Source: Zobellia galactanivorans
GTDB taxonomy: Bacteria > Bacteroidota > Bacteroidia > Flavobacteriales > Flavobacteriaceae
Assembly: GCF_000973105.1 (NCBI RefSeq)
Contig: NC_015844.1
Span: 3,468,501-3,532,500 of the forward strand
DNA: 64,000 bases
Direction: 5' to 3'
The position numbers and the translations under genes were made by a program. This document shows, piece by piece, positions 1 through 64,000 of this stretch (its first letter is position 1; each line of letters opens with the position of its first letter). The notes under the pieces are model-generated. The model searched no databases. It saw only the letters and a program-made list of their open reading frames with translations, and was not told the DNA's origin.

Positions 1-1045
1 CCAACACCCGTTCTTTGCCCCGTGATTCAAAATCAAGGTCGGGTTCGTTCTTGACGTCCCAAGCAATAATGGCCTTGTGGTCTTTTAGGGATTCTACCAC
101 TTGCTCCACATGGCGGTTGGTCATCGTCCAATCGTTGATGCTGTAATTCCCATAAAAATCAAAGAGGGTAGGCATGATGTCCAATCCGTTTTTTTCGGCC
201 ATATCAAGGGTCAGTTTTACTTTTTGTATTTTTTCTTGATCCACATGTTCTTTCCCGAAAGATTCGTACGGAATGAAAATACGTAGGCTATTGATGCCCA
301 TTTTGGCCATGAGCTTAAAGTCATGTTCAATTATTGAGATGTCGAATTTATCCCCGAACATATCCCAAGGGGTGTTTTGAGGGTAGTAGTTAATTCCCTT
401 AAAATGAAAATTTTTAAGGTTTTGCACCTTCGGGATGGTCTGTTTTTCCGTTTTGGGCAAGGTGTTTTCTACCAAATGGCGCACCCTCCAAAAGCCATCT
501 TCCAAGAGCAGCATTACCTTGTAATCGGACAATAGTTTTCGTTTGGTGACCAAGGTTTCGTTTTGGTAGACTTCTTCATAGGCCGAGACGTTCTTATCGG
601 TGAAGACCACAAGCTTACCATCGGTACTGTAAAATTCCAATTTGGGGTGATGTTCAAGTGTGGTGGTCTGTAGGGTAACCTTATTTTTTAGGTTGAGCTC
701 GGTAATCTTAAAAAGTTCGGTACGCATACTATCGGTATAGTAGTCGGCCACGCCATAGGGAAGGTTGTTGGCATAGGCGGCGTTACGCACCTGCCAGGCA
801 CTTAGGTAATCGCGTTCTATTTCGCCCAAGGTTTGTGTTTCCATGGGACGGCCTTCGTTTTGGGCAATTTCCCATTGCACTTTAGGCAGGTAGGAGGCGG
901 ATATTTCCTCGTGCAGGTGCAACATTGATGTACGATCCGCACCGGTGTTCAAATAGGTCAATGCGCTAGTGACCCCGAATAGGATGAGGGCGTTAAGGGC
1001 CAAAAACGTGACCAGTAGGAAAATACGATATAGGTTTCGGTTCAT
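1..1045 (-). CDS. Membrane-anchored glycoside hydrolase-like TIM-barrel protein, C-terminus outside window
   Basis: The reading frame is open from an ATG at 1045 to the window edge (348 codons), so the C-terminus is missing. Residues about 6-28 form one hydrophobic segment, an inner-membrane anchor or uncleaved signal. Residues about 55-200 look like an NTF2-type domain, and from about 215 on comes a (beta/alpha)8 glycosidase pattern. It includes the GINYYPQNTPWDMFG and SLRIFIPYESFG strands and AWDVKNEPDL, whose Glu (about 334) fits the acid/base of clan GH-A (GH5-like) enzymes. The start lies 2 bp after the stop of the lipoprotein gene, so it is the third gene of an operon with the two genes to its right. 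Inferred role: trimming or transfer of a polysaccharide made by the cluster. The exact GH family cannot be fixed from half a barrel. Confidence 0.75.
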   Translation of the reverse strand, partial: MNRNLYRIFLLVTFLALNALILFGVTSALTYLNTGADRTSMLHLHEEISASYLPKVQWEIAQNEGRPMETQTLGEIERDYLSAWQVRNAAYANNLPYGVADYYTDSMRTELFKITELNLKNKVTLQTTTLEHHPKLEFYSTDGKLVVFTDKNVSAYEEVYQNETLVTKRKLLSDYKVMLLLEDGFWRVRHLVENTLPKTEKQTIPKVQNLKNFHFKGINYYPQNTPWDMFGDKFDISIIEHDFKLMAKMGINSLRIFIPYESFGKEHVDQEKIQKVKLTLDMAEKNGLDIMPTLFDFYGNYSINDWTMTNRHVEQVVESLKDHKAIIAWDVKNEPDLDFESRGKERVL

Positions 1046-1047
1046 TT

Positions 1048-2277
1048 TCATTTTAGTGCTACTGATTTTGTCTTGGTTATACCCGCTGTTTTGATCAATA
1101 ATAGATAGGTGTCGTTCGGGTAGAAATCCCGAGAGAGTTCAAATTGACCTTTGCCTTGCATCGATGAGGTTCTGAGTAGGTCTAAAATGTTGCCTTTATT
1201 GTCTTTGACGGTCAACGAAATGGGCATGCCGTCAGGTACCAATTGGTTCATAAAACTTTTTAGCGGCCCCACGGAGATGCTTCTATGGTCTTCGGAGAAC
1301 CGTAGGTTGTAATCGGTTACCGAAGCCTTGAAGTCAACTTTTATAAGCTTGCTTTTGGCCGCACCCGTTACAAAGGCTTCTATAGACCATGAGGCTTGGT
1401 GTTCTGGGTGTAAAAGCCGTGCTTGGGCCATGCCGTTTAGAGTGGTACCCTGTGCTTTTAGTTTGGCCCCTTTCTCATCGGTAATGATAAAGGATACCAA
1501 GGTGCCATCACTTACTATATTTCCGTAAGTGTCCTTAAGAATGCTGCTTTTAAAGGTGATGACCTGGTTGCCATCGGCATATTCGTGGTTTCGCTCATAG
1601 GAAGTGGTAAAATCTATAGGGTTTGCAGGGTATACGATGGTGGTGAATTCCTTGGAGTCGGTTTCGTTACAAGCTGCGGAAATCAGCATACGTCCCGATT
1701 TTGTCGGAGGCCGTACCTTTGACCATGCCATGAGGTTCTTGGTAAATAATTCGCTTTCGGATTGACGGTCTTGGAATTGGATTTTGCTAAAAACCGATGT
1801 GCTGTCGTTTAGCGGATTGTCATAAATGTCGGTCGGCACCATAACGAACATGGCGTAATCCTCAGGGCCTGCAGTAAGGCTTCTTGGGCCTAAGTACGAT
1901 TCTAGGAACGTGCCTTTCCTAGGGTTGATATGGATGTTGACCGTGCCGTTCATTTTCTCTTCGGAATCGGAGAACAACGACCAATAACAGGGGCCCGATT
2001 TTTCATGGAAGTTCTTGGGAATGGAAAATTGAAGGATGCCATCGCTAAACGAAGGGCTAAGGATGGTGGTACCTATGGCATTTCTGACCGCAAGGACAGC
2101 ATTTGATTTTCCGGAAGTTTTAAAGTCTAGCGAGAAGGCTTCCCCCGCGGTAAAAATTTGTTTTTCGCTGAGCAGCTCAAAGGTGGCATTCGACTTTTCT
2201 GTTTTCTCGGGATGTTTGGAACATCCGAAGAAAAGCGTCGAAATAAGAACACAGATATGTAGAAGATGCCTTGTCAT
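1048..2277 (-). CDS. Lipoprotein with Ig-like (invasin/Big_1-type) domain
   Basis: A 409-residue protein with a lipoprotein signal ending in LFFGC (Cys19), so it should be lipid-anchored and face the periplasm or the outside. The body is all-beta. Residues about 225-325 resemble a bacterial Ig-like domain (DTYGNIVSDGTLVSF, then a GMAQARLLHP strand). No catalytic motif is seen. The ATG overlaps the stop of the upstream membrane-protein gene by 4 bp (ATGA), and the glycosidase-like gene follows 2 bp later, so the three are translationally coupled. Inferred role: adaptor or scaffold for the neighbouring polysaccharide enzymes. The family was not recognised with certainty. Confidence 0.7.
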   Translation of the reverse strand: MTRHLLHICVLISTLFFGCSKHPEKTEKSNATFELLSEKQIFTAGEAFSLDFKTSGKSNAVLAVRNAIGTTILSPSFSDGILQFSIPKNFHEKSGPCYWSLFSDSEEKMNGTVNIHINPRKGTFLESYLGPRSLTAGPEDYAMFVMVPTDIYDNPLNDSTSVFSKIQFQDRQSESELFTKNLMAWSKVRPPTKSGRMLISAACNETDSKEFTTIVYPANPIDFTTSYERNHEYADGNQVITFKSSILKDTYGNIVSDGTLVSFIITDEKGAKLKAQGTTLNGMAQARLLHPEHQASWSIEAFVTGAAKSKLIKVDFKASVTDYNLRFSEDHRSISVGPLKSFMNQLVPDGMPISLTVKDNKGNILDLLRTSSMQGKGQFELSRDFYPNDTYLLLIKTAGITKTKSVALK

Positions 2278-5200
2278 TTCGGATTGCCTATATAACTGTT
2301 CAACTCAAATTTTAAGAATTCAAAACCGTCTCCCGAATAGGGTTGTAGTTGGTCTTGACTATGGGATATGTTTCTGTCGGGAAACACCTTTTTTCCGATT
2401 TCGGAATTGGGACTGCCGTTTACGAAGCAGTTTGTAAGACTGCTGTTTATGATTTTAATATCCGATAAAGACGCTACTTTGTATTCAAAGAAACGTTTCC
2501 TTTGAATGCGCACCCCATCGGTCAAGAATTTGTGTTCGACCCAAATGAGTTCTTGGTTTTTATCGTAATACGAAATTAAAAGCTGGGGAATGGTCACCTC
2601 TTGAATGCCCGAGTTAAAAAGGGTACCGCTTATTTTATCATCTTCAAAAACCAGCTCTTGCAGGCTTACTTGTTTATAGAGATCGGTGTTGGCCACATTT
2701 CCCGCACATTGCAGGTTGAACTTTGTGGGTTGTTCATCGAAGGTCATTGGGGTAAACTGGTCTGGGTCAAAGGTAGGGGGCAAGGTGTCTTTGGTAGATG
2801 ACCAGGCAATACCTTCAAAGTCTATTCTAAAGGTAGTGGTCTCCTTGGGCATCAATTTATGCTTGGCTACGTCTTTCGCGTTGTAAGTGGCCAGTTCTTT
2901 GTTCTGGTCATTGTACAGCGTACCCTTTATAACCACATCCGCAGGAACATGGTCTACGTTCTGAAGCTCGCCGATAATGCTGTAGCTCCCTTGGTATTGT
3001 ACAAGCCGGGCCTTTAGCACTTCAAGAACGGGTTGTTTTAGAACGTCTTCATGATGGGTCTGCTGGGTAGTGATCTTTCGTCGACCGTGGTTGAAAAAAG
3101 TGGTGTTGTTCGAAGTGAACAATTGGTCGGGCGGTAGGTCGTTGTCTAGGGATGAAGGCTCGATATACCATTTTCCCTTCTTTTTGATAAGGCTGTGGTA
3201 GTAGTCTTTGTGAATGCTCTCAAGGGGAGTGATCCATCTTGTGGCCGCCTTTACCCGGGCACTGGTATCATTTTGCCGTAAAAATTCGATGCCTAAGGAA
3301 TCGAGTTTGGCGTAGGAACTGAGAATGCCATCGGTGACGGAAACCTCAAGCATATACTGGGCAATGGTTTTATCGCTATCGGGATTCAAAAATGAATAGG
3401 CCTTGTTGAATTCCTTGAAGTCAAGAGCGTCATAGTAGGCTTCGACCACGTTTGAGGGGGCTACCTGATCTACGTTTTTGATGTAGAAAAGATAAGTGCC
3501 ATAGCCCAATACGATCAGTAGTATGAAGGCCCAGATATGATTGATGACAATCAATCGTTTTGGGAAGTTGTTGTGGTCGATGGCGTATTTTACGAACTCG
3601 CCCTGGGGTAGGGGCTTTAGTTTTAATGCCCTGACCCATATCCATTGAATGTTGATGACAAAGGCCAGTAAGACCGTAAGAATGGGAATGATGCCCCACA
3701 TGAGCTTTAGGGCCACATGTACGTCTTCTTTGGGCATAATGGTAGGGAATGGCGGTACGTTCAGTTTTTCCCAAACCATAATACCGTTTTCCAATTGTTG
3801 TAGGCGTTGCCATCCGCAGAAGTAGAGAATGGGGTCGTAGAATTTGTCGTTTGAGAAGATGTATTTCAGATTGTATTTTTCCGGTACGGTCAAGAATTGT
3901 TGTAAAGAGCCGATGCCCTCAACGCCTCTAAATTTTGAATTTTCAAGGCGTTCAATGGCCCTGGTCGTCAGTTCGGGCAGCCGCCGTGCGGAGTGGTAAT
4001 TGCCGTCTACCGTCATGGCCTGGGTCTGGGCCGAAAGCCAGGCCATTTGATCGCCGAAGCCCAAAGGTAGGTAGCGCCAGTGGTCGTGCGAATCTTGGCT
4101 TAAAAAATTGACAATGGGCTGCATCTTTATTTTCTGCGGCTGTGATGGCCTAAAATAGCCTAGGCTCATGGTAAAGATGACCATGAAAAGCATACCGCCC
4201 ACAATAAGGCCTCCCAAAATACGATGGTAGACACGGCCCCAATTTTCCTGAATACGGTCTTTTAGGTCGCCTTCTACCATCCGGTAGGCGAACTCGCCAA
4301 AAAGCGGTAGCGCCATAATGGTGGCCCAGAGCGTAAAGCGGTCTAGGGTCAATATATTAAAAGCCGTTTCGCCGAGCAGTTTCAGGGGTAGGGGGGTGGT
4401 TCCTCCGGTTCCCAAAAGGGTCAACATTGAAAACGATAATCCGAAAAAGATATAGCGTCGGCTATAATAACGGTAAAAAAGAAAGGGCAGGATAAATGTG
4501 AGAATCCCCCATGGAATAACGAAGAATACGAGTCCCGATGAGGTTACCTCAAGAAAATTGTCCCTTGAACCATGTGGAATGGGTACTTGGGTAATGGGGT
4601 TTTTCTTTGAATTGATCCAGTAGGGCAAAATACAGGTAACGATAAGGAACAAAGAGGAAAAACCGAAAATGACAATGCGCCAGAACAGCTTTTTAAATTG
4701 TTTAAAAAAGACCCCGAAACGTACTTCCCTAAAGCTGTTGACCTGGTCTCTGGCCGAGTCCATTACCGCCATTCCCAGTAAGGGAAAGATAAAGAAAATC
4801 ATACCAAAAATGGGCGTCACATGATGAGAGGTTACCGTTACGGCAATCAAAGAAAGGCTGGTGGCCAGGTACCTCGATTTTCCGGTTTTTACCCAGAGGT
4901 ATATTTCAGGCAAGGAATGTAAAAGGATAGATAGGCCTATGATACTGGGCAATTGCCCGAAAATATGTAGGGTTTCAACAAAAGTCGATGAAAAGACCGC
5001 CAACAAGGCGGTATACCCGGCTATTTTCCGGTCTCCGGTCATCAATAGACCAAAACGATAGGCCCCCGTTATAAACAGGACAATGCCGATAAGGGCTACG
5101 CTGAACATTCCAAATTTGAGTCCGCCTATATGGGAAAGAATACCAATGGATTGATGTACCAATGGGGGGTAGGCCTGCACGGTAAAACCAGTGTACCATC

Positions 5201-5360
5201 GATAGTCCCACGGCTCAAACCAACTATTGGCATAATGGTCCGCAAAAAACAGATGGATCAGGGCATCATAAGTTGTCTCAAGAGTGAAGAAAATGCTAGA
5301 CCCGTGAAAGGCAATACCTATGACCAGTGCTAAGATCAATAATACATTGGTACGTTGCAT
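2274..5360 (-). CDS. Polytopic membrane protein, GT-C/PTPS-related type, with periplasmic NTF2-like and beta domains
   Basis: A 1028-residue protein. About a dozen membrane segments fill residues 1-590. The first periplasmic loop carries an acidic residue and a histidine (TTYDALIHLFFADHY), as in GT-C glycosyltransferases and in the family annotated as '6-pyruvoyl-tetrahydropterin synthase related' membrane proteins. A further TM segment near 610-630 is followed by an NTF2-like domain (about 645-745, VEAYYDALDFKEFNKAYSFL) and an FxLYD-like beta domain (about 775-865). The likely role is lipid-linked sugar transfer or polysaccharide assembly at the periplasmic face; this is inferred. It is the first gene of a three-gene minus-strand operon, divergent from a flippase and glycosyltransferases, which supports a surface-polysaccharide role. 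Confidence 0.65.
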   Translation of the reverse strand: MQRTNVLLILALVIGIAFHGSSIFFTLETTYDALIHLFFADHYANSWFEPWDYRWYTGFTVQAYPPLVHQSIGILSHIGGLKFGMFSVALIGIVLFITGAYRFGLLMTGDRKIAGYTALLAVFSSTFVETLHIFGQLPSIIGLSILLHSLPEIYLWVKTGKSRYLATSLSLIAVTVTSHHVTPIFGMIFFIFPLLGMAVMDSARDQVNSFREVRFGVFFKQFKKLFWRIVIFGFSSLFLIVTCILPYWINSKKNPITQVPIPHGSRDNFLEVTSSGLVFFVIPWGILTFILPFLFYRYYSRRYIFFGLSFSMLTLLGTGGTTPLPLKLLGETAFNILTLDRFTLWATIMALPLFGEFAYRMVEGDLKDRIQENWGRVYHRILGGLIVGGMLFMVIFTMSLGYFRPSQPQKIKMQPIVNFLSQDSHDHWRYLPLGFGDQMAWLSAQTQAMTVDGNYHSARRLPELTTRAIERLENSKFRGVEGIGSLQQFLTVPEKYNLKYIFSNDKFYDPILYFCGWQRLQQLENGIMVWEKLNVPPFPTIMPKEDVHVALKLMWGIIPILTVLLAFVINIQWIWVRALKLKPLPQGEFVKYAIDHNNFPKRLIVINHIWAFILLIVLGYGTYLFYIKNVDQVAPSNVVEAYYDALDFKEFNKAYSFLNPDSDKTIAQYMLEVSVTDGILSSYAKLDSLGIEFLRQNDTSARVKAATRWITPLESIHKDYYHSLIKKKGKWYIEPSSLDNDLPPDQLFTSNNTTFFNHGRRKITTQQTHHEDVLKQPVLEVLKARLVQYQGSYSIIGELQNVDHVPADVVIKGTLYNDQNKELATYNAKDVAKHKLMPKETTTFRIDFEGIAWSSTKDTLPPTFDPDQFTPMTFDEQPTKFNLQCAGNVANTDLYKQVSLQELVFEDDKISGTLFNSGIQEVTIPQLLISYYDKNQELIWVEHKFLTDGVRIQRKRFFEYKVASLSDIKIINSSLTNCFVNGSPNSEIGKKVFPDRNISHSQDQLQPYSGDGFEFLKFELNSYIGNPK

Positions 5361-5920
5361 TGAGGTTATTTGTCAGAAAATATAACAAAGTAAAGATATT
5401 AATATTGTATTTCATCGATGGTATTGCTGGTCTAAGGCAATACGCCATTCGTCTACAGTTAAGTGTAAATCAGCAATTTCTAGTCTGAAAAGATGCCGAT
5501 GGGAGGATAAATTTGTCAATGTGTACGAGTAAACGGCCTATCGGAATCCAACCATATTAAAGCAGGTGAATTTCGGGTGATGGTCTTGAAAAGCTTCTTC
5601 TGTAAAATTGGTGGAAGATGCTGTGTATACGCCCTAAGACAAGATAAAAGCATCGTGGATAGGGTAAATTAAGAATCGTTTTATTGATTTTGTCTATGAA
5701 ATGCAAAATAATTCTATGAAACGCTACATTTTATCGATTATAAGTTAAATCTTACAATATTTCTATAAAACGGCGTTTACGTACTATGCTAAGATTACCC
5801 TAAATGGGGTTAGCTAATTATTTGAAAAACAGAATGTTCATCTGACGTAAAAGAAATCGGTCATATGGAAAAGTAGAAATACAAGGGGTAAGACCTTGTA
5901 TAAAATCTAATAATAGAACC
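5361..5920. other. Divergent intergenic region between two polysaccharide operons
   Basis: 560 bp of AT-rich sequence between the minus-strand operon starting at 5360 and the plus-strand operon starting at 5921, so it must hold both promoters. I see no full TTTG-N19-TAnnTTTG match. A short open stretch on the minus strand (5538-5633, about 31 codons ending in NMVGFR) resembles a protein C-terminus and may be a gene relic, but the evidence is weak. Confidence 0.4.
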
Positions 5921-7189
5921 ATGACCGCCATCAAACTAATGTTGAAGAAAGTATCCCAAGAACAGTTGTTCATGGGGAGCGTTCTTTTGGTAAACGGCGG
6001 CAACTACCTATACAATTTGCTATTGGGGCGCCTATTGGGCCCTGCCGCTTTTTCGGAAGCTGCACTTTTGGTAACCTTATTATTGGTCTTGTCCTTTATG
6101 GGAATGACTTTTCAGTTGGCTACCGCAAAATTTGCGGTTATTTTTTCGGGCCGTGAATGGGATGTATTTAAAAACATCAGTTACCGTCAGGCCAGTATCG
6201 TAGGTCTGGTCATTGGGGTCCTCATTCTTGTTTTTTCAAAACAACTGCAATCGCTTTTTAATACCGATAGCCATTGGATGTTTGTCATCTTCGGCCTAGG
6301 TATACCTATTTATTTTTTTATGAGTGTCAATAGGGGGGCTTATCAAGGTAGACAAGAGTTTGCCAAATTGTCCATTACCTATCAGACCGAAATGTGGAGC
6401 CGATTGCTACTAACCATGATTTTGCTCTTTTTATTGGATATTGAGCCTGGAACATTGGTAGCCTTGGGTATCTTTTTGTCTTTTTTGTTCGGACTTTTTC
6501 CTTCCGACAGTACATCCATATCCTTTAAGGAATCTAGAAAGTTGAGTCCCGATAATGCAAAGCGGGTCTCACAGTTTATCTGGTTGACCGCTTGTTACGA
6601 GTTTACCCAGATTATCATAAACAATAGTGACGTATTGCTGGTAAAGCATTACTTCGAACCTATGGAGGCGGGGCTATATGCTTCATTGGCCCTAATAGGT
6701 AGGGTAGTGTATTTTGTGGCTTGGATGTTCGTGATGTTATTGTTGCCCGTAGTCGTGCAGAAACAGAAAGATGGAGAACCTACAGCGCCCATATTATTTA
6801 AATATGTATCGTATATAGGACTATTGTCGGCCGGTATCGTGGTGGTCTGTTACTTTTTTCCGGAATTGATCATTACCCTAATGTTCGGGGATTCCTATAT
6901 CGCTATGTCTAGTTTGTTATGGCAGTACGCCCTGGCCACATCGCTGTTTGCCATATCGAATATTTTCGCCTATTACTTTTTGTCCCTAGACCACTATGTA
7001 CCCGTAATCCTTTCTGGGGTATTGGGGCTTTCGCAGATTTTATTGGTAGTGCTCTATCATGAGAGCCTTGATCGTGTGGTACATATGCAGCTTATTGCCA
7101 TGTCGGTACTATTGTTGGTGCAGTTGCTGTATTTCGCCCATAAGGAATTGGGCCGGAACGGCACGCCCGAAAAAGCTAGGGAAGAATAA
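5921..7189 (+). CDS. Polysaccharide flippase, Wzx/MATE-like (MVF superfamily)
   Basis: A 422-residue protein with about 12 hydrophobic segments and few charged loops. The N-terminus (LLVNGGNYLYNLLLGRLLGP, then AALLVTLLLVLSFMGMTFQLATAKF) is typical of lipid-linked oligosaccharide flippases. Such proteins move undecaprenyl-linked repeat units across the inner membrane. It leads a plus-strand unit with a GT4 glycosyltransferase (68 bp later) and a receiver-GT2 fusion, divergent from the membrane-protein/lipoprotein/glycosidase operon. No Wzy polymerase or chain-length regulator is visible here, although the GT-C-like protein at 2274-5360 could take part in polymerisation. Confidence 0.8.
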   Translation: MTAIKLMLKKVSQEQLFMGSVLLVNGGNYLYNLLLGRLLGPAAFSEAALLVTLLLVLSFMGMTFQLATAKFAVIFSGREWDVFKNISYRQASIVGLVIGVLILVFSKQLQSLFNTDSHWMFVIFGLGIPIYFFMSVNRGAYQGRQEFAKLSITYQTEMWSRLLLTMILLFLLDIEPGTLVALGIFLSFLFGLFPSDSTSISFKESRKLSPDNAKRVSQFIWLTACYEFTQIIINNSDVLLVKHYFEPMEAGLYASLALIGRVVYFVAWMFVMLLLPVVVQKQKDGEPTAPILFKYVSYIGLLSAGIVVVCYFFPELIITLMFGDSYIAMSSLLWQYALATSLFAISNIFAYYFLSLDHYVPVILSGVLGLSQILLVVLYHESLDRVVHMQLIAMSVLLLVQLLYFAHKELGRNGTPEKAREE

Positions 7190-7256
7190 ATTAAGAAACA
7201 AAAATGAGGGGATAAGCTCCCTTTATGAAATCGCCTTGAATTTTAAGTCATATACT

Positions 7257-8495
7257 ATGAAATTAGCCATTGTAACCGCATATCCGCCCAGTAAAGTAAC
7301 ATTGACCGAATACGGATATTATCTTGTAAAACACTTTAGGTTGCAAGAAGAGGTCACCGAAATTATTTTAATGACCGATAGAACGGATGACCCAAAAGAC
7401 CTTTCCTTTGAGGGCGAGGGTTGTAAGATTACCGTTGAAGAGTGTTGGGATTTTAATAGCTATACCAATTTATGGCGGGTCAACAAGGCGATTAAAACCC
7501 ATAGTCCCGATGCCGTACTTTTTAACCTGCAATTTTTGAAGTTCGGGGACAAAAAGATACCGGCAGCCTTAGGGTTGATGTTGCCTTATATGAGCAAGTT
7601 AAAGGGTATACCCACTATTTCCTTACTGCATAATATTTTGGAACAAGTAGATTTGGACAGTGCGGGCTTTACCAAAAGCAAGTTGCTTCAGAAGATATAC
7701 GGTTTTATCGGTACTACTTTGACGAAGTTCGTTCTGGCTTCCGATATATTGGCGGTGACTATCAGCAAATATGTAACTATTCTAGAGGAAAAATACAAGG
7801 CCAAGAACATTGCCTTGATCCCCCATGGATCTTTCGAAACCCCACCGGAACCTGATTTTAGCTTGCCCCCCGGGCCCAAGCAGGTAATGGCTTTTGGCAA
7901 GTTCGGTACCTATAAAAAGGTCGAGGTGCTGATTGAGGCCATAGAGGTCATTCGAAATAGAAGTAATGAAGACATTGAAATCGTAATCGCCGGAACGGAT
8001 AGTCCGAATACGCCGGGATATCTCAAAAAAATGGAGGAAGTCTACAGTCATGTTCCCCAAATACGTTTTACGGGCTACGTTGCCGAAGAAGATGTGCCGG
8101 TTATTTTTGGCGAAAGCGCCGTTGTGGTCTTTCCTTATACCTCTACCACTGGTAGTTCGGGCGTATTGCACCAAGCCGGAAGTTATGGTAAAGCCGTGGC
8201 CTTACCTGATTTGGGCGACTTGAGCGTACTGGTCCAGGAAGAAGGGTATAGAGGGGAATTCTTTTTACCCGAAAACAAAATATCCCTAGCGGATGCAATA
8301 GAAAAAATACTCACCGATGAGGCCTATAGAACCGAACTGGCCCGGGCGAATTACGAAGCGGCATGCTCACTACCAATGAGTGCTATCGCCAAAATGTATT
8401 TAGATTATTTCAAGGCCATTCAAGTGCAAAAAACGAAAGGGCAGATAATAGACGTAAACGCCATCGGACTAACTCACGAAAAAACAAAAGCATAA
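7257..8495 (+). CDS. Glycosyltransferase family 4-like protein
   Basis: A 412-residue cytoplasmic GT-B protein. The start is the ATG at 7257 (MKLAIVTAYPPS), because a leading G-I-V/T-Y-P-P strand is the usual N-terminus of GT4 enzymes; the longer upstream frame overlaps the flippase gene and lacks family features. The C-terminal half has the nucleotide-sugar domain: VMAFGKFGTYKKVEVLIEAI, IVIAGTDSP, IRFTGYVAEEDVP, VVFPYTSTTGSSGVLHQAGS. The usual E-x7-E motif is weak, with TGSSG and HQAGSYGKA in its place. It probably adds a sugar to a lipid-linked repeat unit for the adjacent flippase. Donor and acceptor cannot be told from sequence. Confidence 0.82.
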   Translation: MKLAIVTAYPPSKVTLTEYGYYLVKHFRLQEEVTEIILMTDRTDDPKDLSFEGEGCKITVEECWDFNSYTNLWRVNKAIKTHSPDAVLFNLQFLKFGDKKIPAALGLMLPYMSKLKGIPTISLLHNILEQVDLDSAGFTKSKLLQKIYGFIGTTLTKFVLASDILAVTISKYVTILEEKYKAKNIALIPHGSFETPPEPDFSLPPGPKQVMAFGKFGTYKKVEVLIEAIEVIRNRSNEDIEIVIAGTDSPNTPGYLKKMEEVYSHVPQIRFTGYVAEEDVPVIFGESAVVVFPYTSTTGSSGVLHQAGSYGKAVALPDLGDLSVLVQEEGYRGEFFLPENKISLADAIEKILTDEAYRTELARANYEAACSLPMSAIAKMYLDYFKAIQVQKTKGQIIDVNAIGLTHEKTKA

Positions 8496-8533
8496 ACAAA
8501 AACAGGTCCCACACCTTTATAAAGTATACCATC

Positions 8534-9673
8534 ATGAAAATATTAACCATTGACGACCAACAGCTGATTTTGCTTTCGGTTGAAAGGCGATTGTTAGAAT
8601 TAGGATATGAAGTTAAAACGGCCAGTTCTGGCGCGCAGGGAATTGAAGTCTATAACGACTTTCACCCTGATCTGGTTTTAGTGGATATAAATATGCCGGG
8701 TATGTCCGGACTTAAAGTAGTTGAGCATATACGGGTAAACGAAAAATCAGATATCCCGATTTTGATTATGTCGGGCAATACTGATGAAAAAATCATTGTT
8801 GATGGTTTTGATTTAGGTATCAATGACTATATGAAAAAACCTGTGAGCTTAGATGAAATGGCTGCACGGATAAAGAGAATTATAGGTGCGCCCGACGTTC
8901 AAAAACAAGCTGTTAATAGTGATAATGCCCGAATGCTTCAAAAGAATTGTGTGGGTGTAGTTATTCCTTGTTACAACGAAGAAGACCGTTTGTCAGGGCC
9001 AGAATTCAAAGCTTTTGCGCAGGAGAATTTAGGCTATCATTTATGTTTTGTAAATGACGGAAGTACGGATAAAACCCTAGAAGTGTTACATGAACTTCGT
9101 AAAGGGAACGAGTCCAATATAAGCATATATAATTGTGAGAAGAACGGAGGTAAGGCGGAAGCGGTGCGCCAGGGTATCTTACATATGATTAAAGATGAGC
9201 AATTAGATTATTTGGGATATTTAGATGCCGATCTTTCTACGGATTTTAGAGATTTTGACGATTTGGTTAAGACCATTGAAACTTCACAATTTAAGATCGT
9301 CAGCGGTTCCCGCATCAGTAGGATGGGGGCGAACATTACCAAGGAATCGGCCAGAAAGGTCATAAGTATGACCATTAACCTGATCATACAGACCATTTTG
9401 GGTATGCCGTTTAAGGATACCCAATGTGGGGCCAAGATTATGGACCGTGAGATAGCCTCTACTATGTTCAATAAAAAGTTCATTACCAAATGGCTTTTTG
9501 ATGTGGAGATATTTATGCGCATGAGAAAGCACTACGGAAAGGAAGAGGCCAAACGTATCATTTGTGAACAGCCGCTCAAAAGGTGGATCCATGCCGATGG
9601 TTCTAAATTATCTATGAAAGACTCGGTTAAAATTGTTGGTCAATTGGCCAAGATCGCGGTTTCCTATCGATAG
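8534..9673 (+). CDS. Response-regulator receiver domain fused to DPM1-like GT2 glycosyltransferase
   Basis: A 379-residue two-domain protein; start chosen at the ATG at 8534 (MKILTIDDQQL), where the receiver fold begins. Residues 1-118 are a complete CheY-like receiver: acidic pair D7/D8, phospho-acceptor D51 in LVDINMPGMSG, S80 in IMSGN, and K102-P103. After a linker (119-138), residues about 140-370 form a GT2 domain: VVIPCYNEED, FVNDGSTDKT, NGGKAEAVRQG, a DAD metal site in YLDADLSTDF, and IVSGSR, as in dolichol-phosphate mannosyltransferases. It lacks C-terminal membrane segments. Inferred: transfer of a sugar to polyprenyl phosphate, switched by phosphorylation of D51. No histidine kinase lies in the window. 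Stop codons bound a single open frame, so the fusion is real unless the sequence has an indel. Confidence 0.88.
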   Translation: MKILTIDDQQLILLSVERRLLELGYEVKTASSGAQGIEVYNDFHPDLVLVDINMPGMSGLKVVEHIRVNEKSDIPILIMSGNTDEKIIVDGFDLGINDYMKKPVSLDEMAARIKRIIGAPDVQKQAVNSDNARMLQKNCVGVVIPCYNEEDRLSGPEFKAFAQENLGYHLCFVNDGSTDKTLEVLHELRKGNESNISIYNCEKNGGKAEAVRQGILHMIKDEQLDYLGYLDADLSTDFRDFDDLVKTIETSQFKIVSGSRISRMGANITKESARKVISMTINLIIQTILGMPFKDTQCGAKIMDREIASTMFNKKFITKWLFDVEIFMRMRKHYGKEEAKRIICEQPLKRWIHADGSKLSMKDSVKIVGQLAKIAVSYR

Positions 9674-9775
9674 GCCCCTATTGCCTTGTTAAAGACAGCT
9701 CAAAAGTTGTATTCATACATATGAATCGGCCTTTGACCTGTTTTTTGTACTTCAAAGCCAAAGTATTCTTAATTG

Positions 9776-9807
9776 TTTGGTCGAATCAAAGCAACTGCTT
9801 AGTTTTG
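9776..9807 (+). promoter_or_regulatory. Bacteroidota-type promoter for the TetR gene
   Basis: TTTG at 9776-9779, a 20-bp spacer, then TAGTTTTG at 9800-9807, which matches the TTTG/TAnnTTTG consensus of the Bacteroidota housekeeping sigma factor. Transcription should begin near 9813, which rules out the ATG at 9721 and favours the TTG start at 9826. Confidence 0.65.
9789..9800. promoter_or_regulatory. Candidate TetR operator 1 (AAGC-N4-GCTT)
   Basis: AAGCAACTGCTT lies in the spacer between the -33 and -7 elements of the TetR gene promoter and touches the -7 box. The same half-sites (AAGC, N4, GCTTAG) recur at 10407-10422 before the AhpD-like gene. The position fits autorepression. Confidence 0.5.
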
Positions 9808-9825
9808 TCGTCTAGTTTAGAACCA

Positions 9826-10389
9826 TTGGCCAGAAAAAAGCAATATAACGAAGAAGAGGTGATAGAAAAGGCCACGGCCCTTTTCTGGAAGAATGGCTAT
9901 GAGGCCACTACAGTACGTATGCTGGAAAAGGAAATGGGGATTAACCAGTTTTCCATTTATTCTAGTTTTGGCAATAAACAGGGCGTATTCTTAGAAAGTA
10001 TTAACGCCTACAAAAAAAGAATACGCTGCATAACCGAAAAGCTGGCCCAGTCCAATAACGGTAAGGAAGGTATCAAGCAATACTTCTATGATTTTTTAGA
10101 GTTTGCAAAAGAAGACGGTAAAAACAAAGGCTGTCTTGTGACCAATACGGTCAATGAGATCAAGGCCGATGCAGACCCCTTAATAATGGAGCAGTTGATG
10201 GAATTTGCCAACAGTATCAAGCAGTTGTTTATTGATAACCTCTTACAAGAGGAAGGAAAAACCGGGGAAGAAGCAAAGAGGCAATCAAATTATTTGATGA
10301 ATAGTTTGTTGGGTTTGTCAGTTTCGTCAAAAGTTTTCGACCAAAGCCAACTCAAGGACACCATTGAAATTACGTTTTTGAACCTATAA
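9826..10389 (+). CDS. TetR/AcrR family transcriptional regulator
   Basis: A 187-residue repressor-type protein. The N-terminal helix-turn-helix (residues about 8-55) reads EEEVIEKATALFWKNGYEAT, then MLEKEMGINQFSIYSSFGNK, the classic TetR pattern. The C-terminal ligand domain contains CLVTNTVNEI, as in the TetR_C family near AefR/YxaF-type regulators. The start is taken as TTG at 9826 (then ARKKQYNEE) because relatives start with M-A-R-K-K and the predicted promoter ends at 9807. A matching palindrome in its own promoter and in front of the next gene suggests it represses itself and the AhpD-like gene. The inducer is unknown. Confidence 0.87.
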   Translation: MARKKQYNEEEVIEKATALFWKNGYEATTVRMLEKEMGINQFSIYSSFGNKQGVFLESINAYKKRIRCITEKLAQSNNGKEGIKQYFYDFLEFAKEDGKNKGCLVTNTVNEIKADADPLIMEQLMEFANSIKQLFIDNLLQEEGKTGEEAKRQSNYLMNSLLGLSVSSKVFDQSQLKDTIEITFLNL

Positions 10390-10406
10390 AATTTTTTACA
10401 CCTAAA

Positions 10407-10422
10407 CTAAGCGTTTGCTTAG
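10407..10422. promoter_or_regulatory. Candidate TetR operator 2 (CTAAGC-GTTT-GCTTAG)
   Basis: A perfect 6-bp inverted repeat with a 4-bp centre, 35 bp before the ATG of the AhpD-like gene. It shares AAGC-N4-GCTTAG with the site inside the TetR gene promoter. Its central TTTG could double as the -33 element of this promoter. Confidence 0.55.
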
Positions 10423-10456
10423 AAATAAATTGGATAATAAATAAAAAATTGAAACT

Positions 10457-11020
10457 ATGAGCACATTAACAAATCACACCCTAGAAACAGCACCCGAAGA
10501 AAGCAAGCCATTATTGGAAAATTCCATTAAGGCGTTTGGTAATATTCCAAACCTTCATGCGGTATTGGCTGGGGCACCCGGTCTTTTAAAGGCTTACCAA
10601 TCTTTACATGAGCTTTTTGTAAACTCATCTTTTGATAATGATGAGCTTACCGTGGTATGGCAAACGATTAATGTAGAGCATGCTTGTCACTATTGTGTGC
10701 CGGCGCATACCGCCATCGCAAAAATGATGAAGGTAGATGATGCCATTACCGAAGCCTTGAGAAATGGTACTGAATTACCATCTGAAAAACTACAGGTTCT
10801 TCACGAAACGACACTTAAGATTGTTCGTAACAGGGGACATATTGAAAATGAAGACGTACAGGCGTTTTACGCTGTCGGTTACGAAGAGCGACAATTGCTT
10901 GAGATCATCTTGGGCCTTTCCCAAAAAGTGATCAGTAACTATGTAAACCATATTGCAGAAACTCCGGTTGATACAGCTTTTCAAAAATTTGCTTGGAAAA
11001 AAGAAGAGAAGATTGCCTAA
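10457..11020 (+). CDS. AhpD-like / carboxymuconolactone decarboxylase family protein
   Basis: A 187-residue all-helical protein. The redox motif E-x2-C-x2-C-x3-H is seen as EHACHYCVPAHT (residues about 74-85), as in AhpD-type alkylhydroperoxidases. Members of this family reduce peroxides through a Cys pair relay or act as decarboxylases; the CxxC points to the redox branch. It follows the TetR gene by 67 bp with a palindromic operator between, so it is the likely main target. A hairpin at 11055-11081 closes the unit. A DsbA-like oxidoreductase downstream suggests a thiol or electrophile stress theme, which is inferred. Confidence 0.88.
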   Translation: MSTLTNHTLETAPEESKPLLENSIKAFGNIPNLHAVLAGAPGLLKAYQSLHELFVNSSFDNDELTVVWQTINVEHACHYCVPAHTAIAKMMKVDDAITEALRNGTELPSEKLQVLHETTLKIVRNRGHIENEDVQAFYAVGYEERQLLEIILGLSQKVISNYVNHIAETPVDTAFQKFAWKKEEKIA

Positions 11021-11054
11021 TGTTGTTTGTTAACGAAGCTTGATGGCAATGTTT

Positions 11055-11081
11055 AAGCCTTTCACTTTATGTGGAAGGCTT
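11055..11081 (+). terminator. Hairpin terminator after the AhpD-like gene
   Basis: AAGCCTTTCAC and GTGGAAGGCTT pair around a TTTAT loop, 35 bp after the stop codon. The following T-run is short and interrupted (ATTCTTCCC). Confidence 0.6.
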
Positions 11082-11136
11082 ATTCTTCCCTTTAAAAACA
11101 TAAGCTTGAAAACGTTTAGGATAAAAATATAGGATT

Positions 11137-11342
11137 ATGGGTATTTCAATCGAGAATAAAGTCGCTTTGGTAACAGCGGCACCTCGGGCGATAATGCGCC
11201 CTACAAGGCGATAGCCAATCTACTATATGATTCCTTGGTGTCATTTCAAGAATCGTTTGGGGCCAATGCGCAAAAGCTATTGGCAGATCTTCCTAATTTT
11301 ACGAACGTGCATCCGGAAGTTCAAATTAGTAAGGTTTTATAG
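11137..11342 (+). pseudogene. Short-chain dehydrogenase remnant (internally deleted)
   Basis: An ATG at 11137 opens MGISIENKVALVTA, the first beta strand and start of the Rossmann motif of short-chain dehydrogenases (normally VALVTGANRGIG). The sequence then jumps: the frame hits a stop after 25 codons, while another frame continues with GDNAPYKAIANLLYDSL and ends HPEVQISKVL at a TAG at 11340-11342. The best reading is a gene that lost most of its middle in one deletion. The tail may come from the same gene or from a neighbour; I cannot assign it. The preserved downstream terminator suggests recent loss. Confidence 0.65.
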
Positions 11343-11359
11343 AGAGGATCGTCTTAGGT

Positions 11360-11400
11360 AGGGAATCTACCTTAATTTCAAGGGCGATTCCCTATTTTTT
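11360..11400 (+). terminator. Terminator after the dehydrogenase remnant
   Basis: AGGGAATC at 11360-11367 pairs with GATTCCCT at 11386-11393 and is followed by ATTTTTT. It ends 18 bp before the DsbA-like gene. Confidence 0.65.
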
Positions 11401-11418
11401 AATGATATAACATAGATT

Positions 11419-12063
11419 ATGGCAGAAAAGATAAAGATAGATTTGGTTTCAGATGTAGTTTGTCCTTGGTGTGTAATAGGTTACAAACGCTTGGAAAGGG
11501 CCATTTCTGAAATGGGTATTGAAGACAAGATCGAGTTGGAATGGCAACCCTTCGAACTGAATCCGCATATGCCGCCTGAAGGGCAAAATGTACAAGAGCA
11601 CCTTACCGAAAAGTACGGTTCCTCACTTGAAGATCAAAAATTGTCTCAAGAGCGAATGACGGAATTTGGCGAAGAGCTAGGCTTTACCTTCGACTATTTT
11701 GATGATATGAGAATGGCCAATACCCGTGATGCACACGTTTTACTCGAATATGCACATGAAAAGGGCAAGCAGACCGAATTGAAAATGCGATTGGTTACGG
11801 CATTTTTTAGTGAAAGAAAAGATGTGTCAAAGCGAGCGGTCTTGGCAGAAGAGCTAAAGGCCGTTGGTTTAAATGCAGAAGAGGCCATGGCCCGACTGGA
11901 TGATGATAATGCACGTTATGAAGTCACTTCCAAAGAGCAATATTGGCAGGGACTGGGCGTATCTTCGGTACCTACTTTTGTGTTCGATAAAAAGAGCGCA
12001 CTGACGGGGGCACAGCCGGTAGAGGTTTTTAAACAAGTGCTTACCGAACTTATAGAAAAGTAG
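11419..12063 (+). CDS. DsbA family oxidoreductase (FrnE-like)
   Basis: A 214-residue thioredoxin-fold protein without a signal peptide, hence cytoplasmic. The N-terminal strand leads into the redox site VCPWCVIG (CPWC, residues about 14-17). A helical insert follows, and the cis-Pro strand is GVSSVPTFVFDKK near 190. This matches the FrnE/2-hydroxychromene-2-carboxylate isomerase-like branch of DsbA proteins, which in some bacteria protect against oxidative stress. It is bounded by terminators on both sides, so it is probably transcribed alone. Neighbouring TetR and AhpD-like genes suggest a shared stress theme. Confidence 0.9.
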   Translation: MAEKIKIDLVSDVVCPWCVIGYKRLERAISEMGIEDKIELEWQPFELNPHMPPEGQNVQEHLTEKYGSSLEDQKLSQERMTEFGEELGFTFDYFDDMRMANTRDAHVLLEYAHEKGKQTELKMRLVTAFFSERKDVSKRAVLAEELKAVGLNAEEAMARLDDDNARYEVTSKEQYWQGLGVSSVPTFVFDKKSALTGAQPVEVFKQVLTELIEK

Positions 12064-12150
12064 TACGTTGGCTTGGCCGAAATAAGGCCGGGCCCAAATC
12101 GGTTTGGAACAACACCGATAGCGGAAAACAGAACATAATCCAATTTATTA

Positions 12151-12188
12151 AAAGCCATAAACGCACTGCCGTTTGTGGCTTTTTTTTT
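12151..12188 (+). terminator. Strong intrinsic terminator after the DsbA-like gene
   Basis: AAAGCCATAAACG pairs with CGTTTGTGGCTTT (one mismatch) and runs into a T tract from 12180 on. Confidence 0.85.
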
Positions 12189-12455
12189 AAATGCGGATTT
12201 AGGGTTCAATTCGAAAAGACGGCTACGGCTGATGGATAGAATCGAAGGAATAAAGGGTTTTGTAATTGAATTTTAAAGCGATAGGAAATAATCGGGTTGT
12301 GGGAACCATTATCTTATCCTATTTTCGGGCTTGCATTCAAACCCATTGTAAACAATCCTTAAAAAAGGAAAAGGTCCCGTTTTTATAGATTTCGAATGCA
12401 GCTTTGTACCATAAAAAGGCTACAGGGAATAACCCACGATAAAAAATACGATCCA

Positions 12456-14402
12456 ATGGATGCTACCCGATCATACCGAACGAATTTCTTAGTAAGCAAG
12501 TATATCGTTATGGCCGTTCTTTTTTTAGTTTTTGGTTGCCAGGCGACTAAAACGGATAAGGAAAAGAAAGAAGGACTAAGGGGCCAGAACCAAGAGCTGT
12601 CATCACAACCACATGCCGATGAGGTAGCGGATAATGCCATAGCAACACCCATATACCAACAATGGCATACGGTAGAACTCGATTTTAAAGGTCCCCAAAC
12701 TTCCGAAAATGCTACCGATAATCCGTTTTTGAATTATAGGCTAAACGTAGAATTCAAGCATGCGGAGACCAATTATACCATTAGGGGCTTCTATGCCGCC
12801 GATGGAAATGCTTCGGAAAGCAGTTCCGACAAAGGAAATATCTGGAGAGTTCGGTTTACACCGGATCAATTGGGGAAGTGGACCTATTCCGCAGAGTTGT
12901 ACCATAAAGATAGCATCGCTATAAAAGGCGATATTTCTGGGGCGGAAAAACTTTCTATTTCAAACGCCACGGGTGGTTTTAAAGTAATCCAATCTGATAA
13001 GGAAGGTGTTGATTTTAGGGCGCATGGTAGGCTTGTGGTTTCCAAAGGCTATTATAAGTTTCGGAACAGCGATAGGTATTGGGTGAAAGTAGGGGCGAAC
13101 AGTCCGGAAAACCTATTGGGCTATGTAGATTTTGACGATACCTACCGGATAGCCTCATCCAATAAAGATGGAGAGGCCAGTACGACCGATAAAATCCATT
13201 CGTACCCTACCCATCTAAAAGATTGGAAAGCTGGAGACCCCACTTGGAAGGATGGCAAGGGAAAGGCTTTGGTCGGTGCTATAAACTACCTTGCCGATAC
13301 AGGAATGAATTCGGTTTATTTTTTGACCATGAATCTTTTAGGTGACGGTAAGGATGTGTGGCCTTATACAAAACCCGATGAGTTAGATCGTTTTGACGTA
13401 AGTAAACTTGAACAATGGGAAATCGTTTTTCGCCATATGCAGTCAAGAGGAATGATGTTGCACGTGGTACTACAAGAAACGGAGAACGAAACCCTATTGG
13501 ACGGAGGCGATACCGGGCCTTTAAGAAGGCTCTATCTCAATGAGTTGATGGCCCGCTTTGGCCACCATTTAGGCCTTACATGGAATTTAGGCGAGGAAAA
13601 TGGGCCTGCCGATTGGTCTCCCCTAGGTCAGAACGACGCCCAAAGAAGGGCTATGGCGAAATTTATCAAGGAGTCGGACCCGTACCAACATCCCGTACTG
13701 CTACATACGCATTCGCATGACCCATTGCGCAGCGATATTTTAGACTCGATTGTGGGGTATACATATGTAGACGGACTTTCATTGCAGCAAGACGAAAGAA
13801 AACAAACCGCTGAGGTCATCGAAAGATGGAAAAACAAATCAAGGGAAGCGGGACACGAATGGCTCATTACCATGGATGAAATTGGGAAATGGTTTCAAGG
13901 GGCCGTGCTCGATAGTGAAGACCCTACCCATGAAAGCTTAAGAAAATATGTGCTTTGGGGCACCTTACTTTCCGGAGGGGCGGGAGTAGAGTGGTATTTC
14001 GGGGCCAAGCATCCACACAATGATTTAAATTCTGAAGACTGGCGGCAGCGCGATCGGCTTTGGAAAATATCAAACCATGCCCGTGTATTTTTTGAGGAGA
14101 ACCTTCCGTATTGGAACATGCGGCCCGAGCACGGTTTGGTCAATCTGAAAGATGCCTATTGCTTTAGGGAAAAAGGCCAGGTCTATGCTCTTTTCCTTCC
14201 CAAGACAAAGGAAGCTACTATCAATTTTTTGGAGGTAGAAGGAAGCTATCGGATACGTTGGTTCGACCCTCTCAACGGAGGCGAACTTCAAAAAGGTTCC
14301 ATCGATAAGATTACGGGAGGTGGCATCCGCTCTTTGGGCCATCCGCCCAATACCACGGGTTCGCCCCATGACGACTGGGTATGTCTTCTAAAAAAGATAT
14401 AA
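12456..14402 (+). CDS. DUF5060 lipoprotein glycoside hydrolase (putative)
   Basis: A 648-residue protein, start taken at ATG 12456; it gives a lipoprotein signal ending LVFGC (Cys28). An internal ATG at 12510 would also keep the signal. Residues about 65-155 form the DUF5060 beta domain (YQQWHTVELDFKGP, then GIWRVRFTPDQLGKWTYSAE-like strands). Then comes a TIM barrel with YFLTMNLLGDG, HVVLQETENE and LTWNLGEENGP, whose Glu is a good acid/base candidate, and LITMDEIGKWF, whose Glu may be the nucleophile. A C-terminal beta domain ends the protein. DUF5060 proteins of marine flavobacteria usually act on algal polysaccharides; the substrate is not evident. It stands alone, without SusCD. Confidence 0.8.
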   Translation: MDATRSYRTNFLVSKYIVMAVLFLVFGCQATKTDKEKKEGLRGQNQELSSQPHADEVADNAIATPIYQQWHTVELDFKGPQTSENATDNPFLNYRLNVEFKHAETNYTIRGFYAADGNASESSSDKGNIWRVRFTPDQLGKWTYSAELYHKDSIAIKGDISGAEKLSISNATGGFKVIQSDKEGVDFRAHGRLVVSKGYYKFRNSDRYWVKVGANSPENLLGYVDFDDTYRIASSNKDGEASTTDKIHSYPTHLKDWKAGDPTWKDGKGKALVGAINYLADTGMNSVYFLTMNLLGDGKDVWPYTKPDELDRFDVSKLEQWEIVFRHMQSRGMMLHVVLQETENETLLDGGDTGPLRRLYLNELMARFGHHLGLTWNLGEENGPADWSPLGQNDAQRRAMAKFIKESDPYQHPVLLHTHSHDPLRSDILDSIVGYTYVDGLSLQQDERKQTAEVIERWKNKSREAGHEWLITMDEIGKWFQGAVLDSEDPTHESLRKYVLWGTLLSGGAGVEWYFGAKHPHNDLNSEDWRQRDRLWKISNHARVFFEENLPYWNMRPEHGLVNLKDAYCFREKGQVYALFLPKTKEATINFLEVEGSYRIRWFDPLNGGELQKGSIDKITGGGIRSLGHPPNTTGSPHDDWVCLLKKI

Positions 14403-14423
14403 GCTAATGGGCGTCAGGCTTAC

Positions 14424-15683
14424 TTAGTTCATTTTTGCAGGAAGGGGATTCAAAGAAGTAGGCAGTTCAAAAACTTCTAAATCAAAATAAGGCAATGCGG
14501 CAAAGAGGTGGTCGAAAATGTCGGCCATGATATATTCGTAGTTTTCCCAACGTTTGTCAGAACTAAAGGCATAGATTTCCAATGGAATCCCTTGCGTGGT
14601 GGGGGCTAGCTGTCGTACCATCAAGGTCATTCCCTTGTTTACGGCAGGGTGGTTCTGTAAATAATTGATCACATACTTTCTAAAAACGCCGATATTGGTG
14701 AGATTTTTTCCATTGATGGCTAGTTCCTTATTTACCCCGTTGGCCGTATTGTACGAAGTAATCTGCTCGTCTCGCGTACTCAGGTAGTCTCGTATAAGCT
14801 CGATGTTTTTAAAGGATTCAATGTCTTCTGGATGTAAAAAGCGAATACTTCTTTGGCTGATGACCAAGGCGCGCTTCATTCGTCTACCACCGCTATTCTC
14901 CATGCCCCTCCAGTTTTTGAATGAATCGGAGATCAAGGCATAGGTGGGAATGGTAGTGATGGTCTTATCAAAGTTCTGCACTTTTACCGTGGCGAGCGTG
15001 ATTTCACTGACATTACCATCGGCACCGTATTTTTCAAAAGTAATCCAATCGCCAATACGCACCATATCGTTAATGCTGACCTGTATACTCGCAACCAGAC
15101 CCAAGATAGAATCTTTGAATATGAGCAAGATTACGGCGGAGCCGGCACCAAGGGCGGTGAAAAACTTCCAGATCAAAACATCGGTAATGATGGCAAAAAT
15201 GGTCAAGATGCCCACAAACCATGCAAAGATCATAAAGACCTGGATGTAGCTATCCATAGGTTTATCGCGAAACCGTGGCTTGGTCTTTAGATAGTCGTTC
15301 GTGCTCCTAAAGAGACTCTTGACTATAAACAGGGTCAATATAACAAAGGTAATCTGTAATATTTTGAGTGCGACAATACCGCCATATTCAAAATGAAAAA
15401 AGGCAAAGGGGAAGAATTTGAACAAGATAGTTAAAGGAACGATATGGGCCACATAACGGGGCACCTTGTTCATCACCAAGAAATTGTCGAAATTGGTCTT
15501 CGACTTTCGGGCGAACCGTAAGGATAGGTTACGCAAAACGCGCCAGATTATCAAATCTAGAAACCAGGCTAAAATTAATGAGCTTACCAATACGATCAAC
15601 AAGTTCAGGTACGATGCGACGCCTTCGCTCATTCCTGTTTTTAACAAATAATCATATAGAATTGTATGCAAACCTTCTTCCAT
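14424..15683 (-). CDS. MscS family mechanosensitive ion channel (YbdG/MscM-like)
   Basis: A 419-residue inner-membrane protein. Five hydrophobic segments lie in residues about 20-210; the last, FFTALGAGSAVILLIFKDSILGLVASIQV (split by me as segment plus pore helix), is the Gly/Ala-rich MscS TM3. It is followed by the beta domain (VRIGDWITFEKYGADGNVSEITLATVKVQNFD). The sequence GADGNVSEI and the long C-terminal tail match the YbdG/MscM branch. Such channels release solutes on hypo-osmotic shock. It converges on the DUF5060 gene with a 21-bp gap and is separated by 157 bp from the Usp gene on the same strand. Confidence 0.9.
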   Translation of the reverse strand: MEEGLHTILYDYLLKTGMSEGVASYLNLLIVLVSSLILAWFLDLIIWRVLRNLSLRFARKSKTNFDNFLVMNKVPRYVAHIVPLTILFKFFPFAFFHFEYGGIVALKILQITFVILTLFIVKSLFRSTNDYLKTKPRFRDKPMDSYIQVFMIFAWFVGILTIFAIITDVLIWKFFTALGAGSAVILLIFKDSILGLVASIQVSINDMVRIGDWITFEKYGADGNVSEITLATVKVQNFDKTITTIPTYALISDSFKNWRGMENSGGRRMKRALVISQRSIRFLHPEDIESFKNIELIRDYLSTRDEQITSYNTANGVNKELAINGKNLTNIGVFRKYVINYLQNHPAVNKGMTLMVRQLAPTTQGIPLEIYAFSSDKRWENYEYIMADIFDHLFAALPYFDLEVFELPTSLNPLPAKMN

Positions 15684-15840
15684 ATATTTCTTTATAGAAA
15701 TTCCGTTTGCAAAATTAAGCCATAGAAAGAACTAAGAAAGCGAATACGTGAAATAAATGACAGGTATTTGAAATACTTTAACGAATTGCTAAGGACATGC
15801 TTGATGGTGGATGTATCAGTGAGGTTGGGGCCTTGGTTTT

Positions 15841-16689
15841 CTATTTGTCGTTTAGGGCCAGAACCGGGACATTTTCAAAATATACCAACTTGCCCAGTGT
15901 GGGTTGGCCCAGGCCCATCTTTTGTAAAAAAGTGCGCTTCTTGTTGATGTAGCTTACCATATGGCTGCGTCTGATCTCCACAAAGCAGTTTATGGCCGTG
16001 GGCATCTCTACGTTGCGTACGGTATTGAATGTATGGTCGATATCTTCAAAATAGGTGCTCAACAGCTTTTTATTTGCCTTTTGCCTATCGTTTAACGAAT
16101 CGGGATCTTCTAAGCTTAGTACTTGAATGCTAGATTTGCTGAGTTTTGCAATTTCGGCCAAGTGTCGTATTTCGCTAGGGTTAAAATCGGTTTTAAAATT
16201 GGTCGCCAATACGATTTCCTTGGGTTCGTTGAAAACGGCATTTTTTGGAACGATCAAAACAGGGCAGTTTCTGATTTGTTCTATCACCGAAAGTGCGGTT
16301 TTGCCATACTTGCCCATCCGTCTATTGGTCATGCCCTTTGCCCCTATGACCAGCATATCGATTTGCATTGATTTAACCACGTCTTTTACGGCATCTAAGA
16401 AGGGATAAGGGCGCGACATAACGTGGAAGCGATGTTTCGGGTTGTCGTTTTCAAAGGTCAAATGGGTCAATATATCTCCAAGACCTTGTTTTGACCTATT
16501 TTCCGATAGCTTATTGAAGGCTTCGTCGGGATCTAAGAGGGCAACACTATCTAGGCTATGGGAATCTTTGGCGTACGTATTGAGAATGTAAAAATCGCAG
16601 TCCTCATTTTTGTAGAGTTGAATGGCGTATTCCATAGCGTTCAACGAATTTTTTGAAAAATCGGTTGGTAATAGTAGCTTTTTTCCCAT
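15841..16689 (-). CDS. Universal stress protein, two Usp domains
   Basis: A 282-residue cytoplasmic protein; start at ATG 16689 (MGKKLLLPTDFSKNS), because Usp domains begin with this strand and the upstream extension has no family match. Residues 1-140 are a full Usp domain with DFSKNSLNAMEYA and the nucleotide-binding signature GAKGMTNRRMGKYGKTALSV, close to G-x2-G-x9-G-S/T. Residues about 145-282 are a second, divergent domain (EIVLATNFKTDFNPSEI) whose signature is degraded. It lies downstream of the small coiled-coil gene at 16841-17233 on the same strand, with a stable hairpin between. Confidence 0.9.
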   Translation of the reverse strand: MGKKLLLPTDFSKNSLNAMEYAIQLYKNEDCDFYILNTYAKDSHSLDSVALLDPDEAFNKLSENRSKQGLGDILTHLTFENDNPKHRFHVMSRPYPFLDAVKDVVKSMQIDMLVIGAKGMTNRRMGKYGKTALSVIEQIRNCPVLIVPKNAVFNEPKEIVLATNFKTDFNPSEIRHLAEIAKLSKSSIQVLSLEDPDSLNDRQKANKKLLSTYFEDIDHTFNTVRNVEMPTAINCFVEIRRSHMVSYINKKRTFLQKMGLGQPTLGKLVYFENVPVLALNDK

Positions 16690-16778
16690 GATTGTTGTTT
16701 TAATTGTTTTGTTTTTAAATGGACGTGCTCGGCGATCGGGCAGCTTTCGGGTCCCGATATGTCTTTGGGGCCTTTGAT

Positions 16779-16801
16779 CCTCCCGATGTTTTATCGGGAG
16801 G
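16779..16801. repeat. Hairpin between small coiled-coil gene and usp
   Basis: CCTCCCGAT, loop GTTTT, ATCGGGAGG: a perfect 9-bp stem without a T-run. The core CCCGAT/ATCGGG recurs in the hairpin at 48632-48660, so it may belong to a genomic family of small palindromes. It could also attenuate reading from 16841-17233 into the Usp gene. Confidence 0.5.
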
Positions 16802-16840
16802 GGCAATCTTAGTTTTAAGACCTTTGATCATTTTGAACAT

Positions 16841-17233
16841 CTAGGTTTTTGCGTGTAAAAGAATTTGTGATAATACCTGTGTTTTAATGCTTCTGTATTT
16901 TTTGACATGTTCAAGGTATAATTTGCGACTCGCTTCGTGCTTATGCAGATAAAAGGCGTCGCACTCGGCCGTATCACATTCGATTATATTGCCGATGTTC
17001 ATTTTGTATTTGTAGAGCTTTCCGATGTGTGATCGGTTTTCTCTTTGCAATTCTTGCAGTTGTTGGTACAACTGTGAATTGTTGAGCATGCGGTCTTCAA
17101 TGTCCATTAGGTAGTCTAACTCTTCATTTATGAACTCAAGGTGTTCCGTCCAACCGGAAATTTCTACCTTATCTTTTTCCATCATGATACGACTATCGGG
17201 TTCGTGCGCATAAAAAGGTTGTGATACATTCAT
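16841..17233 (-). CDS. Small hypothetical coiled-coil protein upstream of usp
   Basis: A 130-residue soluble protein with no signal peptide. It is strongly helical and charged, with heptad-like stretches (EELDYLMDIEDRMLNN, LYQQLQELQRENRSHI). A Cys pair (ECDTAECDAF) and several His are present but do not form a known metal motif. ATG at 17233 is used; an inner start at Met17/Met18 (MMEKDK) is possible. It precedes the Usp gene on the same strand, which suggests a stress role. I do not recognise the family. Confidence 0.6.
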   Translation of the reverse strand: MNVSQPFYAHEPDSRIMMEKDKVEISGWTEHLEFINEELDYLMDIEDRMLNNSQLYQQLQELQRENRSHIGKLYKYKMNIGNIIECDTAECDAFYLHKHEASRKLYLEHVKKYRSIKTQVLSQILLHAKT

Positions 17234-17851
17234 AATTTTATATTTTTATTATTACTGTGGCGTTTCGGCCCTTTGTTTCAAAGTTCACTTGCAAGTCATT
17301 CAATGGGAATGGTATGAATGACGATCTAGTTGGTCAGTGGGACGAGAATCGATATTCTTTTTATAGGTACGACCGTGAATTCCACTGTTTGAAATAGGAG
17401 CAAACTACGTATGGAATGGAATAACGATTTCAAGGGTCGCCTTACAATGGGGTATTGTTTGTTTTTCATTTCCATCTTCATCTTGGCATTCCGTCTGTCA
17501 AGGGTGTTTCCTAAAAAAAAAACTAGGTGCTAAGGGCGCTATTCCGCTTTCTTTACGGATGAATTAGTACTAACGTCAAAGAGTATGCCTATAAAAGAAA
17601 TGCTTTTGCCGATGAGTGTAATTGCTTAATTGTCAATAGTTAAGGAGGTGTGTTGAAAACAGGGGCAATTTAAATGCGGGGCGAATTTCCCCAGGTGATG
17701 AATTTTGGACCGATACGGGGTAAATTTTAAATAGAGAAAGTGAGCGGTGAAATCGTTAATATATTGAAAATCAGAAGAAATGATTTATGGGTTTGTGATG
17801 GGATTTGTTGAAAGTTTTTCAAGGAGGAATAAAGAGGAATAAATAGGGTAT
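17234..17851. other. Intergenic region, no gene seen
   Basis: About 620 bp between the small coiled-coil gene (starting leftward at 17233) and the terminator after the PafA gene. It should hold the promoter of the coiled-coil/usp unit near 17240-17300. Frames here are short and composition is AT-rich. I see no RNA gene, remnant or repeat. Confidence 0.5.
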
Positions 17852-17885
17852 AAAAAAATAGCCAAGGCATGCCTTGGCTATTTTT
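17852..17885 (-). terminator. Perfect palindromic terminator after the PafA gene
   Basis: GCCAAGGCATGCCTTGGC is a perfect palindrome flanked by A7-ATA on the left and TATTTTT on the right, so it can act on both strands. On the minus strand it ends the transcript that includes the phosphatase at 17911-19539. Confidence 0.8.
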
Positions 17886-17910
17886 CCTTGTATGGAAGTG
17901 TCGTGTCGTT

Positions 17911-19539
17911 TTATTTCCCTTCAAAAATTTCTTCAATAGGTTGGTCGGAAGATGTGTCCGGCAAAGGTAAATCTAACAGAAAAGATAGGGTAGGGGTAAT
18001 CTGGTCGATAGTGTGTTTGGCTACACTGCTTCCCTTTGGAACATGCCATCCGTACCACAACATGGGTACATGGGTATCGTCGTTGTATGCCGTACCGTGG
18101 GTGGTACCCTCGGTTCGGGTCGGCATGCGGCCTTGGTCTAAATGTAAAAGGAGGTCACCAGAGTTCATTTTGTTCACACTTTTTCTGAAAAAGGCATCGA
18201 TATCCAAATTTCTGGAACTGTGAAGTGATGGCACGTATACTTCCTTTACACCGTCCAAAGATTTAAGAATGGAAGCAGCGGCTTTTAAGATTTCTTCCTT
18301 TGGTGTGTCTACATCGTTAAAATAGATGTGGGGGACACTAAAATGGGCGATATAATCGGCTTGCCCAAATAATTTGGCGAGCCCCATGTTTAAGCTATCC
18401 TTAATGCCTTTAGTGTCAATGAACTTGCCCGTTAAACGCGATTTTTCCAAGAATACCGGGTTGTCGCTTCCCGCATGGTCGGCAGAAAGAAAGAGCAGGT
18501 AGTTGCCCTTGCCAACACTATCATCTAAAAAGTTAAGCAGTTCCGATAGTTCCCCGTCCATTCGTACATAGGTGTCTTCCAACTCCTTGGAGCGTATGCC
18601 GAAACCGTGTCCGACATAATCGGTGCTGGAATAACTGATGGTCAGAAAGTCGGTATCGTCATGCGAGCCTAATTTTTCCCCTTCAATGGTGGCCTTGGCC
18701 ATTTGGGTCAATAGGGTATTGCCAAAAGGAACTTGGGACATCAGTCCGAAATTGCCGTTCTTTTTCCTGATTTTTTTAAGATTGTACGGAAAGGTGGCAT
18801 CTTTTCTTCCTTTGAACACTTTTTCCATAACGGCCTTATCGGCGCCACTGTTCTTATAATCCTGTATTGGCCTTATGGTTTCCCAAGTGAGGTCTAACAA
18901 CGAATCGGCCAATTGCCGTGCATTGAACTGTTCTAGCCAAGCGGGAAGCTTTTCCGTATAGTAGTTGCTCGTAATAAACTTACCTGTTTCCGAGTGGTAC
19001 CAAAAAGCGTAATCTGCCATATGTCCCGCAGGAAGAATGGCTCCTCTATCTTTTAACGATATTCCAACGACTTTCGATCGGCCGCTGGTGGCTAGTTTCA
19101 ATTCATCGGTAATGGTTTGCGATTTTAGGTTTCTCGGTGAACGGGAATAGCTGCTCACCTCCTTTTTTGAAACGCCGCTGCCATCGGTTAAAAATACCGT
19201 TTCATCTTCGGCACAGTAAACCGTTCGGCCTTTTTCCCTACTGTACCAATCATTGGCAACGATGCCGTGGTTGGCAGGGGTGGTACCGGTGTAGATCGAT
19301 GCGTGCCCCGGCCCGGTATAGGTAGGCACATAATTGTAGTGCATGTTCTTAACGTTAAACCCATCGTTCATCAAACGTTTAAAACCGTTTTCGGAATAAT
19401 TGTCCTGAAAGCGGTAAAGGTATTCGGCACGCATTTGATCAAGAACAATACCCACTACCAGTTTGGGTTTGTCATTGGTCTGTGCGTGGGCCAGTTGCGA
19501 AACAAGGGCAATAGCTACTAAAAAAATCCTGTAATTCAT
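17911..19539 (-). CDS. pafA: PafA-type alkaline phosphatase (secreted)
   Basis: A 542-residue exported enzyme: Sec signal (residues 1-19, ending AHAQ). It belongs to the alkaline phosphatase superfamily. Metal and nucleophile sites are visible: VLDQMR (Asp34), TYTGPGHAS with Thr75 as nucleophile, Asn96 in IVANDW, and SLKDRGA with Lys163 and Arg165, which match the Thr/Asn/Lys/Arg set of the Elizabethkingia PafA phosphate monoesterase. Further metal ligands lie in SADHAGSDN and THGTAYNDDTHVP. It hydrolyses phosphate monoesters in the periplasm. It follows the glycerophosphodiesterase gene of the SusCD locus by about 340 bp on the same strand; the pair could release phosphate from diesters in two steps. 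Confidence 0.92.
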   Translation of the reverse strand: MNYRIFLVAIALVSQLAHAQTNDKPKLVVGIVLDQMRAEYLYRFQDNYSENGFKRLMNDGFNVKNMHYNYVPTYTGPGHASIYTGTTPANHGIVANDWYSREKGRTVYCAEDETVFLTDGSGVSKKEVSSYSRSPRNLKSQTITDELKLATSGRSKVVGISLKDRGAILPAGHMADYAFWYHSETGKFITSNYYTEKLPAWLEQFNARQLADSLLDLTWETIRPIQDYKNSGADKAVMEKVFKGRKDATFPYNLKKIRKKNGNFGLMSQVPFGNTLLTQMAKATIEGEKLGSHDDTDFLTISYSSTDYVGHGFGIRSKELEDTYVRMDGELSELLNFLDDSVGKGNYLLFLSADHAGSDNPVFLEKSRLTGKFIDTKGIKDSLNMGLAKLFGQADYIAHFSVPHIYFNDVDTPKEEILKAAASILKSLDGVKEVYVPSLHSSRNLDIDAFFRKSVNKMNSGDLLLHLDQGRMPTRTEGTTHGTAYNDDTHVPMLWYGWHVPKGSSVAKHTIDQITPTLSFLLDLPLPDTSSDQPIEEIFEGK

Positions 19540-19781
19540 ACTGTTTGTTTTTGTAATGGCCGAACTTTTGTCGGGTGGCCATTGGTGATATATCTAAAAA
19601 TGAACTTTGTTGGTATGTTGGTTATGTCGTATTCAACTTTAATCATACTACCGGCAAGAAGAATCGCAAGCATTGAAAGGGGGCCGCTTAGCTGCCAAGC
19701 GACAACGCATAGGGCGCAAGTTAGTGCAATATGGACTTTCAAGAAAGGGCTTTTGGGGCAAAAAGGGTGAATCGTAATCAT
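19536..19781 (-). CDS. Possible small membrane protein (doubtful)
   Basis: An 81-codon frame starting at ATG 19781 whose stop overlaps the pafA start (ATGA). It has one long hydrophobic stretch (HIALTCALCVVAWQLSGPL, then MLAILLAGSM) and a basic C-terminus. Coupling to pafA is the only support. No family is recognised, and it may be a chance frame in the gdpd-pafA gap. Confidence 0.25.
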   Translation of the reverse strand: MITIHPFCPKSPFLKVHIALTCALCVVAWQLSGPLSMLAILLAGSMIKVEYDITNIPTKFIFRYITNGHPTKVRPLQKQTV

Positions 19782-19875
19782 AAATAGGTCTCGTTCAGGT
19801 GCCGTGTTCGTAGGCTGTTGTTCCCATGTTCGCAGTTGCACTATTCTAGGCCCGGCCTGGTAAATAATGATTTTC

Positions 19876-20826
19876 TTATCGATGGAGCTTTTTACTACGC
19901 AGGTAATTTATCAGTAATTGTGGGCGATCGGTCTGTATAATGTCGATATGGTTATCTATAAACCAATCGTAGATCGAGGGGTTTAAGACGGCTTTTTCAT
20001 CGTCGTGGCCCCCATTGTGTTGTGGCCATAATGAATTGACCCATACCGAAGCCCCTTTTTTTCGGATCTCGTCAAAATCCTTTATAATGGCAATGGTATC
20101 TTGGGGGGCGGTAAATTCAAATGCAACGGGTACGTCTTGGGTGAGGTAGCCATCTATGGTTTCCTTGGCATCCGGGTCGTCTAATCGTACTATGGGCATG
20201 AAGAATACCTTGTCTAAATATTCCCCGAATTCTTCCTTTACTTGGCTATAAGGAATATTTCCCTTGATCACAACCTGGTTATGGGTGCCTGTCTTTTCCA
20301 TCACTTGATAGCATTTATCGAAGATATCGTAGCTCTTGTCCAAATTGACCAAAATTTTTCCTTTACAAAGTTGTAAGGCCTCTTCTAGGGTGGGTATTTT
20401 GTGCGGGGTGCTATGTCCGATTCCGTCTTTTAAATGGAGTGTTTGCAGGTATTCCCAGCTAAGGTCCGATACGTTTCCGCTTCCTGTAGTGGTTCGATCA
20501 ATGGATCCATCGTGCATTAATATCAGTTGGCCGTCCTTGGTTTTCCTGACATCTATTTCGACCATGTCTACGCCCATATCGACACAGTTTTGAATGGCCT
20601 GTAAGGAGTTTTCAGGGGCATTGCGCCAATCACCTCTATGTGCCACCACGATTACTTGGTCGTTGTGCGAATCGGTAAGGTTGGCAATAAGGTCTTCTAC
20701 GCTAGGTTTCTTTGTTTGTTCCGCCTCGGTGCGGTGCGGGTCGATCGGGGTGTCGTTCTTAACCTGTTGGTTGCAGGCCGTTAGGGTAATTACCAGGGTC
20801 AACAACCCTATTACTTTCTTATGCAT
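19876..20826 (-). CDS. Glycerophosphodiester phosphodiesterase, lipoprotein
   Basis: A 316-residue lipoprotein; start at ATG 20826, signal ending TLTAC (Cys18). The GDPD TIM barrel shows all catalytic landmarks: VVAHRGDWRNAPENS (His-Arg and Glu), MVEIDVRKTKDG (E-x-D metal site), LMHDGSIDRTTTGSG (second His), and LVNLDKS. It cleaves glycerophosphodiesters to glycerol-3-phosphate and an alcohol, here at the periplasmic or cell-surface side. It follows the susD gene by 66 bp, with a GC-rich hairpin in the gap, and precedes pafA, so it looks like the enzyme of this SusCD locus. Confidence 0.93.
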   Translation of the reverse strand: MHKKVIGLLTLVITLTACNQQVKNDTPIDPHRTEAEQTKKPSVEDLIANLTDSHNDQVIVVAHRGDWRNAPENSLQAIQNCVDMGVDMVEIDVRKTKDGQLILMHDGSIDRTTTGSGNVSDLSWEYLQTLHLKDGIGHSTPHKIPTLEEALQLCKGKILVNLDKSYDIFDKCYQVMEKTGTHNQVVIKGNIPYSQVKEEFGEYLDKVFFMPIVRLDDPDAKETIDGYLTQDVPVAFEFTAPQDTIAIIKDFDEIRKKGASVWVNSLWPQHNGGHDDEKAVLNPSIYDWFIDNHIDIIQTDRPQLLINYLRSKKLHR

Positions 20827-20853
20827 CGTCAAAAGGGTTTTTTGTGTGAATTA

Positions 20854-20885
20854 AAGGGGGACGGGACTATTTTTCCGCCCCCCTT
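20854..20885 (-). terminator. Hairpin between susD and gdpd (terminator or attenuator)
   Basis: AAGGGGGACGG pairs with CCGCCCCCCTT (one mismatch) around a 10-base loop. On the minus strand it lies between susD and the GDPD gene and is followed by TTTAATTC. It may lower expression of the two enzymes relative to SusCD or protect the susCD mRNA end. Confidence 0.5.
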
Positions 20886-20892
20886 GATTATT

Positions 20893-22281
20893 TTAGTATC
20901 CCGGATTTTGAATAAGTGCGGGGTCTGCAGCTATCTGACTGGCGGGAAGCGGCAACAACAATTTGCTGTCGTCGGTAATGCCTAGAACGCTTTTGGCCCT
21001 TCCTTGACGTAAGAGATCGAACCAACGATGGCCTTCCCATACCAATTCCAATCTTCTCTGAAGGTCGATTTCCCCAAAGACGGATTCTTTGTCGGTTGCC
21101 CCGGTATAGTCGCCCAAGTTTGCTCGGTTTCTGACTTCGTCCAAGTAATCGATGGCTTCCGCTCCATTGCCCAGTTCATTCTCGATTTCGGCCAACATTA
21201 AAAGAACATCGGCATAGCGAAGTACTACCCAGTCGCTATCTGAATCAGCTACCACGGTAGTAGGTACGGCAATTTTATTGTTAAATGCCAGTCCTGATTC
21301 CAAGGTCTTAACGTAGACATCTTTACGGGCATCGGCCTCAGTGTACAGGGCGTAAAAATCAGGTTTAAGAACACCGTGTCCTTTGGTTCCGGTCATGTTT
21401 TCCTCGACCCTTCCCGTAGGGTTGAACATACGGTAGGCATCCGATCCCTCGGTGTTTGAACTTAGGCCCGAAGCATATTGTACGACAAAAATGAGTTCGT
21501 CGTTCAATTCGTTTTCCAAAGAAAAGACCTGGTCGGCCGCTATGAGCTTATGCGACTTTGATTCTACAACGGCATCTAAATATGACTTGGCCTTGGCGTA
21601 ATCTTTCAAGGTCAGGTAAACTTTCCCCAATAAGGTCTGTGCGGCCGTTTTTACAACTCGGCCTTTGTTATCGTCATTGCGTACCGGTAATAGGCCTACC
21701 GCTTCGTCAAGGTCGCTTATAATCTGTAGGTATACCTCACTGACCGGAGTTCGGGTTTGACCGAAATAATCTTGTGGGTTGGCTACCTCGTCGATTACCA
21801 AGGGCACATCACCGAAAGTACGTACCAAATTAAAATAGAGCATGGCCCTTATGAATAGCATTTCGCCTTTTCTTGCGTCTTTGGTGGCCTCTTCAGCGAA
21901 TTCAATATCCTGAATTCTATTGATGACAATGTTGGCCCTTTGTATTCCTTGATAACTATCTTCCCAAACATCGGCAATGAGTTCACTCTGGGGGATGACG
22001 TTAAAATCGTCTAACATACCATAAACACCACCATCATTGGCCGGGGTCTCATCATAGGCATCTTCACCGGGCAACTCGCCTACGGCAGGCATGGCCGTAT
22101 TGTAAACACCTGTTAGTTGAAGTGTGGCAAAAACGGCATTTACGGCTTCTTCCAATTCGGTCTCGTTCGTGTAAAAGTTATCGGCGACCTTTGATGTATT
22201 CGGGTTTTGTATAAGTTCCTTTTCGCAACTTGTCACAACCAAGGTCATGACAACGATCAGTATATATAGATACTTCTTCAT
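20893..22281 (-). CDS. SusD/RagB family outer-membrane lipoprotein
   Basis: A 462-residue lipoprotein (signal ending VVTSC, Cys19). The N-terminus ELIQNPNTSKVADNFYTNETELEEAVNAVF and the C-terminus RRLELVWEGHRWFDLLRQG are hallmarks of SusD proteins, with TPR-like helices between (YLTLKDYAKAKSYLDAVV). SusD proteins form the lid of a SusC transporter and help bind substrate. The gene follows susC by 18 bp. At 462 residues it is near the short end of the family. The substrate is not known; the GDPD and PafA neighbours suggest an organophosphate rather than a glycan. Confidence 0.95.
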   Translation of the reverse strand: MKKYLYILIVVMTLVVTSCEKELIQNPNTSKVADNFYTNETELEEAVNAVFATLQLTGVYNTAMPAVGELPGEDAYDETPANDGGVYGMLDDFNVIPQSELIADVWEDSYQGIQRANIVINRIQDIEFAEEATKDARKGEMLFIRAMLYFNLVRTFGDVPLVIDEVANPQDYFGQTRTPVSEVYLQIISDLDEAVGLLPVRNDDNKGRVVKTAAQTLLGKVYLTLKDYAKAKSYLDAVVESKSHKLIAADQVFSLENELNDELIFVVQYASGLSSNTEGSDAYRMFNPTGRVEENMTGTKGHGVLKPDFYALYTEADARKDVYVKTLESGLAFNNKIAVPTTVVADSDSDWVVLRYADVLLMLAEIENELGNGAEAIDYLDEVRNRANLGDYTGATDKESVFGEIDLQRRLELVWEGHRWFDLLRQGRAKSVLGITDDSKLLLPLPASQIAADPALIQNPGY

Positions 22282-22299
22282 TTTAATTTCTTTTTATGT

Positions 22300-25200
22300 T
22301 TAGTATGATATTTTAAGACCTACCGTGTAAGTGCTGGAAATAGGGTAGTTCCCTCCGGTAGTATAACCCGACTCTAAGATGTTGCTAGAAGTTCCATCTG
22401 GGTTCCAACCTCTCCATTTTGTTGAGGTAAAGAGGTTATTGCCCGATACGTACACTTGAAGGGCCGATACCTTTAACTTGTCTAATAGGTCTTGTTGAAA
22501 GTCATATCCCAAACGAAGATCCCTAAACCTAAAGTAATCGCCATTACCTTCCTCTACGGTTACCGAGCTTCTTAAAATCTTTCTTGAGTTTGAGAAGTTA
22601 CCGAAATTAGGTTGTCCTAAGAATCCATCAGGATTGTTTACAGGGTGGTATCTGTTTTCAAAATAATAGGTAGTGGGTACTCCGAAACCTTCACCTGATT
22701 CGGTCAAGGAACTAAGGTCGTCATCGAGTAAGGTCCTTCCTTCCACGCCTGTGAAATTAAAACTTAGGTTGAATCCTTTATAGCTTACATTGGCTCCGAA
22801 GCCGTAAGTGAAGTCAGGGGCATAGGTCCCTTTTGATACCTTATCGTTACTATCTATTACACCATCGTTGTTTACATCAACCGCCCGAAGGTCACCGGTA
22901 ATCGTACCATCTAAATGGGGGTAGTTGTCTATTTCATCTTGGGTTTTGAATACGCCATCAACTTTATACCCGTAAATTTCGGCGATCGGATGGCCGATTT
23001 GGGTAACGAAGAGTTGGTCTCTTCCCGTGGCGATCCTATCTTGGCCTGGGCCTAAGGCTAACACCTTGTTCTGGTAAGAGGTCAGGTTGGCATTGAATCC
23101 GATACCAAGGTTGCCCACCATAAAATTATTGCCGGCAAGTTGAAATTCCCAGCCTTTGTTCTCCATTTCACCAATATTGGCCAGTACGTTATCGTAACCT
23201 GTTTGTTGCGGTACGGGTACATCAAGCAAAAGATCTTTGGTATTGGTCTTGTAATAGGCCATGGTAAAATTCAATTTGTTGTTGAAAAGGCCCAGGTCTA
23301 GTCCGATGTTCATTGATGAGGCTATTTCCCATCCAAGATCGGGGTTGGGAGCGGAGGTGGTGATAAAACCAGGAGAGATTGCACCGTTAAAAACATAGTT
23401 AGAGCCCGTAACCAAGGCTTTTGAACCATAGGTACCTATCTGGTTGTTCCCTGTTTGTCCCCAGCTCGCGGAGAATTTACCAAAGCTCACTAAACCATCG
23501 GATGGAAAGAACTCTTCTCGGCTGAATACCCATCCGGCAGATACCGAAGGAAAGTTACCCCAACGATTGTTTACACCGAACCTTGAAGATCCATCCCTTC
23601 TAATGGCGGCGGAAAGTAGGTATCTTGCACCAAAATCATACTGCAAACGCGCGAGATAAGATTCCAAGGTCCAGATTCCCATATCGGAGATTGCGGTAAA
23701 CGTACTGGCACCTGCAATGTTTCTTACGTTGTCATCGGCAAACCCTGTACCCGTAACCTGGGTCAAATCGATTCTTTCCTTTTGAAAGGTATACCCTGCC
23801 AAAACGTTCAAATGATGGTCTCCATAGGTTTTGTCGTAGGTCAGTGTATTCTCGATCAAATAATTGACCTTGCTCTGTTTGTATTGATCCGCTTCGGCAT
23901 CCGACCTTGGGGCGGGAGTTCTATAGGAACCAACACTTATCGGATAATAATAGTTTCTTATATAGGAGTCGTAATCGCCGCCAAGTGACAATCGGTAGGT
24001 GAGACCGTCGATTATTTCGGCATCTAAGTAGGTGTTACCAAAAACTCGGAAGCGTTGCTTGCTGTCTCCCACTTCATTGGAGGTGGCCACAAGGTTTTCT
24101 ACCGGTGTTCCGTTAATGCGAACACCTTCGATTTCATGTTGCTCGTTAACCAACTGTTCACTGATGTTCACGCTTCCGTCCGCGTTATATGCCCTGTAGA
24201 AAGGCGAATTCAAAGGGATGAGTCCTAAGGCTCCGTTACTTCGGCTACCTTGGTCCACTGAATTTTCAATGGAATAGGAAGGCTTTATGTTTACTCCGAA
24301 TTTTACCTTTTCGGAAACTTTGCTTTCAAGGTTGATAGATGCCGAATAGCGTTTGTAATCGGTACCTATTACAACCCCTTCTTGATCGAAATATCCTAAC
24401 GAGGTGTAGTATTGTGTTTTATCGTTTCCTCCGGAAATCGAAAGGGCATAATTGGAAATTGGGGCCGTTCGAAATGCTTGGTCCATCCAATCGGTGTTTA
24501 CAAGTCCTGATTGGCCATCTAGGTAGGGTTGAAGATCGGTTAAAAATAATTCACGCCCGTCTATTTGTTTTCCGTCGATCAATTTTGTGACCCTTACCGA
24601 GTTGGGATCGCTTTCACTTCTATTGGTAGGATCTTTTGATACATAACCCCAGTTACGGGCTTCGGTAAGGAATTGGGCGAATTGATAGGCATCTACCAAA
24701 TCCATTCCGGAGCTTTGTTGTTGTACCCCTCCGTATATATCTAAAGTTACCGTAGTCTTTTTGTTGAGGCCACCGGCTTTTGTGGTAATCAATATAACCC
24801 CGTTGGCAGCGCGTGAACCGTAGATGGCGGCTGAGGCGGCATCTTTTAAAATGTTGATGGTTTTTATGTCATTAGGGTTGATCGAACCTAATGAGCTTCC
24901 TTCCGATAACGGAAAACCGTCTACCACGATCAATGGGTTTGACCCAGCGGTAAGCGTTCCCGTACCCCTGATCACTATTTGTGAATCTTGGCCGGGCTGT
25001 CCATTCGATTGGTTAATGACAACTCCGGAAAGTTTACCGGCAAGTTGCTGGTCTATGGTAGCTGCCGTAACGTTCTGTAGGTCTTCACTTTTTATTTCGG
25101 ATACGGATCCAATGACCTTGCTTCGGGATTGTTGGCCATATCCAATAAGTACGACTTCCTCAAGTGCGGCCGAGGCAGGCTCAAGTTGGGCGGAGATAGT

Positions 25201-25803
25201 GGTTTGGGAGCCTACAATAATTTCTTGTGATTTGTAGCCGATATAAGAGACTTCCAAAACGGCATCAGGACCTATTTCCAAAACGAAATTACCGTCAAAA
25301 TCGGTAGCGGTTCCATTGGTCGTACCTTTTTCCACAACGCTTGCGCCGGGCAAGGGATCGCCATTTTCGTCGGTTATCATTCCCGATATGCTCTGCTGTA
25401 TGATCAAGGGCGTTATGGGAATATTGACGGCTTTAGGCGTGTTCTTGGCCTGGGTCAGATAAATCTGGTTCTCCAAGATCGTGAACTCGGTCTTTCCAGC
25501 ATTAAAAACCTGTCTCAAGATTTTTTCAATGAGTTCATCATTGGCCGAAATGGAAATTTTTCTTTTTAAGTCAACGTCCTTTACTCTATAGACAAACCTG
25601 AAGTCCGTACTATTTTCAATCTCGTCGATAAAATGTGCGATCGTGGTGTTCTCAAGTTTTACTGAGATTTTGTTCTGTGAATACGTGCTGTTGGCACTCA
25701 TAGAGAACATCGCGGTCAATAAAAATAGCGTGGTCAATTTCATTTTCAGGTCAAAACGAATGGTTGAACGAATGCTTCTCGTTGATATAAGAAGTTTTTT
25801 CAT
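22300..25803 (-). CDS. SusC/RagA TonB-linked outer-membrane transporter with STN domain
   Basis: A 1167-residue protein. Signal region about 1-43; STN (secretin/TonB short N-terminal) domain about 48-100 (VKLENTTIAHFIDEI, FRFVYRVKDVDL); carboxypeptidase-like beta domain about 137-213 (ISGMITDENGDPLPGASVV); plug about 215-330 (VVLIGYGQQSRS, IRGTGTL, IVVDGFPL, AASAAIYGSRAANGVILITT); then a 22-strand barrel to the C-terminal aromatic strand. The STN domain marks a receptor that signals to a FecR anti-sigma factor, and fecR plus an ECF sigma gene lie just upstream. It imports a substrate with SusD by TonB energy. Confidence 0.96.
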   Translation of the reverse strand: MKKLLISTRSIRSTIRFDLKMKLTTLFLLTAMFSMSANSTYSQNKISVKLENTTIAHFIDEIENSTDFRFVYRVKDVDLKRKISISANDELIEKILRQVFNAGKTEFTILENQIYLTQAKNTPKAVNIPITPLIIQQSISGMITDENGDPLPGASVVEKGTTNGTATDFDGNFVLEIGPDAVLEVSYIGYKSQEIIVGSQTTISAQLEPASAALEEVVLIGYGQQSRSKVIGSVSEIKSEDLQNVTAATIDQQLAGKLSGVVINQSNGQPGQDSQIVIRGTGTLTAGSNPLIVVDGFPLSEGSSLGSINPNDIKTINILKDAASAAIYGSRAANGVILITTKAGGLNKKTTVTLDIYGGVQQQSSGMDLVDAYQFAQFLTEARNWGYVSKDPTNRSESDPNSVRVTKLIDGKQIDGRELFLTDLQPYLDGQSGLVNTDWMDQAFRTAPISNYALSISGGNDKTQYYTSLGYFDQEGVVIGTDYKRYSASINLESKVSEKVKFGVNIKPSYSIENSVDQGSRSNGALGLIPLNSPFYRAYNADGSVNISEQLVNEQHEIEGVRINGTPVENLVATSNEVGDSKQRFRVFGNTYLDAEIIDGLTYRLSLGGDYDSYIRNYYYPISVGSYRTPAPRSDAEADQYKQSKVNYLIENTLTYDKTYGDHHLNVLAGYTFQKERIDLTQVTGTGFADDNVRNIAGASTFTAISDMGIWTLESYLARLQYDFGARYLLSAAIRRDGSSRFGVNNRWGNFPSVSAGWVFSREEFFPSDGLVSFGKFSASWGQTGNNQIGTYGSKALVTGSNYVFNGAISPGFITTSAPNPDLGWEIASSMNIGLDLGLFNNKLNFTMAYYKTNTKDLLLDVPVPQQTGYDNVLANIGEMENKGWEFQLAGNNFMVGNLGIGFNANLTSYQNKVLALGPGQDRIATGRDQLFVTQIGHPIAEIYGYKVDGVFKTQDEIDNYPHLDGTITGDLRAVDVNNDGVIDSNDKVSKGTYAPDFTYGFGANVSYKGFNLSFNFTGVEGRTLLDDDLSSLTESGEGFGVPTTYYFENRYHPVNNPDGFLGQPNFGNFSNSRKILRSSVTVEEGNGDYFRFRDLRLGYDFQQDLLDKLKVSALQVYVSGNNLFTSTKWRGWNPDGTSSNILESGYTTGGNYPISSTYTVGLKISY

Positions 25804-25851
25804 ACTTTTATAATGTTTTTTTTGGTTGAATTCTTTTCGATCAATTTTACA

Positions 25852-25879
25852 ATCGGGAAGTGTTGCAGCACTTTCCGAT
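25852..25879 (-). terminator. Hairpin between fecR and susC
   Basis: ATCGGGAAGTG and CACTTTCCGAT pair (one mismatch) with a 6-base loop, 42 bp after the fecR stop on the minus strand. It separates the regulatory pair from susCD, so susC probably has its own, sigma-dependent promoter between here and 25803. Confidence 0.6.
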
Positions 25880-25921
25880 TTTTGCCTTTAAAAGGCTGAT
25901 GATGTATGTTGTTAGGCTTGT

Positions 25922-27115
25922 TTATTTCATAGATGTAGGGTTTTGGTTAATTGTTATGTGAGTGTCGTTTATTGAATAATCTATGCCGTAGGTCACCTTT
26001 AAATCTTCGAGTACTTTTTGTATGGTGATGTTCGCGTAGCTTGCATTAAAGATTTCTTCCCCCAATCGGGTGTTGTGATTGGTTATGGATACGTTATAAT
26101 GTCGCTCCATTTTCTTCAAGATGCTTTCAAAGCTCATATTGCGAAAGACCAGGTTTCCGTTCATCCAAGAAGTGTAGATATCGGTGGAAACTTCTTGGGT
26201 TTCGATCGTACCGTTTTCTTTTTCAAATGACCCCATAAAACCAGGCTCAAGAACGGTACTTGTTAGCTGGTCGAAAGATTGTGTTTGTTCGTACATTCCC
26301 ACGGAACCTTCTACAAGCACTACGTTGGTCTGGGTATCCTCGGGATAGGACGAAACATTAAAATGCGTACCGAGCACCCGTACGTCCAATTGGTCGGCTT
26401 TTACGATAAAGGGGCGCAAAGAATCTTTGGCCACATCAAAGAAGGCTTCCCCTGATAAATACACTGTTCGGTCTTGGTCCTTTAAAAATTTGGTAGGATA
26501 CCTAAGGGAAGTGCCTGCGTTAAGGTTTATAACGGTGCCATCGGAGAGTTTTAGTTCAAACCTTTTGCCATAAGGCACCTTAAGGGTGTTGAATATTGGT
26601 TTTTCTGCGGTACTGCTACCCTCGTAAACAATTTGGTTTCCTTTTTGTAGGCCTACTACATTTCCGTTTTTGCCAATAACTTGCTTTGTGCCATCTTCAC
26701 TAAGTACCTGAATTTGGCCGTCTTCCATTTCCAAGGTAATGGCATTGGGCGGTATGATCATTGTGTTGTCTGCCAGGCTGTCTTTCCAAAAGAAATAACT
26801 CGTAGCGAGCACACCTATGAAAAGGGCGGCTATAGAGGCGTATTTACGCCACAAGGTAGACGACTTTGTTTTTGACGGGATCGAATGTTCTTTTTCCTTG
26901 GCCGTCTTCAATATATCACCAAAGGAAAGGTCCGTGGAGGTAGCTTCGGTTTTTTGGTGCTCTTTCAATAACTGCAACACCTCCTCAACGGAAGGTATGT
27001 CGTTCGAATTTGTAGAACTTTGGAAATAGGAGATGACCCAGGAAGTCTCTTCCTCGTCACATTCATTGAGAATGTAGCGTTTTAAAAGTTCAGAAATAGG
27101 TTTGTGTTGATGCAT
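25922..27115 (-). CDS. FecR family anti-sigma factor
   Basis: A 397-residue inner-membrane protein; start taken at ATG 27115 (MHQHKPISELLKRYI). The N-terminal 85 residues are the cytoplasmic sigma-binding part (CDEEETSWVISYFQ). One TM segment lies near 100-120 (YASIAALFIGVLATSYFF). The periplasmic FecR domain follows (VPYGKRFELKLSDGTVINLNAGTSLRYP, YLSGEAFFDVAKD, VLGTHFNVSSY), then a DUF4974 C-terminus (FRNMSFESILKKMERHYNV). It should hold the ECF sigma factor until the STN domain of SusC signals substrate. Confidence 0.95.
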   Translation of the reverse strand: MHQHKPISELLKRYILNECDEEETSWVISYFQSSTNSNDIPSVEEVLQLLKEHQKTEATSTDLSFGDILKTAKEKEHSIPSKTKSSTLWRKYASIAALFIGVLATSYFFWKDSLADNTMIIPPNAITLEMEDGQIQVLSEDGTKQVIGKNGNVVGLQKGNQIVYEGSSTAEKPIFNTLKVPYGKRFELKLSDGTVINLNAGTSLRYPTKFLKDQDRTVYLSGEAFFDVAKDSLRPFIVKADQLDVRVLGTHFNVSSYPEDTQTNVVLVEGSVGMYEQTQSFDQLTSTVLEPGFMGSFEKENGTIETQEVSTDIYTSWMNGNLVFRNMSFESILKKMERHYNVSITNHNTRLGEEIFNASYANITIQKVLEDLKVTYGIDYSINDTHITINQNPTSMK

Positions 27116-27259
27116 GATCAGTGTTTGTATATAGAATACTCCCGTAAAGGAAAAAAGTACTATTCCCATCTGAAAAAAAATCAAAAAAAATTACAGGAAA
27201 AAGGAAGATTTAGAGGTAAACTGTTTAAAACAAGTGTTTTACGGTGTTGGGGGGAGAGG

Positions 27260-27889
27260 CTAAAAAAAGTACGGAATTTGCAGCAACATAAAGGTGATAC
27301 CTCCATACGATTCAAGAAAAATCGAAATACTGCCCAAGGCTTGGCTCATTTGATTTTTGACCGTTTGGGTGGTAATACCTAGTTCCGAACTGATATCTTG
27401 ATAACTTTTGCCTTCGTTTCTCGACATTTCGAAGATGAGCTTTCTTTTTGGGGGGAGGCTGTTGATGGCTTTTTCTTTGAGCAATTCATACTCGGTGTTG
27501 AGCATGTAATTTTCTACTGGGGAGTAGGAAACGGAAGTGTTGTTAAAGACGTGCTGTTTTAATTTTTGGTCTTTTGATGCCTTCACCAAAAAGTCGTAGG
27601 CCGTGTTTTTGGCAATTGTGAAGAGAAATGATTTGAAAGATAGTTCGGGTTTAAGTTTAGCTCTCTTTAACCAAACTTTTACGAAGACTTCTTGAACTAC
27701 CTCTTCGGCATGTTCTTTGGATTTAATCAAACTATAGGCGTACCTATAAATATCTTTGTGGTATTTATTGAAAAGTAATTCATAAGCATGTTCATCTCCT
27801 TTTTGGAGTTTTGAAACAAGTTTCTCATCAATATAGATTACTTTTTTGTCCAAGTGATATGTTTCAGTAGCACTACGTTTAGAAAACAC
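27260..27889 (-). CDS. ECF RNA polymerase sigma factor, Bacteroidota FecR-linked family
   Basis: A 209-codon frame. Region 2 is seen in GDEHAYELLFNKYHKDIYRYAYSLI and HAEEVVQEVFVKVW; region 4 in LPPKRKLIFEMSRNEGKSYQDISSEL, then GITTQTVKNQMSQAL (helix-turn-helix). The 27889 start is GTG; a TTG at 27853 (then DKKVIYIDEKLVSKLQ) gives a more usual N-terminus, so the first dozen residues are uncertain. It should direct transcription of susC-susD and downstream enzymes. It lies 144 bp upstream of fecR. Confidence 0.93.
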   Translation of the reverse strand: MFSKRSATETYHLDKKVIYIDEKLVSKLQKGDEHAYELLFNKYHKDIYRYAYSLIKSKEHAEEVVQEVFVKVWLKRAKLKPELSFKSFLFTIAKNTAYDFLVKASKDQKLKQHVFNNTSVSYSPVENYMLNTEYELLKEKAINSLPPKRKLIFEMSRNEGKSYQDISSELGITTQTVKNQMSQALGSISIFLESYGGITFMLLQIPYFF

Positions 27890-28208
27890 AGCAAGTAAAA
27901 GTAGTAAAAAATCAATAAAATTTTATCAAATTCATAATTTGAGAGGTGTGAGCTAAATATATGGTAATATTTATGTAAGATTATTCAACAGCCGTGAATA
28001 TGACGGGGAATGCGGGATGATGAAGTTGACGGCCGTTTAGCGCATTTTAACCTGTTTTGTAGAACTTTCCGTAGGATACAGTGCTTTCTTACACAAATCA
28101 TTCGTGGCAGATGATATGTACTTGGAACACCTAGCTACTACCTAGGTGTTCTAAAGTAACATTCGACCCTTTTCTTCCTTAAAAAAATAATGTAAATACC
28201 CCCGTTTT
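27890..28208. other. Intergenic region with one inverted repeat
   Basis: About 320 bp between the sigma gene (read leftward) and the sulfatase relic. It must hold the promoter of the sigma/fecR unit, in the AT-rich stretch 27890-27960. Apart from the inverted repeat at 28125-28151, nothing else is recognised. Confidence 0.5.
28125..28151. repeat. Inverted repeat GAACACCTAG-N7-CTAGGTGTTC
   Basis: A perfect 10-bp stem with a 7-base loop. It is downstream of the kbl/tdh unit and the sulfatase relic and upstream of the sigma gene. No T-run follows on either strand, so a protein-binding site or a weak terminator are both possible. Confidence 0.5.
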
Positions 28209-28343
28209 CTACATATCGGATAAGAGGCCATTCTCATTTAATGGGATACGGAAGCGTTCTGTTTCGGTATTTTGGTGTTCCCGTTGAAAGATATCTGCGG
28301 CTTTTTTAATGATTTCCGGGTGTTGTAGAACTAAGCGTATCTT
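28209..28343 (-). pseudogene. Sulfatase C-terminal relic
   Basis: On the minus strand about 44 codons end at a TAG at 28209-28211 and include HPEIIKKAADIFQREH, then RFRIPLNENGLL. This is the typical C-terminus of arylsulfatase-type proteins (H-P-E-I-I-x-K-A...F-x-R-E-H...F-R-I-P). No sulfatase core, start codon or C-x-P-x-R site is present. Just upstream, in another frame, is an unrelated 45-codon stretch (about 28303-28440, LYQALTAPIFEVTING). The region is gene debris between the SusCD locus and kbl. Confidence 0.6.
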
Positions 28344-28451
28344 CTACGTTAGGGGGCTTCACCTCTTTTGCTCCATTTATCGTCACCTCAAATATAGGTG
28401 CGGTCAGAGCTTGATATAATCCAAGTCCTTGACGAGAATGCATATGATATT

Positions 28452-29651
28452 TTACACAAGCGTATTCAATACGCCGAGTTCGGTGCCCACTTTGGTAAAT
28501 GCGGCTATGGCCTTAGCGATTTGCTCTTGCGTGTGCGATGCGGAAAGTTGCACTCGTATACGGGCTTTTTCCTTGGGTACCACGGGATAAAAGAAGGCTA
28601 TCACGTAAATTCCTTCCTCTAGAAGTTTTGAGGCAAACTGCTGCGCCAACTTCGCGTCGTAAAGCATTACGGGAACAATGGGATGTGTGCCCGGTATGAT
28701 GTCAAAGCCGGCCTGGGTCATTCCAGCTCGGAATTGCTCCGTATTCTGTCGGAGTTTTTCAATAAGCTCATTGGAGTTTTCCAAATGTTCCAAAACTCTT
28801 AAAGAAGCCCCTGCAATGGCCGGGGCAAGGGTGTTGGAGAACAAGTAAGGTCTCGACTTTTGTCGCAATAGGGCTACGATTTCCTTTCTGGCGGCCGTAA
28901 AACCTCCCGAGGCCCCTCCCAAGGCTTTTCCATAGGTGCCGGTAATGATGTCTACCTGGTCCATTACACCTTTGTACTCATGGGTTCCTCTTCCGGTTTC
29001 CCCAATAAATCCGGTGGCATGGCATTCGTCTACCATTACCATGGCCCCGTATTTCTCGGCCAAGTCACAGATTTTATCTAGTTGGGCAATAGTTCCGTCC
29101 ATAGAGAAGACCCCATCGGTGACGATAAGTTTTCGTCTTGCGCCGGAGGCTTTTTTTAGTTCCTCCTCAAGGGCCTGCATGTCGTTGTGCTTATAGCGGT
29201 GCCTTTGGGCCTTGCATAAGCGTATGCCGTCTATAATGCTGGCGTGGTTCAATTCGTCAGAGATGATGGCATCTTCTTTTGACAGTAGCGGTTCGAATAC
29301 GCCTCCGTTGGCGTCGAATGCGGCAGCATAAAGGATGCAATCTTCCATACCTAAAAATTCCGCCGTCTTTTGTTCCAGTTCTTTGTGTATGTTCTGGGTC
29401 CCGCAGATAAAGCGTACCGATGAAAGTCCGAAACCATAGGTCATCATTGCATCTATACCGGCTTCAATGACATCTGGGTCGGCAGAAAGCCCTAAATAGT
29501 TGTTCGCACAAAAGTTGAGGGTATTTGTGTGGTCTTTTGTGTCGATGCAGGCCCCTTGCGGGGTAGTGATGATACGTTCTTTTTTAAATAGTCCGGACGC
29601 TTCAAGGGAGTCCAGTTCTTCTTGAAACTGTTGTTTTATATTGTCGTACAT
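28452..29651 (-). CDS. kbl: Glycine C-acetyltransferase (2-amino-3-ketobutyrate CoA ligase)
   Basis: A 399-residue PLP enzyme of the alpha-oxoamine synthase family. Landmarks: [45 protein letters not shown] (Asp and His that bind PLP), and [17 protein letters not shown] with the Schiff-base Lys. It converts 2-amino-3-ketobutyrate plus CoA to glycine plus acetyl-CoA, the second step of threonine breakdown. Its start overlaps the end of the threonine dehydrogenase gene by 16 bp, so the two are one operon. Confidence 0.97.
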
Positions 29652-30610
29652 GTCTTATAACCTTGTTTAGTGTATTGTTTACTTAATTCCGAAATCATTT
29701 CTGCCACAATATCCTTCAATTGAAATTGTGGGCGCCATTTCCAATCTTCGCGGGCTTTACTGTCATCTAATGAATAAGGCCAACTAGCGGCGATGTCTTG
29801 TCGGAAATCGGGCTTATAGTCGATTTGAAAATCGGGATAGAACTTTCTGATGGCCTTTGCGACATCCTTGGGTCTAAAACTGGCAGCTTGTAAATTGTAG
29901 GAAGTTCGAATGCTGATACAGTTCTTAGGGGCTTCCATAAGTTCAATGGTGGCCCTAATGGCATCGTCCATATAAATCATGGGCAGTGTGGCATCTTCGT
30001 GCAGGTAACAATCGAATTTTTGGCCTTGAACGGCCTTGTGGAAAATATCGACGGCATAGTCGGTGGTGCCTCCACCGGGAAGGGATTCATGCCCGATAAT
30101 GCCAGGGTATCTTAAGGAACGCACGTCCAATCCGTATTTGGTAAAGTAGTAATTGGCCCAGTTTTCGCCCGCAGCCTTGCTTATCCCGTAAACGGTAGAA
30201 GGATTCAATGGGGCGTCTTGGGGCGTATCCCATTTTCTGATGTCACCACCGTAAACGGCAATTGAGCTAGGGAAAAATACCTTGTTCAACATATGTTCGG
30301 CCGCGACACTTAGAACCGAAAGCAGACTTTTAAGGTTGATTTCCCAAGTGCGAATGGGATCTTCTTCACCCTTGGCCGAAAGAACCGCCGCTAAATGATA
30401 GATTTCCGTAATACCGTGGGTAGTGATAATACGCTTGAGACCGGCAGTGTCGGTAGCATCTAAAATTTCATGAACGTTTGGGGAATTAGCTTTATCCCTA
30501 AGGTCTGAAGTGATGACCGAATCATTGCCATATCGTTCAATTAGGGCCTTGCTAAGCACGGTCCCTAACTGACCGTTAGCCCCGGTAACCAAAATTTTTT
30601 GCTTGCTCAT
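29636..30610 (-). CDS. tdh: NAD-dependent L-threonine 3-dehydrogenase (SDR/epimerase type)
   Basis: A 324-residue extended-SDR protein. NAD site [13 protein letters not shown] (residues about 7-19), an Asp-containing strand SDLRDKANS, catalytic [12 protein letters not shown] (Tyr and Lys of Y-x3-K), and SLRYPGIIG. This is the non-zinc, UDP-galactose-epimerase-like threonine dehydrogenase common in Bacteroidota. It oxidises threonine to 2-amino-3-ketobutyrate, which Kbl then cleaves. Divergent from an Lrp regulator, likely its controller. Confidence 0.96.
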
Positions 30611-30775
30611 ATCTTTATATTAATAAGTATAAAGTTATGTAAACAAGTATTTTTGCCACAATAAAACCTTTAAATACTAAGAAAATAAGTAGTTTTAGCT
30701 TTATATTGATAAATATGAAATATATTTTCCTTTATAGAGGTGAATGTATTGAGCTCACCAGTAATTTTAACTGCT

Positions 30776-31237
30776 ATGGAAACGATCGATGAGATAGATT
30801 TAAAAATTTTACGGATTTTGCAGGTCGATGCGAAACGGACGGCCAAGGAAATAGCCGAATCGCTCCATATGACGGCTTCTCCGGTCTATGAACGAATAAA
30901 GCGCTTGGAGAAAAGGGGCTTTATAAAAAAGTATGTGGCCCTTTTAAACAAAAAACAATTGGGGAAACACGTAAGTGCCATCTGCATGGTTTCATTGCGG
31001 TATCACAATGAGGGGTTTATCGATACGTTTGAAAAGCAGATAAAGGAATTAAAGGAGGTGCAAGAGTGTTACCACATGGCAGGCAAGGTAGATTTCTTCC
31101 TGAAAATTCATTTGAAAAGCCTTGAGGGCTATCATGAGTTCGTCAGGACCAAACTGTCTAAGATCGATAATATAGGCGTGTTGGAGAGTTATTTTGTGCT
31201 GAAGGAGATATCCAATGGAACCGAGTTCGATATCTAA
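30776..31237 (+). CDS. Lrp/AsnC family transcriptional regulator
   Basis: A 153-residue protein; start taken at ATG 30776 (METIDEIDLKILRIL), the usual Lrp N-terminus. Winged helix-turn-helix in residues 1-60 (KRTAKEIAESLHMTASPVYERIKRLEKRGFI) and an AsnC/RAM effector domain (HVSAICMVSL, VQECYHMAGKVDFFLKI). It lies divergent to tdh-kbl across a 165-bp AT-rich gap. Lrp-type proteins often sense amino acids, so control of threonine breakdown is a reasonable inference. Confidence 0.92.
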   Translation: METIDEIDLKILRILQVDAKRTAKEIAESLHMTASPVYERIKRLEKRGFIKKYVALLNKKQLGKHVSAICMVSLRYHNEGFIDTFEKQIKELKEVQECYHMAGKVDFFLKIHLKSLEGYHEFVRTKLSKIDNIGVLESYFVLKEISNGTEFDI

Positions 31238-31355
31238 GGTAGGCTCCACAGCGTAAGTAGCGCGGGAGGGAGCCTAGTCGATGGGCGATCGGATTTATTC
31301 CACAACAATTTTATAAATTCCGAAACTAAGATTCAGTTTAGGTAAAAACCAAGTC

Positions 31356-31393
31356 AAAAAAAACCTCGAAAATCATGTGATTTACGAGGTTTT
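31356..31393 (-). terminator. Terminator of the tRNA-Lys unit
   Basis: On the minus strand AAAACCTCG and CGAGGTTTT pair, with TAAATCA/TGATTTT extending the stem, and a T8 run follows. It lies just after the left tRNA-Lys gene. Confidence 0.8.
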
Positions 31394-31417
31394 GCTCACG
31401 GAGGATATCCGGTGTGG

Positions 31418-31490
31418 TGACCTGGCTGGGGCTCGAACCCAGGACCCTCTCCTTAAAAGGGAGATGCTCTACCAACTGAGCTACCAGGTC
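31418..31490 (-). tRNA. tRNA-Lys (anticodon TTT), copy 1
   Basis: A 73-nt cloverleaf read on the minus strand. Acceptor GACCTGG pairs with CCAGGTC; D arm GCTC...GAGC; anticodon stem TCTCC/GGAGA with loop CTTTTAA, anticodon TTT; T arm with GGTTCGAGCCC. The discriminator base is A and the CCA end is encoded (31415-31417). Confidence 0.96.
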
Positions 31491-31550
31491 AAAAAAAGTA
31501 AAGAACGAAAGCGTATTCTGTTAAAAAAATAAGCTCAGGTGTTTAAATAA

Positions 31551-31578
31551 AAAAGCCTCTTTATTTTGAAGAGGCTAC
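31551..31578 (-). terminator. Terminator between the two tRNA-Lys genes
   Basis: On the minus strand AGCCTCTTCA and the opposing AGAGGCT form a hairpin followed by T6. It lies just after the right-hand tRNA-Lys gene, so each copy has its own terminator. Confidence 0.7.
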
Positions 31579-31589
31579 TATTTATTTGG

Positions 31590-31662
31590 TGACCTGGCTG
31601 GGGCTCGAACCCAGGACCCTCTCCTTAAAAGGGAGATGCTCTACCAACTGAGCTACCAGGTC
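31590..31662 (-). tRNA. tRNA-Lys (anticodon TTT), copy 2
   Basis: Identical over its 73 nt to the copy 100 bp to the left, with the same loop CTTTTAA and an encoded CCA at 31587-31589. A tandem duplication with diverged spacers. Confidence 0.96.
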
Positions 31663-31754
31663 AAACATATACAGGATTGATTCCCTTAATGCGGGTGCAA
31701 ATATAAGTCGATTACTTTATTTTCCAAGCCCTTTTTTATATAAATTTAATTTTT

Positions 31755-31785
31755 TTTGAAATCCCCTGAAAATAAGCCACTTTTG
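31755..31785 (+). promoter_or_regulatory. Promoter of aroK
   Basis: TTTG at 31755-31758, a 19-bp spacer, then CACTTTTG at 31778-31785 (7 of 8 fit to TAnnTTTG if CA replaces TA). Transcription would begin near 31791, which supports the GTG start at 31801. Confidence 0.5.
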
Positions 31786-31800
31786 CGCCAAAATAAAATT

Positions 31801-32316
31801 GTGAAAATAGTATTGTTAGGATATATGGGTAGTGGTAAGAGTACCATTGGTAAAATATTGGCCCATAAAGGAAACTTGGAATTCATAGATCTTGACCATT
31901 ATATTGAGCAGGCCGAAAATATGTCGGTTTCAGATATCTTTAGAATAAGGGGAGAGCTCTACTTCAGAAAAAAGGAACATCAATACCTGAACGAGGTGCT
32001 TGATCAAAAGGAGGGTTTTGTGCTGTCCCTCGGTGGCGGAACCCCCTGTTATGGCGATAATATGAAATCGATTATCGAAAAGACAGAGAATACCTTTTAC
32101 TTAAAAGTTTCGATTTCTGAATTGACCAAGCGCCTCCTAAAAGAGAAAGACGAACGCCCATTGGTCAAGAATATAGCCGAAGACGAGCTGCCCGAGTTTA
32201 TCGGTAAGCACCTGTTCGAACGAAACCAATTTTACAGCCAGGCCCACAAGGTCATTACCTGCGATACCAAAGACGTAAAAGATATTGTGGAAGAAATAAA
32301 GGTAGCCTTAGTCTAG
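31801..32316 (+). CDS. aroK: Shikimate kinase
   Basis: A 171-residue P-loop kinase; GTG at 31801 is taken as start because it puts M-K-I-V-L-L-G-Y-M-G at the N-terminus, as in the family, and because the predicted promoter lies just in front. Walker A GYMGSGKST (about 7-15), shikimate-binding Asp in FIDLDHYIE, FRIRGELYFRKKE (Arg), LSLGGGTPCYG (GGG motif), and lid Arg in DERPLV. It phosphorylates shikimate in aromatic amino-acid synthesis. Its 3' end overlaps the convergent PyrR-like gene by 9 bp. Confidence 0.95.
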   Translation: MKIVLLGYMGSGKSTIGKILAHKGNLEFIDLDHYIEQAENMSVSDIFRIRGELYFRKKEHQYLNEVLDQKEGFVLSLGGGTPCYGDNMKSIIEKTENTFYLKVSISELTKRLLKEKDERPLVKNIAEDELPEFIGKHLFERNQFYSQAHKVITCDTKDVKDIVEEIKVALV

Positions 32317-32805
32317 GTAGACCATGTCGTTCTTGGACTGAAATTTCACGTGTACATGTTCTTGTAAGGAGGTCGATAGGGAAATGCCCTTATAATCGGC
32401 TTTTACAGGGTATTTTTTATGGTTTCTGTTGACCAGTACCGCCGTCTTGAGCTGCTTGACAGGGGTTTTTAGAAAATGGTGTACGCCGTAAATGAGCGTG
32501 GTACCCGAGTTTAGTACATCGTCGACCAGAACAATGGATTTGTCTTGGTATTCCGATTCCGGGATCGAGGTTTTTACGCCACTTCGCAAGGGGTTCTTTT
32601 TGTCCATCATAACCTTACAGAGTGTGATTTCGGCATCGGTGACTTTCTTTAGCACCTTCTGCAGTTTTTTTGCAAAATTGAGTCCCCCGCCATCAATGCC
32701 GGCTATGATAATTTCCTTTTCTTCAACATTGGCCTCGTAAATCTGATAGGCAATACGTTCTATTTTATATTGGATCTGCTGGTGCGTAAGTATTTTGTTT
32801 TCCAT
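32308..32805 (-). CDS. PyrR-like phosphoribosyltransferase
   Basis: A 165-residue type I phosphoribosyltransferase. The PRPP-binding motif is IVLVDDVLNSGTTLIYGVHH (residues about 90-109), with an IAGIDGGGLNFAKKL loop before it. The flexible-loop and C-terminal parts resemble PyrR/Hpt-type proteins. PyrR regulators bind pyr mRNA and can have uracil phosphoribosyltransferase activity, but no pyr gene is near, so the substrate is open. It converges on aroK with a 9-bp overlap. Confidence 0.85.
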   Translation of the reverse strand: MENKILTHQQIQYKIERIAYQIYEANVEEKEIIIAGIDGGGLNFAKKLQKVLKKVTDAEITLCKVMMDKKNPLRSGVKTSIPESEYQDKSIVLVDDVLNSGTTLIYGVHHFLKTPVKQLKTAVLVNRNHKKYPVKADYKGISLSTSLQEHVHVKFQSKNDMVYLD

Positions 32806-32858
32806 AAACGGGTATTTTCATTTCAAAGATAGCCAACCAAGGGCAAACCTGCCTGTTT

Positions 32859-33260
32859 TTATTCTTTTTGGACAAAATCGTCGGGAGCGGCTTCCGGGTC
32901 GTCTAAGTACTCTTCAATATCGCGACGGTCTTTTTTGGTGGGCCTTCCCGTTCCTTTCTTTCGGTAGTGTTCCTTGGCCTGTTTTAAAAGTTCGTTATGT
33001 TCGAAAGCCTCTTTTGGGGTGGTGTCCTTTCTATAAATATCGACCAATTTGGCACCGACCCGGCTTTTCGGGGTGTCCAAAACCGTAAGTTGAAGGTTGA
33101 TCTGGTCTTTTCGTACTATTATTTTGTCCATAGGGTAGACCTCGCGGGAAGGTTTGACCACTTGGTCGTTAACTTTTACCTGACCTTTTTTACAGGCCGT
33201 AGAAGCAATGTTCCGGGTCTTAAAATAACGGGTACTCCACAAGTACTTGTCAATTCGCAT
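32859..33260 (-). CDS. S4 domain RNA-binding protein (HslR/Hsp15-like)
   Basis: A 133-residue protein. The S4 RNA-binding fold fills residues 1-60 (MRIDKYLWSTRYFKTRNIA, KKGQVKVNDQVVKPSREV). The C-terminus is basic then acidic (REHYRKKGTGRPTKKDRRDI-type helix and DDPEAAPDD). Hsp15-type proteins bind stalled 50S subunits with peptidyl-tRNA. It lies 53 bp upstream of the PyrR-like gene on the same strand and may be co-transcribed with it. Confidence 0.92.
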   Translation of the reverse strand: MRIDKYLWSTRYFKTRNIASTACKKGQVKVNDQVVKPSREVYPMDKIIVRKDQINLQLTVLDTPKSRVGAKLVDIYRKDTTPKEAFEHNELLKQAKEHYRKKGTGRPTKKDRRDIEEYLDDPEAAPDDFVQKE

Positions 33261-33343
33261 AACTATTAAAAATCTTTGTTAAGGCTCTCTACAAAAATAA
33301 GGGAAAATTGTATCTTGCCGGCTGTAAAAATGAATTGATGATA

Positions 33344-34255
33344 ATGAATCGAATAGTTGCCTTGTCGGCGTTGGTAGTTGTACTATGGTCTTGTAATAAC
33401 GATGATGGCGGTGTCACGATAGAACCCCCAAGACCTCTGACCGAGGTTTTGGGTGAAGATGAAGTTAAGATTCAGGAATATCTTAAAACGCATTATTACA
33501 ATTATGCCGAATTTGAAAATCCATCCGAAGATTTTGATTATAAGATCAAAGTGATGGAAATAGAGGAGGGCGATACCGATGTGATTCCCTTGATCGATCA
33601 AGTAGAATCAAAATCGGTAAAAGTGTCGGCCACTACCGAAGAAGGGGAAGAAGAGTTGTCTCACACCTATTACTATTTGGTAGCAAAGGAAGGGGTCGGG
33701 GAATCTCCTACAGTAGCGGATTCTACTTTTGTGAAATATGAGGGGACATTATTGGATGGAACACGCTTTGATGGAACGGATAGTTATTCGTGGCAATATC
33801 TTCCTCAATTTTTAAGGGGATATGCAGAAGGGGTCTCCCATTTGAATTCTGGTGGAGCGGTTGTGGAGAACGAGGACGGTACCTTTACGATAAGTGATCC
33901 GGGAGTGGGAATGGTAATCATGCCTTCGGGTCTGGCTTATTATAATAGTACGCCTAGTGTCTTGATTCCGACTTATTCGCCTTTGGTCTTTACTTTGGAG
34001 TTGGGTGTTTTTGTAAAGGATACCGATTATGATGGGGATGGCGTGCCGTCTATCATGGAGGACCTGAACAATGATGGGAACTTGAACAACGATGATACCG
34101 ATGGTGATGGATTGCCTGATCACCAAGACAGTGATGATGACAATGACGGAACATTGACAAGTGATGAAATTGAAGTGGACGGAGAGGGTAATGTTACTTT
34201 TCCTGATGCCGATGGCGATACTGTACCGGATTATCTGGATTCCGATACAAAATAA
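33344..34255 (+). CDS. FKBP-type peptidyl-prolyl isomerase lipoprotein with TSP type-3 repeats
   Basis: A 303-residue lipoprotein; ATG at 33344 gives a signal ending LWSC (Cys17); an ATG at 33338 adds two residues. Residues about 100-230 form a divergent FKBP domain (FVKYEGTLLDGTRFDGTDSY, PSGLAYYNSTPSVLIPTYSPLVFTLEL). From about 230 come Asp-rich thrombospondin type-3-like calcium repeats (DTDYDGDGVPSIMEDLNNDG, DTDGDGLPDHQDSDDDNDG, DADGDTVPDYLDSD). Catalysis is doubtful, since several FKBP active-site aromatics are not evident. The calcium repeats suggest it folds or works at the cell surface. Confidence 0.88.
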   Translation: MNRIVALSALVVVLWSCNNDDGGVTIEPPRPLTEVLGEDEVKIQEYLKTHYYNYAEFENPSEDFDYKIKVMEIEEGDTDVIPLIDQVESKSVKVSATTEEGEEELSHTYYYLVAKEGVGESPTVADSTFVKYEGTLLDGTRFDGTDSYSWQYLPQFLRGYAEGVSHLNSGGAVVENEDGTFTISDPGVGMVIMPSGLAYYNSTPSVLIPTYSPLVFTLELGVFVKDTDYDGDGVPSIMEDLNNDGNLNNDDTDGDGLPDHQDSDDDNDGTLTSDEIEVDGEGNVTFPDADGDTVPDYLDSDTK

Positions 34256-34288
34256 TAAGAAAAGCGATAATTTATTTATCGTCAATAT

Positions 34289-34327
34289 AAAAGAAAGCCC
34301 GAAACATGCGTTTCGGGCTTTCTTTTT
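34289..34327. terminator. Bidirectional terminator between fkbp and porin-like gene
   Basis: AAAAGAAAGCCCGAAAC, loop ATGC, GTTTCGGGCTTTCTTTTT: a near-perfect palindrome with A and T tracts on both sides, placed between two convergent genes. Confidence 0.9.
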
Positions 34328-34346
34328 ATGATATCTGTTCCTTTCC

Positions 34347-34940
34347 TTATAAAGTCAAAGACAAACTAACGATCAGCTGGTCAGGCCTCGCATCTACGCG
34401 ACTTGGACCTAGCTCGGTTATGTTGGTGTTGATAAAGGTAGCTTCGTTGCTGTTAAAGCCTCTCTCGTACCGGATATCGATACCCAACTTGCCTAAGTCT
34501 ACACCGGCTCCGATATTGGCGCCTACACTAAAGTCGTTTTCAATATCGTCTATACTGATACCGTCAAATTCGGTATCTAGGATATATTGGAACGAAGGTC
34601 CGGCAAATACGTGTAAGGGACCGATAATCTTGATACCTACCAACAAAGGCATGTCTAACTTGCTGATGTCGAACTTGTCTCCGTTGTAATCGGACTTTGT
34701 TTTGGTGTACATCAATTCGGGTCTGAAGTAAATACGGCTTATACCGATTTTTCCAAATAATCCCAAATGGTATCCCATGTTTCGGTCAGGGTCTCTGGCC
34801 GCATCCCCAATGGATTCAAAATAGTCTCCATTGGCACTGTAGTTCAGGCCGGCTTTTACACCGATTTCAACCAAATCTTTTTGCGAAAATGCAGCGATGC
34901 TTACCAAAGCAAAAACCGCTGTAAGGAGTGTTCTTCTCAT
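34347..34940 (-). CDS. Outer-membrane beta-barrel protein (porin/OmpA-like small barrel)
   Basis: A 197-residue exported protein (signal 1-18, ending AAFSQ). Alternating hydrophobic strands suit an 8-strand barrel: VEIGVKAGLNYS, MGYHLGLFGKIGISRIYFRPELMYT, VGIKIIGPLHVFAGPSFQYIL, SVGANIGAGVDLGKLGIDIRYERG, ending LIVSLSLTL. This matches the 'outer membrane beta-barrel' / PorT-like family common in Bacteroidota. Function unknown. It is 47 bp downstream of the transketolase genes on the same strand. Confidence 0.85.
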   Translation of the reverse strand: MRRTLLTAVFALVSIAAFSQKDLVEIGVKAGLNYSANGDYFESIGDAARDPDRNMGYHLGLFGKIGISRIYFRPELMYTKTKSDYNGDKFDISKLDMPLLVGIKIIGPLHVFAGPSFQYILDTEFDGISIDDIENDFSVGANIGAGVDLGKLGIDIRYERGFNSNEATFINTNITELGPSRVDARPDQLIVSLSLTL

Positions 34941-34987
34941 ATGTTCTCGTTTTTAATACCACAACAGTATCAAAAACGATACCATTG

Positions 34988-35941
34988 TTATTTCCTTTTC
35001 AATACCTTTAAAACGGCCTTCTCAATAGCTTTATTGTTTAGTCCGTACTTCTCCATAAGTTGTTCTGGGGTGCCGCTTTCGCCAAAAGTATCTTGCGTTG
35101 CAACGAACTCTTGAGGTGCAGGATGCTGTACTGTAAGGGTTCTGGCCACTGTCTCTCCGAGTCCGCCCAAGTAATTGTGCTCTTCGGCAGTTACGATGCA
35201 ACCTGTTTTTTTAACTGATTTTAACACCGCTTCCTCATCAAAGGGTTTGATGGTGTGGATATTGATAACCTCTGCTGAAATTCCTTGTTCTTCCAGTTTT
35301 TCTGCAGCGATCAAAGCTTCCCATACCAAGTGACCTGTGGCAACTATGGTTACATCGGTACCTTCGCTTAGCATTACGGCCTTGCCGATTTCGAATTTTT
35401 GGTCGACGGGGGTAAAGTTGGCTACTTTTGGTCGGCCAAAGCGCAAGTATACAGGTCCATCATATTCGGCGATGGCCAAAGTAGCGGCCTTCGTTTGGTT
35501 GTAGTCACATGGGTTGATGACCGTCATGCCCGGAAGCATTTTCATCATACCGATGTCCTCTAAAATCTGGTGGGTGGCACCGTCTTCACCAAGGGTTACA
35601 CCAGCGTGCGAAGCACATATTTTTACATTCTTTCCGGAGTAGGCGATAGACTGACGGATCTGGTCGTAAACCCTACCTGTTGCAAAGTTGGCGAATGTAC
35701 TGGCAAAAGGAATCTTTCCTCCAATGGTGAGTCCGGCTGCGATACCCATCATGTTGGCTTCGGCTATACCTATTTGAAAGAATCTCTCGGGATTCTCGTC
35801 AATAAAAGGCTGTATTTTTAAAGAACCTACCAAATCGGCACAAAGGGCTACTACATTAGGGTTGGTTCTTCCTAACTCGGTCATGGCGTCTCCGTAGCCA
35901 CTTCTAGTATCGTTTTTTCCTTGATCTATATATTTTGTCAT
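34988..35941 (-). CDS. Transketolase, C-terminal subunit
   Basis: A 317-residue protein with the pyrimidine-binding and C-terminal domains of transketolase: GYGDAMTELGRTNPNVVAL, ERFFQIGIAEANMMGIAAGL (catalytic Glu that activates ThDP), HAGVTLGEDGATHQILEDI, and a C-terminal DGP..LRFGRP region. It pairs with the separate N-terminal subunit encoded 61 bp upstream, so the enzyme is split into two chains, as often in Bacteroidota and archaea. It acts in the non-oxidative pentose phosphate pathway. Confidence 0.95.
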   Translation of the reverse strand: MTKYIDQGKNDTRSGYGDAMTELGRTNPNVVALCADLVGSLKIQPFIDENPERFFQIGIAEANMMGIAAGLTIGGKIPFASTFANFATGRVYDQIRQSIAYSGKNVKICASHAGVTLGEDGATHQILEDIGMMKMLPGMTVINPCDYNQTKAATLAIAEYDGPVYLRFGRPKVANFTPVDQKFEIGKAVMLSEGTDVTIVATGHLVWEALIAAEKLEEQGISAEVINIHTIKPFDEEAVLKSVKKTGCIVTAEEHNYLGGLGETVARTLTVQHPAPQEFVATQDTFGESGTPEQLMEKYGLNNKAIEKAVLKVLKRK

Positions 35942-36002
35942 TTTATTCAGTTTTTGTCGTTTCCGAGGCGGAAAGCTAAAATTTTAAGATAGTTTCGGAA
36001 TT

Positions 36003-36848
36003 TTAATAATCACCTAAGGTTTCTGGGTTTTGGCTTAAAGCGTTCGCTAATTGCTCGTCGCTAGGTGCTTTACCGTGCCATGCATGGGTGTGCATCATAA
36101 AATCTACACCGTTGCCCATCATGGTATCTAGTATGATACATACGGGTTTTCCTTTTCCTGTTCTGCTCTTGGCCTCGTTCAGTCCATTGATTATGGCTTC
36201 AAGGTTGTTGCCTTCGGCTACTTCAAGAACATCCCATCCGAAAACTTCGAACTTCTCTTTTAGGTTTCCTAAAGGAAGCACTTCTTCGGTAGGGCCGTCG
36301 ATCTGCTGTCCGTTCCTATCTATGGTAGAGATCAGGTTGTCAACTTTATTTCCGGCAGCATACATAATGGCTTCCCAGTTTTGGCCTTCCTGTAATTCGC
36401 CATCACCGTGAAGACTATAGACCAAATGGTTATCTCCGTTCAATTTCTTGGCTAATGCCGCACCGATCGCTACGGACATTCCTTGACCTAAAGATCCCGA
36501 TGCTACACGAACCCCTGGTAGGCCTTCGTGGGTAGTCGGGTGTCCTTGAAGACGGGAGTTCAATAAACGGAAGGTATTTAATTCTTCCACGGGAAAGTAT
36601 CCCTTTCTTGCCAAAACACTGTAAAAAACAGGTGAGATGTGGCCGTTTGAAAGAAAGAAAAGGTCTTCGTCCTTACCGTCCATATCAAAACCTTCTTTAA
36701 GGTCCATTACTTCATTGTAAAGCGCGACCAAAAATTCGGTACAGCCCAAAGAACCCCCTGGGTGACCTGAATTTACCTTGTGTACCATGCGTAGAATATC
36801 CCTTCGGGTCTGTACTACGATATCTTGTAGTTCGTCTAATTTTGCCAT
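36003..36848 (-). CDS. Transketolase, N-terminal subunit
   Basis: A 281-residue ThDP-binding half of transketolase; start at ATG 36848 (MAKLDELQDIV). HKVNSGHPGGSLGCTEFL near the N-terminus, FLSNGHISPVFYSVLA, SGSLGQGMSVAIGAALAKKL, and the ThDP/metal motif HGDGELQEGQNWEA, then DRNGQQIDG. The last part ends ...MMHTHAWHGKAPSDEQL. The partner subunit follows 61 bp downstream. Confidence 0.95.
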   Translation of the reverse strand: MAKLDELQDIVVQTRRDILRMVHKVNSGHPGGSLGCTEFLVALYNEVMDLKEGFDMDGKDEDLFFLSNGHISPVFYSVLARKGYFPVEELNTFRLLNSRLQGHPTTHEGLPGVRVASGSLGQGMSVAIGAALAKKLNGDNHLVYSLHGDGELQEGQNWEAIMYAAGNKVDNLISTIDRNGQQIDGPTEEVLPLGNLKEKFEVFGWDVLEVAEGNNLEAIINGLNEAKSRTGKGKPVCIILDTMMGNGVDFMMHTHAWHGKAPSDEQLANALSQNPETLGDY

Positions 36849-37114
36849 TTGTAAATGTTCGTTTTTAGTAGTTTTCAAATGTAATCGCAATCTTTTGGGA
36901 ATACAAATCGCACCTTGTTTATTTTTGCCCTCAAATCAAAAAAAGAGTGATAAAAGCAACAGTTGGCAACCTTTTGCGCTAGAGCCGTTTATTTGGACGG
37001 AATTTATTGAAAGAGAGAGGCGATGGCGGTGAAAAAGTTAGTTTCGGTAGTCGGAAACCCAGGTTTTGGACAAACTTTATTTTTTCCTTAGGGCTTTTAT
37101 GCTAGGCAGTTGTT

Positions 37115-37122
37115 TATCTTTG
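37115..37122 (+). promoter_or_regulatory. Promoter -7 element of tgt
   Basis: TATCTTTG matches TAnnTTTG exactly. A TTTT at 37095-37098 may serve as the -33 element. The start of transcription near 37129 lies downstream of the ATG at 37110, so the TTG at 37140 must be the start codon. Confidence 0.6.
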
Positions 37123-37139
37123 CGCCCATAAATAATATT

Positions 37140-38270
37140 TTGAAATTTACCTTACACCATACAGACCCTAAGAGTAAAGCCCGTGCCGGAACCATGGTTA
37201 CCGATCACGGCGTAATAGAAACCCCTATATTCATGCCGGTAGGTACCGTTGCTTCGGTAAAAAGTGTGCACCAGCGTGAATTGAAGGAAGATATCAATCC
37301 CGATATTATTTTGGGAAATACCTATCACCTTTTCCTTCGGCCCAAGACGGAAATTCTAAAGAAGGCCGGGGGACTCCATAAGTTTATGGGGTGGGATAGG
37401 AATATCCTTACCGACAGTGGGGGGTATCAAGTGTATTCCCTCTCGGGAAACCGTAAGATAAAGGAAGAAGGGGTGAAGTTCAAGTCGCATATCGACGGTA
37501 CGACCCATCTTTTTACACCGGAAAACGTGATGGAAATACAGCGTGTTATAGGGGCCGATATTATCATGGCCTTTGACGAATGTACGCCTTATCCATGCGA
37601 TTATCGCTATGCAGAACGGTCTATGCATATGACCCACAGGTGGCTGGAGCGCTGTATAACGCACTTAAAAAAGACCCCCTTTGAATATGATTATTCACAG
37701 GCATTCTTTCCGATAGTACAAGGTTCTACCTATACCGATCTAAGAAAACGCTCGGCCGAGTATATTGCCGGGGTAGGGGCCGAAGGTAATGCTATCGGTG
37801 GCCTGTCCGTTGGCGAGCCCGCCGAGGAAATGTATGCCATGACCGAGGTGGTCTGCGAAATATTGCCCGAAGACAAACCAAGATATCTGATGGGGGTAGG
37901 TACGCCTATCAATATTTTGGAGAACATTGCCTTGGGGATCGATATGTTCGATTGTGTAATGCCTACGCGAAATGCGCGAAACGGAATGTTGTTTACGGCC
38001 CATGGAACGATTAATATAAAGAACAAAAAATGGGAGGACGATTTTTCTCCCGTTGATGAAATGGGGATCACCTTTGTCGACCTCGAATATTCAAAGGCCT
38101 ATTTGCGCCATTTGTTCGTGGCCAAGGAGTATTTGGGCAAGCAAATTGCCACCATTCACAACCTAGGATTCTATCTTTGGTTGGTTCGTGAAGCTCGAAA
38201 GCATATTTTAGCGGGGGATTTTACCGAATGGAAAGACCGTATGGTGAAACAAATGGATAAACGATTGTAG
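37140..38270 (+). CDS. tgt: Queuine tRNA-ribosyltransferase lacking the zinc-binding cysteines
   Basis: A 376-residue TIM-barrel enzyme that exchanges guanine-34 of GUN-anticodon tRNAs for preQ1. TTG at 37140 is the start (then K-F-T-L-H-H). Catalytic and substrate landmarks are kept: TDSGGYQVYSL (Asp), MAFDECTPYP, PIVQGSTYTDLR, IGGLSVGEP, and FDCVMPTRNARNG (nucleophile Asp). In place of the bacterial C-x-C-x2-C of the zinc site, this protein reads MGITFVDLEYSKAYL (Gly, Thr, Asp at the three Cys positions). The fourth ligand, His in TIHNL, is present. The structural zinc is probably absent or held differently. Confidence 0.95.
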   Translation: MKFTLHHTDPKSKARAGTMVTDHGVIETPIFMPVGTVASVKSVHQRELKEDINPDIILGNTYHLFLRPKTEILKKAGGLHKFMGWDRNILTDSGGYQVYSLSGNRKIKEEGVKFKSHIDGTTHLFTPENVMEIQRVIGADIIMAFDECTPYPCDYRYAERSMHMTHRWLERCITHLKKTPFEYDYSQAFFPIVQGSTYTDLRKRSAEYIAGVGAEGNAIGGLSVGEPAEEMYAMTEVVCEILPEDKPRYLMGVGTPINILENIALGIDMFDCVMPTRNARNGMLFTAHGTINIKNKKWEDDFSPVDEMGITFVDLEYSKAYLRHLFVAKEYLGKQIATIHNLGFYLWLVREARKHILAGDFTEWKDRMVKQMDKRL

Positions 38271-39352
38271 TGCTTACAATATTAGATAAATATATACTTA
38301 AGCGATATTTGGTCACTTTTTCGGTGATGATCTTGCTATTCATCCCTATCGGTATCATGGCCCATTTGGCCGAACAGATAGGAAAAATGCAGGCCAACGA
38401 GGCCCCATTGGATGAGATACTTGTCTATTTTGGAAATTTTACGATCTACATCGGGAGCCTACTGTTTCCAATTTTTCTTTTTCTATCCATTATTTTCTTT
38501 ACCTCCAAACTAGCGAGTAATACGGAAATCGTTGCCATTTTGAGTTCAGGGGTTTCCTATTCCAGGTTTTTGAGGCCCTATATTATTGGGGCATCCATCA
38601 TAGCCATTATCATGTTTATCATGGGGATGTTTGTTGTACCCAATGCCAGTAAGGGCTTCAATGAATTCAAATACAAGTATTTGAAAAAGGGAAAACAAGA
38701 CCGGGTGACCAACAATATCTTTACGCAATTGAATGCAAATGACTTCATTTACGTAAGTAGCTTTGACCCTGCGCGCCAAATCGGCTATAATTTTACCTTT
38801 GAACGTTTTGATAAAGAGAACCAATTGAAGTTCAAAATATCGGCGGCCAATATCAGATGGGTGGAAAAAGACAGTGTCTACCGCCTCACCACGTATAAAA
38901 AGCGAAAAATCTATAACGATACGGCCTTAGTGGAGACCAAGCGCCGTCTAGACACGCTTTTTGCCTTTAATATAAGTGACCTTACGCCCGTGTCCTATGC
39001 CGCGGAAACCAAGAATATTTTTGAGCTCAATCGCTTTATCAAAGATCAGAAACTCAAAGGGGCTTCCAATATCAATGCCTACGTTCTGGTGAAATATAAG
39101 AGATGGGCCTTGCCGATAACGGCCTTTATCCTGACCATTATAGCAGTGGCCGTTTCCTCGGTAAAACGAAGGGGAGGTATGGGGATCAATCTGGCCTTTG
39201 GTATTATAGTGGCCTTTGTGTTCGTTTTCTTTGACAAGGTTTTTGGAACACTTGCCGAACAATCGGGTTTTTCTCCCCTGTTGGCAGTATTGATCCCGAA
39301 CATGCTTTTTGGTATTCTCGCGGTGGTATTGCTGCAGAGGGCCAAACGATAA
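38270..39352 (+). CDS. LptF/LptG family lipopolysaccharide-export permease
   Basis: A 360-residue inner-membrane protein. GTG at 38270 overlaps the tgt stop by one base (TAGTG), so translation is coupled. Three TM segments in residues 10-125 (YLVTFSVMILLFIPIGIMAHL, IYIGSLLFPIFLFLSIIFFTS), a periplasmic beta-jellyroll about 130-265, and three TM segments at the C-terminus (WALPITAFILTIIAVAVSS, MGINLAFGIIVAFVFVFFDK). This is the YjgP/YjgQ layout. It is part of the LptB2FG machine that extracts LPS to the Lpt bridge. Which of F or G it is cannot be said here. Confidence 0.93.
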   Translation: MLTILDKYILKRYLVTFSVMILLFIPIGIMAHLAEQIGKMQANEAPLDEILVYFGNFTIYIGSLLFPIFLFLSIIFFTSKLASNTEIVAILSSGVSYSRFLRPYIIGASIIAIIMFIMGMFVVPNASKGFNEFKYKYLKKGKQDRVTNNIFTQLNANDFIYVSSFDPARQIGYNFTFERFDKENQLKFKISAANIRWVEKDSVYRLTTYKKRKIYNDTALVETKRRLDTLFAFNISDLTPVSYAAETKNIFELNRFIKDQKLKGASNINAYVLVKYKRWALPITAFILTIIAVAVSSVKRRGGMGINLAFGIIVAFVFVFFDKVFGTLAEQSGFSPLLAVLIPNMLFGILAVVLLQRAKR

Positions 39353-39372
39353 TACGATAGCTATAAAAAGGC

Positions 39373-40266
39373 ATGGGGGCACAGCTGAAGAATTACCTGC
39401 ATTTACATTTTATTGTCTTTATCTGGGGCTTTACCGCGGTTTTGGGCAAGCTCATTACCCTTGATGCCATGCCTTTGGTGTGGTACCGTATGCTTATGGC
39501 GGCGGTGCTGATATTCTTCTACCTGTTCGCTAAGCGGTATTCCTTAAAGGTGAGTCCTAAAATGCTTCTGGCCTTGATAGGTGCGGGAATTGTAATCGCC
39601 CTGCATTGGGTCACCTTCTTTATGGCCATAAAGGTGTCGAATGTTTCCATAGCATTGGCCACGATGTCTACGGGTGCCTTTTTTACGGCCTTGATTGAAC
39701 CGTTTTGGTATAAGCGAAAAATGATATGGTATGAGGTCGTATTCGGTATCGTGGTGATGTTGGGCCTTTATATGATCTTTAAGGTCGATACCCAATATCT
39801 TTACGGTATTATGATCGCCCTTGTGTCATCCTTTCTTTCGGCCCTATTTTCAATGATCAACGGAAAGTTGATCCAGAAAGAGAGGCCTTCGGTCATTTCT
39901 TTTTACGAGCTATTGAGCGGGGTGGGCCTGCTCAGTATTTTTTTGGCCTTTCAAGGAAGTTTTAATGCCCAATTTTTTCAATTGTCATCCGATGATTTAT
40001 TGTATCTGTTCATTTTGGCGTCAGTGTGTACGGCTTATGCATTTATTGCTTCGGTGAAGATTTTAAAGTTTATAAGTCCTTATACCGTAATGCTTACCAT
40101 TAATCTAGAGCCGGTCTACGGTATCGTTTTGGCCTTTTTGATTTTAGGGGATTCGGAAAAAATGAACCCCCTGTTCTATTTGGGCGGAGGCATTATCTTG
40201 TTGACGGTTCTGGCCAATGGGATATTGAAAAATCGGAGAAGGTTTAAAAAACCCTTCAAGGGATAA
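39373..40266 (+). CDS. EamA/DMT family transporter
   Basis: A 297-residue inner-membrane protein with ten TM segments in two EamA repeats (LHFIVFIWGFTAVLGKLI...VWYRMLMAAVLIFF, and YGIMIALVSSFLSALFSMINGKLIQK). The substrate is unknown; family members export amino acids, metabolites or nucleotide sugars. It follows the Lpt permease by 20 bp and precedes accA by 48 bp, so the tgt-lpt-eamA-accA order may be one transcript. Confidence 0.9.
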   Translation: MGAQLKNYLHLHFIVFIWGFTAVLGKLITLDAMPLVWYRMLMAAVLIFFYLFAKRYSLKVSPKMLLALIGAGIVIALHWVTFFMAIKVSNVSIALATMSTGAFFTALIEPFWYKRKMIWYEVVFGIVVMLGLYMIFKVDTQYLYGIMIALVSSFLSALFSMINGKLIQKERPSVISFYELLSGVGLLSIFLAFQGSFNAQFFQLSSDDLLYLFILASVCTAYAFIASVKILKFISPYTVMLTINLEPVYGIVLAFLILGDSEKMNPLFYLGGGIILLTVLANGILKNRRRFKKPFKG

Positions 40267-40314
40267 GCTTAAAGTTCTATATTTGCCTATCAAACTAAAC
40301 CTATTACACTACTA

Positions 40315-41268
40315 ATGGAATATCTCGATTTTGAACTCCCGATAAAAGAGCTTGAAGAGCAGTTGGACAAATGCATGATTATCGGACAAGAAAGCGATGT
40401 TGATGTATCGGAAACCTGTAAGCAGATTGAAAAGAAACTGGCCGATACCCGAAAGGAAATCTACAAGAACCTTACCGCTTGGCAGAGGGTTCAGTTGTCA
40501 AGACATCCCAATAGACCTTATACCTTGGATTATATCAATGCCATTTGTGGCGATACGTTTTTAGAGCTCCATGGCGATAGAAATGTAAAGGACGATAAGG
40601 CAATGATAGGGGGCTTGGGTAAAATCGGCGATCAGAGTTTTATGTTCATCGGTCAACAGAAAGGATACAATACCAAGACCAGGCAATACCGGAATTTCGG
40701 TATGGCAAACCCTGAGGGGTATCGCAAAGCCTTGCGCTTAATGAAATCTGCCGAAAAATTCAATATACCTGTCGTATGCTTTATCGATACACCTGGTGGT
40801 GCTGCCGGTATTGAGGCGGAAGAGCGTGGTCAAGGCGAGGCGATAGCCCGTAATATACTTGAAATGACGCGTTTAAAGGTGCCCATTATAGTGGTCATTA
40901 TTGGTGAAGGAGCCTCTGGTGGCGCCTTGGGCATAGGAGTAGGCGATAGGGTCCTTATGTTGGAAAACACTTGGTATTCCGTAATTTCACCCGAATCATG
41001 TTCTTCCATTCTTTGGAGAAGTTGGGAGTATAAGGAAGTAGCTGCCGAAGCATTGAAGCTTACCGCTACCGATATGAAAAAATTGAAATTGATCGACGAA
41101 ATTGTCCGTGAGCCCGCGGGTGGAGCCCATGCCAATCGTGAAAAGACTTTTGAAGTCGTCAAGAATAAAATTGTGGCCCAATTTGAGGTGTTGGAAAAGT
41201 TATCCCCAAAAGAATTGGTCAGAACCCGAATGGATAAGTACGCTCAAATGGGTGTTTTTAACGGTTAA
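40315..41268 (+). CDS. accA: Acetyl-CoA carboxylase carboxyltransferase subunit alpha
   Basis: A 317-residue protein of the usual length. N-terminal helices ([18 protein letters not shown]), then the crotonase-fold core: [116 protein letters not shown]. It forms the carboxyltransferase with AccD and makes malonyl-CoA for fatty-acid synthesis. A strong terminator follows 24 bp later. Confidence 0.97.
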
Positions 41269-41292
41269 CGGGCACATTTCACAAGCCGGTCA

Positions 41293-41325
41293 AAATCTGA
41301 AGGAAACTTTCTTCAGATTTTTTTT
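41293..41325 (+). terminator. Terminator after accA
   Basis: AATCTGAAG and CTTCAGATT pair around GAAACTTT-type loop bases, followed by a run of eight T. Confidence 0.85.
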
Positions 41326-41423
41326 GTTATCAACATAAAATCGTAACTTATTAACAGGGCAATGTTCATTACCTGTGAATTATACTTCATTTTTTTAGTC
41401 ACTTAATTGCATATTTTCGTACA

Positions 41424-42971
41424 ATGGAAAAAATTAATCCGGTCATAGGTCGCAAAATTGATAAATCTACCTTGATCAACTTGGAGCGAGGTAAGATACC
41501 GCCACAATCTGTTGATTTAGAAGAGGTTGTGCTCGGTGCTATGATGATTGATAAAAAGGGCGTAGATGAAGTTATTGATATTCTACATCCTGATGTTTTC
41601 TACAAAGATGCCCATAGGTACATCTATGAGGCCATCTTTAAGTTGTTTGAAAGTTCGGAACCGGTCGATTTATTAACCGTTTCGTCACAATTGAAGAAAG
41701 ATGGTCGTTTAGAGGCCGTAGGGGGTGATTTCTACCTTATAAAATTGACGCAAAAAGTAGCTTCTTCGGCGCATATCGAGTTTCATGCACGAATCATCCT
41801 TCAGAAGTTTATACAGCGTAGCCTTATTAAAATCTCCAACGAAATCATTGAAGAGGCCTATGATGAGTCTACCGATGTTTTCGATTTATTGGACAGTGCG
41901 GAATCTAAGCTTTACGACGTTACCCAAGGCAACCTAAAGCGTTCTGCCGAAACCGCTATGGATTTGGTAATTCAGGCGAAGAAAAAAATTGAGGAGATTT
42001 CCAACAAAGAAGGTATGAGCGGTATCGCTACCGGATTTGATAAACTCGATAAACTGACTTCGGGTTGGCAGCCCAGTGATTTGATCATTGTAGCGGCACG
42101 TCCCGGTATGGGTAAAACGGCCCTTACCTTGTCTATGGCGAGGAATATTGCGGTAGACGGTGGTCAAGCCGTTGCGTTTTTCTCTTGTGAGATGTCTTCC
42201 GTACAGTTGATCACCCGTCTTATTTCTTCGGAAACAGGACTCTCATCGGAAAAATTGAGGACAGGAAAGCTGGAGAAGCATGAATGGGAACAGTTGAACG
42301 TAAAAGTAAAGGCGCTTGAAAAGGCCCCCTTGTTTATCGATGATACCCCGTCTTTGTCCATTTTCGATTTACGGGCCAAGGCGAGACGTCTGGCTTCGCA
42401 GCATGATATCAAGATCATTATAATTGACTACTTACAGCTAATGACGGCCGGTGGTACCGGAAAGGGAGGCAACCGTGAACAGGAAATCTCGACCATTTCG
42501 CGTAACCTCAAGGCCTTGGCAAAAGAATTGAACATACCGGTTATTGCACTGTCACAGCTATCCCGTGCGGTTGAAACCCGTGGGGGCAGTAAAAGACCCT
42601 TGCTTTCCGATTTACGTGAATCGGGTGCGATCGAGCAGGATGCGGATATTGTATCCTTTATTTTCCGTCCCGAATACTACAAAATCGATGAATGGGACGA
42701 TGAGGAACGAAGCCCGACACAAGGACAGGCGGAATTTATCGTGGCCAAACACCGTAACGGTGGACTTGAGAACATTCGTCTGAAGTTTATCGGTAATCTC
42801 GGTAAGTTCGATAACCTTGATGACTTTGATTCTCCCTTTGAGTTTCAGTCTAAAATGAACGAGAACGAAGACAATCCGTTCATTACAAAGAACCTGCCCG
42901 ATGCCAATCAGGCTTTCGGTAGTTCTATGAACGACTTGAACCCGGATGACGATAACGATGTTCCGTTTTAA
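41424..42971 (+). CDS. dnaB: Replicative DNA helicase DnaB
   Basis: A 515-residue hexameric helicase. N-terminal domain (LEEVVLGAMMIDKKGVDEVID, FYKDAHRYIYEAIFKL), linker, then the RecA-like domain with TGFDKLDKLTSGWQPSDLIIV, Walker A ARPGMGKTAL, FFSCEMSSVQLITRL, Walker B KIIIIDYLQLM, PVIALSQLSRAVETR and SDLRESGAIEQDADIVSFIFR. The tail is acidic (NPDDDNDVPF). No intein is present. It unwinds DNA at the replication fork. Confidence 0.98.
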   Translation: MEKINPVIGRKIDKSTLINLERGKIPPQSVDLEEVVLGAMMIDKKGVDEVIDILHPDVFYKDAHRYIYEAIFKLFESSEPVDLLTVSSQLKKDGRLEAVGGDFYLIKLTQKVASSAHIEFHARIILQKFIQRSLIKISNEIIEEAYDESTDVFDLLDSAESKLYDVTQGNLKRSAETAMDLVIQAKKKIEEISNKEGMSGIATGFDKLDKLTSGWQPSDLIIVAARPGMGKTALTLSMARNIAVDGGQAVAFFSCEMSSVQLITRLISSETGLSSEKLRTGKLEKHEWEQLNVKVKALEKAPLFIDDTPSLSIFDLRAKARRLASQHDIKIIIIDYLQLMTAGGTGKGGNREQEISTISRNLKALAKELNIPVIALSQLSRAVETRGGSKRPLLSDLRESGAIEQDADIVSFIFRPEYYKIDEWDDEERSPTQGQAEFIVAKHRNGGLENIRLKFIGNLGKFDNLDDFDSPFEFQSKMNENEDNPFITKNLPDANQAFGSSMNDLNPDDDNDVPF

Positions 42972-43079
42972 GGCCTGAATTGAAGATCTTTCAACAAGTT
43001 TTTTCATAGCTTTAACTTGGGCGGTCATAAAAAGCGCACTTTTTCAAGTATCTTTAGAAAAAATCAAAGTGCTAGAAAT

Positions 43080-44345
43080 ATGGTAAAATCGCTTTTGTCT
43101 ACTCTTTTTATCTTGGTAGGTGTTTTGCAGGTTTCCGCTTCTGCCATTCTGATCCCTATGGATGCCGAAGGGCAGAAAGACCACCTCAAGGCATACGGTA
43201 TCACCTATTGGGTGCTTTCCAAACAGCAGAAGGTGCAATGGCTCCTAAATTATAGGGGAGGTTCTTTTTTGTTGCCCGATGGGGAAGTCATTAGAAAGGA
43301 ATGTCAGATACGCGGGGTTTCCTTCGAAATTTTGTCCGATAGTCAAACCGAAGGGATACTGAACGAAATAAGTAGTCCTTCCAAAAATCAAGATGCGGTC
43401 ATATTGGAGAAGGCCCCTAAGATTGCTGTCTATAGCCCTAAGGGAAACCAACCTTGGGACGACGCGGTGACCATGGTCTTGACCTATGCCGAAATTCCCT
43501 ATGTAACGGTCTATGATGAAGAGGTGCTAGGTGATAAACTGGCGCTCTACGATTGGCTGCATTTGCATCACGAAGATTTTACCGGCCAGTACGGCAAGTT
43601 TTACGGAGCTTATCGGGCGGCACCTTGGTATATAGAACAAAAGAAGGAGGCCGAGGCCCTGGCCGAACGAATGGGGTTTTCTAAAGTTTCCGAAGAGAAA
43701 AGCGCCGTAGCCGAAAAGATTAGGGCGTATGTTATCGGGGGAGGCTTTATGTTCGCCATGTGTTCGGCTACCGATAGTTTTGATATAGCCCTTTCCGCCA
43801 AGGGAGTGGATATTTGTGAACCTATGTTCGACAATGATCCTAGCGATGCAAACTATCAAAGCAAATTGAATTTTGATAGAACTTTTGCATTTACCGATTT
43901 TACACTGGAGCGCAATCCCTTGAAATACGAATTTTCATCCATAGATATGACCAGTAAGAGAGGCAATGTATCTAAGGAATACGATTATTTTTCCTTAATG
44001 GACTTCTCCGCAAAATGGGATGCCGTACCCACCATGCTCTGTCAAAACCACACCGCCTTGGTCAAAGGTTTTATGGGGCAGACCACCTCGTTTACGAGGG
44101 AAGAGATCAAACCGACCGTTTTGGTGCTTGGAGAAAACAAACAAAATGGCGAAGCCCGTTACATTCATGGTGTAAAAGGAAAAGGTTTCTTTACCTTCTA
44201 CGGTGGGCATGACCCGGAAGACTACCAACATAGGGTGGGAGACCCGAAAACGGAACTGGAACTACACCCCAATTCTCCCGGGTATCGTTTGATATTGAAC
44301 AATGTATTGTTTCCGGCAGCTAGAAAAAAGAAGCAAAAGACCTAA
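43080..44345 (+). CDS. Secreted protein of unknown role (often labelled 'asparagine synthetase B' in Flavobacteria)
   Basis: A 421-residue protein; ATG 43080 gives a signal peptide ending VSASA. SAILIPMDAEGQKDHLKAYGI and WLLNYRGGSFLLPDGEV recur in flavobacterial proteins near dnaB that are labelled asparagine synthetase B, but the amidotransferase Cys-Gly-Ile N-terminus and the synthetase ATP motif are absent, so that label looks wrong. Residues about 135-400 recall a class-I glutamine-amidotransferase-like fold (KIAVYSPKGNQPWDDAVTMVLTYAEIPY, IGGGFMFAMCSATDSFD with a Cys in a possible nucleophile elbow, FYGGHDPEDYQHRV with His). A peptidase or amidase role is an inference. Confidence 0.8.
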   Translation: MVKSLLSTLFILVGVLQVSASAILIPMDAEGQKDHLKAYGITYWVLSKQQKVQWLLNYRGGSFLLPDGEVIRKECQIRGVSFEILSDSQTEGILNEISSPSKNQDAVILEKAPKIAVYSPKGNQPWDDAVTMVLTYAEIPYVTVYDEEVLGDKLALYDWLHLHHEDFTGQYGKFYGAYRAAPWYIEQKKEAEALAERMGFSKVSEEKSAVAEKIRAYVIGGGFMFAMCSATDSFDIALSAKGVDICEPMFDNDPSDANYQSKLNFDRTFAFTDFTLERNPLKYEFSSIDMTSKRGNVSKEYDYFSLMDFSAKWDAVPTMLCQNHTALVKGFMGQTTSFTREEIKPTVLVLGENKQNGEARYIHGVKGKGFFTFYGGHDPEDYQHRVGDPKTELELHPNSPGYRLILNNVLFPAARKKKQKT

Positions 44346-44388
44346 ACCGAATAGACCCCTTCGTGTTCGTGGATTCAACTTCCGCGGA

Positions 44389-46584
44389 TCAATAACAATC
44401 CATTTTGATCTGCTTGCGGTTTTGGTAATGACTGAGGTCTTTGCCCAAGTATTCATGGCTTAGCAGTTGCAGTTCTTCCAGTACTTCTTTTTGCATGGCT
44501 ATAGATCCACAGATCATAATGCATCCTTTGTTTTTTAAGACGTCTAAAAACAAATCCTTATCTCGTTGGATTAAGTTTTGAACGTATATTTTTTCAGCTT
44601 GTTGACGGGAATAGGCCGCTTTAAAATCGGTTAATTTACCTTCTCGCATGGCCTCTTCGATATAATCTTTATAGAGGTTGAACGAATCTTTTGTTCTCGC
44701 TCCCCAATACAAATGGATTTCTCTTTTTTTAATATTCTCCTGTATCATTCCAAGAAAAGGACCAATGCCGGTGCCTGTGGCGATAAACACGGTTTTTTTG
44801 GCGTGCTTTGGAAAATGGAAATTCCTATTGTTTACTACGGTAGCGGTGAGTTTTTCGCCTTGCGTCAGTTGATGCAGGTAGTTGGAACATAGGCCCTTGT
44901 CGTGTCTTCGGATGCTGATTACCAGTGTGTCGGTATTTACCTTGCCAATGGAATATAAGCGCTCACGGGCCCCTTCGCTGGGTACTACCGATAACAGGTC
45001 ACCTGAAACAGGTCTTGATCCATTCAGGTTTTTAAGGCTTAAAAGGAAGGTGTCCTCTTCGGGAAGTTCGGCTTTCTGGATGACCTTAAAGGTAGATGCC
45101 GGTTTTGAACTGCTGAACAACTTCGGTTTTTCCAGATGAATGGATAGTCCCATTTTCTTTGACCAGGCCATAGACCAATTATTGAAAGATTCAAAAGATT
45201 GGTCGTTAACCGTAAAGACCTCGTGTAGGGCCGTACTGGTATCGGAGGCCTCTAAAGTGGTATGGGTTTCGTAGGCAAATTGACAGAAGTGGGGGTAGGC
45301 CGTCGAACCAAAGCCTACGACACTAAAATCAAAAGCTTGCTTCTGTCGCTGTTTTTTGACCAGTTGTATAAACTTATCTGCCGATGCCGGGGCTTCCCCT
45401 TGTCCGTACGTGGCCGTAATAACGACCAAATGCTCCATTTTTTTGAAAAGGGAGTATTGGTTCATCAGGGCGAGATGGCTTTTCTTTCCTATGGATAATA
45501 GTTGTTTGTGTAATTCTTGGGCGAATTCAAGCGTGGTACCACCTTCCGTGCCTACCAAGACAATATATTCACTTTCGTGTTTTGAATAGACATTTTTAAT
45601 CTTGGTTTTAGGCCTTTTGAAGTATACGATAAAGCCCGTTACCGTTAAAAAGGGAATGGCCAAGCTTCCGAAGCCGAGTACTATGGACCAAATGATGCTT
45701 CCTTCTCCCGTATGTAAAACCCTGGCCCATGACGACATGAGCTGTAGGCTAGGGTATTTTTCTTCGGCAAGAACCTCCCCGGTAACTTGGTTGAGGTATA
45801 CTTCCCTGTCCTTTAACTGAACGATATAGTAGTCTTCTACAAATTCCGAAAAGGGATATTCCAATTCAAGAAGCTCGGATAGGGGCGTGTTTTTGAACAG
45901 CTCGAATTGCGTGAATTCTCTTATAGGTTCCTCTTGAATGGAATCAAAATCGACTTGCAATGAGACTTTGGAATCGGGTATAACATCAAAACGAAGCAAG
46001 GAAAGGTATACTCCCGTTAGGGCTAATACCAAAAGCGGAATTAGGGTCCATCTTGCATATACAACATGGTGGTATTGGGAAAAGTTCTCGCGAACAACAG
46101 GCGCAAAGAATTGCTTGTAGCCCCCTTGTCTCTTTGCAATGAGCACTATGCCCGAAATACTGATGAGAATGAGTAGAAAAGAGGCGAAGCCAATGAGGAA
46201 ACGTCCCGTGGATTTCAAAAAGAGAGAGCGGTGGAGGTTGGTGGCAAATTGAAAGAAGGACTTTTTTTGAATAAGGCTCCCCAATCTTTCACCAGTAAAT
46301 GGATCGATGTAAAACTCATCGTTCTTTCCATCTACGATAGCCGTGGCGCTAACAAAACCGTTTCGGTCACGCTTTACGGCCAATACTTCATCATATTTTT
46401 TATTGATATGCTCTAGGGTTTCGGCCAATGAAAGTTCATCGGCCCCAGAAACACTGTAGGGTTCAATTTTATCCAAAATTGGTTCTACGGCAAGAATAAC
46501 ACCGGTAACCGATGCGATCAACAGAAAAATGGAAGAGGCAACGGCAAATACCAAATGGCTATACCTCCATACCGATACAATCAT
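44389..46584 (-). CDS. PepSY-TM / flavodoxin / ferredoxin-NADP reductase fusion (membrane reductase)
   Basis: A 731-residue protein. PepSY-TM part: TM near 10-33, a PepSY domain (about 50-110, DEVLAVKRDRNGFVSATAIV, YIDPFTGERLG), then TM segments near 130-152, 178-198 and 300-322, with His residues (FFQFATNLHRSLF, FSQYHHVVYAR) fit for heme binding. Flavodoxin domain about 335-465 (VLVGTEGGTTLEFAQEL, ATYGQGEAPASADKF). FNR domain about 490-731 (RLYSIGKVNTD, FIATGTGIGPFLGMI, IMICGSIAMQKEV). It should carry electrons from NADPH via FAD/FMN to the membrane part, probably to reduce a ferric chelate or heme in the periplasm. It is the last gene of the TonB-receptor operon. Confidence 0.93.
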   Translation of the reverse strand: MIVSVWRYSHLVFAVASSIFLLIASVTGVILAVEPILDKIEPYSVSGADELSLAETLEHINKKYDEVLAVKRDRNGFVSATAIVDGKNDEFYIDPFTGERLGSLIQKKSFFQFATNLHRSLFLKSTGRFLIGFASFLLILISISGIVLIAKRQGGYKQFFAPVVRENFSQYHHVVYARWTLIPLLVLALTGVYLSLLRFDVIPDSKVSLQVDFDSIQEEPIREFTQFELFKNTPLSELLELEYPFSEFVEDYYIVQLKDREVYLNQVTGEVLAEEKYPSLQLMSSWARVLHTGEGSIIWSIVLGFGSLAIPFLTVTGFIVYFKRPKTKIKNVYSKHESEYIVLVGTEGGTTLEFAQELHKQLLSIGKKSHLALMNQYSLFKKMEHLVVITATYGQGEAPASADKFIQLVKKQRQKQAFDFSVVGFGSTAYPHFCQFAYETHTTLEASDTSTALHEVFTVNDQSFESFNNWSMAWSKKMGLSIHLEKPKLFSSSKPASTFKVIQKAELPEEDTFLLSLKNLNGSRPVSGDLLSVVPSEGARERLYSIGKVNTDTLVISIRRHDKGLCSNYLHQLTQGEKLTATVVNNRNFHFPKHAKKTVFIATGTGIGPFLGMIQENIKKREIHLYWGARTKDSFNLYKDYIEEAMREGKLTDFKAAYSRQQAEKIYVQNLIQRDKDLFLDVLKNKGCIMICGSIAMQKEVLEELQLLSHEYLGKDLSHYQNRKQIKMDCY

Positions 46585-46589
46585 AAAAA

Positions 46590-47087
46590 CTATCTATTAG
46601 GTACCATTCTAATATAACGGATGTAGCCCTTGCCGTTTACTTTATCCTTTATGGTGGCCGAGTTCAATTCAATTTCCGCATCTACGGTGTAATATTCTTG
46701 GTTTTCTACGGCGGACTCAAAACGAACTTTATAACCAGCGTCCATGTGCGAAGCGTTAAAGCCTAAAGAAATAACGTTTCGCTCACCGTTTCCAATTGTA
46801 GCACCTGAAAGGGCATCTACATTTTCACCGGAACCATCGCTGAAGTTCCACCAGTTTTTTAAATCGGGAAACCATTCCTTATCGTCACCTTGAATGTATA
46901 GGGTCTTTTCGTATTTCCCTTCAGGATTGATCAACGAAACCACGACATAGGCCTTTTCGCCCGTGTAGTTGGTCATTTGAATCATACATTTGTAACGTAC
47001 TTCCGGTTCCTTAATAAAAGAAGACAATACAAAGATTGCGGATACCAAACCTAGGGCTCCAATGGCCTTTATTACAATATTTTTCAT
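46590..47087 (-). CDS. DUF2271 family exported protein
   Basis: A 165-residue protein with a signal/anchor (residues 7-25, AIGALGLVSAIFVLSSFI). The body is an Ig-like beta sandwich (YKCMIQMTNYTGEKAYVVVSLINPEGKY, LYIQGDDKEWFPDLKNWWNF, DALSGATIGNGER), the DUF2271 pattern, whose members typically sit beside PepSY reductases. It is 5 bp from the reductase gene and 6 bp from the ankyrin gene. It may be a periplasmic partner of the reductase; the function is unknown. Confidence 0.85.
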   Translation of the reverse strand: MKNIVIKAIGALGLVSAIFVLSSFIKEPEVRYKCMIQMTNYTGEKAYVVVSLINPEGKYEKTLYIQGDDKEWFPDLKNWWNFSDGSGENVDALSGATIGNGERNVISLGFNASHMDAGYKVRFESAVENQEYYTVDAEIELNSATIKDKVNGKGYIRYIRMVPNR

Positions 47088-47093
47088 GGAATA

Positions 47094-48599
47094 CTAGTTT
47101 AAAAAATGAAGGTTTACCTTGTTTTTGGCCAACAGTTCGTTCTCACTGGCCAAGTCGTGTGCAGTTTCACCAAATTCGGTAGTGGACTTAAGGTCTGCAC
47201 CGTTCTTTATCAAATACTTTAATATTTCGGCATTTTCGGTCTTCATGGCCGCATAATGCAATGCGGTATTTCCATCTTTGTCCTTGCCATTGATATCCGC
47301 ACCGAATGCACTTACTTTTTTCAATAGGTCCAAGTTGTTTTTCGAAACGGCCAAATGCCATACCGAGCTATTATCGGCTTGTAATTGTTTAAAGTCAAAA
47401 CCTTTGGCTTTTAATGCGGCTACTTTGGCATCGAAATCACGTGGCTTGCCCCGGCTACCGAAAAGGTAGGCGGCAAGATTGTCTCCTTTGTTGTCCTTGA
47501 GCTGAACATCGGCGCCTTTGGTGATCAAGTAAGACACAACATCGGCACTGTTGTTTTGAAGGGCCATGGCCAAAGCCGTTTGTCCTTTGCTATCCGAATG
47601 GTCGATATTCTTTGTTTTTTCGGCCAGGTATTTTACAATGCTAAGCTCGTTTCGCGCCGCAGCTTTTAAAAGGGGGGTATTTCCTTCTTCATCTACGGCA
47701 TTCGGGTCAACACCTTTTTCTTCGAAATATTTAAAAACCTTGATGTCTTTTGATGAACCGGCTAAATTATGCAGTGGGTTTTCTCCCTTTTTTGTGCTTA
47801 CATTGGCATTGAGGCCCAATCCCTCTAAATACTTAAAAAGTTCCACGGAAGCCCCCCTTCCTTTACTGGCAAAGAAAATGGCGTTTTCACCGGTAGATTC
47901 ATTTTTTGCCGTTGATACCCCTCGTTTCACTAATTCCTTAAGAATATCGATGTTTCCACCTTGGGCGGCATAATGGAAGGCACCATTTCCGTGGTCGTCT
48001 ACACTGTTAAGGCTTAGGCCTTTTTCAATAAAATAATCTACGACTTCTAGGTTTCTGGCCCTTCCTACAGCAGTTAGCAGGGCGTTCTTCCCATGATGGT
48101 CTTTCTCGTTTTTTAAATCGGCACCCCCTTCGATGAATGCGTCATAGATGGCGGTGTTCTCTTGTCCTGTTGCCGCGGTAAAGGAAATAGGGCCATATCC
48201 GTGGGAATCCACGAGGTCTAGCTTGGCGCCTTTATCTATCAAATATTCTACGAGGTCTAGATGGCCACTCGAAGCGGCCCAAAACACATAGGTTCGGGAA
48301 TCGTGGGTGCGTTTGTTGATGTCGTTGCCTTGATCCATCAAAAACTCAACGGTGCTGATCGGGTTTTTACTGAAAATGGCAAAGGTAGTGGCGTCAAAGC
48401 CGCCTCTGTTGGCTTCGATGACCGAGTGGCCTTCTTTCATAGTGGCCTGAATGGTGCCAATACTTGGTTGTTTTTCCCAGTAATCCTTATTTAAAAACGG
48501 ATTAGGGTTGCGCGGCGCATTGCGTTGGGCCACGGCACTTACAGAAAGAAGGGCGAAACCGAGAACTATTGTCAGGGTTCTAAGGATATTTATTTTCAT
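47094..48599 (-). CDS. Exported ankyrin-repeat protein
   Basis: A 501-residue protein; ATG 48599 gives a signal peptide ending SAVAQ. Thirteen or so ankyrin repeats fill residues about 60-495 (DSRTYVFWAASSGHLDLVEYLIDKGAKLD, EGNTPLLKAAARNELSIVKYLAEKTK, DGNTALHYAAMKTENAEILKYLIKNGADL). The repeats begin with a WEKQPSIGTIQATMKEG segment. It would be a periplasmic binding scaffold. It lies between the DUF4374 lipoprotein and DUF2271 genes of the TonB-receptor operon, so its partner is probably one of them. A second ATG at 48605 adds two residues. Confidence 0.93.
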   Translation of the reverse strand: MKINILRTLTIVLGFALLSVSAVAQRNAPRNPNPFLNKDYWEKQPSIGTIQATMKEGHSVIEANRGGFDATTFAIFSKNPISTVEFLMDQGNDINKRTHDSRTYVFWAASSGHLDLVEYLIDKGAKLDLVDSHGYGPISFTAATGQENTAIYDAFIEGGADLKNEKDHHGKNALLTAVGRARNLEVVDYFIEKGLSLNSVDDHGNGAFHYAAQGGNIDILKELVKRGVSTAKNESTGENAIFFASKGRGASVELFKYLEGLGLNANVSTKKGENPLHNLAGSSKDIKVFKYFEEKGVDPNAVDEEGNTPLLKAAARNELSIVKYLAEKTKNIDHSDSKGQTALAMALQNNSADVVSYLITKGADVQLKDNKGDNLAAYLFGSRGKPRDFDAKVAALKAKGFDFKQLQADNSSVWHLAVSKNNLDLLKKVSAFGADINGKDKDGNTALHYAAMKTENAEILKYLIKNGADLKSTTEFGETAHDLASENELLAKNKVNLHFLN

Positions 48600-48631
48600 G
48601 TTCATATTAATAAGGTTTTGAATTGCTAAAA

Positions 48632-48660
48632 CCATTATCGGGCCTTAGACCCGATAATGG
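48632..48660 (-). terminator. Hairpin between the DUF4374 and ankyrin genes
   Basis: CCATTATCGGG, a 7-base loop, CCCGATAATGG: a perfect 11-bp stem in the 88-bp gap. On the minus strand TTTTAGC follows. It could attenuate transcription into the last three genes or stabilise the upstream mRNA. The CCCGAT core also appears in the hairpin at 16779-16801. Confidence 0.6.
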
Positions 48661-48687
48661 CATATTGAAGCTGATAATTTTATAGGT

Positions 48688-50067
48688 TTACCAAGTACCT
48701 ATAAAGTGACTTCCTTCGGTATTGATTAGTTGGGCCCCCTTGGTCACGGCACCGGTTTCGGTATCTACCACATAAATGTTTCCATTTTTTCCAACAGGTG
48801 CTTGCGTAAGGTATATTTCGTTTCCATCTACTGCATAGCCTTGGTACTGGAATAAGTAGAAGTCGGCCTCATAAGGGATGGCCTCGATTTTCGTGGCCGT
48901 TTTGGCGTTAAGGTCGACCAAGGCAAAGAATCCTTGGGCACCGGCAACACCTTCTTCCGATCCTTCATGACGGTAGGCCAGAACGGCTTTTCCGTTCGCA
49001 GCTGGTCTCCAGGCCAATATATATGCGCCTTCTACACCTAGGGCGTCATCTAAGTTGAAGTCGTAGGAATCGTCATATTGGTTGTCCGATCCAATTTTCA
49101 AGATATGGGAGCCTTCAGGGTCACTCTGGTTGGCTTGGTAAACGCTTCCGTCATATAGAAAAGCGTTGATACTACGGTATCCATTAGTGTTTCCGTGGCC
49201 TATGCTTGAAGAAATAATAGTAGGGTTTAGCAAGGAAGGATAGTCAAGGACTATGGTTTTAGAGCTTAAAATATCATAATCACTATCGCTTTCAACGGTT
49301 GCAGGGTCGACCTTACTCACACGTGCGCCGATATATAATTTATCTCCCGCGGCATTAAGAACGGGCATATCTATTCTAGAGATATAATATCCTGCTGCCG
49401 ATTCTTCCTCACTTAGGGTAATAACATGCTCTTGAAAGTTGTTGATTTGGGAATCTACCAAGTCTAAGGTAACTACACCGATGGTCGAATTTGTATAGAG
49501 GTATTTGTCGTCGGTTACATTGTTAGGGGTATCGTTATCGTCCATCTGATGTTCCGTTGATACATAAACGGCGGCACCCGTTTTGTCCCCATCGAATAAT
49601 TTGATCCATCGTGGGGCGGTACCTACATAAGGGGCTATACTTATTTCCGATCCGGTAGGGGTGAACTTTCCTTCCCCCTCTACGATATATTTGGTGTAAT
49701 TACCACCGGTATCCCCGGCATAGCTGATGTTGAAAATAGTATTGCCATCTTCCGAAGCTTGCAGTCTGGCCGTTCGGTTGGACGGGGCCACAAAGCCGTT
49801 GTTAAACGGGTCTATTTGTACTGTCGGGTCTTTGGCGTCTTCGCTGGTTACGGAATAAATTAAGGTTCCTCCATTTCCATCACCGGGGTTTTCGCCCATT
49901 TTGGCTCCGGCAACGGTAATCCATCTAGATGCTTCCTCCTCTTGCTCTTCTTCCTGTTCTTCTTGATCGGGAGTTACGGAGTTATCATCGCTGCTGCAGG
50001 CGGTCATTAAACCTATGGCAAATAACGCAATGGCGTACGATTTTAAGTTTAATAAGGGTCGTTTCAT
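48688..50067 (-). CDS. DUF4374 lipoprotein
   Basis: A 459-residue lipoprotein (signal ending LMTAC, Cys24) followed by an acidic low-complexity stretch (DQEEQEEEQEEEA). The body has seven-bladed beta-propeller-like repeats (GTLIYSVTSEDAKDP, GNTIFNISYAG, AVYVSTEHQMDD, IYLTQAPVGKNGNIYVVDTETG), the DUF4374 pattern. Its gene lies 20 bp after the TonB receptor gene. DUF4374 proteins commonly accompany TonB receptors and PepSY reductases; a surface role in siderophore or heme capture is inferred. Confidence 0.9.
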   Translation of the reverse strand: MKRPLLNLKSYAIALFAIGLMTACSSDDNSVTPDQEEQEEEQEEEASRWITVAGAKMGENPGDGNGGTLIYSVTSEDAKDPTVQIDPFNNGFVAPSNRTARLQASEDGNTIFNISYAGDTGGNYTKYIVEGEGKFTPTGSEISIAPYVGTAPRWIKLFDGDKTGAAVYVSTEHQMDDNDTPNNVTDDKYLYTNSTIGVVTLDLVDSQINNFQEHVITLSEEESAAGYYISRIDMPVLNAAGDKLYIGARVSKVDPATVESDSDYDILSSKTIVLDYPSLLNPTIISSSIGHGNTNGYRSINAFLYDGSVYQANQSDPEGSHILKIGSDNQYDDSYDFNLDDALGVEGAYILAWRPAANGKAVLAYRHEGSEEGVAGAQGFFALVDLNAKTATKIEAIPYEADFYLFQYQGYAVDGNEIYLTQAPVGKNGNIYVVDTETGAVTKGAQLINTEGSHFIGTW

Positions 50068-50087
50068 AATAGAATCTATTTAGATAA

Positions 50088-52502
50088 TTAAAGATTATTG
50101 ATTGTATAATTCAGTTTTAAGTAAAAAGCCCTTCCCGGCTTTTGTACGGATAGGTTGTCGTATATGGCTTGGTCGAATATATTTTTGACATCAAAGCTCA
50201 ATACAAAATTCTCTTTTGGAAAAGTATAGCTAAGCCCAAAGTCATGCGATAGCTGTTCAGGAATTAGAAACTCTTCTTCCCCTGTCGTATTTGTTCCCTG
50301 GGCGAATTTGTAGCTAAACTCATCGGTATAGTAGGTGTTGTAGAATAAGTTTAGCCGTGATTTTTCTTGAATGAAATTTTTGAAGGTATACCGTAAACCG
50401 GCATTCATGGTAAATAAGGGTACGTTGGGAACGTTGGTTTCAACACCCGAATTTACCGTGGTCAAACTCATCCGGGTAATATTGAAGTTGAAACCTAGAT
50501 TGTTGTTGTAGGTGTAGTGGAGTTCCCCTTCAATTCCTTTAGATTCGGCAGTGTTCTCTAAGTTGGTATATTGTACGAACTCATCACTTTCCCTTAGTCC
50601 ATCTGCATTTGTAGGTAATCCTATTCGGTTTTCAATATTTCTGGCAAAGAAGTTGGAGGTTAAGGTGAATCCGTGTTTATTAAGGTTGAATTTTCCCAGG
50701 CGTAAACCAAGGTTTACATTGTTACTCGTTTCGGGTTGAATAGTCAGGTTGGGAAGCAAGTTATCCCCGGCATCCCCAAATACTTCGTTTTCACTGGGCA
50801 ATCGAATGGCCTTTTCTGCGGATGTCAAGAAGGTAATGGAGGGGAGAATTGCGTAAGAAGCGGCAAAACCGTATCCGGTATAATCTTTATCGCTTTGGTA
50901 AACTTCATCTATTACTTGGGTATGGTCATCGTTAAATACAGGTTGTGTATTCAGTACTTTTTGAATGTAATGTTTTCCAAAGGCATTTAGCTTAAACTTA
51001 CTTTCAAAGGCTTGTAGTTCGTAGCTTAGGGAAATAATATTCTTATAAAGGTCACTAGTTTGCTGAAAAGTGTTTTCGAGTAACGATATCATTTCGTCAC
51101 TATCTTCCCTGTCTATACCACTGTATACATGGTTCAATAAGATTTTATGGTTGTTGTTTATGGTATAGGACAGGCCTGAGCGGACAGAGGATACATTGCG
51201 GGTAATTTTCGCCAGTGTCGGACCGTTTTCATTTTGTGAATCCCAGATGTAATCGAGATATTCCCCGTCAAACCTGATTCTTCTTTCCCCGGTCCAACTA
51301 TATGCTTGGGCAACGGTATCGTTTATACTGCGATGGCGTTTCCCGTATACCCCGTTGACATTTAGGTCGAGCCCTTTTATGAATAGATTTTTCTTTTTAT
51401 ACGTTAGATTTCCTAGTATGGCATCCGATTCCAAAAAGCGCCCTTTATAGGGTAGTTTGGTGACAAAAGTGCCATGTTGTACCTCATTGTACTCATCGGA
51501 AGCGGTAACACCGACCAAAAATTGATCGGCCCATTCCACATTTGTAAAACCGACCTGTGCCATGCCCCCGGTAGATCTATAGGCATCATAAAACCTTCTA
51601 GCGACAATAGGGGTTTCTACCCCATTGGGGGCAATATCGACAATGGTTCTACCTGAAATTTTATAGTCGTTGTCAGAGTAATTGTGAAAGGCCGATGCCT
51701 TTATGGTAAAACCTGATTTGTCGAATCGGTATGCCCCGTTCAAATTTGTCTGTAAGGTGTTGAACGACCCGTACGAAACCGAGGCGTTCAGGTTGTTTTT
51801 GGCTCCTTCGTGAAGAACAATGTTAATGGCGCCACCAACGGCGTCACTAGATAAGTGCCCTGGTACGACTCCTTTGTAAACTTCAATGTTTTTGATCATT
51901 GAGGGAGGAATGCTGTTCAGGCTAAAGGATGAACCATATATGGAAATGGGAATTCCATCGATAAAAATGCTGACCGATCTACCGGATAGGCCGTTTAAGC
52001 TATATTTGACAGTAGAACCTAAACCACCGTTCTGTCGTATTTTTACACCGACCGTATTGTTCAATAACTCATTGGTTTGAATGCTTCTGAGTCCTGCTTC
52101 CTTGGTTTCGACCGAGTTTACGGCAAATCCCTTTGTTTCAAGGGATGTTTTCTTCGTCTTTCCATTAATGGTTACCTCGTCTAGATGCTCGACATTTTCC
52201 TTTAAGGCGAAATCTATTTTAAGATTAGTGTTTTTTTCATCGACCTCAATAAGCTTTGAGTTTGTGCCATAACCTATATATGAAACCTTCAATTTATGGT
52301 TTCCCTTAGGTACCTGATGAATGGCGTAGGCCCCGTTATCATCTGTAAGAACACCCAATTTTAGGTTTTCAAGTATGATACTGGCAAATGACAAGGGCCT
52401 TCCATAGGCATCGGTCACAATACCGGATATGGTTGAGGAGGCTTCTTGACATTGGACAGAGAAGAAAACTAGTAAAAAGAAAGCCGCAAATATGTTCTTC
52501 AT
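50088..52502 (-). CDS. TonB-dependent outer-membrane receptor (siderophore/metal type)
   Basis: An 804-residue protein with a signal peptide (1-18, ending VQC-Q), a carboxypeptidase-like beta domain (about 22-105, TISGIVTDAYGRPLSFASII), a plug (about 120-230, NELLNNTVGVKIRQNGGLG, IFIDGIPISIYGSSF, VYKGVVPGHLSSDAVGGAINIV) and a 22-strand barrel ending AFYLKLNYTINNL. There is no SusD partner, so it is of the FecA/CirA sort rather than SusC. First gene of the five-gene operon with DUF4374, ankyrin, DUF2271 and PepSY reductase, divergent from an AraC regulator; iron chelate or heme is the likely cargo. Confidence 0.95.
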   Translation of the reverse strand: MKNIFAAFFLLVFFSVQCQEASSTISGIVTDAYGRPLSFASIILENLKLGVLTDDNGAYAIHQVPKGNHKLKVSYIGYGTNSKLIEVDEKNTNLKIDFALKENVEHLDEVTINGKTKKTSLETKGFAVNSVETKEAGLRSIQTNELLNNTVGVKIRQNGGLGSTVKYSLNGLSGRSVSIFIDGIPISIYGSSFSLNSIPPSMIKNIEVYKGVVPGHLSSDAVGGAINIVLHEGAKNNLNASVSYGSFNTLQTNLNGAYRFDKSGFTIKASAFHNYSDNDYKISGRTIVDIAPNGVETPIVARRFYDAYRSTGGMAQVGFTNVEWADQFLVGVTASDEYNEVQHGTFVTKLPYKGRFLESDAILGNLTYKKKNLFIKGLDLNVNGVYGKRHRSINDTVAQAYSWTGERRIRFDGEYLDYIWDSQNENGPTLAKITRNVSSVRSGLSYTINNNHKILLNHVYSGIDREDSDEMISLLENTFQQTSDLYKNIISLSYELQAFESKFKLNAFGKHYIQKVLNTQPVFNDDHTQVIDEVYQSDKDYTGYGFAASYAILPSITFLTSAEKAIRLPSENEVFGDAGDNLLPNLTIQPETSNNVNLGLRLGKFNLNKHGFTLTSNFFARNIENRIGLPTNADGLRESDEFVQYTNLENTAESKGIEGELHYTYNNNLGFNFNITRMSLTTVNSGVETNVPNVPLFTMNAGLRYTFKNFIQEKSRLNLFYNTYYTDEFSYKFAQGTNTTGEEEFLIPEQLSHDFGLSYTFPKENFVLSFDVKNIFDQAIYDNLSVQKPGRAFYLKLNYTINNL

Positions 52503-52560
52503 ATTATTTTGAAAATAATCTATTATTCTTATTAAGATTTAATCTAAATAAATAGCTTTG

Positions 52561-52568
52561 CAAAACTA
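52561..52568 (-). promoter_or_regulatory. Promoter -7 element of the TonB receptor operon
   Basis: TAGTTTTG on the minus strand (CAAAACTA on plus) matches TAnnTTTG exactly, 59 bp before the receptor ATG. The -33 element is weak (TTAG about 20 bp upstream), which would suit activation by the divergent AraC protein. A short palindrome AGATTTAATCT lies in the leader at 52535-52545. Confidence 0.5.
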
Positions 52569-52627
52569 ATCGAGGTTTTCGGGTAGCACTAACGCAAAAG
52601 GAAGTTTTAGTTACGAATTAAGAATAA

Positions 52628-53608
52628 ATGAGAATAGGTCTTTTTCCATCGGGGCAGTATAGGGTAGACCAAGGCGGTGACCTAGTGTCATCTATTCATG
52701 AAAATGTACCCAAAGCAGTTGATTTTCAACAGGAAAAGGAGTTAAACGGAAGTTGTCAAGAGCTTCGATTAGAAGGAGCTAGGATCTTATTGAAAAAGTT
52801 CAGCTTAGAAAATCCTTCTACGGTCCCATATGAAAACCTTCATTCGTGTTTGGGGCTTCATTTCTTGTTGCAAGGCACTTATAAGTTTACCGGAATTGAA
52901 AACAAGGCTAAAGTCGGTATTCAGTCCGGTCACTATAATCTCGTCCAATGGCCGAGTATTTTGGGAACTCAGAAGTTTAAAGGCTTAGACTATACTTCCG
53001 TGGAAATATTCTTTACAAGGAAGTTTCTTGAGGATTTGTTGGGAAAAGAGGTCGATTCCGTTCTTAGACACTTTATAGCAGAGGACAAGGAAGCCAAACT
53101 TCTTTGGAGTAAAGGACAGGTCATACCCGGAAAGCTGCGAGTGCCGCTTCTTGAAATGTTGAACTGCCCATTTAGCGGAAGCGCCAAAACGAATTATATA
53201 GAGTCTCAAATACGTTGTCTGCTCATAGAGGTGTTTTTGGGAAGAGGACATAGTATTGGTGAGCATGGCGAAGCTGAGTTGCCTATTTTAGATAATGAAG
53301 CCATTGAAAGGGTAGTGGGATACATAAAGCAGAACCTCAAGAAAAAGTTGACCATAAAAGAACTGTCGGAAATAGCAGGGTTTAATACCACCAAACTCAA
53401 AACTTGCTTTAAGAAAGTCCATCAAACTACCATTTTTAAATATATTACACGTCTGCGGATGGAAAGGGCCAAAACTTTGATAGTCGACGAAAACTGTTCT
53501 ATCGCCCAGGCTTCTTACGAAGTGGGCTATTCCAATCCCCAGCATTTTACCGTAGCCTTCAAGAAGACTATGGGCTACTTGCCAAGTACTTTGTTGTCAG
53601 TAATTTAA
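52628..53608 (+). CDS. AraC family transcriptional regulator
   Basis: A 326-residue protein. The C-terminal 100 residues carry two helix-turn-helices: KKKLTIKELSEIAGFNTTKLKTCFKKV and CSIAQASYEVGYSNPQHFTVAFKKTMGYLP (the AraC signature). The N-terminal part (LHFLLQGTYKF, GHYNLVQWPSILG) resembles the sensor half of PchR-type regulators that respond to ferric siderophores. Divergent from the TonB receptor operon across 125 bp, so it is the likely activator. Confidence 0.93.
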   Translation: MRIGLFPSGQYRVDQGGDLVSSIHENVPKAVDFQQEKELNGSCQELRLEGARILLKKFSLENPSTVPYENLHSCLGLHFLLQGTYKFTGIENKAKVGIQSGHYNLVQWPSILGTQKFKGLDYTSVEIFFTRKFLEDLLGKEVDSVLRHFIAEDKEAKLLWSKGQVIPGKLRVPLLEMLNCPFSGSAKTNYIESQIRCLLIEVFLGRGHSIGEHGEAELPILDNEAIERVVGYIKQNLKKKLTIKELSEIAGFNTTKLKTCFKKVHQTTIFKYITRLRMERAKTLIVDENCSIAQASYEVGYSNPQHFTVAFKKTMGYLPSTLLSVI

Positions 53609-53731
53609 TATGGTAGTTTAATACAGATGGTCATTCTTGCTCGGGCAAAAATGGTTTTGCGAAGATGCGGACGGAACCTTGATGTCCCAATATTTTTATT
53701 CCTTTTTCGTTTGATTACAAACAGAATTATT

Positions 53732-55678
53732 TTGAAGAAAAATAGCACTCTATATCTACTATTTCTATTATGGGTTTTTAGCGCTGTGGCACAAAATCCG
53801 AAACAGAGATCTATTGATTATTACGCATGGAATTACCCTATAATACAAGGGGCAGCCAATAAAATAGCCTTTTCCATCGATGAGAAACCCCTGACGATAT
53901 CTGCGGCCGAGATTCATGGGAATGGCGATAAGTTGGTTTTTTTGAAATCTACGGAGGGAAGAATAACGGTTTCTTCGAATTTGGTGACCTTTCTCGATCT
54001 CTGGTCGTATCAAACCACGCGAATCGATCAGGCGGATATAAAGGTTATTCTTACTCCCGAACCTAGCGTTTTTGAGATTTCGGCCTATAAGGAAAAGAAG
54101 GGGTCAAAAGAAGAAGAGCGCTATGAGGGCCAGTTAAAACTTCATAGCGGTATAAAAATCGAGATTACCGATGCCCAAGGTCGACTTCTGCACGAGAAAA
54201 AACTAGAGGATTACAATACCTTGCACTCGATACATGCTTTCGAAAATAGCGCCATTACCAGTGAAAAAAAGGCTTTGGAATTGACCAAGGCCCATTTTAT
54301 GGAAAATGCAGAGAAGTATATGGCAGGTGCGAACGGGAGTGTATCAGGACCCTTGCATTATAAGCTGGTGGAGTACTTGCAAGACGTTATTGATTTGCGT
54401 CGTAAAAAGAAGTCGCTGTATGTCTATACGTTTAAGAAGAAAAAAGGTTTTGATTTAAGCGGCATACAAGCTTCGATCGAAGATTTAAAAAGCTTATCGG
54501 ATGTAGCGCTAGGAACGAACTATCAGAAGGAGATAGAGGCCCTATTGCTTCCAAAGATTGATTTTTGGCGGGAGGAAATATCGAAATACGATAGTCATGA
54601 TAAAAAACAGGTGAAAGTGGTTTGGGGCCTATTGGCCAATATTTCCGGGGCCTACCATGCACTTGGCGAGGATGAAAAAGCCCTTGAGGTGTATCAGGAA
54701 ATTGAAAAGTTGGATTACAGGGGGAGTTATAAATACCTGAAGCAACTTCCCGAAGAACAAATGGCTAAGCGAAAGGCCTTCTTCGGAACCGATACGCCGA
54801 AGCCCCTCGACGAAGTCGGTTTTCAGGGTACGCATAACCCAAGTTATGTGCATTATAAAAACTATTCAGGAGGGCTCCTCGGGGCCAATAGGCTGGAAGT
54901 CTCACAGTCTATTCTCGATACGCGGAAGAAGCGTGCCTATCTCTTGGGTAAAATTCTAGGGCATTATCAATACCTTGAAGAACTGAAGCGCTTGGGCCGA
55001 AAGTTCAACGAAAGGGGCAATGCCGATGTAGGTTTCGAAGAGACCGACGCCTATTATGTAGAGGTATTCAATCGTGCGGCAAAGGAGTCGGAGGAAATTA
55101 AGTTTCTCGATTTAAGTGTGCTCGACGAAGATGAAAAGATCATAGCCTCGAAAATATCGCAAGACCTAATCGATTTCTACACTATTTATAACAAGGAAGT
55201 ATCCTTGAACAAGGAGTCTCAAGACGACTGGGAAGAGATGCAGAAGATTTTAGATAAACTTTTGGTGGTTTTGCACCAATGGCAAGGGGATGAAAAGGAA
55301 GATAAAAGAGCGCTTTACAAGAACATCGATTTGCTTTCCGACAAGATGTTGCTGATCAACAATGAAACGATTAGGAGCCTTCCTTTATTGGAAACCTTAC
55401 TTGAGGAACTTTCTTCAGAGGATAAGGTGTCTTATGAGGCCAACCCCAAATTGTTCAAGCAACTGTTTAAGAAATATCAAAAAACCTATGTATCCCTTTT
55501 TGTGGCCGATACTTCAATAGGTCAGTATTTGCATCATAGCGCCCTTCAATTTTTGAATAAGGAGTTGAAGGTTTATTATGAACTGTACAGGGCCGATGAA
55601 GAAGAGATAGGGGCAAAGCACAAGAATTTACACGATGACCGGAGGGTAGCCAATATATTATCGATTTTCGTTAAATGA
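53732..55678 (+). CDS. Secreted hypothetical protein
   Basis: A 648-residue protein; TTG at 53732 is taken as start because it opens a clean signal peptide (KKNSTLYLLFLLWVFSAVAQ), whereas the ATG at 53627 would put 35 odd residues in front. The body has an N-terminal beta part (about 30-170) and then helices with TPR-like stretches (LLANISGAYHALGEDEKALEVYQEI). Charged residues are abundant. No family or catalytic motif is recognised. It overlaps the next lipoprotein gene by 4 bp (ATGA), so they form a pair, transcribed in the same direction as the araC gene and 123 bp after it. Confidence 0.7.
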   Translation: MKKNSTLYLLFLLWVFSAVAQNPKQRSIDYYAWNYPIIQGAANKIAFSIDEKPLTISAAEIHGNGDKLVFLKSTEGRITVSSNLVTFLDLWSYQTTRIDQADIKVILTPEPSVFEISAYKEKKGSKEEERYEGQLKLHSGIKIEITDAQGRLLHEKKLEDYNTLHSIHAFENSAITSEKKALELTKAHFMENAEKYMAGANGSVSGPLHYKLVEYLQDVIDLRRKKKSLYVYTFKKKKGFDLSGIQASIEDLKSLSDVALGTNYQKEIEALLLPKIDFWREEISKYDSHDKKQVKVVWGLLANISGAYHALGEDEKALEVYQEIEKLDYRGSYKYLKQLPEEQMAKRKAFFGTDTPKPLDEVGFQGTHNPSYVHYKNYSGGLLGANRLEVSQSILDTRKKRAYLLGKILGHYQYLEELKRLGRKFNERGNADVGFEETDAYYVEVFNRAAKESEEIKFLDLSVLDEDEKIIASKISQDLIDFYTIYNKEVSLNKESQDDWEEMQKILDKLLVVLHQWQGDEKEDKRALYKNIDLLSDKMLLINNETIRSLPLLETLLEELSSEDKVSYEANPKLFKQLFKKYQKTYVSLFVADTSIGQYLHHSALQFLNKELKVYYELYRADEEEIGAKHKNLHDDRRVANILSIFVK

Positions 55679-56079
55679 AAAGGATTCCGCTGATAGGGAC
55701 CGTCGTTTTGGTGCTGGCACTGAATAGTTGTGGTTCCTGGGCCTATCAAGGCTACGAGATGTCTTCTTCCCACCATGAAACGGCGCCGAATGAGTTTGAG
55801 TTAGAAGTGAAAGTTGTATATGTTCAAGAGTTGCGCAAGGAGACGAATTCCATTAAAGTCGATTACGAGGTGGTGAACCGGTCCGAAGATATTTTTTTAT
55901 CGCCCGAAAAAAAATACAACGTATTCTTTAAGGTGAAGACGAAGGATGGCCGTGAAATAGGTCATTACAAAAGTATCTACAGGAAAATAGCCCCTAACTC
56001 TAGCATCATATTGTCAGAGACGATAAATCTATCCGTCTATGAGTACGAATCGGTCGAGGCTAAAATTTTTATAGAATAA
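55675..56079 (+). CDS. Small lipoprotein of unknown function
   Basis: A 134-residue protein with a lipoprotein signal ending LNSC (Cys19). The rest is a single beta-sandwich-like domain (FELEVKVVYVQELRKET, VDYEVVNRSEDIFLSPEKKYNVFFKV) similar in pattern to FxLYD/DUF-type domains that compare free and bound states, but no family is certain. Translationally coupled to the secreted protein gene before it, so the two products probably act together at the envelope. Confidence 0.7.
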   Translation: MKRIPLIGTVVLVLALNSCGSWAYQGYEMSSSHHETAPNEFELEVKVVYVQELRKETNSIKVDYEVVNRSEDIFLSPEKKYNVFFKVKTKDGREIGHYKSIYRKIAPNSSIILSETINLSVYEYESVEAKIFIE

Positions 56080-56094
56080 CGTGTATTTCGTTTG

Positions 56095-56895
56095 TTATTG
56101 GGCGTTCACCAATTTTTCGAGAATGCGTTCCACACCAAAATCATCGTTATGGGCGGTAAGGTAGTTGGCGGCTTTCTTTACATTGGGGTGTGCATTTTCC
56201 ATCGCAAAGCTGAAATCAGCTAGGGCCAACATTTCAAGGTCATTGTTATAATCGCCAAAAACCATGGTTTCTGCCGGGCTGACGTTAAAGCGTTCCTGGA
56301 CTTTCTGAAGGGCGTATCCTTTATGGGCATCAGGACTCGAAATGTCTACCCAGTTTTCACCGGAGACCTTTACTTTTAATGAGCCTTCTAAATGCGCTAC
56401 CGAAGGGTAAATGTATTTTTCGGAACTCTCAAAGTGGTAGATGGCAATCTTTAGGATCTCGCCGTCAAACTCCTTGAGGTCGTCTACCATCTTAAAGTCG
56501 GTATAATACTCCCGTAGCTTGGCTTCGAATTCCTTTGAATTGTTTTTGATATAGGCATTGTGCTTCCCACAAAGAACGGGATGGATGTTCTCGACGGAAT
56601 CCAATACATTAAGAACCGAATTCTTGGCCGCATAGGGTAGGGGGGTGGCTAAGAGCTCAATATCCCTTTGCATGGCAAAGCCGCCGTTTTCCGCAATTAC
56701 GACAATATCGTTTTTAATGGGTTGCAACTTGTCTACAATACTATGGTACTGTCTTCCACTGGCGGCAACGAAAATGATCCCTCTTTGCTTCATGATTTCA
56801 AAGAGTTCAAAAAAGCGATCGCTTACTTGGTGGTTGGAGTTCAATAAAGTGCCGTCCATATCGGTGACGACCATTTTTACTTTCGATAGGTCCAT
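56095..56895 (-). CDS. Cof-type HAD phosphatase
   Basis: A 266-residue HAD superfamily protein (a start two residues upstream at 56901 is possible). Motif I VVTDMDGTLLNSN (Asp-x-Asp), motif II VAASGRQ, motif III Lys in the ALQKVQERF region, motif IV VFGDYNNDLEMLA. The C2-type cap lies about 85-190. Members dephosphorylate sugar phosphates, PLP or FMN; the substrate is not evident. Convergent with the small lipoprotein gene. Confidence 0.93.
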   Translation of the reverse strand: MDLSKVKMVVTDMDGTLLNSNHQVSDRFFELFEIMKQRGIIFVAASGRQYHSIVDKLQPIKNDIVVIAENGGFAMQRDIELLATPLPYAAKNSVLNVLDSVENIHPVLCGKHNAYIKNNSKEFEAKLREYYTDFKMVDDLKEFDGEILKIAIYHFESSEKYIYPSVAHLEGSLKVKVSGENWVDISSPDAHKGYALQKVQERFNVSPAETMVFGDYNNDLEMLALADFSFAMENAHPNVKKAANYLTAHNDDFGVERILEKLVNAQ

Positions 56896-56988
56896 ATGCA
56901 TTTTTTAGAAGATGCAAAGGTATCTGTTCAAAATTTAATTAGGCTTCGTATTTAGAAAGTTTTACATTTATTTCATATAAAAACACCC

Positions 56989-57411
56989 ATGAAATTTTTC
57001 CAGAAAGAGATAAGGTTAAAAGGATACAAACGGGGTTTTCACTTAGTGACCGAAGAGATTTTGTACGCCTTTCCCGAGCTTAAGAAGATAAAGGTAGGTA
57101 TGTGCCAGATTTTTATAAAGCACACCTCGGCCAGCTTGACGGTCAACGAAAATGCCGACCCGACCGTACGAACCGATTTTGAAAGCCATATGAACGTGAT
57201 GGTGCCCGAGAACGCGCCGTATTACATTCATACCTATGAAGGGCCCGATGATATGCCAGCACACATAAAAGCGTCTTTAATGGGCGCATCGGTACAAATA
57301 CCGATAAGCAATGGAAGATTGAACTTAGGGATTTGGCAAGGGGTTTACCTATGTGAGCATAGGGACCATGCATCGGGAAGAAACCTGGTGCTTACCGCTT
57401 TTGGGGAATAA
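56989..57411 (+). CDS. YjbQ family protein (UPF0047)
   Basis: A 140-residue protein with the full UPF0047 signature: GMCQIFIKHTSASLTVNENADP, then DFESHMNVMVPE and HIKASLMGASVQIPISNGRLNLGIWQGVYLCEHRD. This family has a weak phosphatase activity in vitro and is named after secondary thiamine-phosphate synthase; its true role is unsettled. Divergent from the HAD gene across 93 bp and closed by a bidirectional terminator. Confidence 0.93.
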   Translation: MKFFQKEIRLKGYKRGFHLVTEEILYAFPELKKIKVGMCQIFIKHTSASLTVNENADPTVRTDFESHMNVMVPENAPYYIHTYEGPDDMPAHIKASLMGASVQIPISNGRLNLGIWQGVYLCEHRDHASGRNLVLTAFGE

Positions 57412-57442
57412 AAAAATCCGGTACAAACGTACCGGATTTTTT
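57411..57442. terminator. Bidirectional terminator between yjbQ and rplT
   Basis: AAAAAATCCGGTAC, loop AAAC, GTACCGGATTTTTT: a perfect 14-bp stem with A and T tracts. It ends both the YjbQ gene (plus) and the thrS-infC-rpmI-rplT operon (minus). Confidence 0.93.
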
Positions 57443-57464
57443 CTAAGTGAGATATATTCTTAAT

Positions 57465-57809
57465 TTATTTAACCTTGTCTACGATGGCTTTAAAAGCTTC
57501 CGGATGGTTCATGGCCAAATCGGCAAGAACCTTTCTGTTCAACTCAATGTCGTTCGCTTTTAATTTCCCCATAAACTGGGAGTAAGACAATCCGTGTAAA
57601 CGGGCACCTGCATTAATACGGGTAATCCATAGGGCACGGAAAGTTCTCTTTTTGTTTCTTCTGTCGCGGTAAGCATATAACATTGCTTTTTCTACCGCAT
57701 TTTTGGCTACTGTCCAAACGTTTTTACGTCTTCCAAAGTAACCTTTGGCCTGCTTCATCACCTTTTTTCTTCTGGCTCTGGAAGCAACTGCATTTACTGA
57801 TCTTGGCAT
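57465..57809 (-). CDS. rplT: 50S ribosomal protein L20
   Basis: A 114-residue protein; ATG 57809 gives [11 protein letters not shown], the standard L20 N-terminus. [24 protein letters not shown] and [24 protein letters not shown] are conserved. It is needed early in 50S assembly and in many bacteria represses its own operon. Last gene of thrS-infC-rpmI-rplT. Confidence 0.98.
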
Positions 57810-57897
57810 AATTTTTAATTTTTGTAGTAGGCGGTGCAATTTGCTGCACACTTTTAGAGCCCAACTCCATGGTTAATACTTTGTTACCGAAAGAATG

Positions 57898-58095
57898 TTA
57901 CTTTAAACGCAACTGTTCTTTAATACTGTTAACGTCTGACTGATGAACTAGTCCATCATGGGTTAACTTAAGCTTACGCTTTTTAGACTTTTTAGTCAAG
58001 ATGTGACTCTTAAAAGCGTGCTTTCTTTTGATTTTACCGGTACCGGTAAGCTTAAAACGCTTCTTGGCACTCGATTTTGTTTTCTGTTTAGGCAT
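57898..58095 (-). CDS. rpmI: 50S ribosomal protein L35
   Basis: A 65-residue very basic protein: [36 protein letters not shown] and [20 protein letters not shown]. Same order and strand as in most bacteria, between infC and rplT. Confidence 0.98.
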
Positions 58096-58134
58096 TTTTC
58101 CTATTTATATGAATCTCACTTATTTATGCTGAAA

Positions 58135-58193
58135 CTGTCCGCCATAAGACGGACAGAGCTCAGTATCTTTTGGGTAATACGGTTTGAACCGTA
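58135..58193 (-). promoter_or_regulatory. Two-hairpin leader between infC and rpmI
   Basis: Two perfect stems lie in the 104-bp gap: TACGGTT/AACCGTA (58178-58193) and CTGTCCG/CGGACAG (58135-58156). No T-run follows, so they are not a plain terminator. A structured element in this place fits an L20-binding leader or an RNA-processing site. Confidence 0.5.
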
Positions 58194-58199
58194 CTACTT

Positions 58200-58754
58200 T
58201 TATTTTTTTGCTTTAGGGGCAATGAACATGGTCATTCGTTTACCCTCTAGTCTAGGTAGTTGTTCTACTTTACCCCACTCTTCCAAATCTTGGGCAAGCT
58301 TTAAAAGTAGAATTTCACCTTTGTCCTTATATACTATAGAACGTCCCTTAAAGAAAACGTAGGCCTTCAATTTGGCTCCGTCTTGCAAAAACTTTTCGGC
58401 GTGCTTCTTTTTAAAGTCATAATCATGGTCGTCGGTATTCGGTCCGAAACGGATTTCCTTGACGATAACCTTGGTGGCCTTCGCCTTCATGACTTTTTCA
58501 CGCTTCTTTTGTTCGTAAAGAAACTTCTTGTAATCTATAATCTTACAAACCGGTGGTTCCGCCTTTGGTGATATCTCGACCAAGTCAAGACCCATTTCTT
58601 CCGATTTGTTCAGTGCTTCGCGTATCGGGTATACCCCGACCTCGACATTATCACCTACCAACCTTACCTTAGGTGCTAATATTTTTTCATTGATTTTGTG
58701 AGGGTTTTTATTTTCCCTCCTAGGTTGGGGCCTAAATCTTTTACGTATTGCTAT
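58200..58754 (-). CDS. infC: Translation initiation factor IF-3, ATA start codon
   Basis: A 184-residue protein. Core IF-3 signatures are seen: [75 protein letters not shown] and [17 protein letters not shown]. The family N-terminus here reads [12 protein letters not shown] directly after an ATA codon at 58754-58752. An in-frame TAA lies only five codons upstream, and no ATG, GTG or TTG occurs in between. The TTG at 58661 would delete the N-terminal part. E. coli infC starts with AUU and is autorepressed because IF-3 rejects such codons; an AUA start fits the same logic. Confidence 0.93.
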
Positions 58755-58786
58755 GACTAATTCTTTTTAGTTAAACTTAATTTTTT

Positions 58787-60724
58787 TTAAAACGACTTTA
58801 AAGTACTATTTATTTCTTTAGTTACCAAGTCTGAAAATTGTTCTAGGGAAATAGAACCTAAATCTTCCCCGCCATGTCTGCGAACGGAAATGGTGTTCGA
58901 CGCTTCTTCATTTTCCCCGACGATTAGCATAAAAGGAATTTTGTTCATTTCGGCTTCACGTATTTTCTTGCCTACAGTTTCATTCCTATCATCAATGAGG
59001 GCGCGAATTTCGTCATTTTCTAAGGATTTTAAAACTTTTTCCGCATATTTTTCATGTTTCTCGCTCACTGGCAATACAATAGCTTGTTCCGGAATCAGCC
59101 AAAGCGGGAAATTTCCTCCCGTATGTTCAAGTAACAGGGCGATGAAGCGTTCCATGCTACCGAAGGGGGCACGGTGAATCATTACCGGCCTATGCAGTTC
59201 GTTATCACTTCCTTTATAGGTAAGGTCAAAGCGTTCCGGAAGATTGTAGTCTACTTGTATGGTACCCAACTGCCATTGTCTGCCTAGGGCATCCTTCACC
59301 ATAAAGTCCAATTTCGGACCGTAAAATGCAGCTTCACCTTTTTCAATGATGTAGTCAAGACCTTTTTCTTGGGCGGCATTGATGATGGCATTTTCGGCTT
59401 TTTCCCAATTCTCTACGGTACCGATGTATTTTTCGGGGGTATCAAGGTCTCTTACCGATACTTGGGCGGTAAAATCCTCAAAACCTAAAGAGCCTAATAC
59501 ATATAAGGAAAGGTCGATTACACTCTTGAACTCTTCATCCAACTGGTCGGGAGTACAGAAAATGTGTGCATCATCTTGGGTAAAGCCCCTTACCCGGGTC
59601 AAGCCGTGAAGTTCACCGCTTTGCTCATATCTATATACCGTACCGAATTCGGCATACCTTTTAGGGAGTTCCCTGTAGCTGAACGGCCGAGAGTTGTATA
59701 TTTCACAGTGGTGCGGACAGTTCATGGGTTTTAACAAGAACTCCTCGTCTTCCTTAGGGGTGTGGATAGGCTGGAAGCTATCGGCCCCGTATTTTTCGTA
59801 GTGACCTGAAGTAACATAAAGCTCCTTTTGTCCGATGTGTGGGGTAACTACCATTTCGTAGCCCGCTTTCTTTTGGGCCTTTTTCAAGAAATTCTCCAGA
59901 CGTTCCCTTAGGGCCGCGCCTTTTGGAAGCCATAGGGGTAAACCTTGGCCTACTTTCTGTGAAAAGGTAAAAAGCTCAAGCTCTTTGCCCAGTTTTCTAT
60001 GGTCGCGTTTTTTAGCCTCTTCTATAAGGGCTAGGTATTCGGTAAGTTCTTTCTGTTTAGGAAAAGAAATACCGTAGACCCTTGTCAGTTGCGGTTTGTT
60101 TTCATCACCTCGCCAATAGGCTCCGGCAACGTTCAATATTTTAATGGCCTTTACGATCCCGGTGTTGGGGATGTGGCCGCCTCGGCATAAATCGGTAAAA
60201 GTGTCGTGGTCGCAAAAGCTGATGGTGCCGTCTTCAAGGTTTTCGATCAGTTCTACCTTGAACTCGTTCCCTTGCTTTTTGTATAGCGCTAGGGCATCGG
60301 CCTTGGATACGGGGCGCATTTTAAAATCGTGCTTTCCCCTGGCGATTTCCAGGGCCTTTTTTTCGATGGCCGGGAAATCCTTTTCCGAAATTGTATGCTC
60401 GCCGAAATCAACGTCGTAATAAAAACCATTTTCAATAGCGGGCCCGATGGTCAGTTTAATACCGGGGTAGAGCTCTTCTAGGGCCTGGGCCACAATATGG
60501 GAAGAAGAGTGCCAAAACGCTTTTTTGCCTTCCTTGTCGTTCCAGGTGTAGAGTACCAAGGCCCCGTCTTCGTTAAGGGGGGTAACGGTTTCTACTACCG
60601 TGTCATTGAATTTTGCGGAAATTACGTTCCGCGCCAGACCTTCACTTATGCTTTTAGCGATATCCATAGGAGTGCTTCCTTTGGCATATTCCCTTATACT
60701 TCCGTCCGGTAATGTAATTTTCAT
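58787..60724 (-). CDS. thrS: Threonyl-tRNA synthetase
   Basis: A 645-residue class II synthetase. ATG 60724 ([16 protein letters not shown]) is the start; an ATG at 60733 adds M-G-K. TGS domain 1-60, editing domain with [14 protein letters not shown] and the HxxxH-type site, [16 protein letters not shown], catalytic core with motif 2 [26 protein letters not shown] and motif 3 [16 protein letters not shown], and an anticodon-binding C-terminus. It precedes infC by 32 bp. Confidence 0.97.
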
Positions 60725-61042
60725 CTTGCCCATTGTTTTTAATAAGGGTGCAAAGATAGTATTCCGCCGCAACGCATACAATATATAGTATCAAGTTTAT
60801 TAGGGTTCTATATATAGAGGAGGGGGTGTATATATAGTTAAGGGCGATTGTGAAGCTATGGTTAGTTTATGGAAAAATCTAGGTTAAGGGCATAATAATC
60901 TTAAAATTGAGTAAAAAGTACCGTTTGCCTATTGTGTGGATCGATAAAAAGGTCTAATTTTAAGGCCCTCTAATTTTTAAGGATTGTAATTTCCTCGCTG
61001 TAAGGAAGTTGTAAAAAACTTGAAAAAAGTTTAAAAAAACTC
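60725..61042. other. Divergent intergenic region between thrS and the rRNA operon
   Basis: About 320 bp. It must contain the thrS promoter on the minus strand. TATATA-rich short repeats occur at 60779-60836 (several TATATAG/TATATATAG). No gene or RNA is recognised. Confidence 0.5.
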
Positions 61043-61072
61043 TTTGAGAATTAAAAAAGGGTCTTACATTTG
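61043..61072 (+). promoter_or_regulatory. rRNA operon promoter P1
   Basis: TTTG at 61043-61046, an 18-bp spacer, TACATTTG at 61065-61072, an exact TAnnTTTG match. The start of transcription is followed by CAGCCCGC. A/T-rich tracts lie upstream (TTGAAAAAAG, TTTAAAAAAAC), as in UP-like elements. Confidence 0.8.
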
Positions 61073-61192
61073 CAGCCCGCAAAACAGGTATGAAGATGTT
61101 TGTTAAGCGAGGGTAAACAAAGAGTAAACGTTCCTTTTGAAATATTGTTTTTTACGGCCGAAAAAAAGATTCAAATTTTTTTTCAAAAAAAG

Positions 61193-61222
61193 TTGCCGGT
61201 TAAAAAAACAGTTGTATATTTG
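61193..61222 (+). promoter_or_regulatory. rRNA operon promoter P2
   Basis: TTG at 61193-61195, a 19-bp spacer, TATATTTG at 61215-61222, again an exact TAnnTTTG match followed by CAGCCGC, nearly the same initial sequence as P1. It lies 150 bp after P1 and about 230 bp before 16S. Confidence 0.8.
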
Positions 61223-61454
61223 CAGCCGCTTAGACAAACAGTAACAATGTTTATCGGGCGTCACCGGGAGACCGGGGAGGAATATAGAAGTTCATTTGAC
61301 ATATTGTGGAGACAGCGTAATAGGGATGAAAAGGGAAACCTTCAGTTCCGCTAAGAATTACGAAAAACAACATACAGACAAGATTTTTATTTTAGGATGA
61401 GAGTCGGGGCCGGGAAGACCTTAGGTTGATAGACTTATAATATATAATGAAACA

Positions 61455-62978
<1,524 letters not shown>

Positions 62979-63121
62979 CTAGAGCTTCGGCCCGAGGAAT
63001 TTAAAAAGGTCCCGACGCCTCGTTCTAAATATAATCTAAACTGTAGGTCAAAAAAGAAAGTCTCCACATTAATAATAATAGAATACTTCTTTTGGTACGA
63101 AGTACTAAGAGTGGTAGGGAC

Positions 63122-63195
63122 AGTCCCATAGCTCAGCTGGTTAGAGCGCTACACTGATAATGTAGAGGTCGGCAGTTCGAGTCTGCCTGGGACTA
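63122..63195 (+). tRNA. tRNA-Ile (anticodon GAT)
   Basis: A 74-nt cloverleaf. Acceptor AGTCCCA pairs with TGGGACT; anticodon stem CTACA/TGTAG with loop CTGATAA; T loop GTTCGAG. The CCA end is not encoded (ACAAGG follows). In the 16S-23S spacer, as usual. Confidence 0.97.
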
Positions 63196-63317
63196 CAAGG
63201 AGCATCTTTAGATAGGTGCGCACGTTCATTGAGAATAAATATTGAAGGAAATTCTAGAAGTTGAGTAGTAGTTGGAGGCACTGACTACTAACTACTATGT
63301 ACTAACTACTAGTATAT

Positions 63318-63391
63318 GGGGGATTAGCTCAGCTGGCTAGAGCGCCTGCCTTGCACGCAGGAGGTCATCGGTTCGACTCCGATATTCTCCA
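63318..63391 (+). tRNA. tRNA-Ala (anticodon TGC)
   Basis: A 74-nt cloverleaf. Acceptor GGGGGAT pairs with ATTCTCC through two G-U pairs; anticodon stem CCTGC/GCAGG with loop CTTGCAC; T loop GTTCGAC. CCA is encoded (63392-63394), unlike in the Ile tRNA next to it. Confidence 0.97.
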
Positions 63392-63593
63392 CCAGGTAAT
63401 GCGAAGTGATATTGAATTATCGCGAGGTATTGCATGAGGAGCCTTAAAGACGATTTTTAATTGTCCGAGGGCGACTCGCCACAAGTTCATTGACATATTG
63501 GGACAGGACGTATATCTTTAGGGATATATGTACTGAAGAAAAAGAAAACACGAATTTTTTAAGTAAAGAGTACGAATACGAATAGAACAAAAG

Positions 63594-64000
63594 GTCTGGC
63601 GACAAGCTAGATAAGGGCGTATGGGGAATGCCTAGGCTCTCAGAGGCGATGAAGGACGCGATAAGCTGCGAAAAGCTGCGGGGATCGGCACATACGATAT
63701 GATCCGCAGGTATCCGAATGGGGCAACCCAGCATGTTGAAGACATGTTATCCGCAAGGAGGCAAACCCGGTGAACTGAAACATCTAAGTAGCCGGAGGAG
63801 GAGAAAACAAAAGTGATTCCGGGAGTAGCGGCGAGCGAAACCGGATTAGTCCAAACCGTACATGTTCCGGCATGTGCGGGGTTGTAGGACCGCGACATTC
63901 GAACAGTTATGAACTAGAACAAGTTGGAAAGCTTGGCCGCAGACGGTGATAGCCCGGTATAGGTAAAGACCTGCAAGATAGCGGTATCCTGAGTAGCGCG
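63594..64000 (+). rRNA. 23S ribosomal RNA, 5' part
   Basis: The first about 400 nt of 23S, running off the window. Landmarks GCGACAAGC, GGGGAATGCCTAGGC, CGAATGGGGCAACCCAGC and GGGAGTAGCGGCGAGCGAAA are conserved 23S sequence. The exact 5' end is uncertain by about 10 bases. Confidence 0.95.

Follow-up and report, generated by a model that had tools for sequence, protein, structure and literature searches.

In the genome of Zobellia galactanivorans, a single gene joins a CheY-like receiver (REC) to a GT2-class glycosyltransferase domain, and the encoded protein (REC-GT2) is probably a response regulator whose output is the enzyme, in which phosphorylation of the receiver would adjust the supply of polyprenyl-linked sugar for an exopolysaccharide. 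The genome is one contig of 5,521,712 bases, and the window, namely the whole stretch of 64,000 nucleotides that was analysed, covers its bases 3,468,501-3,532,500.

The fused gene and its conservation

The gene is a single uninterrupted open frame of 379 codons plus a stop (window 8534-9673, forward strand), which starts 38 bases past the stop of a GT4 glycosyltransferase gene. The program-made ORF begins at 8363, and the methionine at 8534 is the start in most of the full-length relatives compared. The gene and its two domains are as follows, in window positions.

8534..9673, + strand: REC-GT2 fusion gene, 379 aa; receiver 1-118, variable linker about 119-138, GT2 139-379
8534..8887, + strand: CheY-like receiver domain with D7/D8/D51/S80/Y99/K102 (Pfam PF00072, conservation)
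8948..9670, + strand: GT2 domain with D175, D231-A-D233 and the DTQCG and DGSK motifs (Pfam PF00535, PDB sequence and fold matches)

Using Pfam, PF00072 covers residues 3-114 (E 2.3e-26) and PF00535 covers residues 142-309 (E 3.2e-22), both well over their curated cut-offs. Residues D7, D8, D51, S80, Y99, K102, D231 and D233 were all verified at these positions, and no membrane helix is indicated in the protein, for which the top 19-residue Kyte-Doolittle mean is 1.36. The Pfam matches, the residue check and the hydropathy scan confirm the preliminary description of this gene as a receiver and a GT2 domain in one frame, with the residues it named and free of membrane segments. A chance ORF as the source of the fusion is ruled out by the Pfam matches and the conservation among relatives. 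Judged by its sequence, REC-GT2 carries the complete receiver of a response regulator, with the acidic pair, the phospho-Asp, the Ser/Thr and the Lys.

A sequencing indel that merged two separate genes had been considered as a way in which the fusion might be false. However, the fusion is intact and full-length in all 8 same-genus genomes searched (89-95% identity), so it is not an indel, and with its occurrence across family genomes both indel and mis-assembly were rejected. A scan of contigs confirmed 498 relatives, and the best 80 loci of these 498 were examined. The whole or near-whole protein is matched in 79 of these best 80 loci, and in the other one (L097) a contig edge cuts the match off after residue 359. 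Many marine flavobacteria have this pairing of domains; the best 80 loci include Zobellia, Maribacter, Cellulophaga, Arenibacter and Euzebyella, as well as Muriicola, Allomuricauda, Tenacibaculum, Winogradskyella and others.

For the count by genome in the family, a row had to span the receiver and at least the greater part of the GT2 domain; rows with the receiver alone were excluded, as were receiver-free GT2 rows scoring below about 256 bits. The count includes one 296-position copy, from a genome which also holds a full copy, and three genomes whose sole fusion has an altered GT2 site. Counted in this way, 62 of the 299 family genomes sampled have the fusion (own genome counted; 2 of the 62 are cut at contig edges). 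Among 395 genomes sampled from the phylum, 12 have a fusion, and 11 of the 12 belong to the same family. The twelfth (G475) belongs to another family of the class, and contains the whole cassette described below alongside the fusion. Within the genomes compared, the arrangement of receiver and enzyme domain in one chain is evolutionarily stable, as for an enzymatic-output response regulator.

The receiver residues were then summarized over 121 distinct fused rows. Every one of these rows keeps D51 and K102, while 120 keep D7, 120 keep S80 and 118 keep D8. D98, E108 and R112, which we take to be positions on the dimer face of OmpR-type receivers, are kept in 119, 120 and 119 rows, respectively. 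Most of the top PDB matches to the receiver are themselves receivers, from regulators that we assign to the OmpR type. Across 91 distinct fusions, the active-site residues of the receiver are invariant or nearly so, and the linker (119-138) is variable between two conserved domains. By these comparisons, the receiver of the fusion is under selection.

For the GT2 half, ArnC and GtrB are the closest proteins in the PDB sequence search (phmmer E 5.9e-9 for ArnC), with weaker matches to TagF (teichoic-acid polymerase) and DPM synthase. The AlphaFold2 model of REC-GT2 has a mean pLDDT of 82 and a pTM of 0.75, and ArnC, GtrB and DPM synthase fill Foldseek ranks 1 to 12 (E 1.3e-12 to 1.0e-9), at a query TM of 0.42-0.48 with the receiver left unaligned. 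The modelled domain has a GT-A fold nearest to the ArnC/GtrB/DPM synthase group, and sugar transfer to polyprenyl phosphate is predicted for it. In our reading, the DTQCG and DGSK motifs are reminiscent of ALG5-type dolichyl-phosphate glucose synthases. The name “DPM1-like” given to this domain earlier was a fair guess of the class, that is, the polyprenyl-phosphate-transferase fold, but it is too specific, as ArnC and GtrB are nearer and DPM synthase ranks lower.

Several other families were not reached by the GT2 domain. It scores 23.6 bits against PF13641 (cut-off 27), and it falls far under the cut-off of every NCBIfam equivalog model matched: PgaC/IcaA (poly-GlcNAc synthase), which is the top row, 52.3 bits vs 422.3; ArnC, 51.1 vs 529; PpgS, 33.7 vs 370. 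Membership in these three named NCBIfam subfamilies is excluded by such scores. With PgaC/IcaA as the top NCBIfam row, the acceptor of the domain could instead be a lipid-linked glycan or an elongating chain.

The DxD-type metal site (D231 and D233) is intact in 117 of the 121 fused rows, the window copy included, so most of the fused proteins are probably enzymes. In the other four rows D233 is lost, with D51 and K102 retained. These D233-less REC-GT2 paralogues are located at:

L131:9998-11134
L132:9956-11098
L138:4968-5918
L143:5337-6491

The altered fusion of L143 is flanked on either side by a receiver-free GT2 gene of that genome, and the L138 cassette pairs one degenerate fusion with one intact fusion. 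The reverse is seen in two tandem second copies (L162:11186 and L163:9445), in which D231 and D233 are intact and D8 of the receiver is changed to H. Such copies hint at a division of labour between catalytic and regulatory proteins, or at decay. They would suit an explanation in which the receiver serves localisation or assembly, in that its phosphorylation recruits GT2 to a complex of flippase, GT4 and membrane protein or pairs copies with each other and leaves catalysis unchanged, and in which the fusion has turned into a non-catalytic regulatory subunit in some lineages. We regard this explanation as unlikely, since the metal site is kept in nearly all rows, the degenerate L138 copy is short (316 aa) with an altered receiver (D8 to N, S80 to L), and three of the four paralogues (L131, L132 and L138:4968) lie on long branches, where their exact place in the tree is unsure, and may be decaying.

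The conserved cassette and its two forms of GT2

In the window, the fusion is accompanied by the following genes.

7251..8495, + strand: GT4 glycosyltransferase, 414 aa (PF13692/PF00534); conserved cassette gene
5921..7189, + strand: flippase-like membrane protein, 422 aa (PF13440); conserved cassette gene
2274..5360, - strand: 1028-aa membrane protein; helical N-terminal part with weak STT3/PglB-like matches, C-terminal beta domains
1048..2277, - strand: Ig-like probable lipoprotein (called from the N-terminus alone), 409 aa, weak PF09134 under cut-off; conserved cassette gene
1..1051, - strand: 3' part of a GH5-like gene, 509 aa in total, which runs off the left edge (L140:15023-16552; PF00150, PF02836)

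At least one of the membrane protein, flippase and GT4 genes is near the fusion in 75 of the best 80 of the 498 loci, and membrane protein, flippase, GT4 and GH5 are all present in 70 of them; the 5 loci without cassette genes are short contigs or adjoin a contig end. The membrane protein is also found in 59 of the 62 fusion genomes, at most 9 kb from a fusion in 56 and on other contigs in 3. The intact receiver, the polyprenyl-phosphate-transferase fold and the conserved polysaccharide-type cassette around the fused relatives partly bear out the earlier interpretation, in which the controlled step would belong to the pathway of the neighbouring genes. That the fusion lies last in a flippase-GT4-GT2 unit holds in the window, but this is a minority layout among relatives. 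In the 84 fusion copies of the best 80 of 498 loci, the fusion is directly 3' of a same-strand GT4 gene in 15 (5 Zobellia, 9 Maribacter and L054) and is the divergent neighbour of the gene for the 1028-aa membrane protein in 53, and in the remaining copies the adjacent gene is that of the TPR-barrel protein or of the flippase, or no gene upstream could be classified.

Taken by their domains, the cassette genes look like a surface-polysaccharide assembly system. The 1028-aa membrane protein matched no Pfam family, and it was modelled with low confidence (pLDDT 68, pTM 0.56). The Foldseek top match of this model is an OST chain (E 5e-4, query TM 0.21), the other top rows being unrelated PBP2a; an OST-like match would suit a polyprenyl-linked donor, and is only a hint. 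Among its full-length relatives this protein is 55-99% identical, and it is possibly a new oligosaccharyltransferase-like family. Outside the conserved cassette, window positions 12396-14402 encode a protein of 668 aa in which DUF5060 is combined with a putative collagen-binding domain.

A gene for a TPR and beta-barrel protein adjoins the cassette in the genome of the window and in others, and BCSC_C on this protein is sub-threshold (21.1 bits vs a cut-off of 23.5). Using what we take to be the Pel domain names, a Pfam search at E 0.001 gave no Pel-named domain in the cassette proteins (flippase, GT4, GH5-like, Ig-like and membrane) or in the TPR-barrel protein. GGDEF has no match in this genome, and the same search was positive in 8 of 14 known genomes used as control. 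A Pel or Bcs export system controlled by c-di-GMP was rejected on the basis of these three results.

At 14 loci (L120-L127, L129, L130 and L167-L170), the same cassette, or the available part of it, contains a stand-alone GT2 which is 44-49% identical to the GT2 half of the fusion, and no receiver close to the fusion REC was detected in the flanks of these loci. To compare the two forms, a GT2 tree was built with the 51 rows left after thinning near-identical ones, in which 27 fused and 24 free rows are split by one change (support 98/98). The fused GT2s form one group in this tree, and independent fusion origins are not needed for the sampled rows. In a membrane-protein tree made by a quick method from 43 of 46 selected rows, the fused and free states need 4 changes, at least 3 of which are forced by supported branches. 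From the clean split of GT2 and the four switches on the cassette tree, the fused and free GT2 forms seem to have replaced each other inside one conserved pathway. For example, locus L107 may catch such a replacement in progress, as an apparently truncated receiver-free GT2 (222 aa) adjoins the membrane-protein gene there and REC-GT2 is placed with the flippase on one side and a second GT4 gene on the other. This exchange of forms is the best evidence for the fusion performing the same step as the free GT2 with control added, a reading that fits both trees.

Receiver-only ORFs about 52-55% identical to REC were also found beside cassette genes (L133:11157, L134:5157, L136:9965 and L044:12197). 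The one at L136 adjoins a 174-aa membrane-protein fragment, and some such ORFs may be remnants.

The neighbouring relay and the proposed mechanism

To the left of the window, another set of genes is found, followed by a TPR-barrel gene and then the GH5-like gene which crosses the window edge.

L140:6070-12317 (L140 = bases 3,453,000-3,472,900), about 3.2-9.4 kb left of the window start: relay, in the order single-domain receiver, H-NOX, PAS-kinase, FIST protein, second kinase, HPt, LytTR regulator

Its domain content makes this set a probable nitric oxide (NO)-sensing H-NOX/NosP-like phosphorelay; NosP is itself a FIST protein. The Pfam scores are 130.7 bits for HNOB and 146.9 bits for FIST; HATPase is found in both kinases, and HisKA is over its cut-off in the PAS-kinase and under it in the second kinase (19.7 vs 26.9). 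YxSxR, presumably the haem motif of H-NOX, is present in 14 of 15 distinct H-NOX proteins. The HPt candidate has 105 aa, and its His and Lys do not vary across 15 rows (among which one locus is represented twice); Pfam Hpt matches 14 of the 15 members at E up to 10, and the copy in the genome of the window scores 21.7 vs a cut-off of 24.6. When the HPt alignment was run as a profile against solved structures, ribosomal mL48 (best E 0.0074) outranked true HPt domains (E 0.13-0.48), and Pfam was relied on in place of this search.

To figure out how often cassette and relay lie together, we searched the FIST homologue in the 299 family genomes, and a cut-off of >440 bits kept 56 of the 69 genomes matched at 1e-40. 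The cassette membrane protein is present in 43 of these 56 genomes, on one contig with FIST in 38 of the 43 and at most 28 kb away in 37. Among the genomes counted for the membrane protein, G231 has a fragment. Fusion and FIST occur together in 39 genomes, and in 34 of these they are no more than 25 kb apart; all these synteny counts are drawn from related genomes, and hence are not independent. Three fusion genomes (G107, G143 and G147) lack the cassette. The distance from fusion to relay is 7-11 kb in two of them, the fusion and relay of the third lie on different contigs, and the GT2 site is altered in all three. These gene neighbourhoods make NO control of the cassette well suggested, and we hypothesise that this control runs through the REC of REC-GT2.

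The relay is found with 36 of 59 fused cassettes vs 7 of 17 non-fused ones (Fisher p 0.17), which does not support that it tracks the receiver specifically. Because the relay is not receiver-specific, it may act on the cassette via the LytTR regulator, or the receiver may be served by a different kinase. The former route could leave the receiver as a phosphate sink or passenger beside a constitutive enzyme, only tuning the relay which drives the LytTR factor, like REC133, the stand-alone receiver of the relay. The relay indeed has its own single-domain REC and LytTR regulator, and it adjoins cassettes with receiver-free GT2 (L146 and L147). Nevertheless, lasting attachment to the enzyme is not what one expects of a passenger, whereas no receiver-free row falls inside the 27-row fused group of the 51-row tree; the receiver-only ORFs close to REC, seen in 4 of the loci examined, are counted against it too, and we think a sink quite improbable.

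The latter route supposes that the control is real and the signal is not NO, with an orphan kinase elsewhere phosphorylating the receiver and the NO relay lying nearby for another reason. A close FIST homologue is missing from 23 of the 62 fusion genomes, and relay-like kinases (>200 bits) flank 5 of the best 80 of 498 loci, where they are the relay itself, in a search that covered relay-like kinases within 10 kb while the relay often lies beyond that distance. On the other hand, the close linkage of fusion and relay recurs across genera, and it is seen even when no contig has both the fusion and the membrane-protein gene (G107, G143, G194 and one of the two G300 fusions). We consider an orphan kinase a somewhat doubtful source of the signal.

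Our preferred reading, in which the receiver controls the enzyme it is joined to, can be described step by step. Asp51 of the receiver would be phosphorylated by a histidine kinase or phosphorelay, the phosphorylated receiver would alter dimer or domain contacts, and the altered contacts would raise or lower the activity of GT2, or its membrane docking. GT2 would put a sugar on a polyprenyl-phosphate carrier, and the product would feed the flippase, GT4, membrane protein and GH5-like enzyme, by which a surface polysaccharide would be built or exported, with the TPR-barrel protein as candidate exporter (sub-threshold BcsC match). The most likely donor would be the adjacent H-NOX/FIST (NosP-like)/two-kinase/HPt phosphorelay, and the signal would then be nitric oxide. 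A bolder version, which we offer tentatively as one possibility, is that in marine flavobacteria that do not make c-di-GMP, nitric oxide detected by H-NOX and NosP-like proteins as a pair is signalled through kinase and HPt straight to a polyprenyl-sugar synthase, so that an enzyme of polysaccharide production would be the last response regulator of the chain, and that some lineages use a catalytically dead copy as a phospho-controlled subunit of other GT2s.

Related systems and biological meaning

ArnC, GtrB and DPM synthase resemble REC-GT2 in fold and metal-site motif and are its nearest PDB sequences, but unlike REC-GT2 they have no receiver, and ArnC and GtrB carry membrane helices. In REC-GGDEF proteins of the PleD/WspR type, phosphorylation of REC switches an attached synthase which drives matrix polysaccharide, and the REC of PleD is among the matches to the receiver of REC-GT2. 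However, these proteins make c-di-GMP, which acts at a distance, whereas REC-GT2 is the sugar-transfer enzyme itself with a REC.

A response regulator with an enzymatic domain, PorX, is known from the same phylum, Bacteroidota. Phosphorylation is reported to drive REC dimerisation of PorX via a Thr/Tyr pair, and the REC is joined to an APS domain (PMC11320123). PorX is also a REC joined to an enzyme, and the Thr/Tyr pair corresponds to S80/Y99 of REC-GT2. The difference is that the APS output is of phosphodiesterase type and tied to type IX secretion, not a glycosyltransferase (PMC11320123). Given the conserved receiver and the precedent of PorX, phosphorylation-driven REC dimerisation is, by analogy, a reasonable model for REC-GT2.

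REC-glycosyltransferase fusions of the MTH_548 type were reported in Methanobacteriaceae, and that census calls them enzymes under environmental control (PMC5847659). Like REC-GT2, they contain receiver(s) and a GT2-class glycosyltransferase in one protein, but as described there they are archaeal, with a BcsA-like GT of PF13641 and one or two RECs (PMC5847659). In contrast, REC-GT2 of Zobellia is bacterial, belongs to PF00535 with a score under the PF13641 cut-off, and is located in a defined cassette.

H-NOX and NosP are described as NO sensors on kinases which control biofilm or quorum sensing in other bacteria (PMC6335343, PMC6769237). NO-responsive kinases in Shewanella (HnoK/HnoB/HnoC/HnoD) feed a transcription regulator and an enzymatic regulator and set biofilm formation (PMC6335343), and the NO-responsive kinase pathway NosP-VpsS-LuxU in Vibrio feeds a transcription regulator, also with an effect on biofilm (PMC6769237). 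The enzymatic branch in Shewanella, as given there, is c-di-GMP breakdown (PMC6335343), while the branch proposed here would be a glycosyltransferase.

We also searched the literature on REC-glycosyltransferase fusions, Bacteroidetes H-NOX/NosP, H-NOX networks and Zobellia exopolysaccharide; REC-GT2 was not found in the titles and abstract openings, and it may still be published. The bacterial REC-GT2 family, its cassette, its receiver-free twin and the probable NO relay appear to be new, while REC-GT fusions and enzymatic-output regulators were already known.

The cassettes with and without the receiver provide a natural experiment on the role of the receiver. If the proposed control is true, a two-component signal would set a step of polysaccharide synthesis directly, without transcription or a second messenger, which suggests how bacteria without c-di-GMP synthesis could still adjust their matrix output quickly, and nitric oxide would be tied to surface polysaccharide in marine Bacteroidota.
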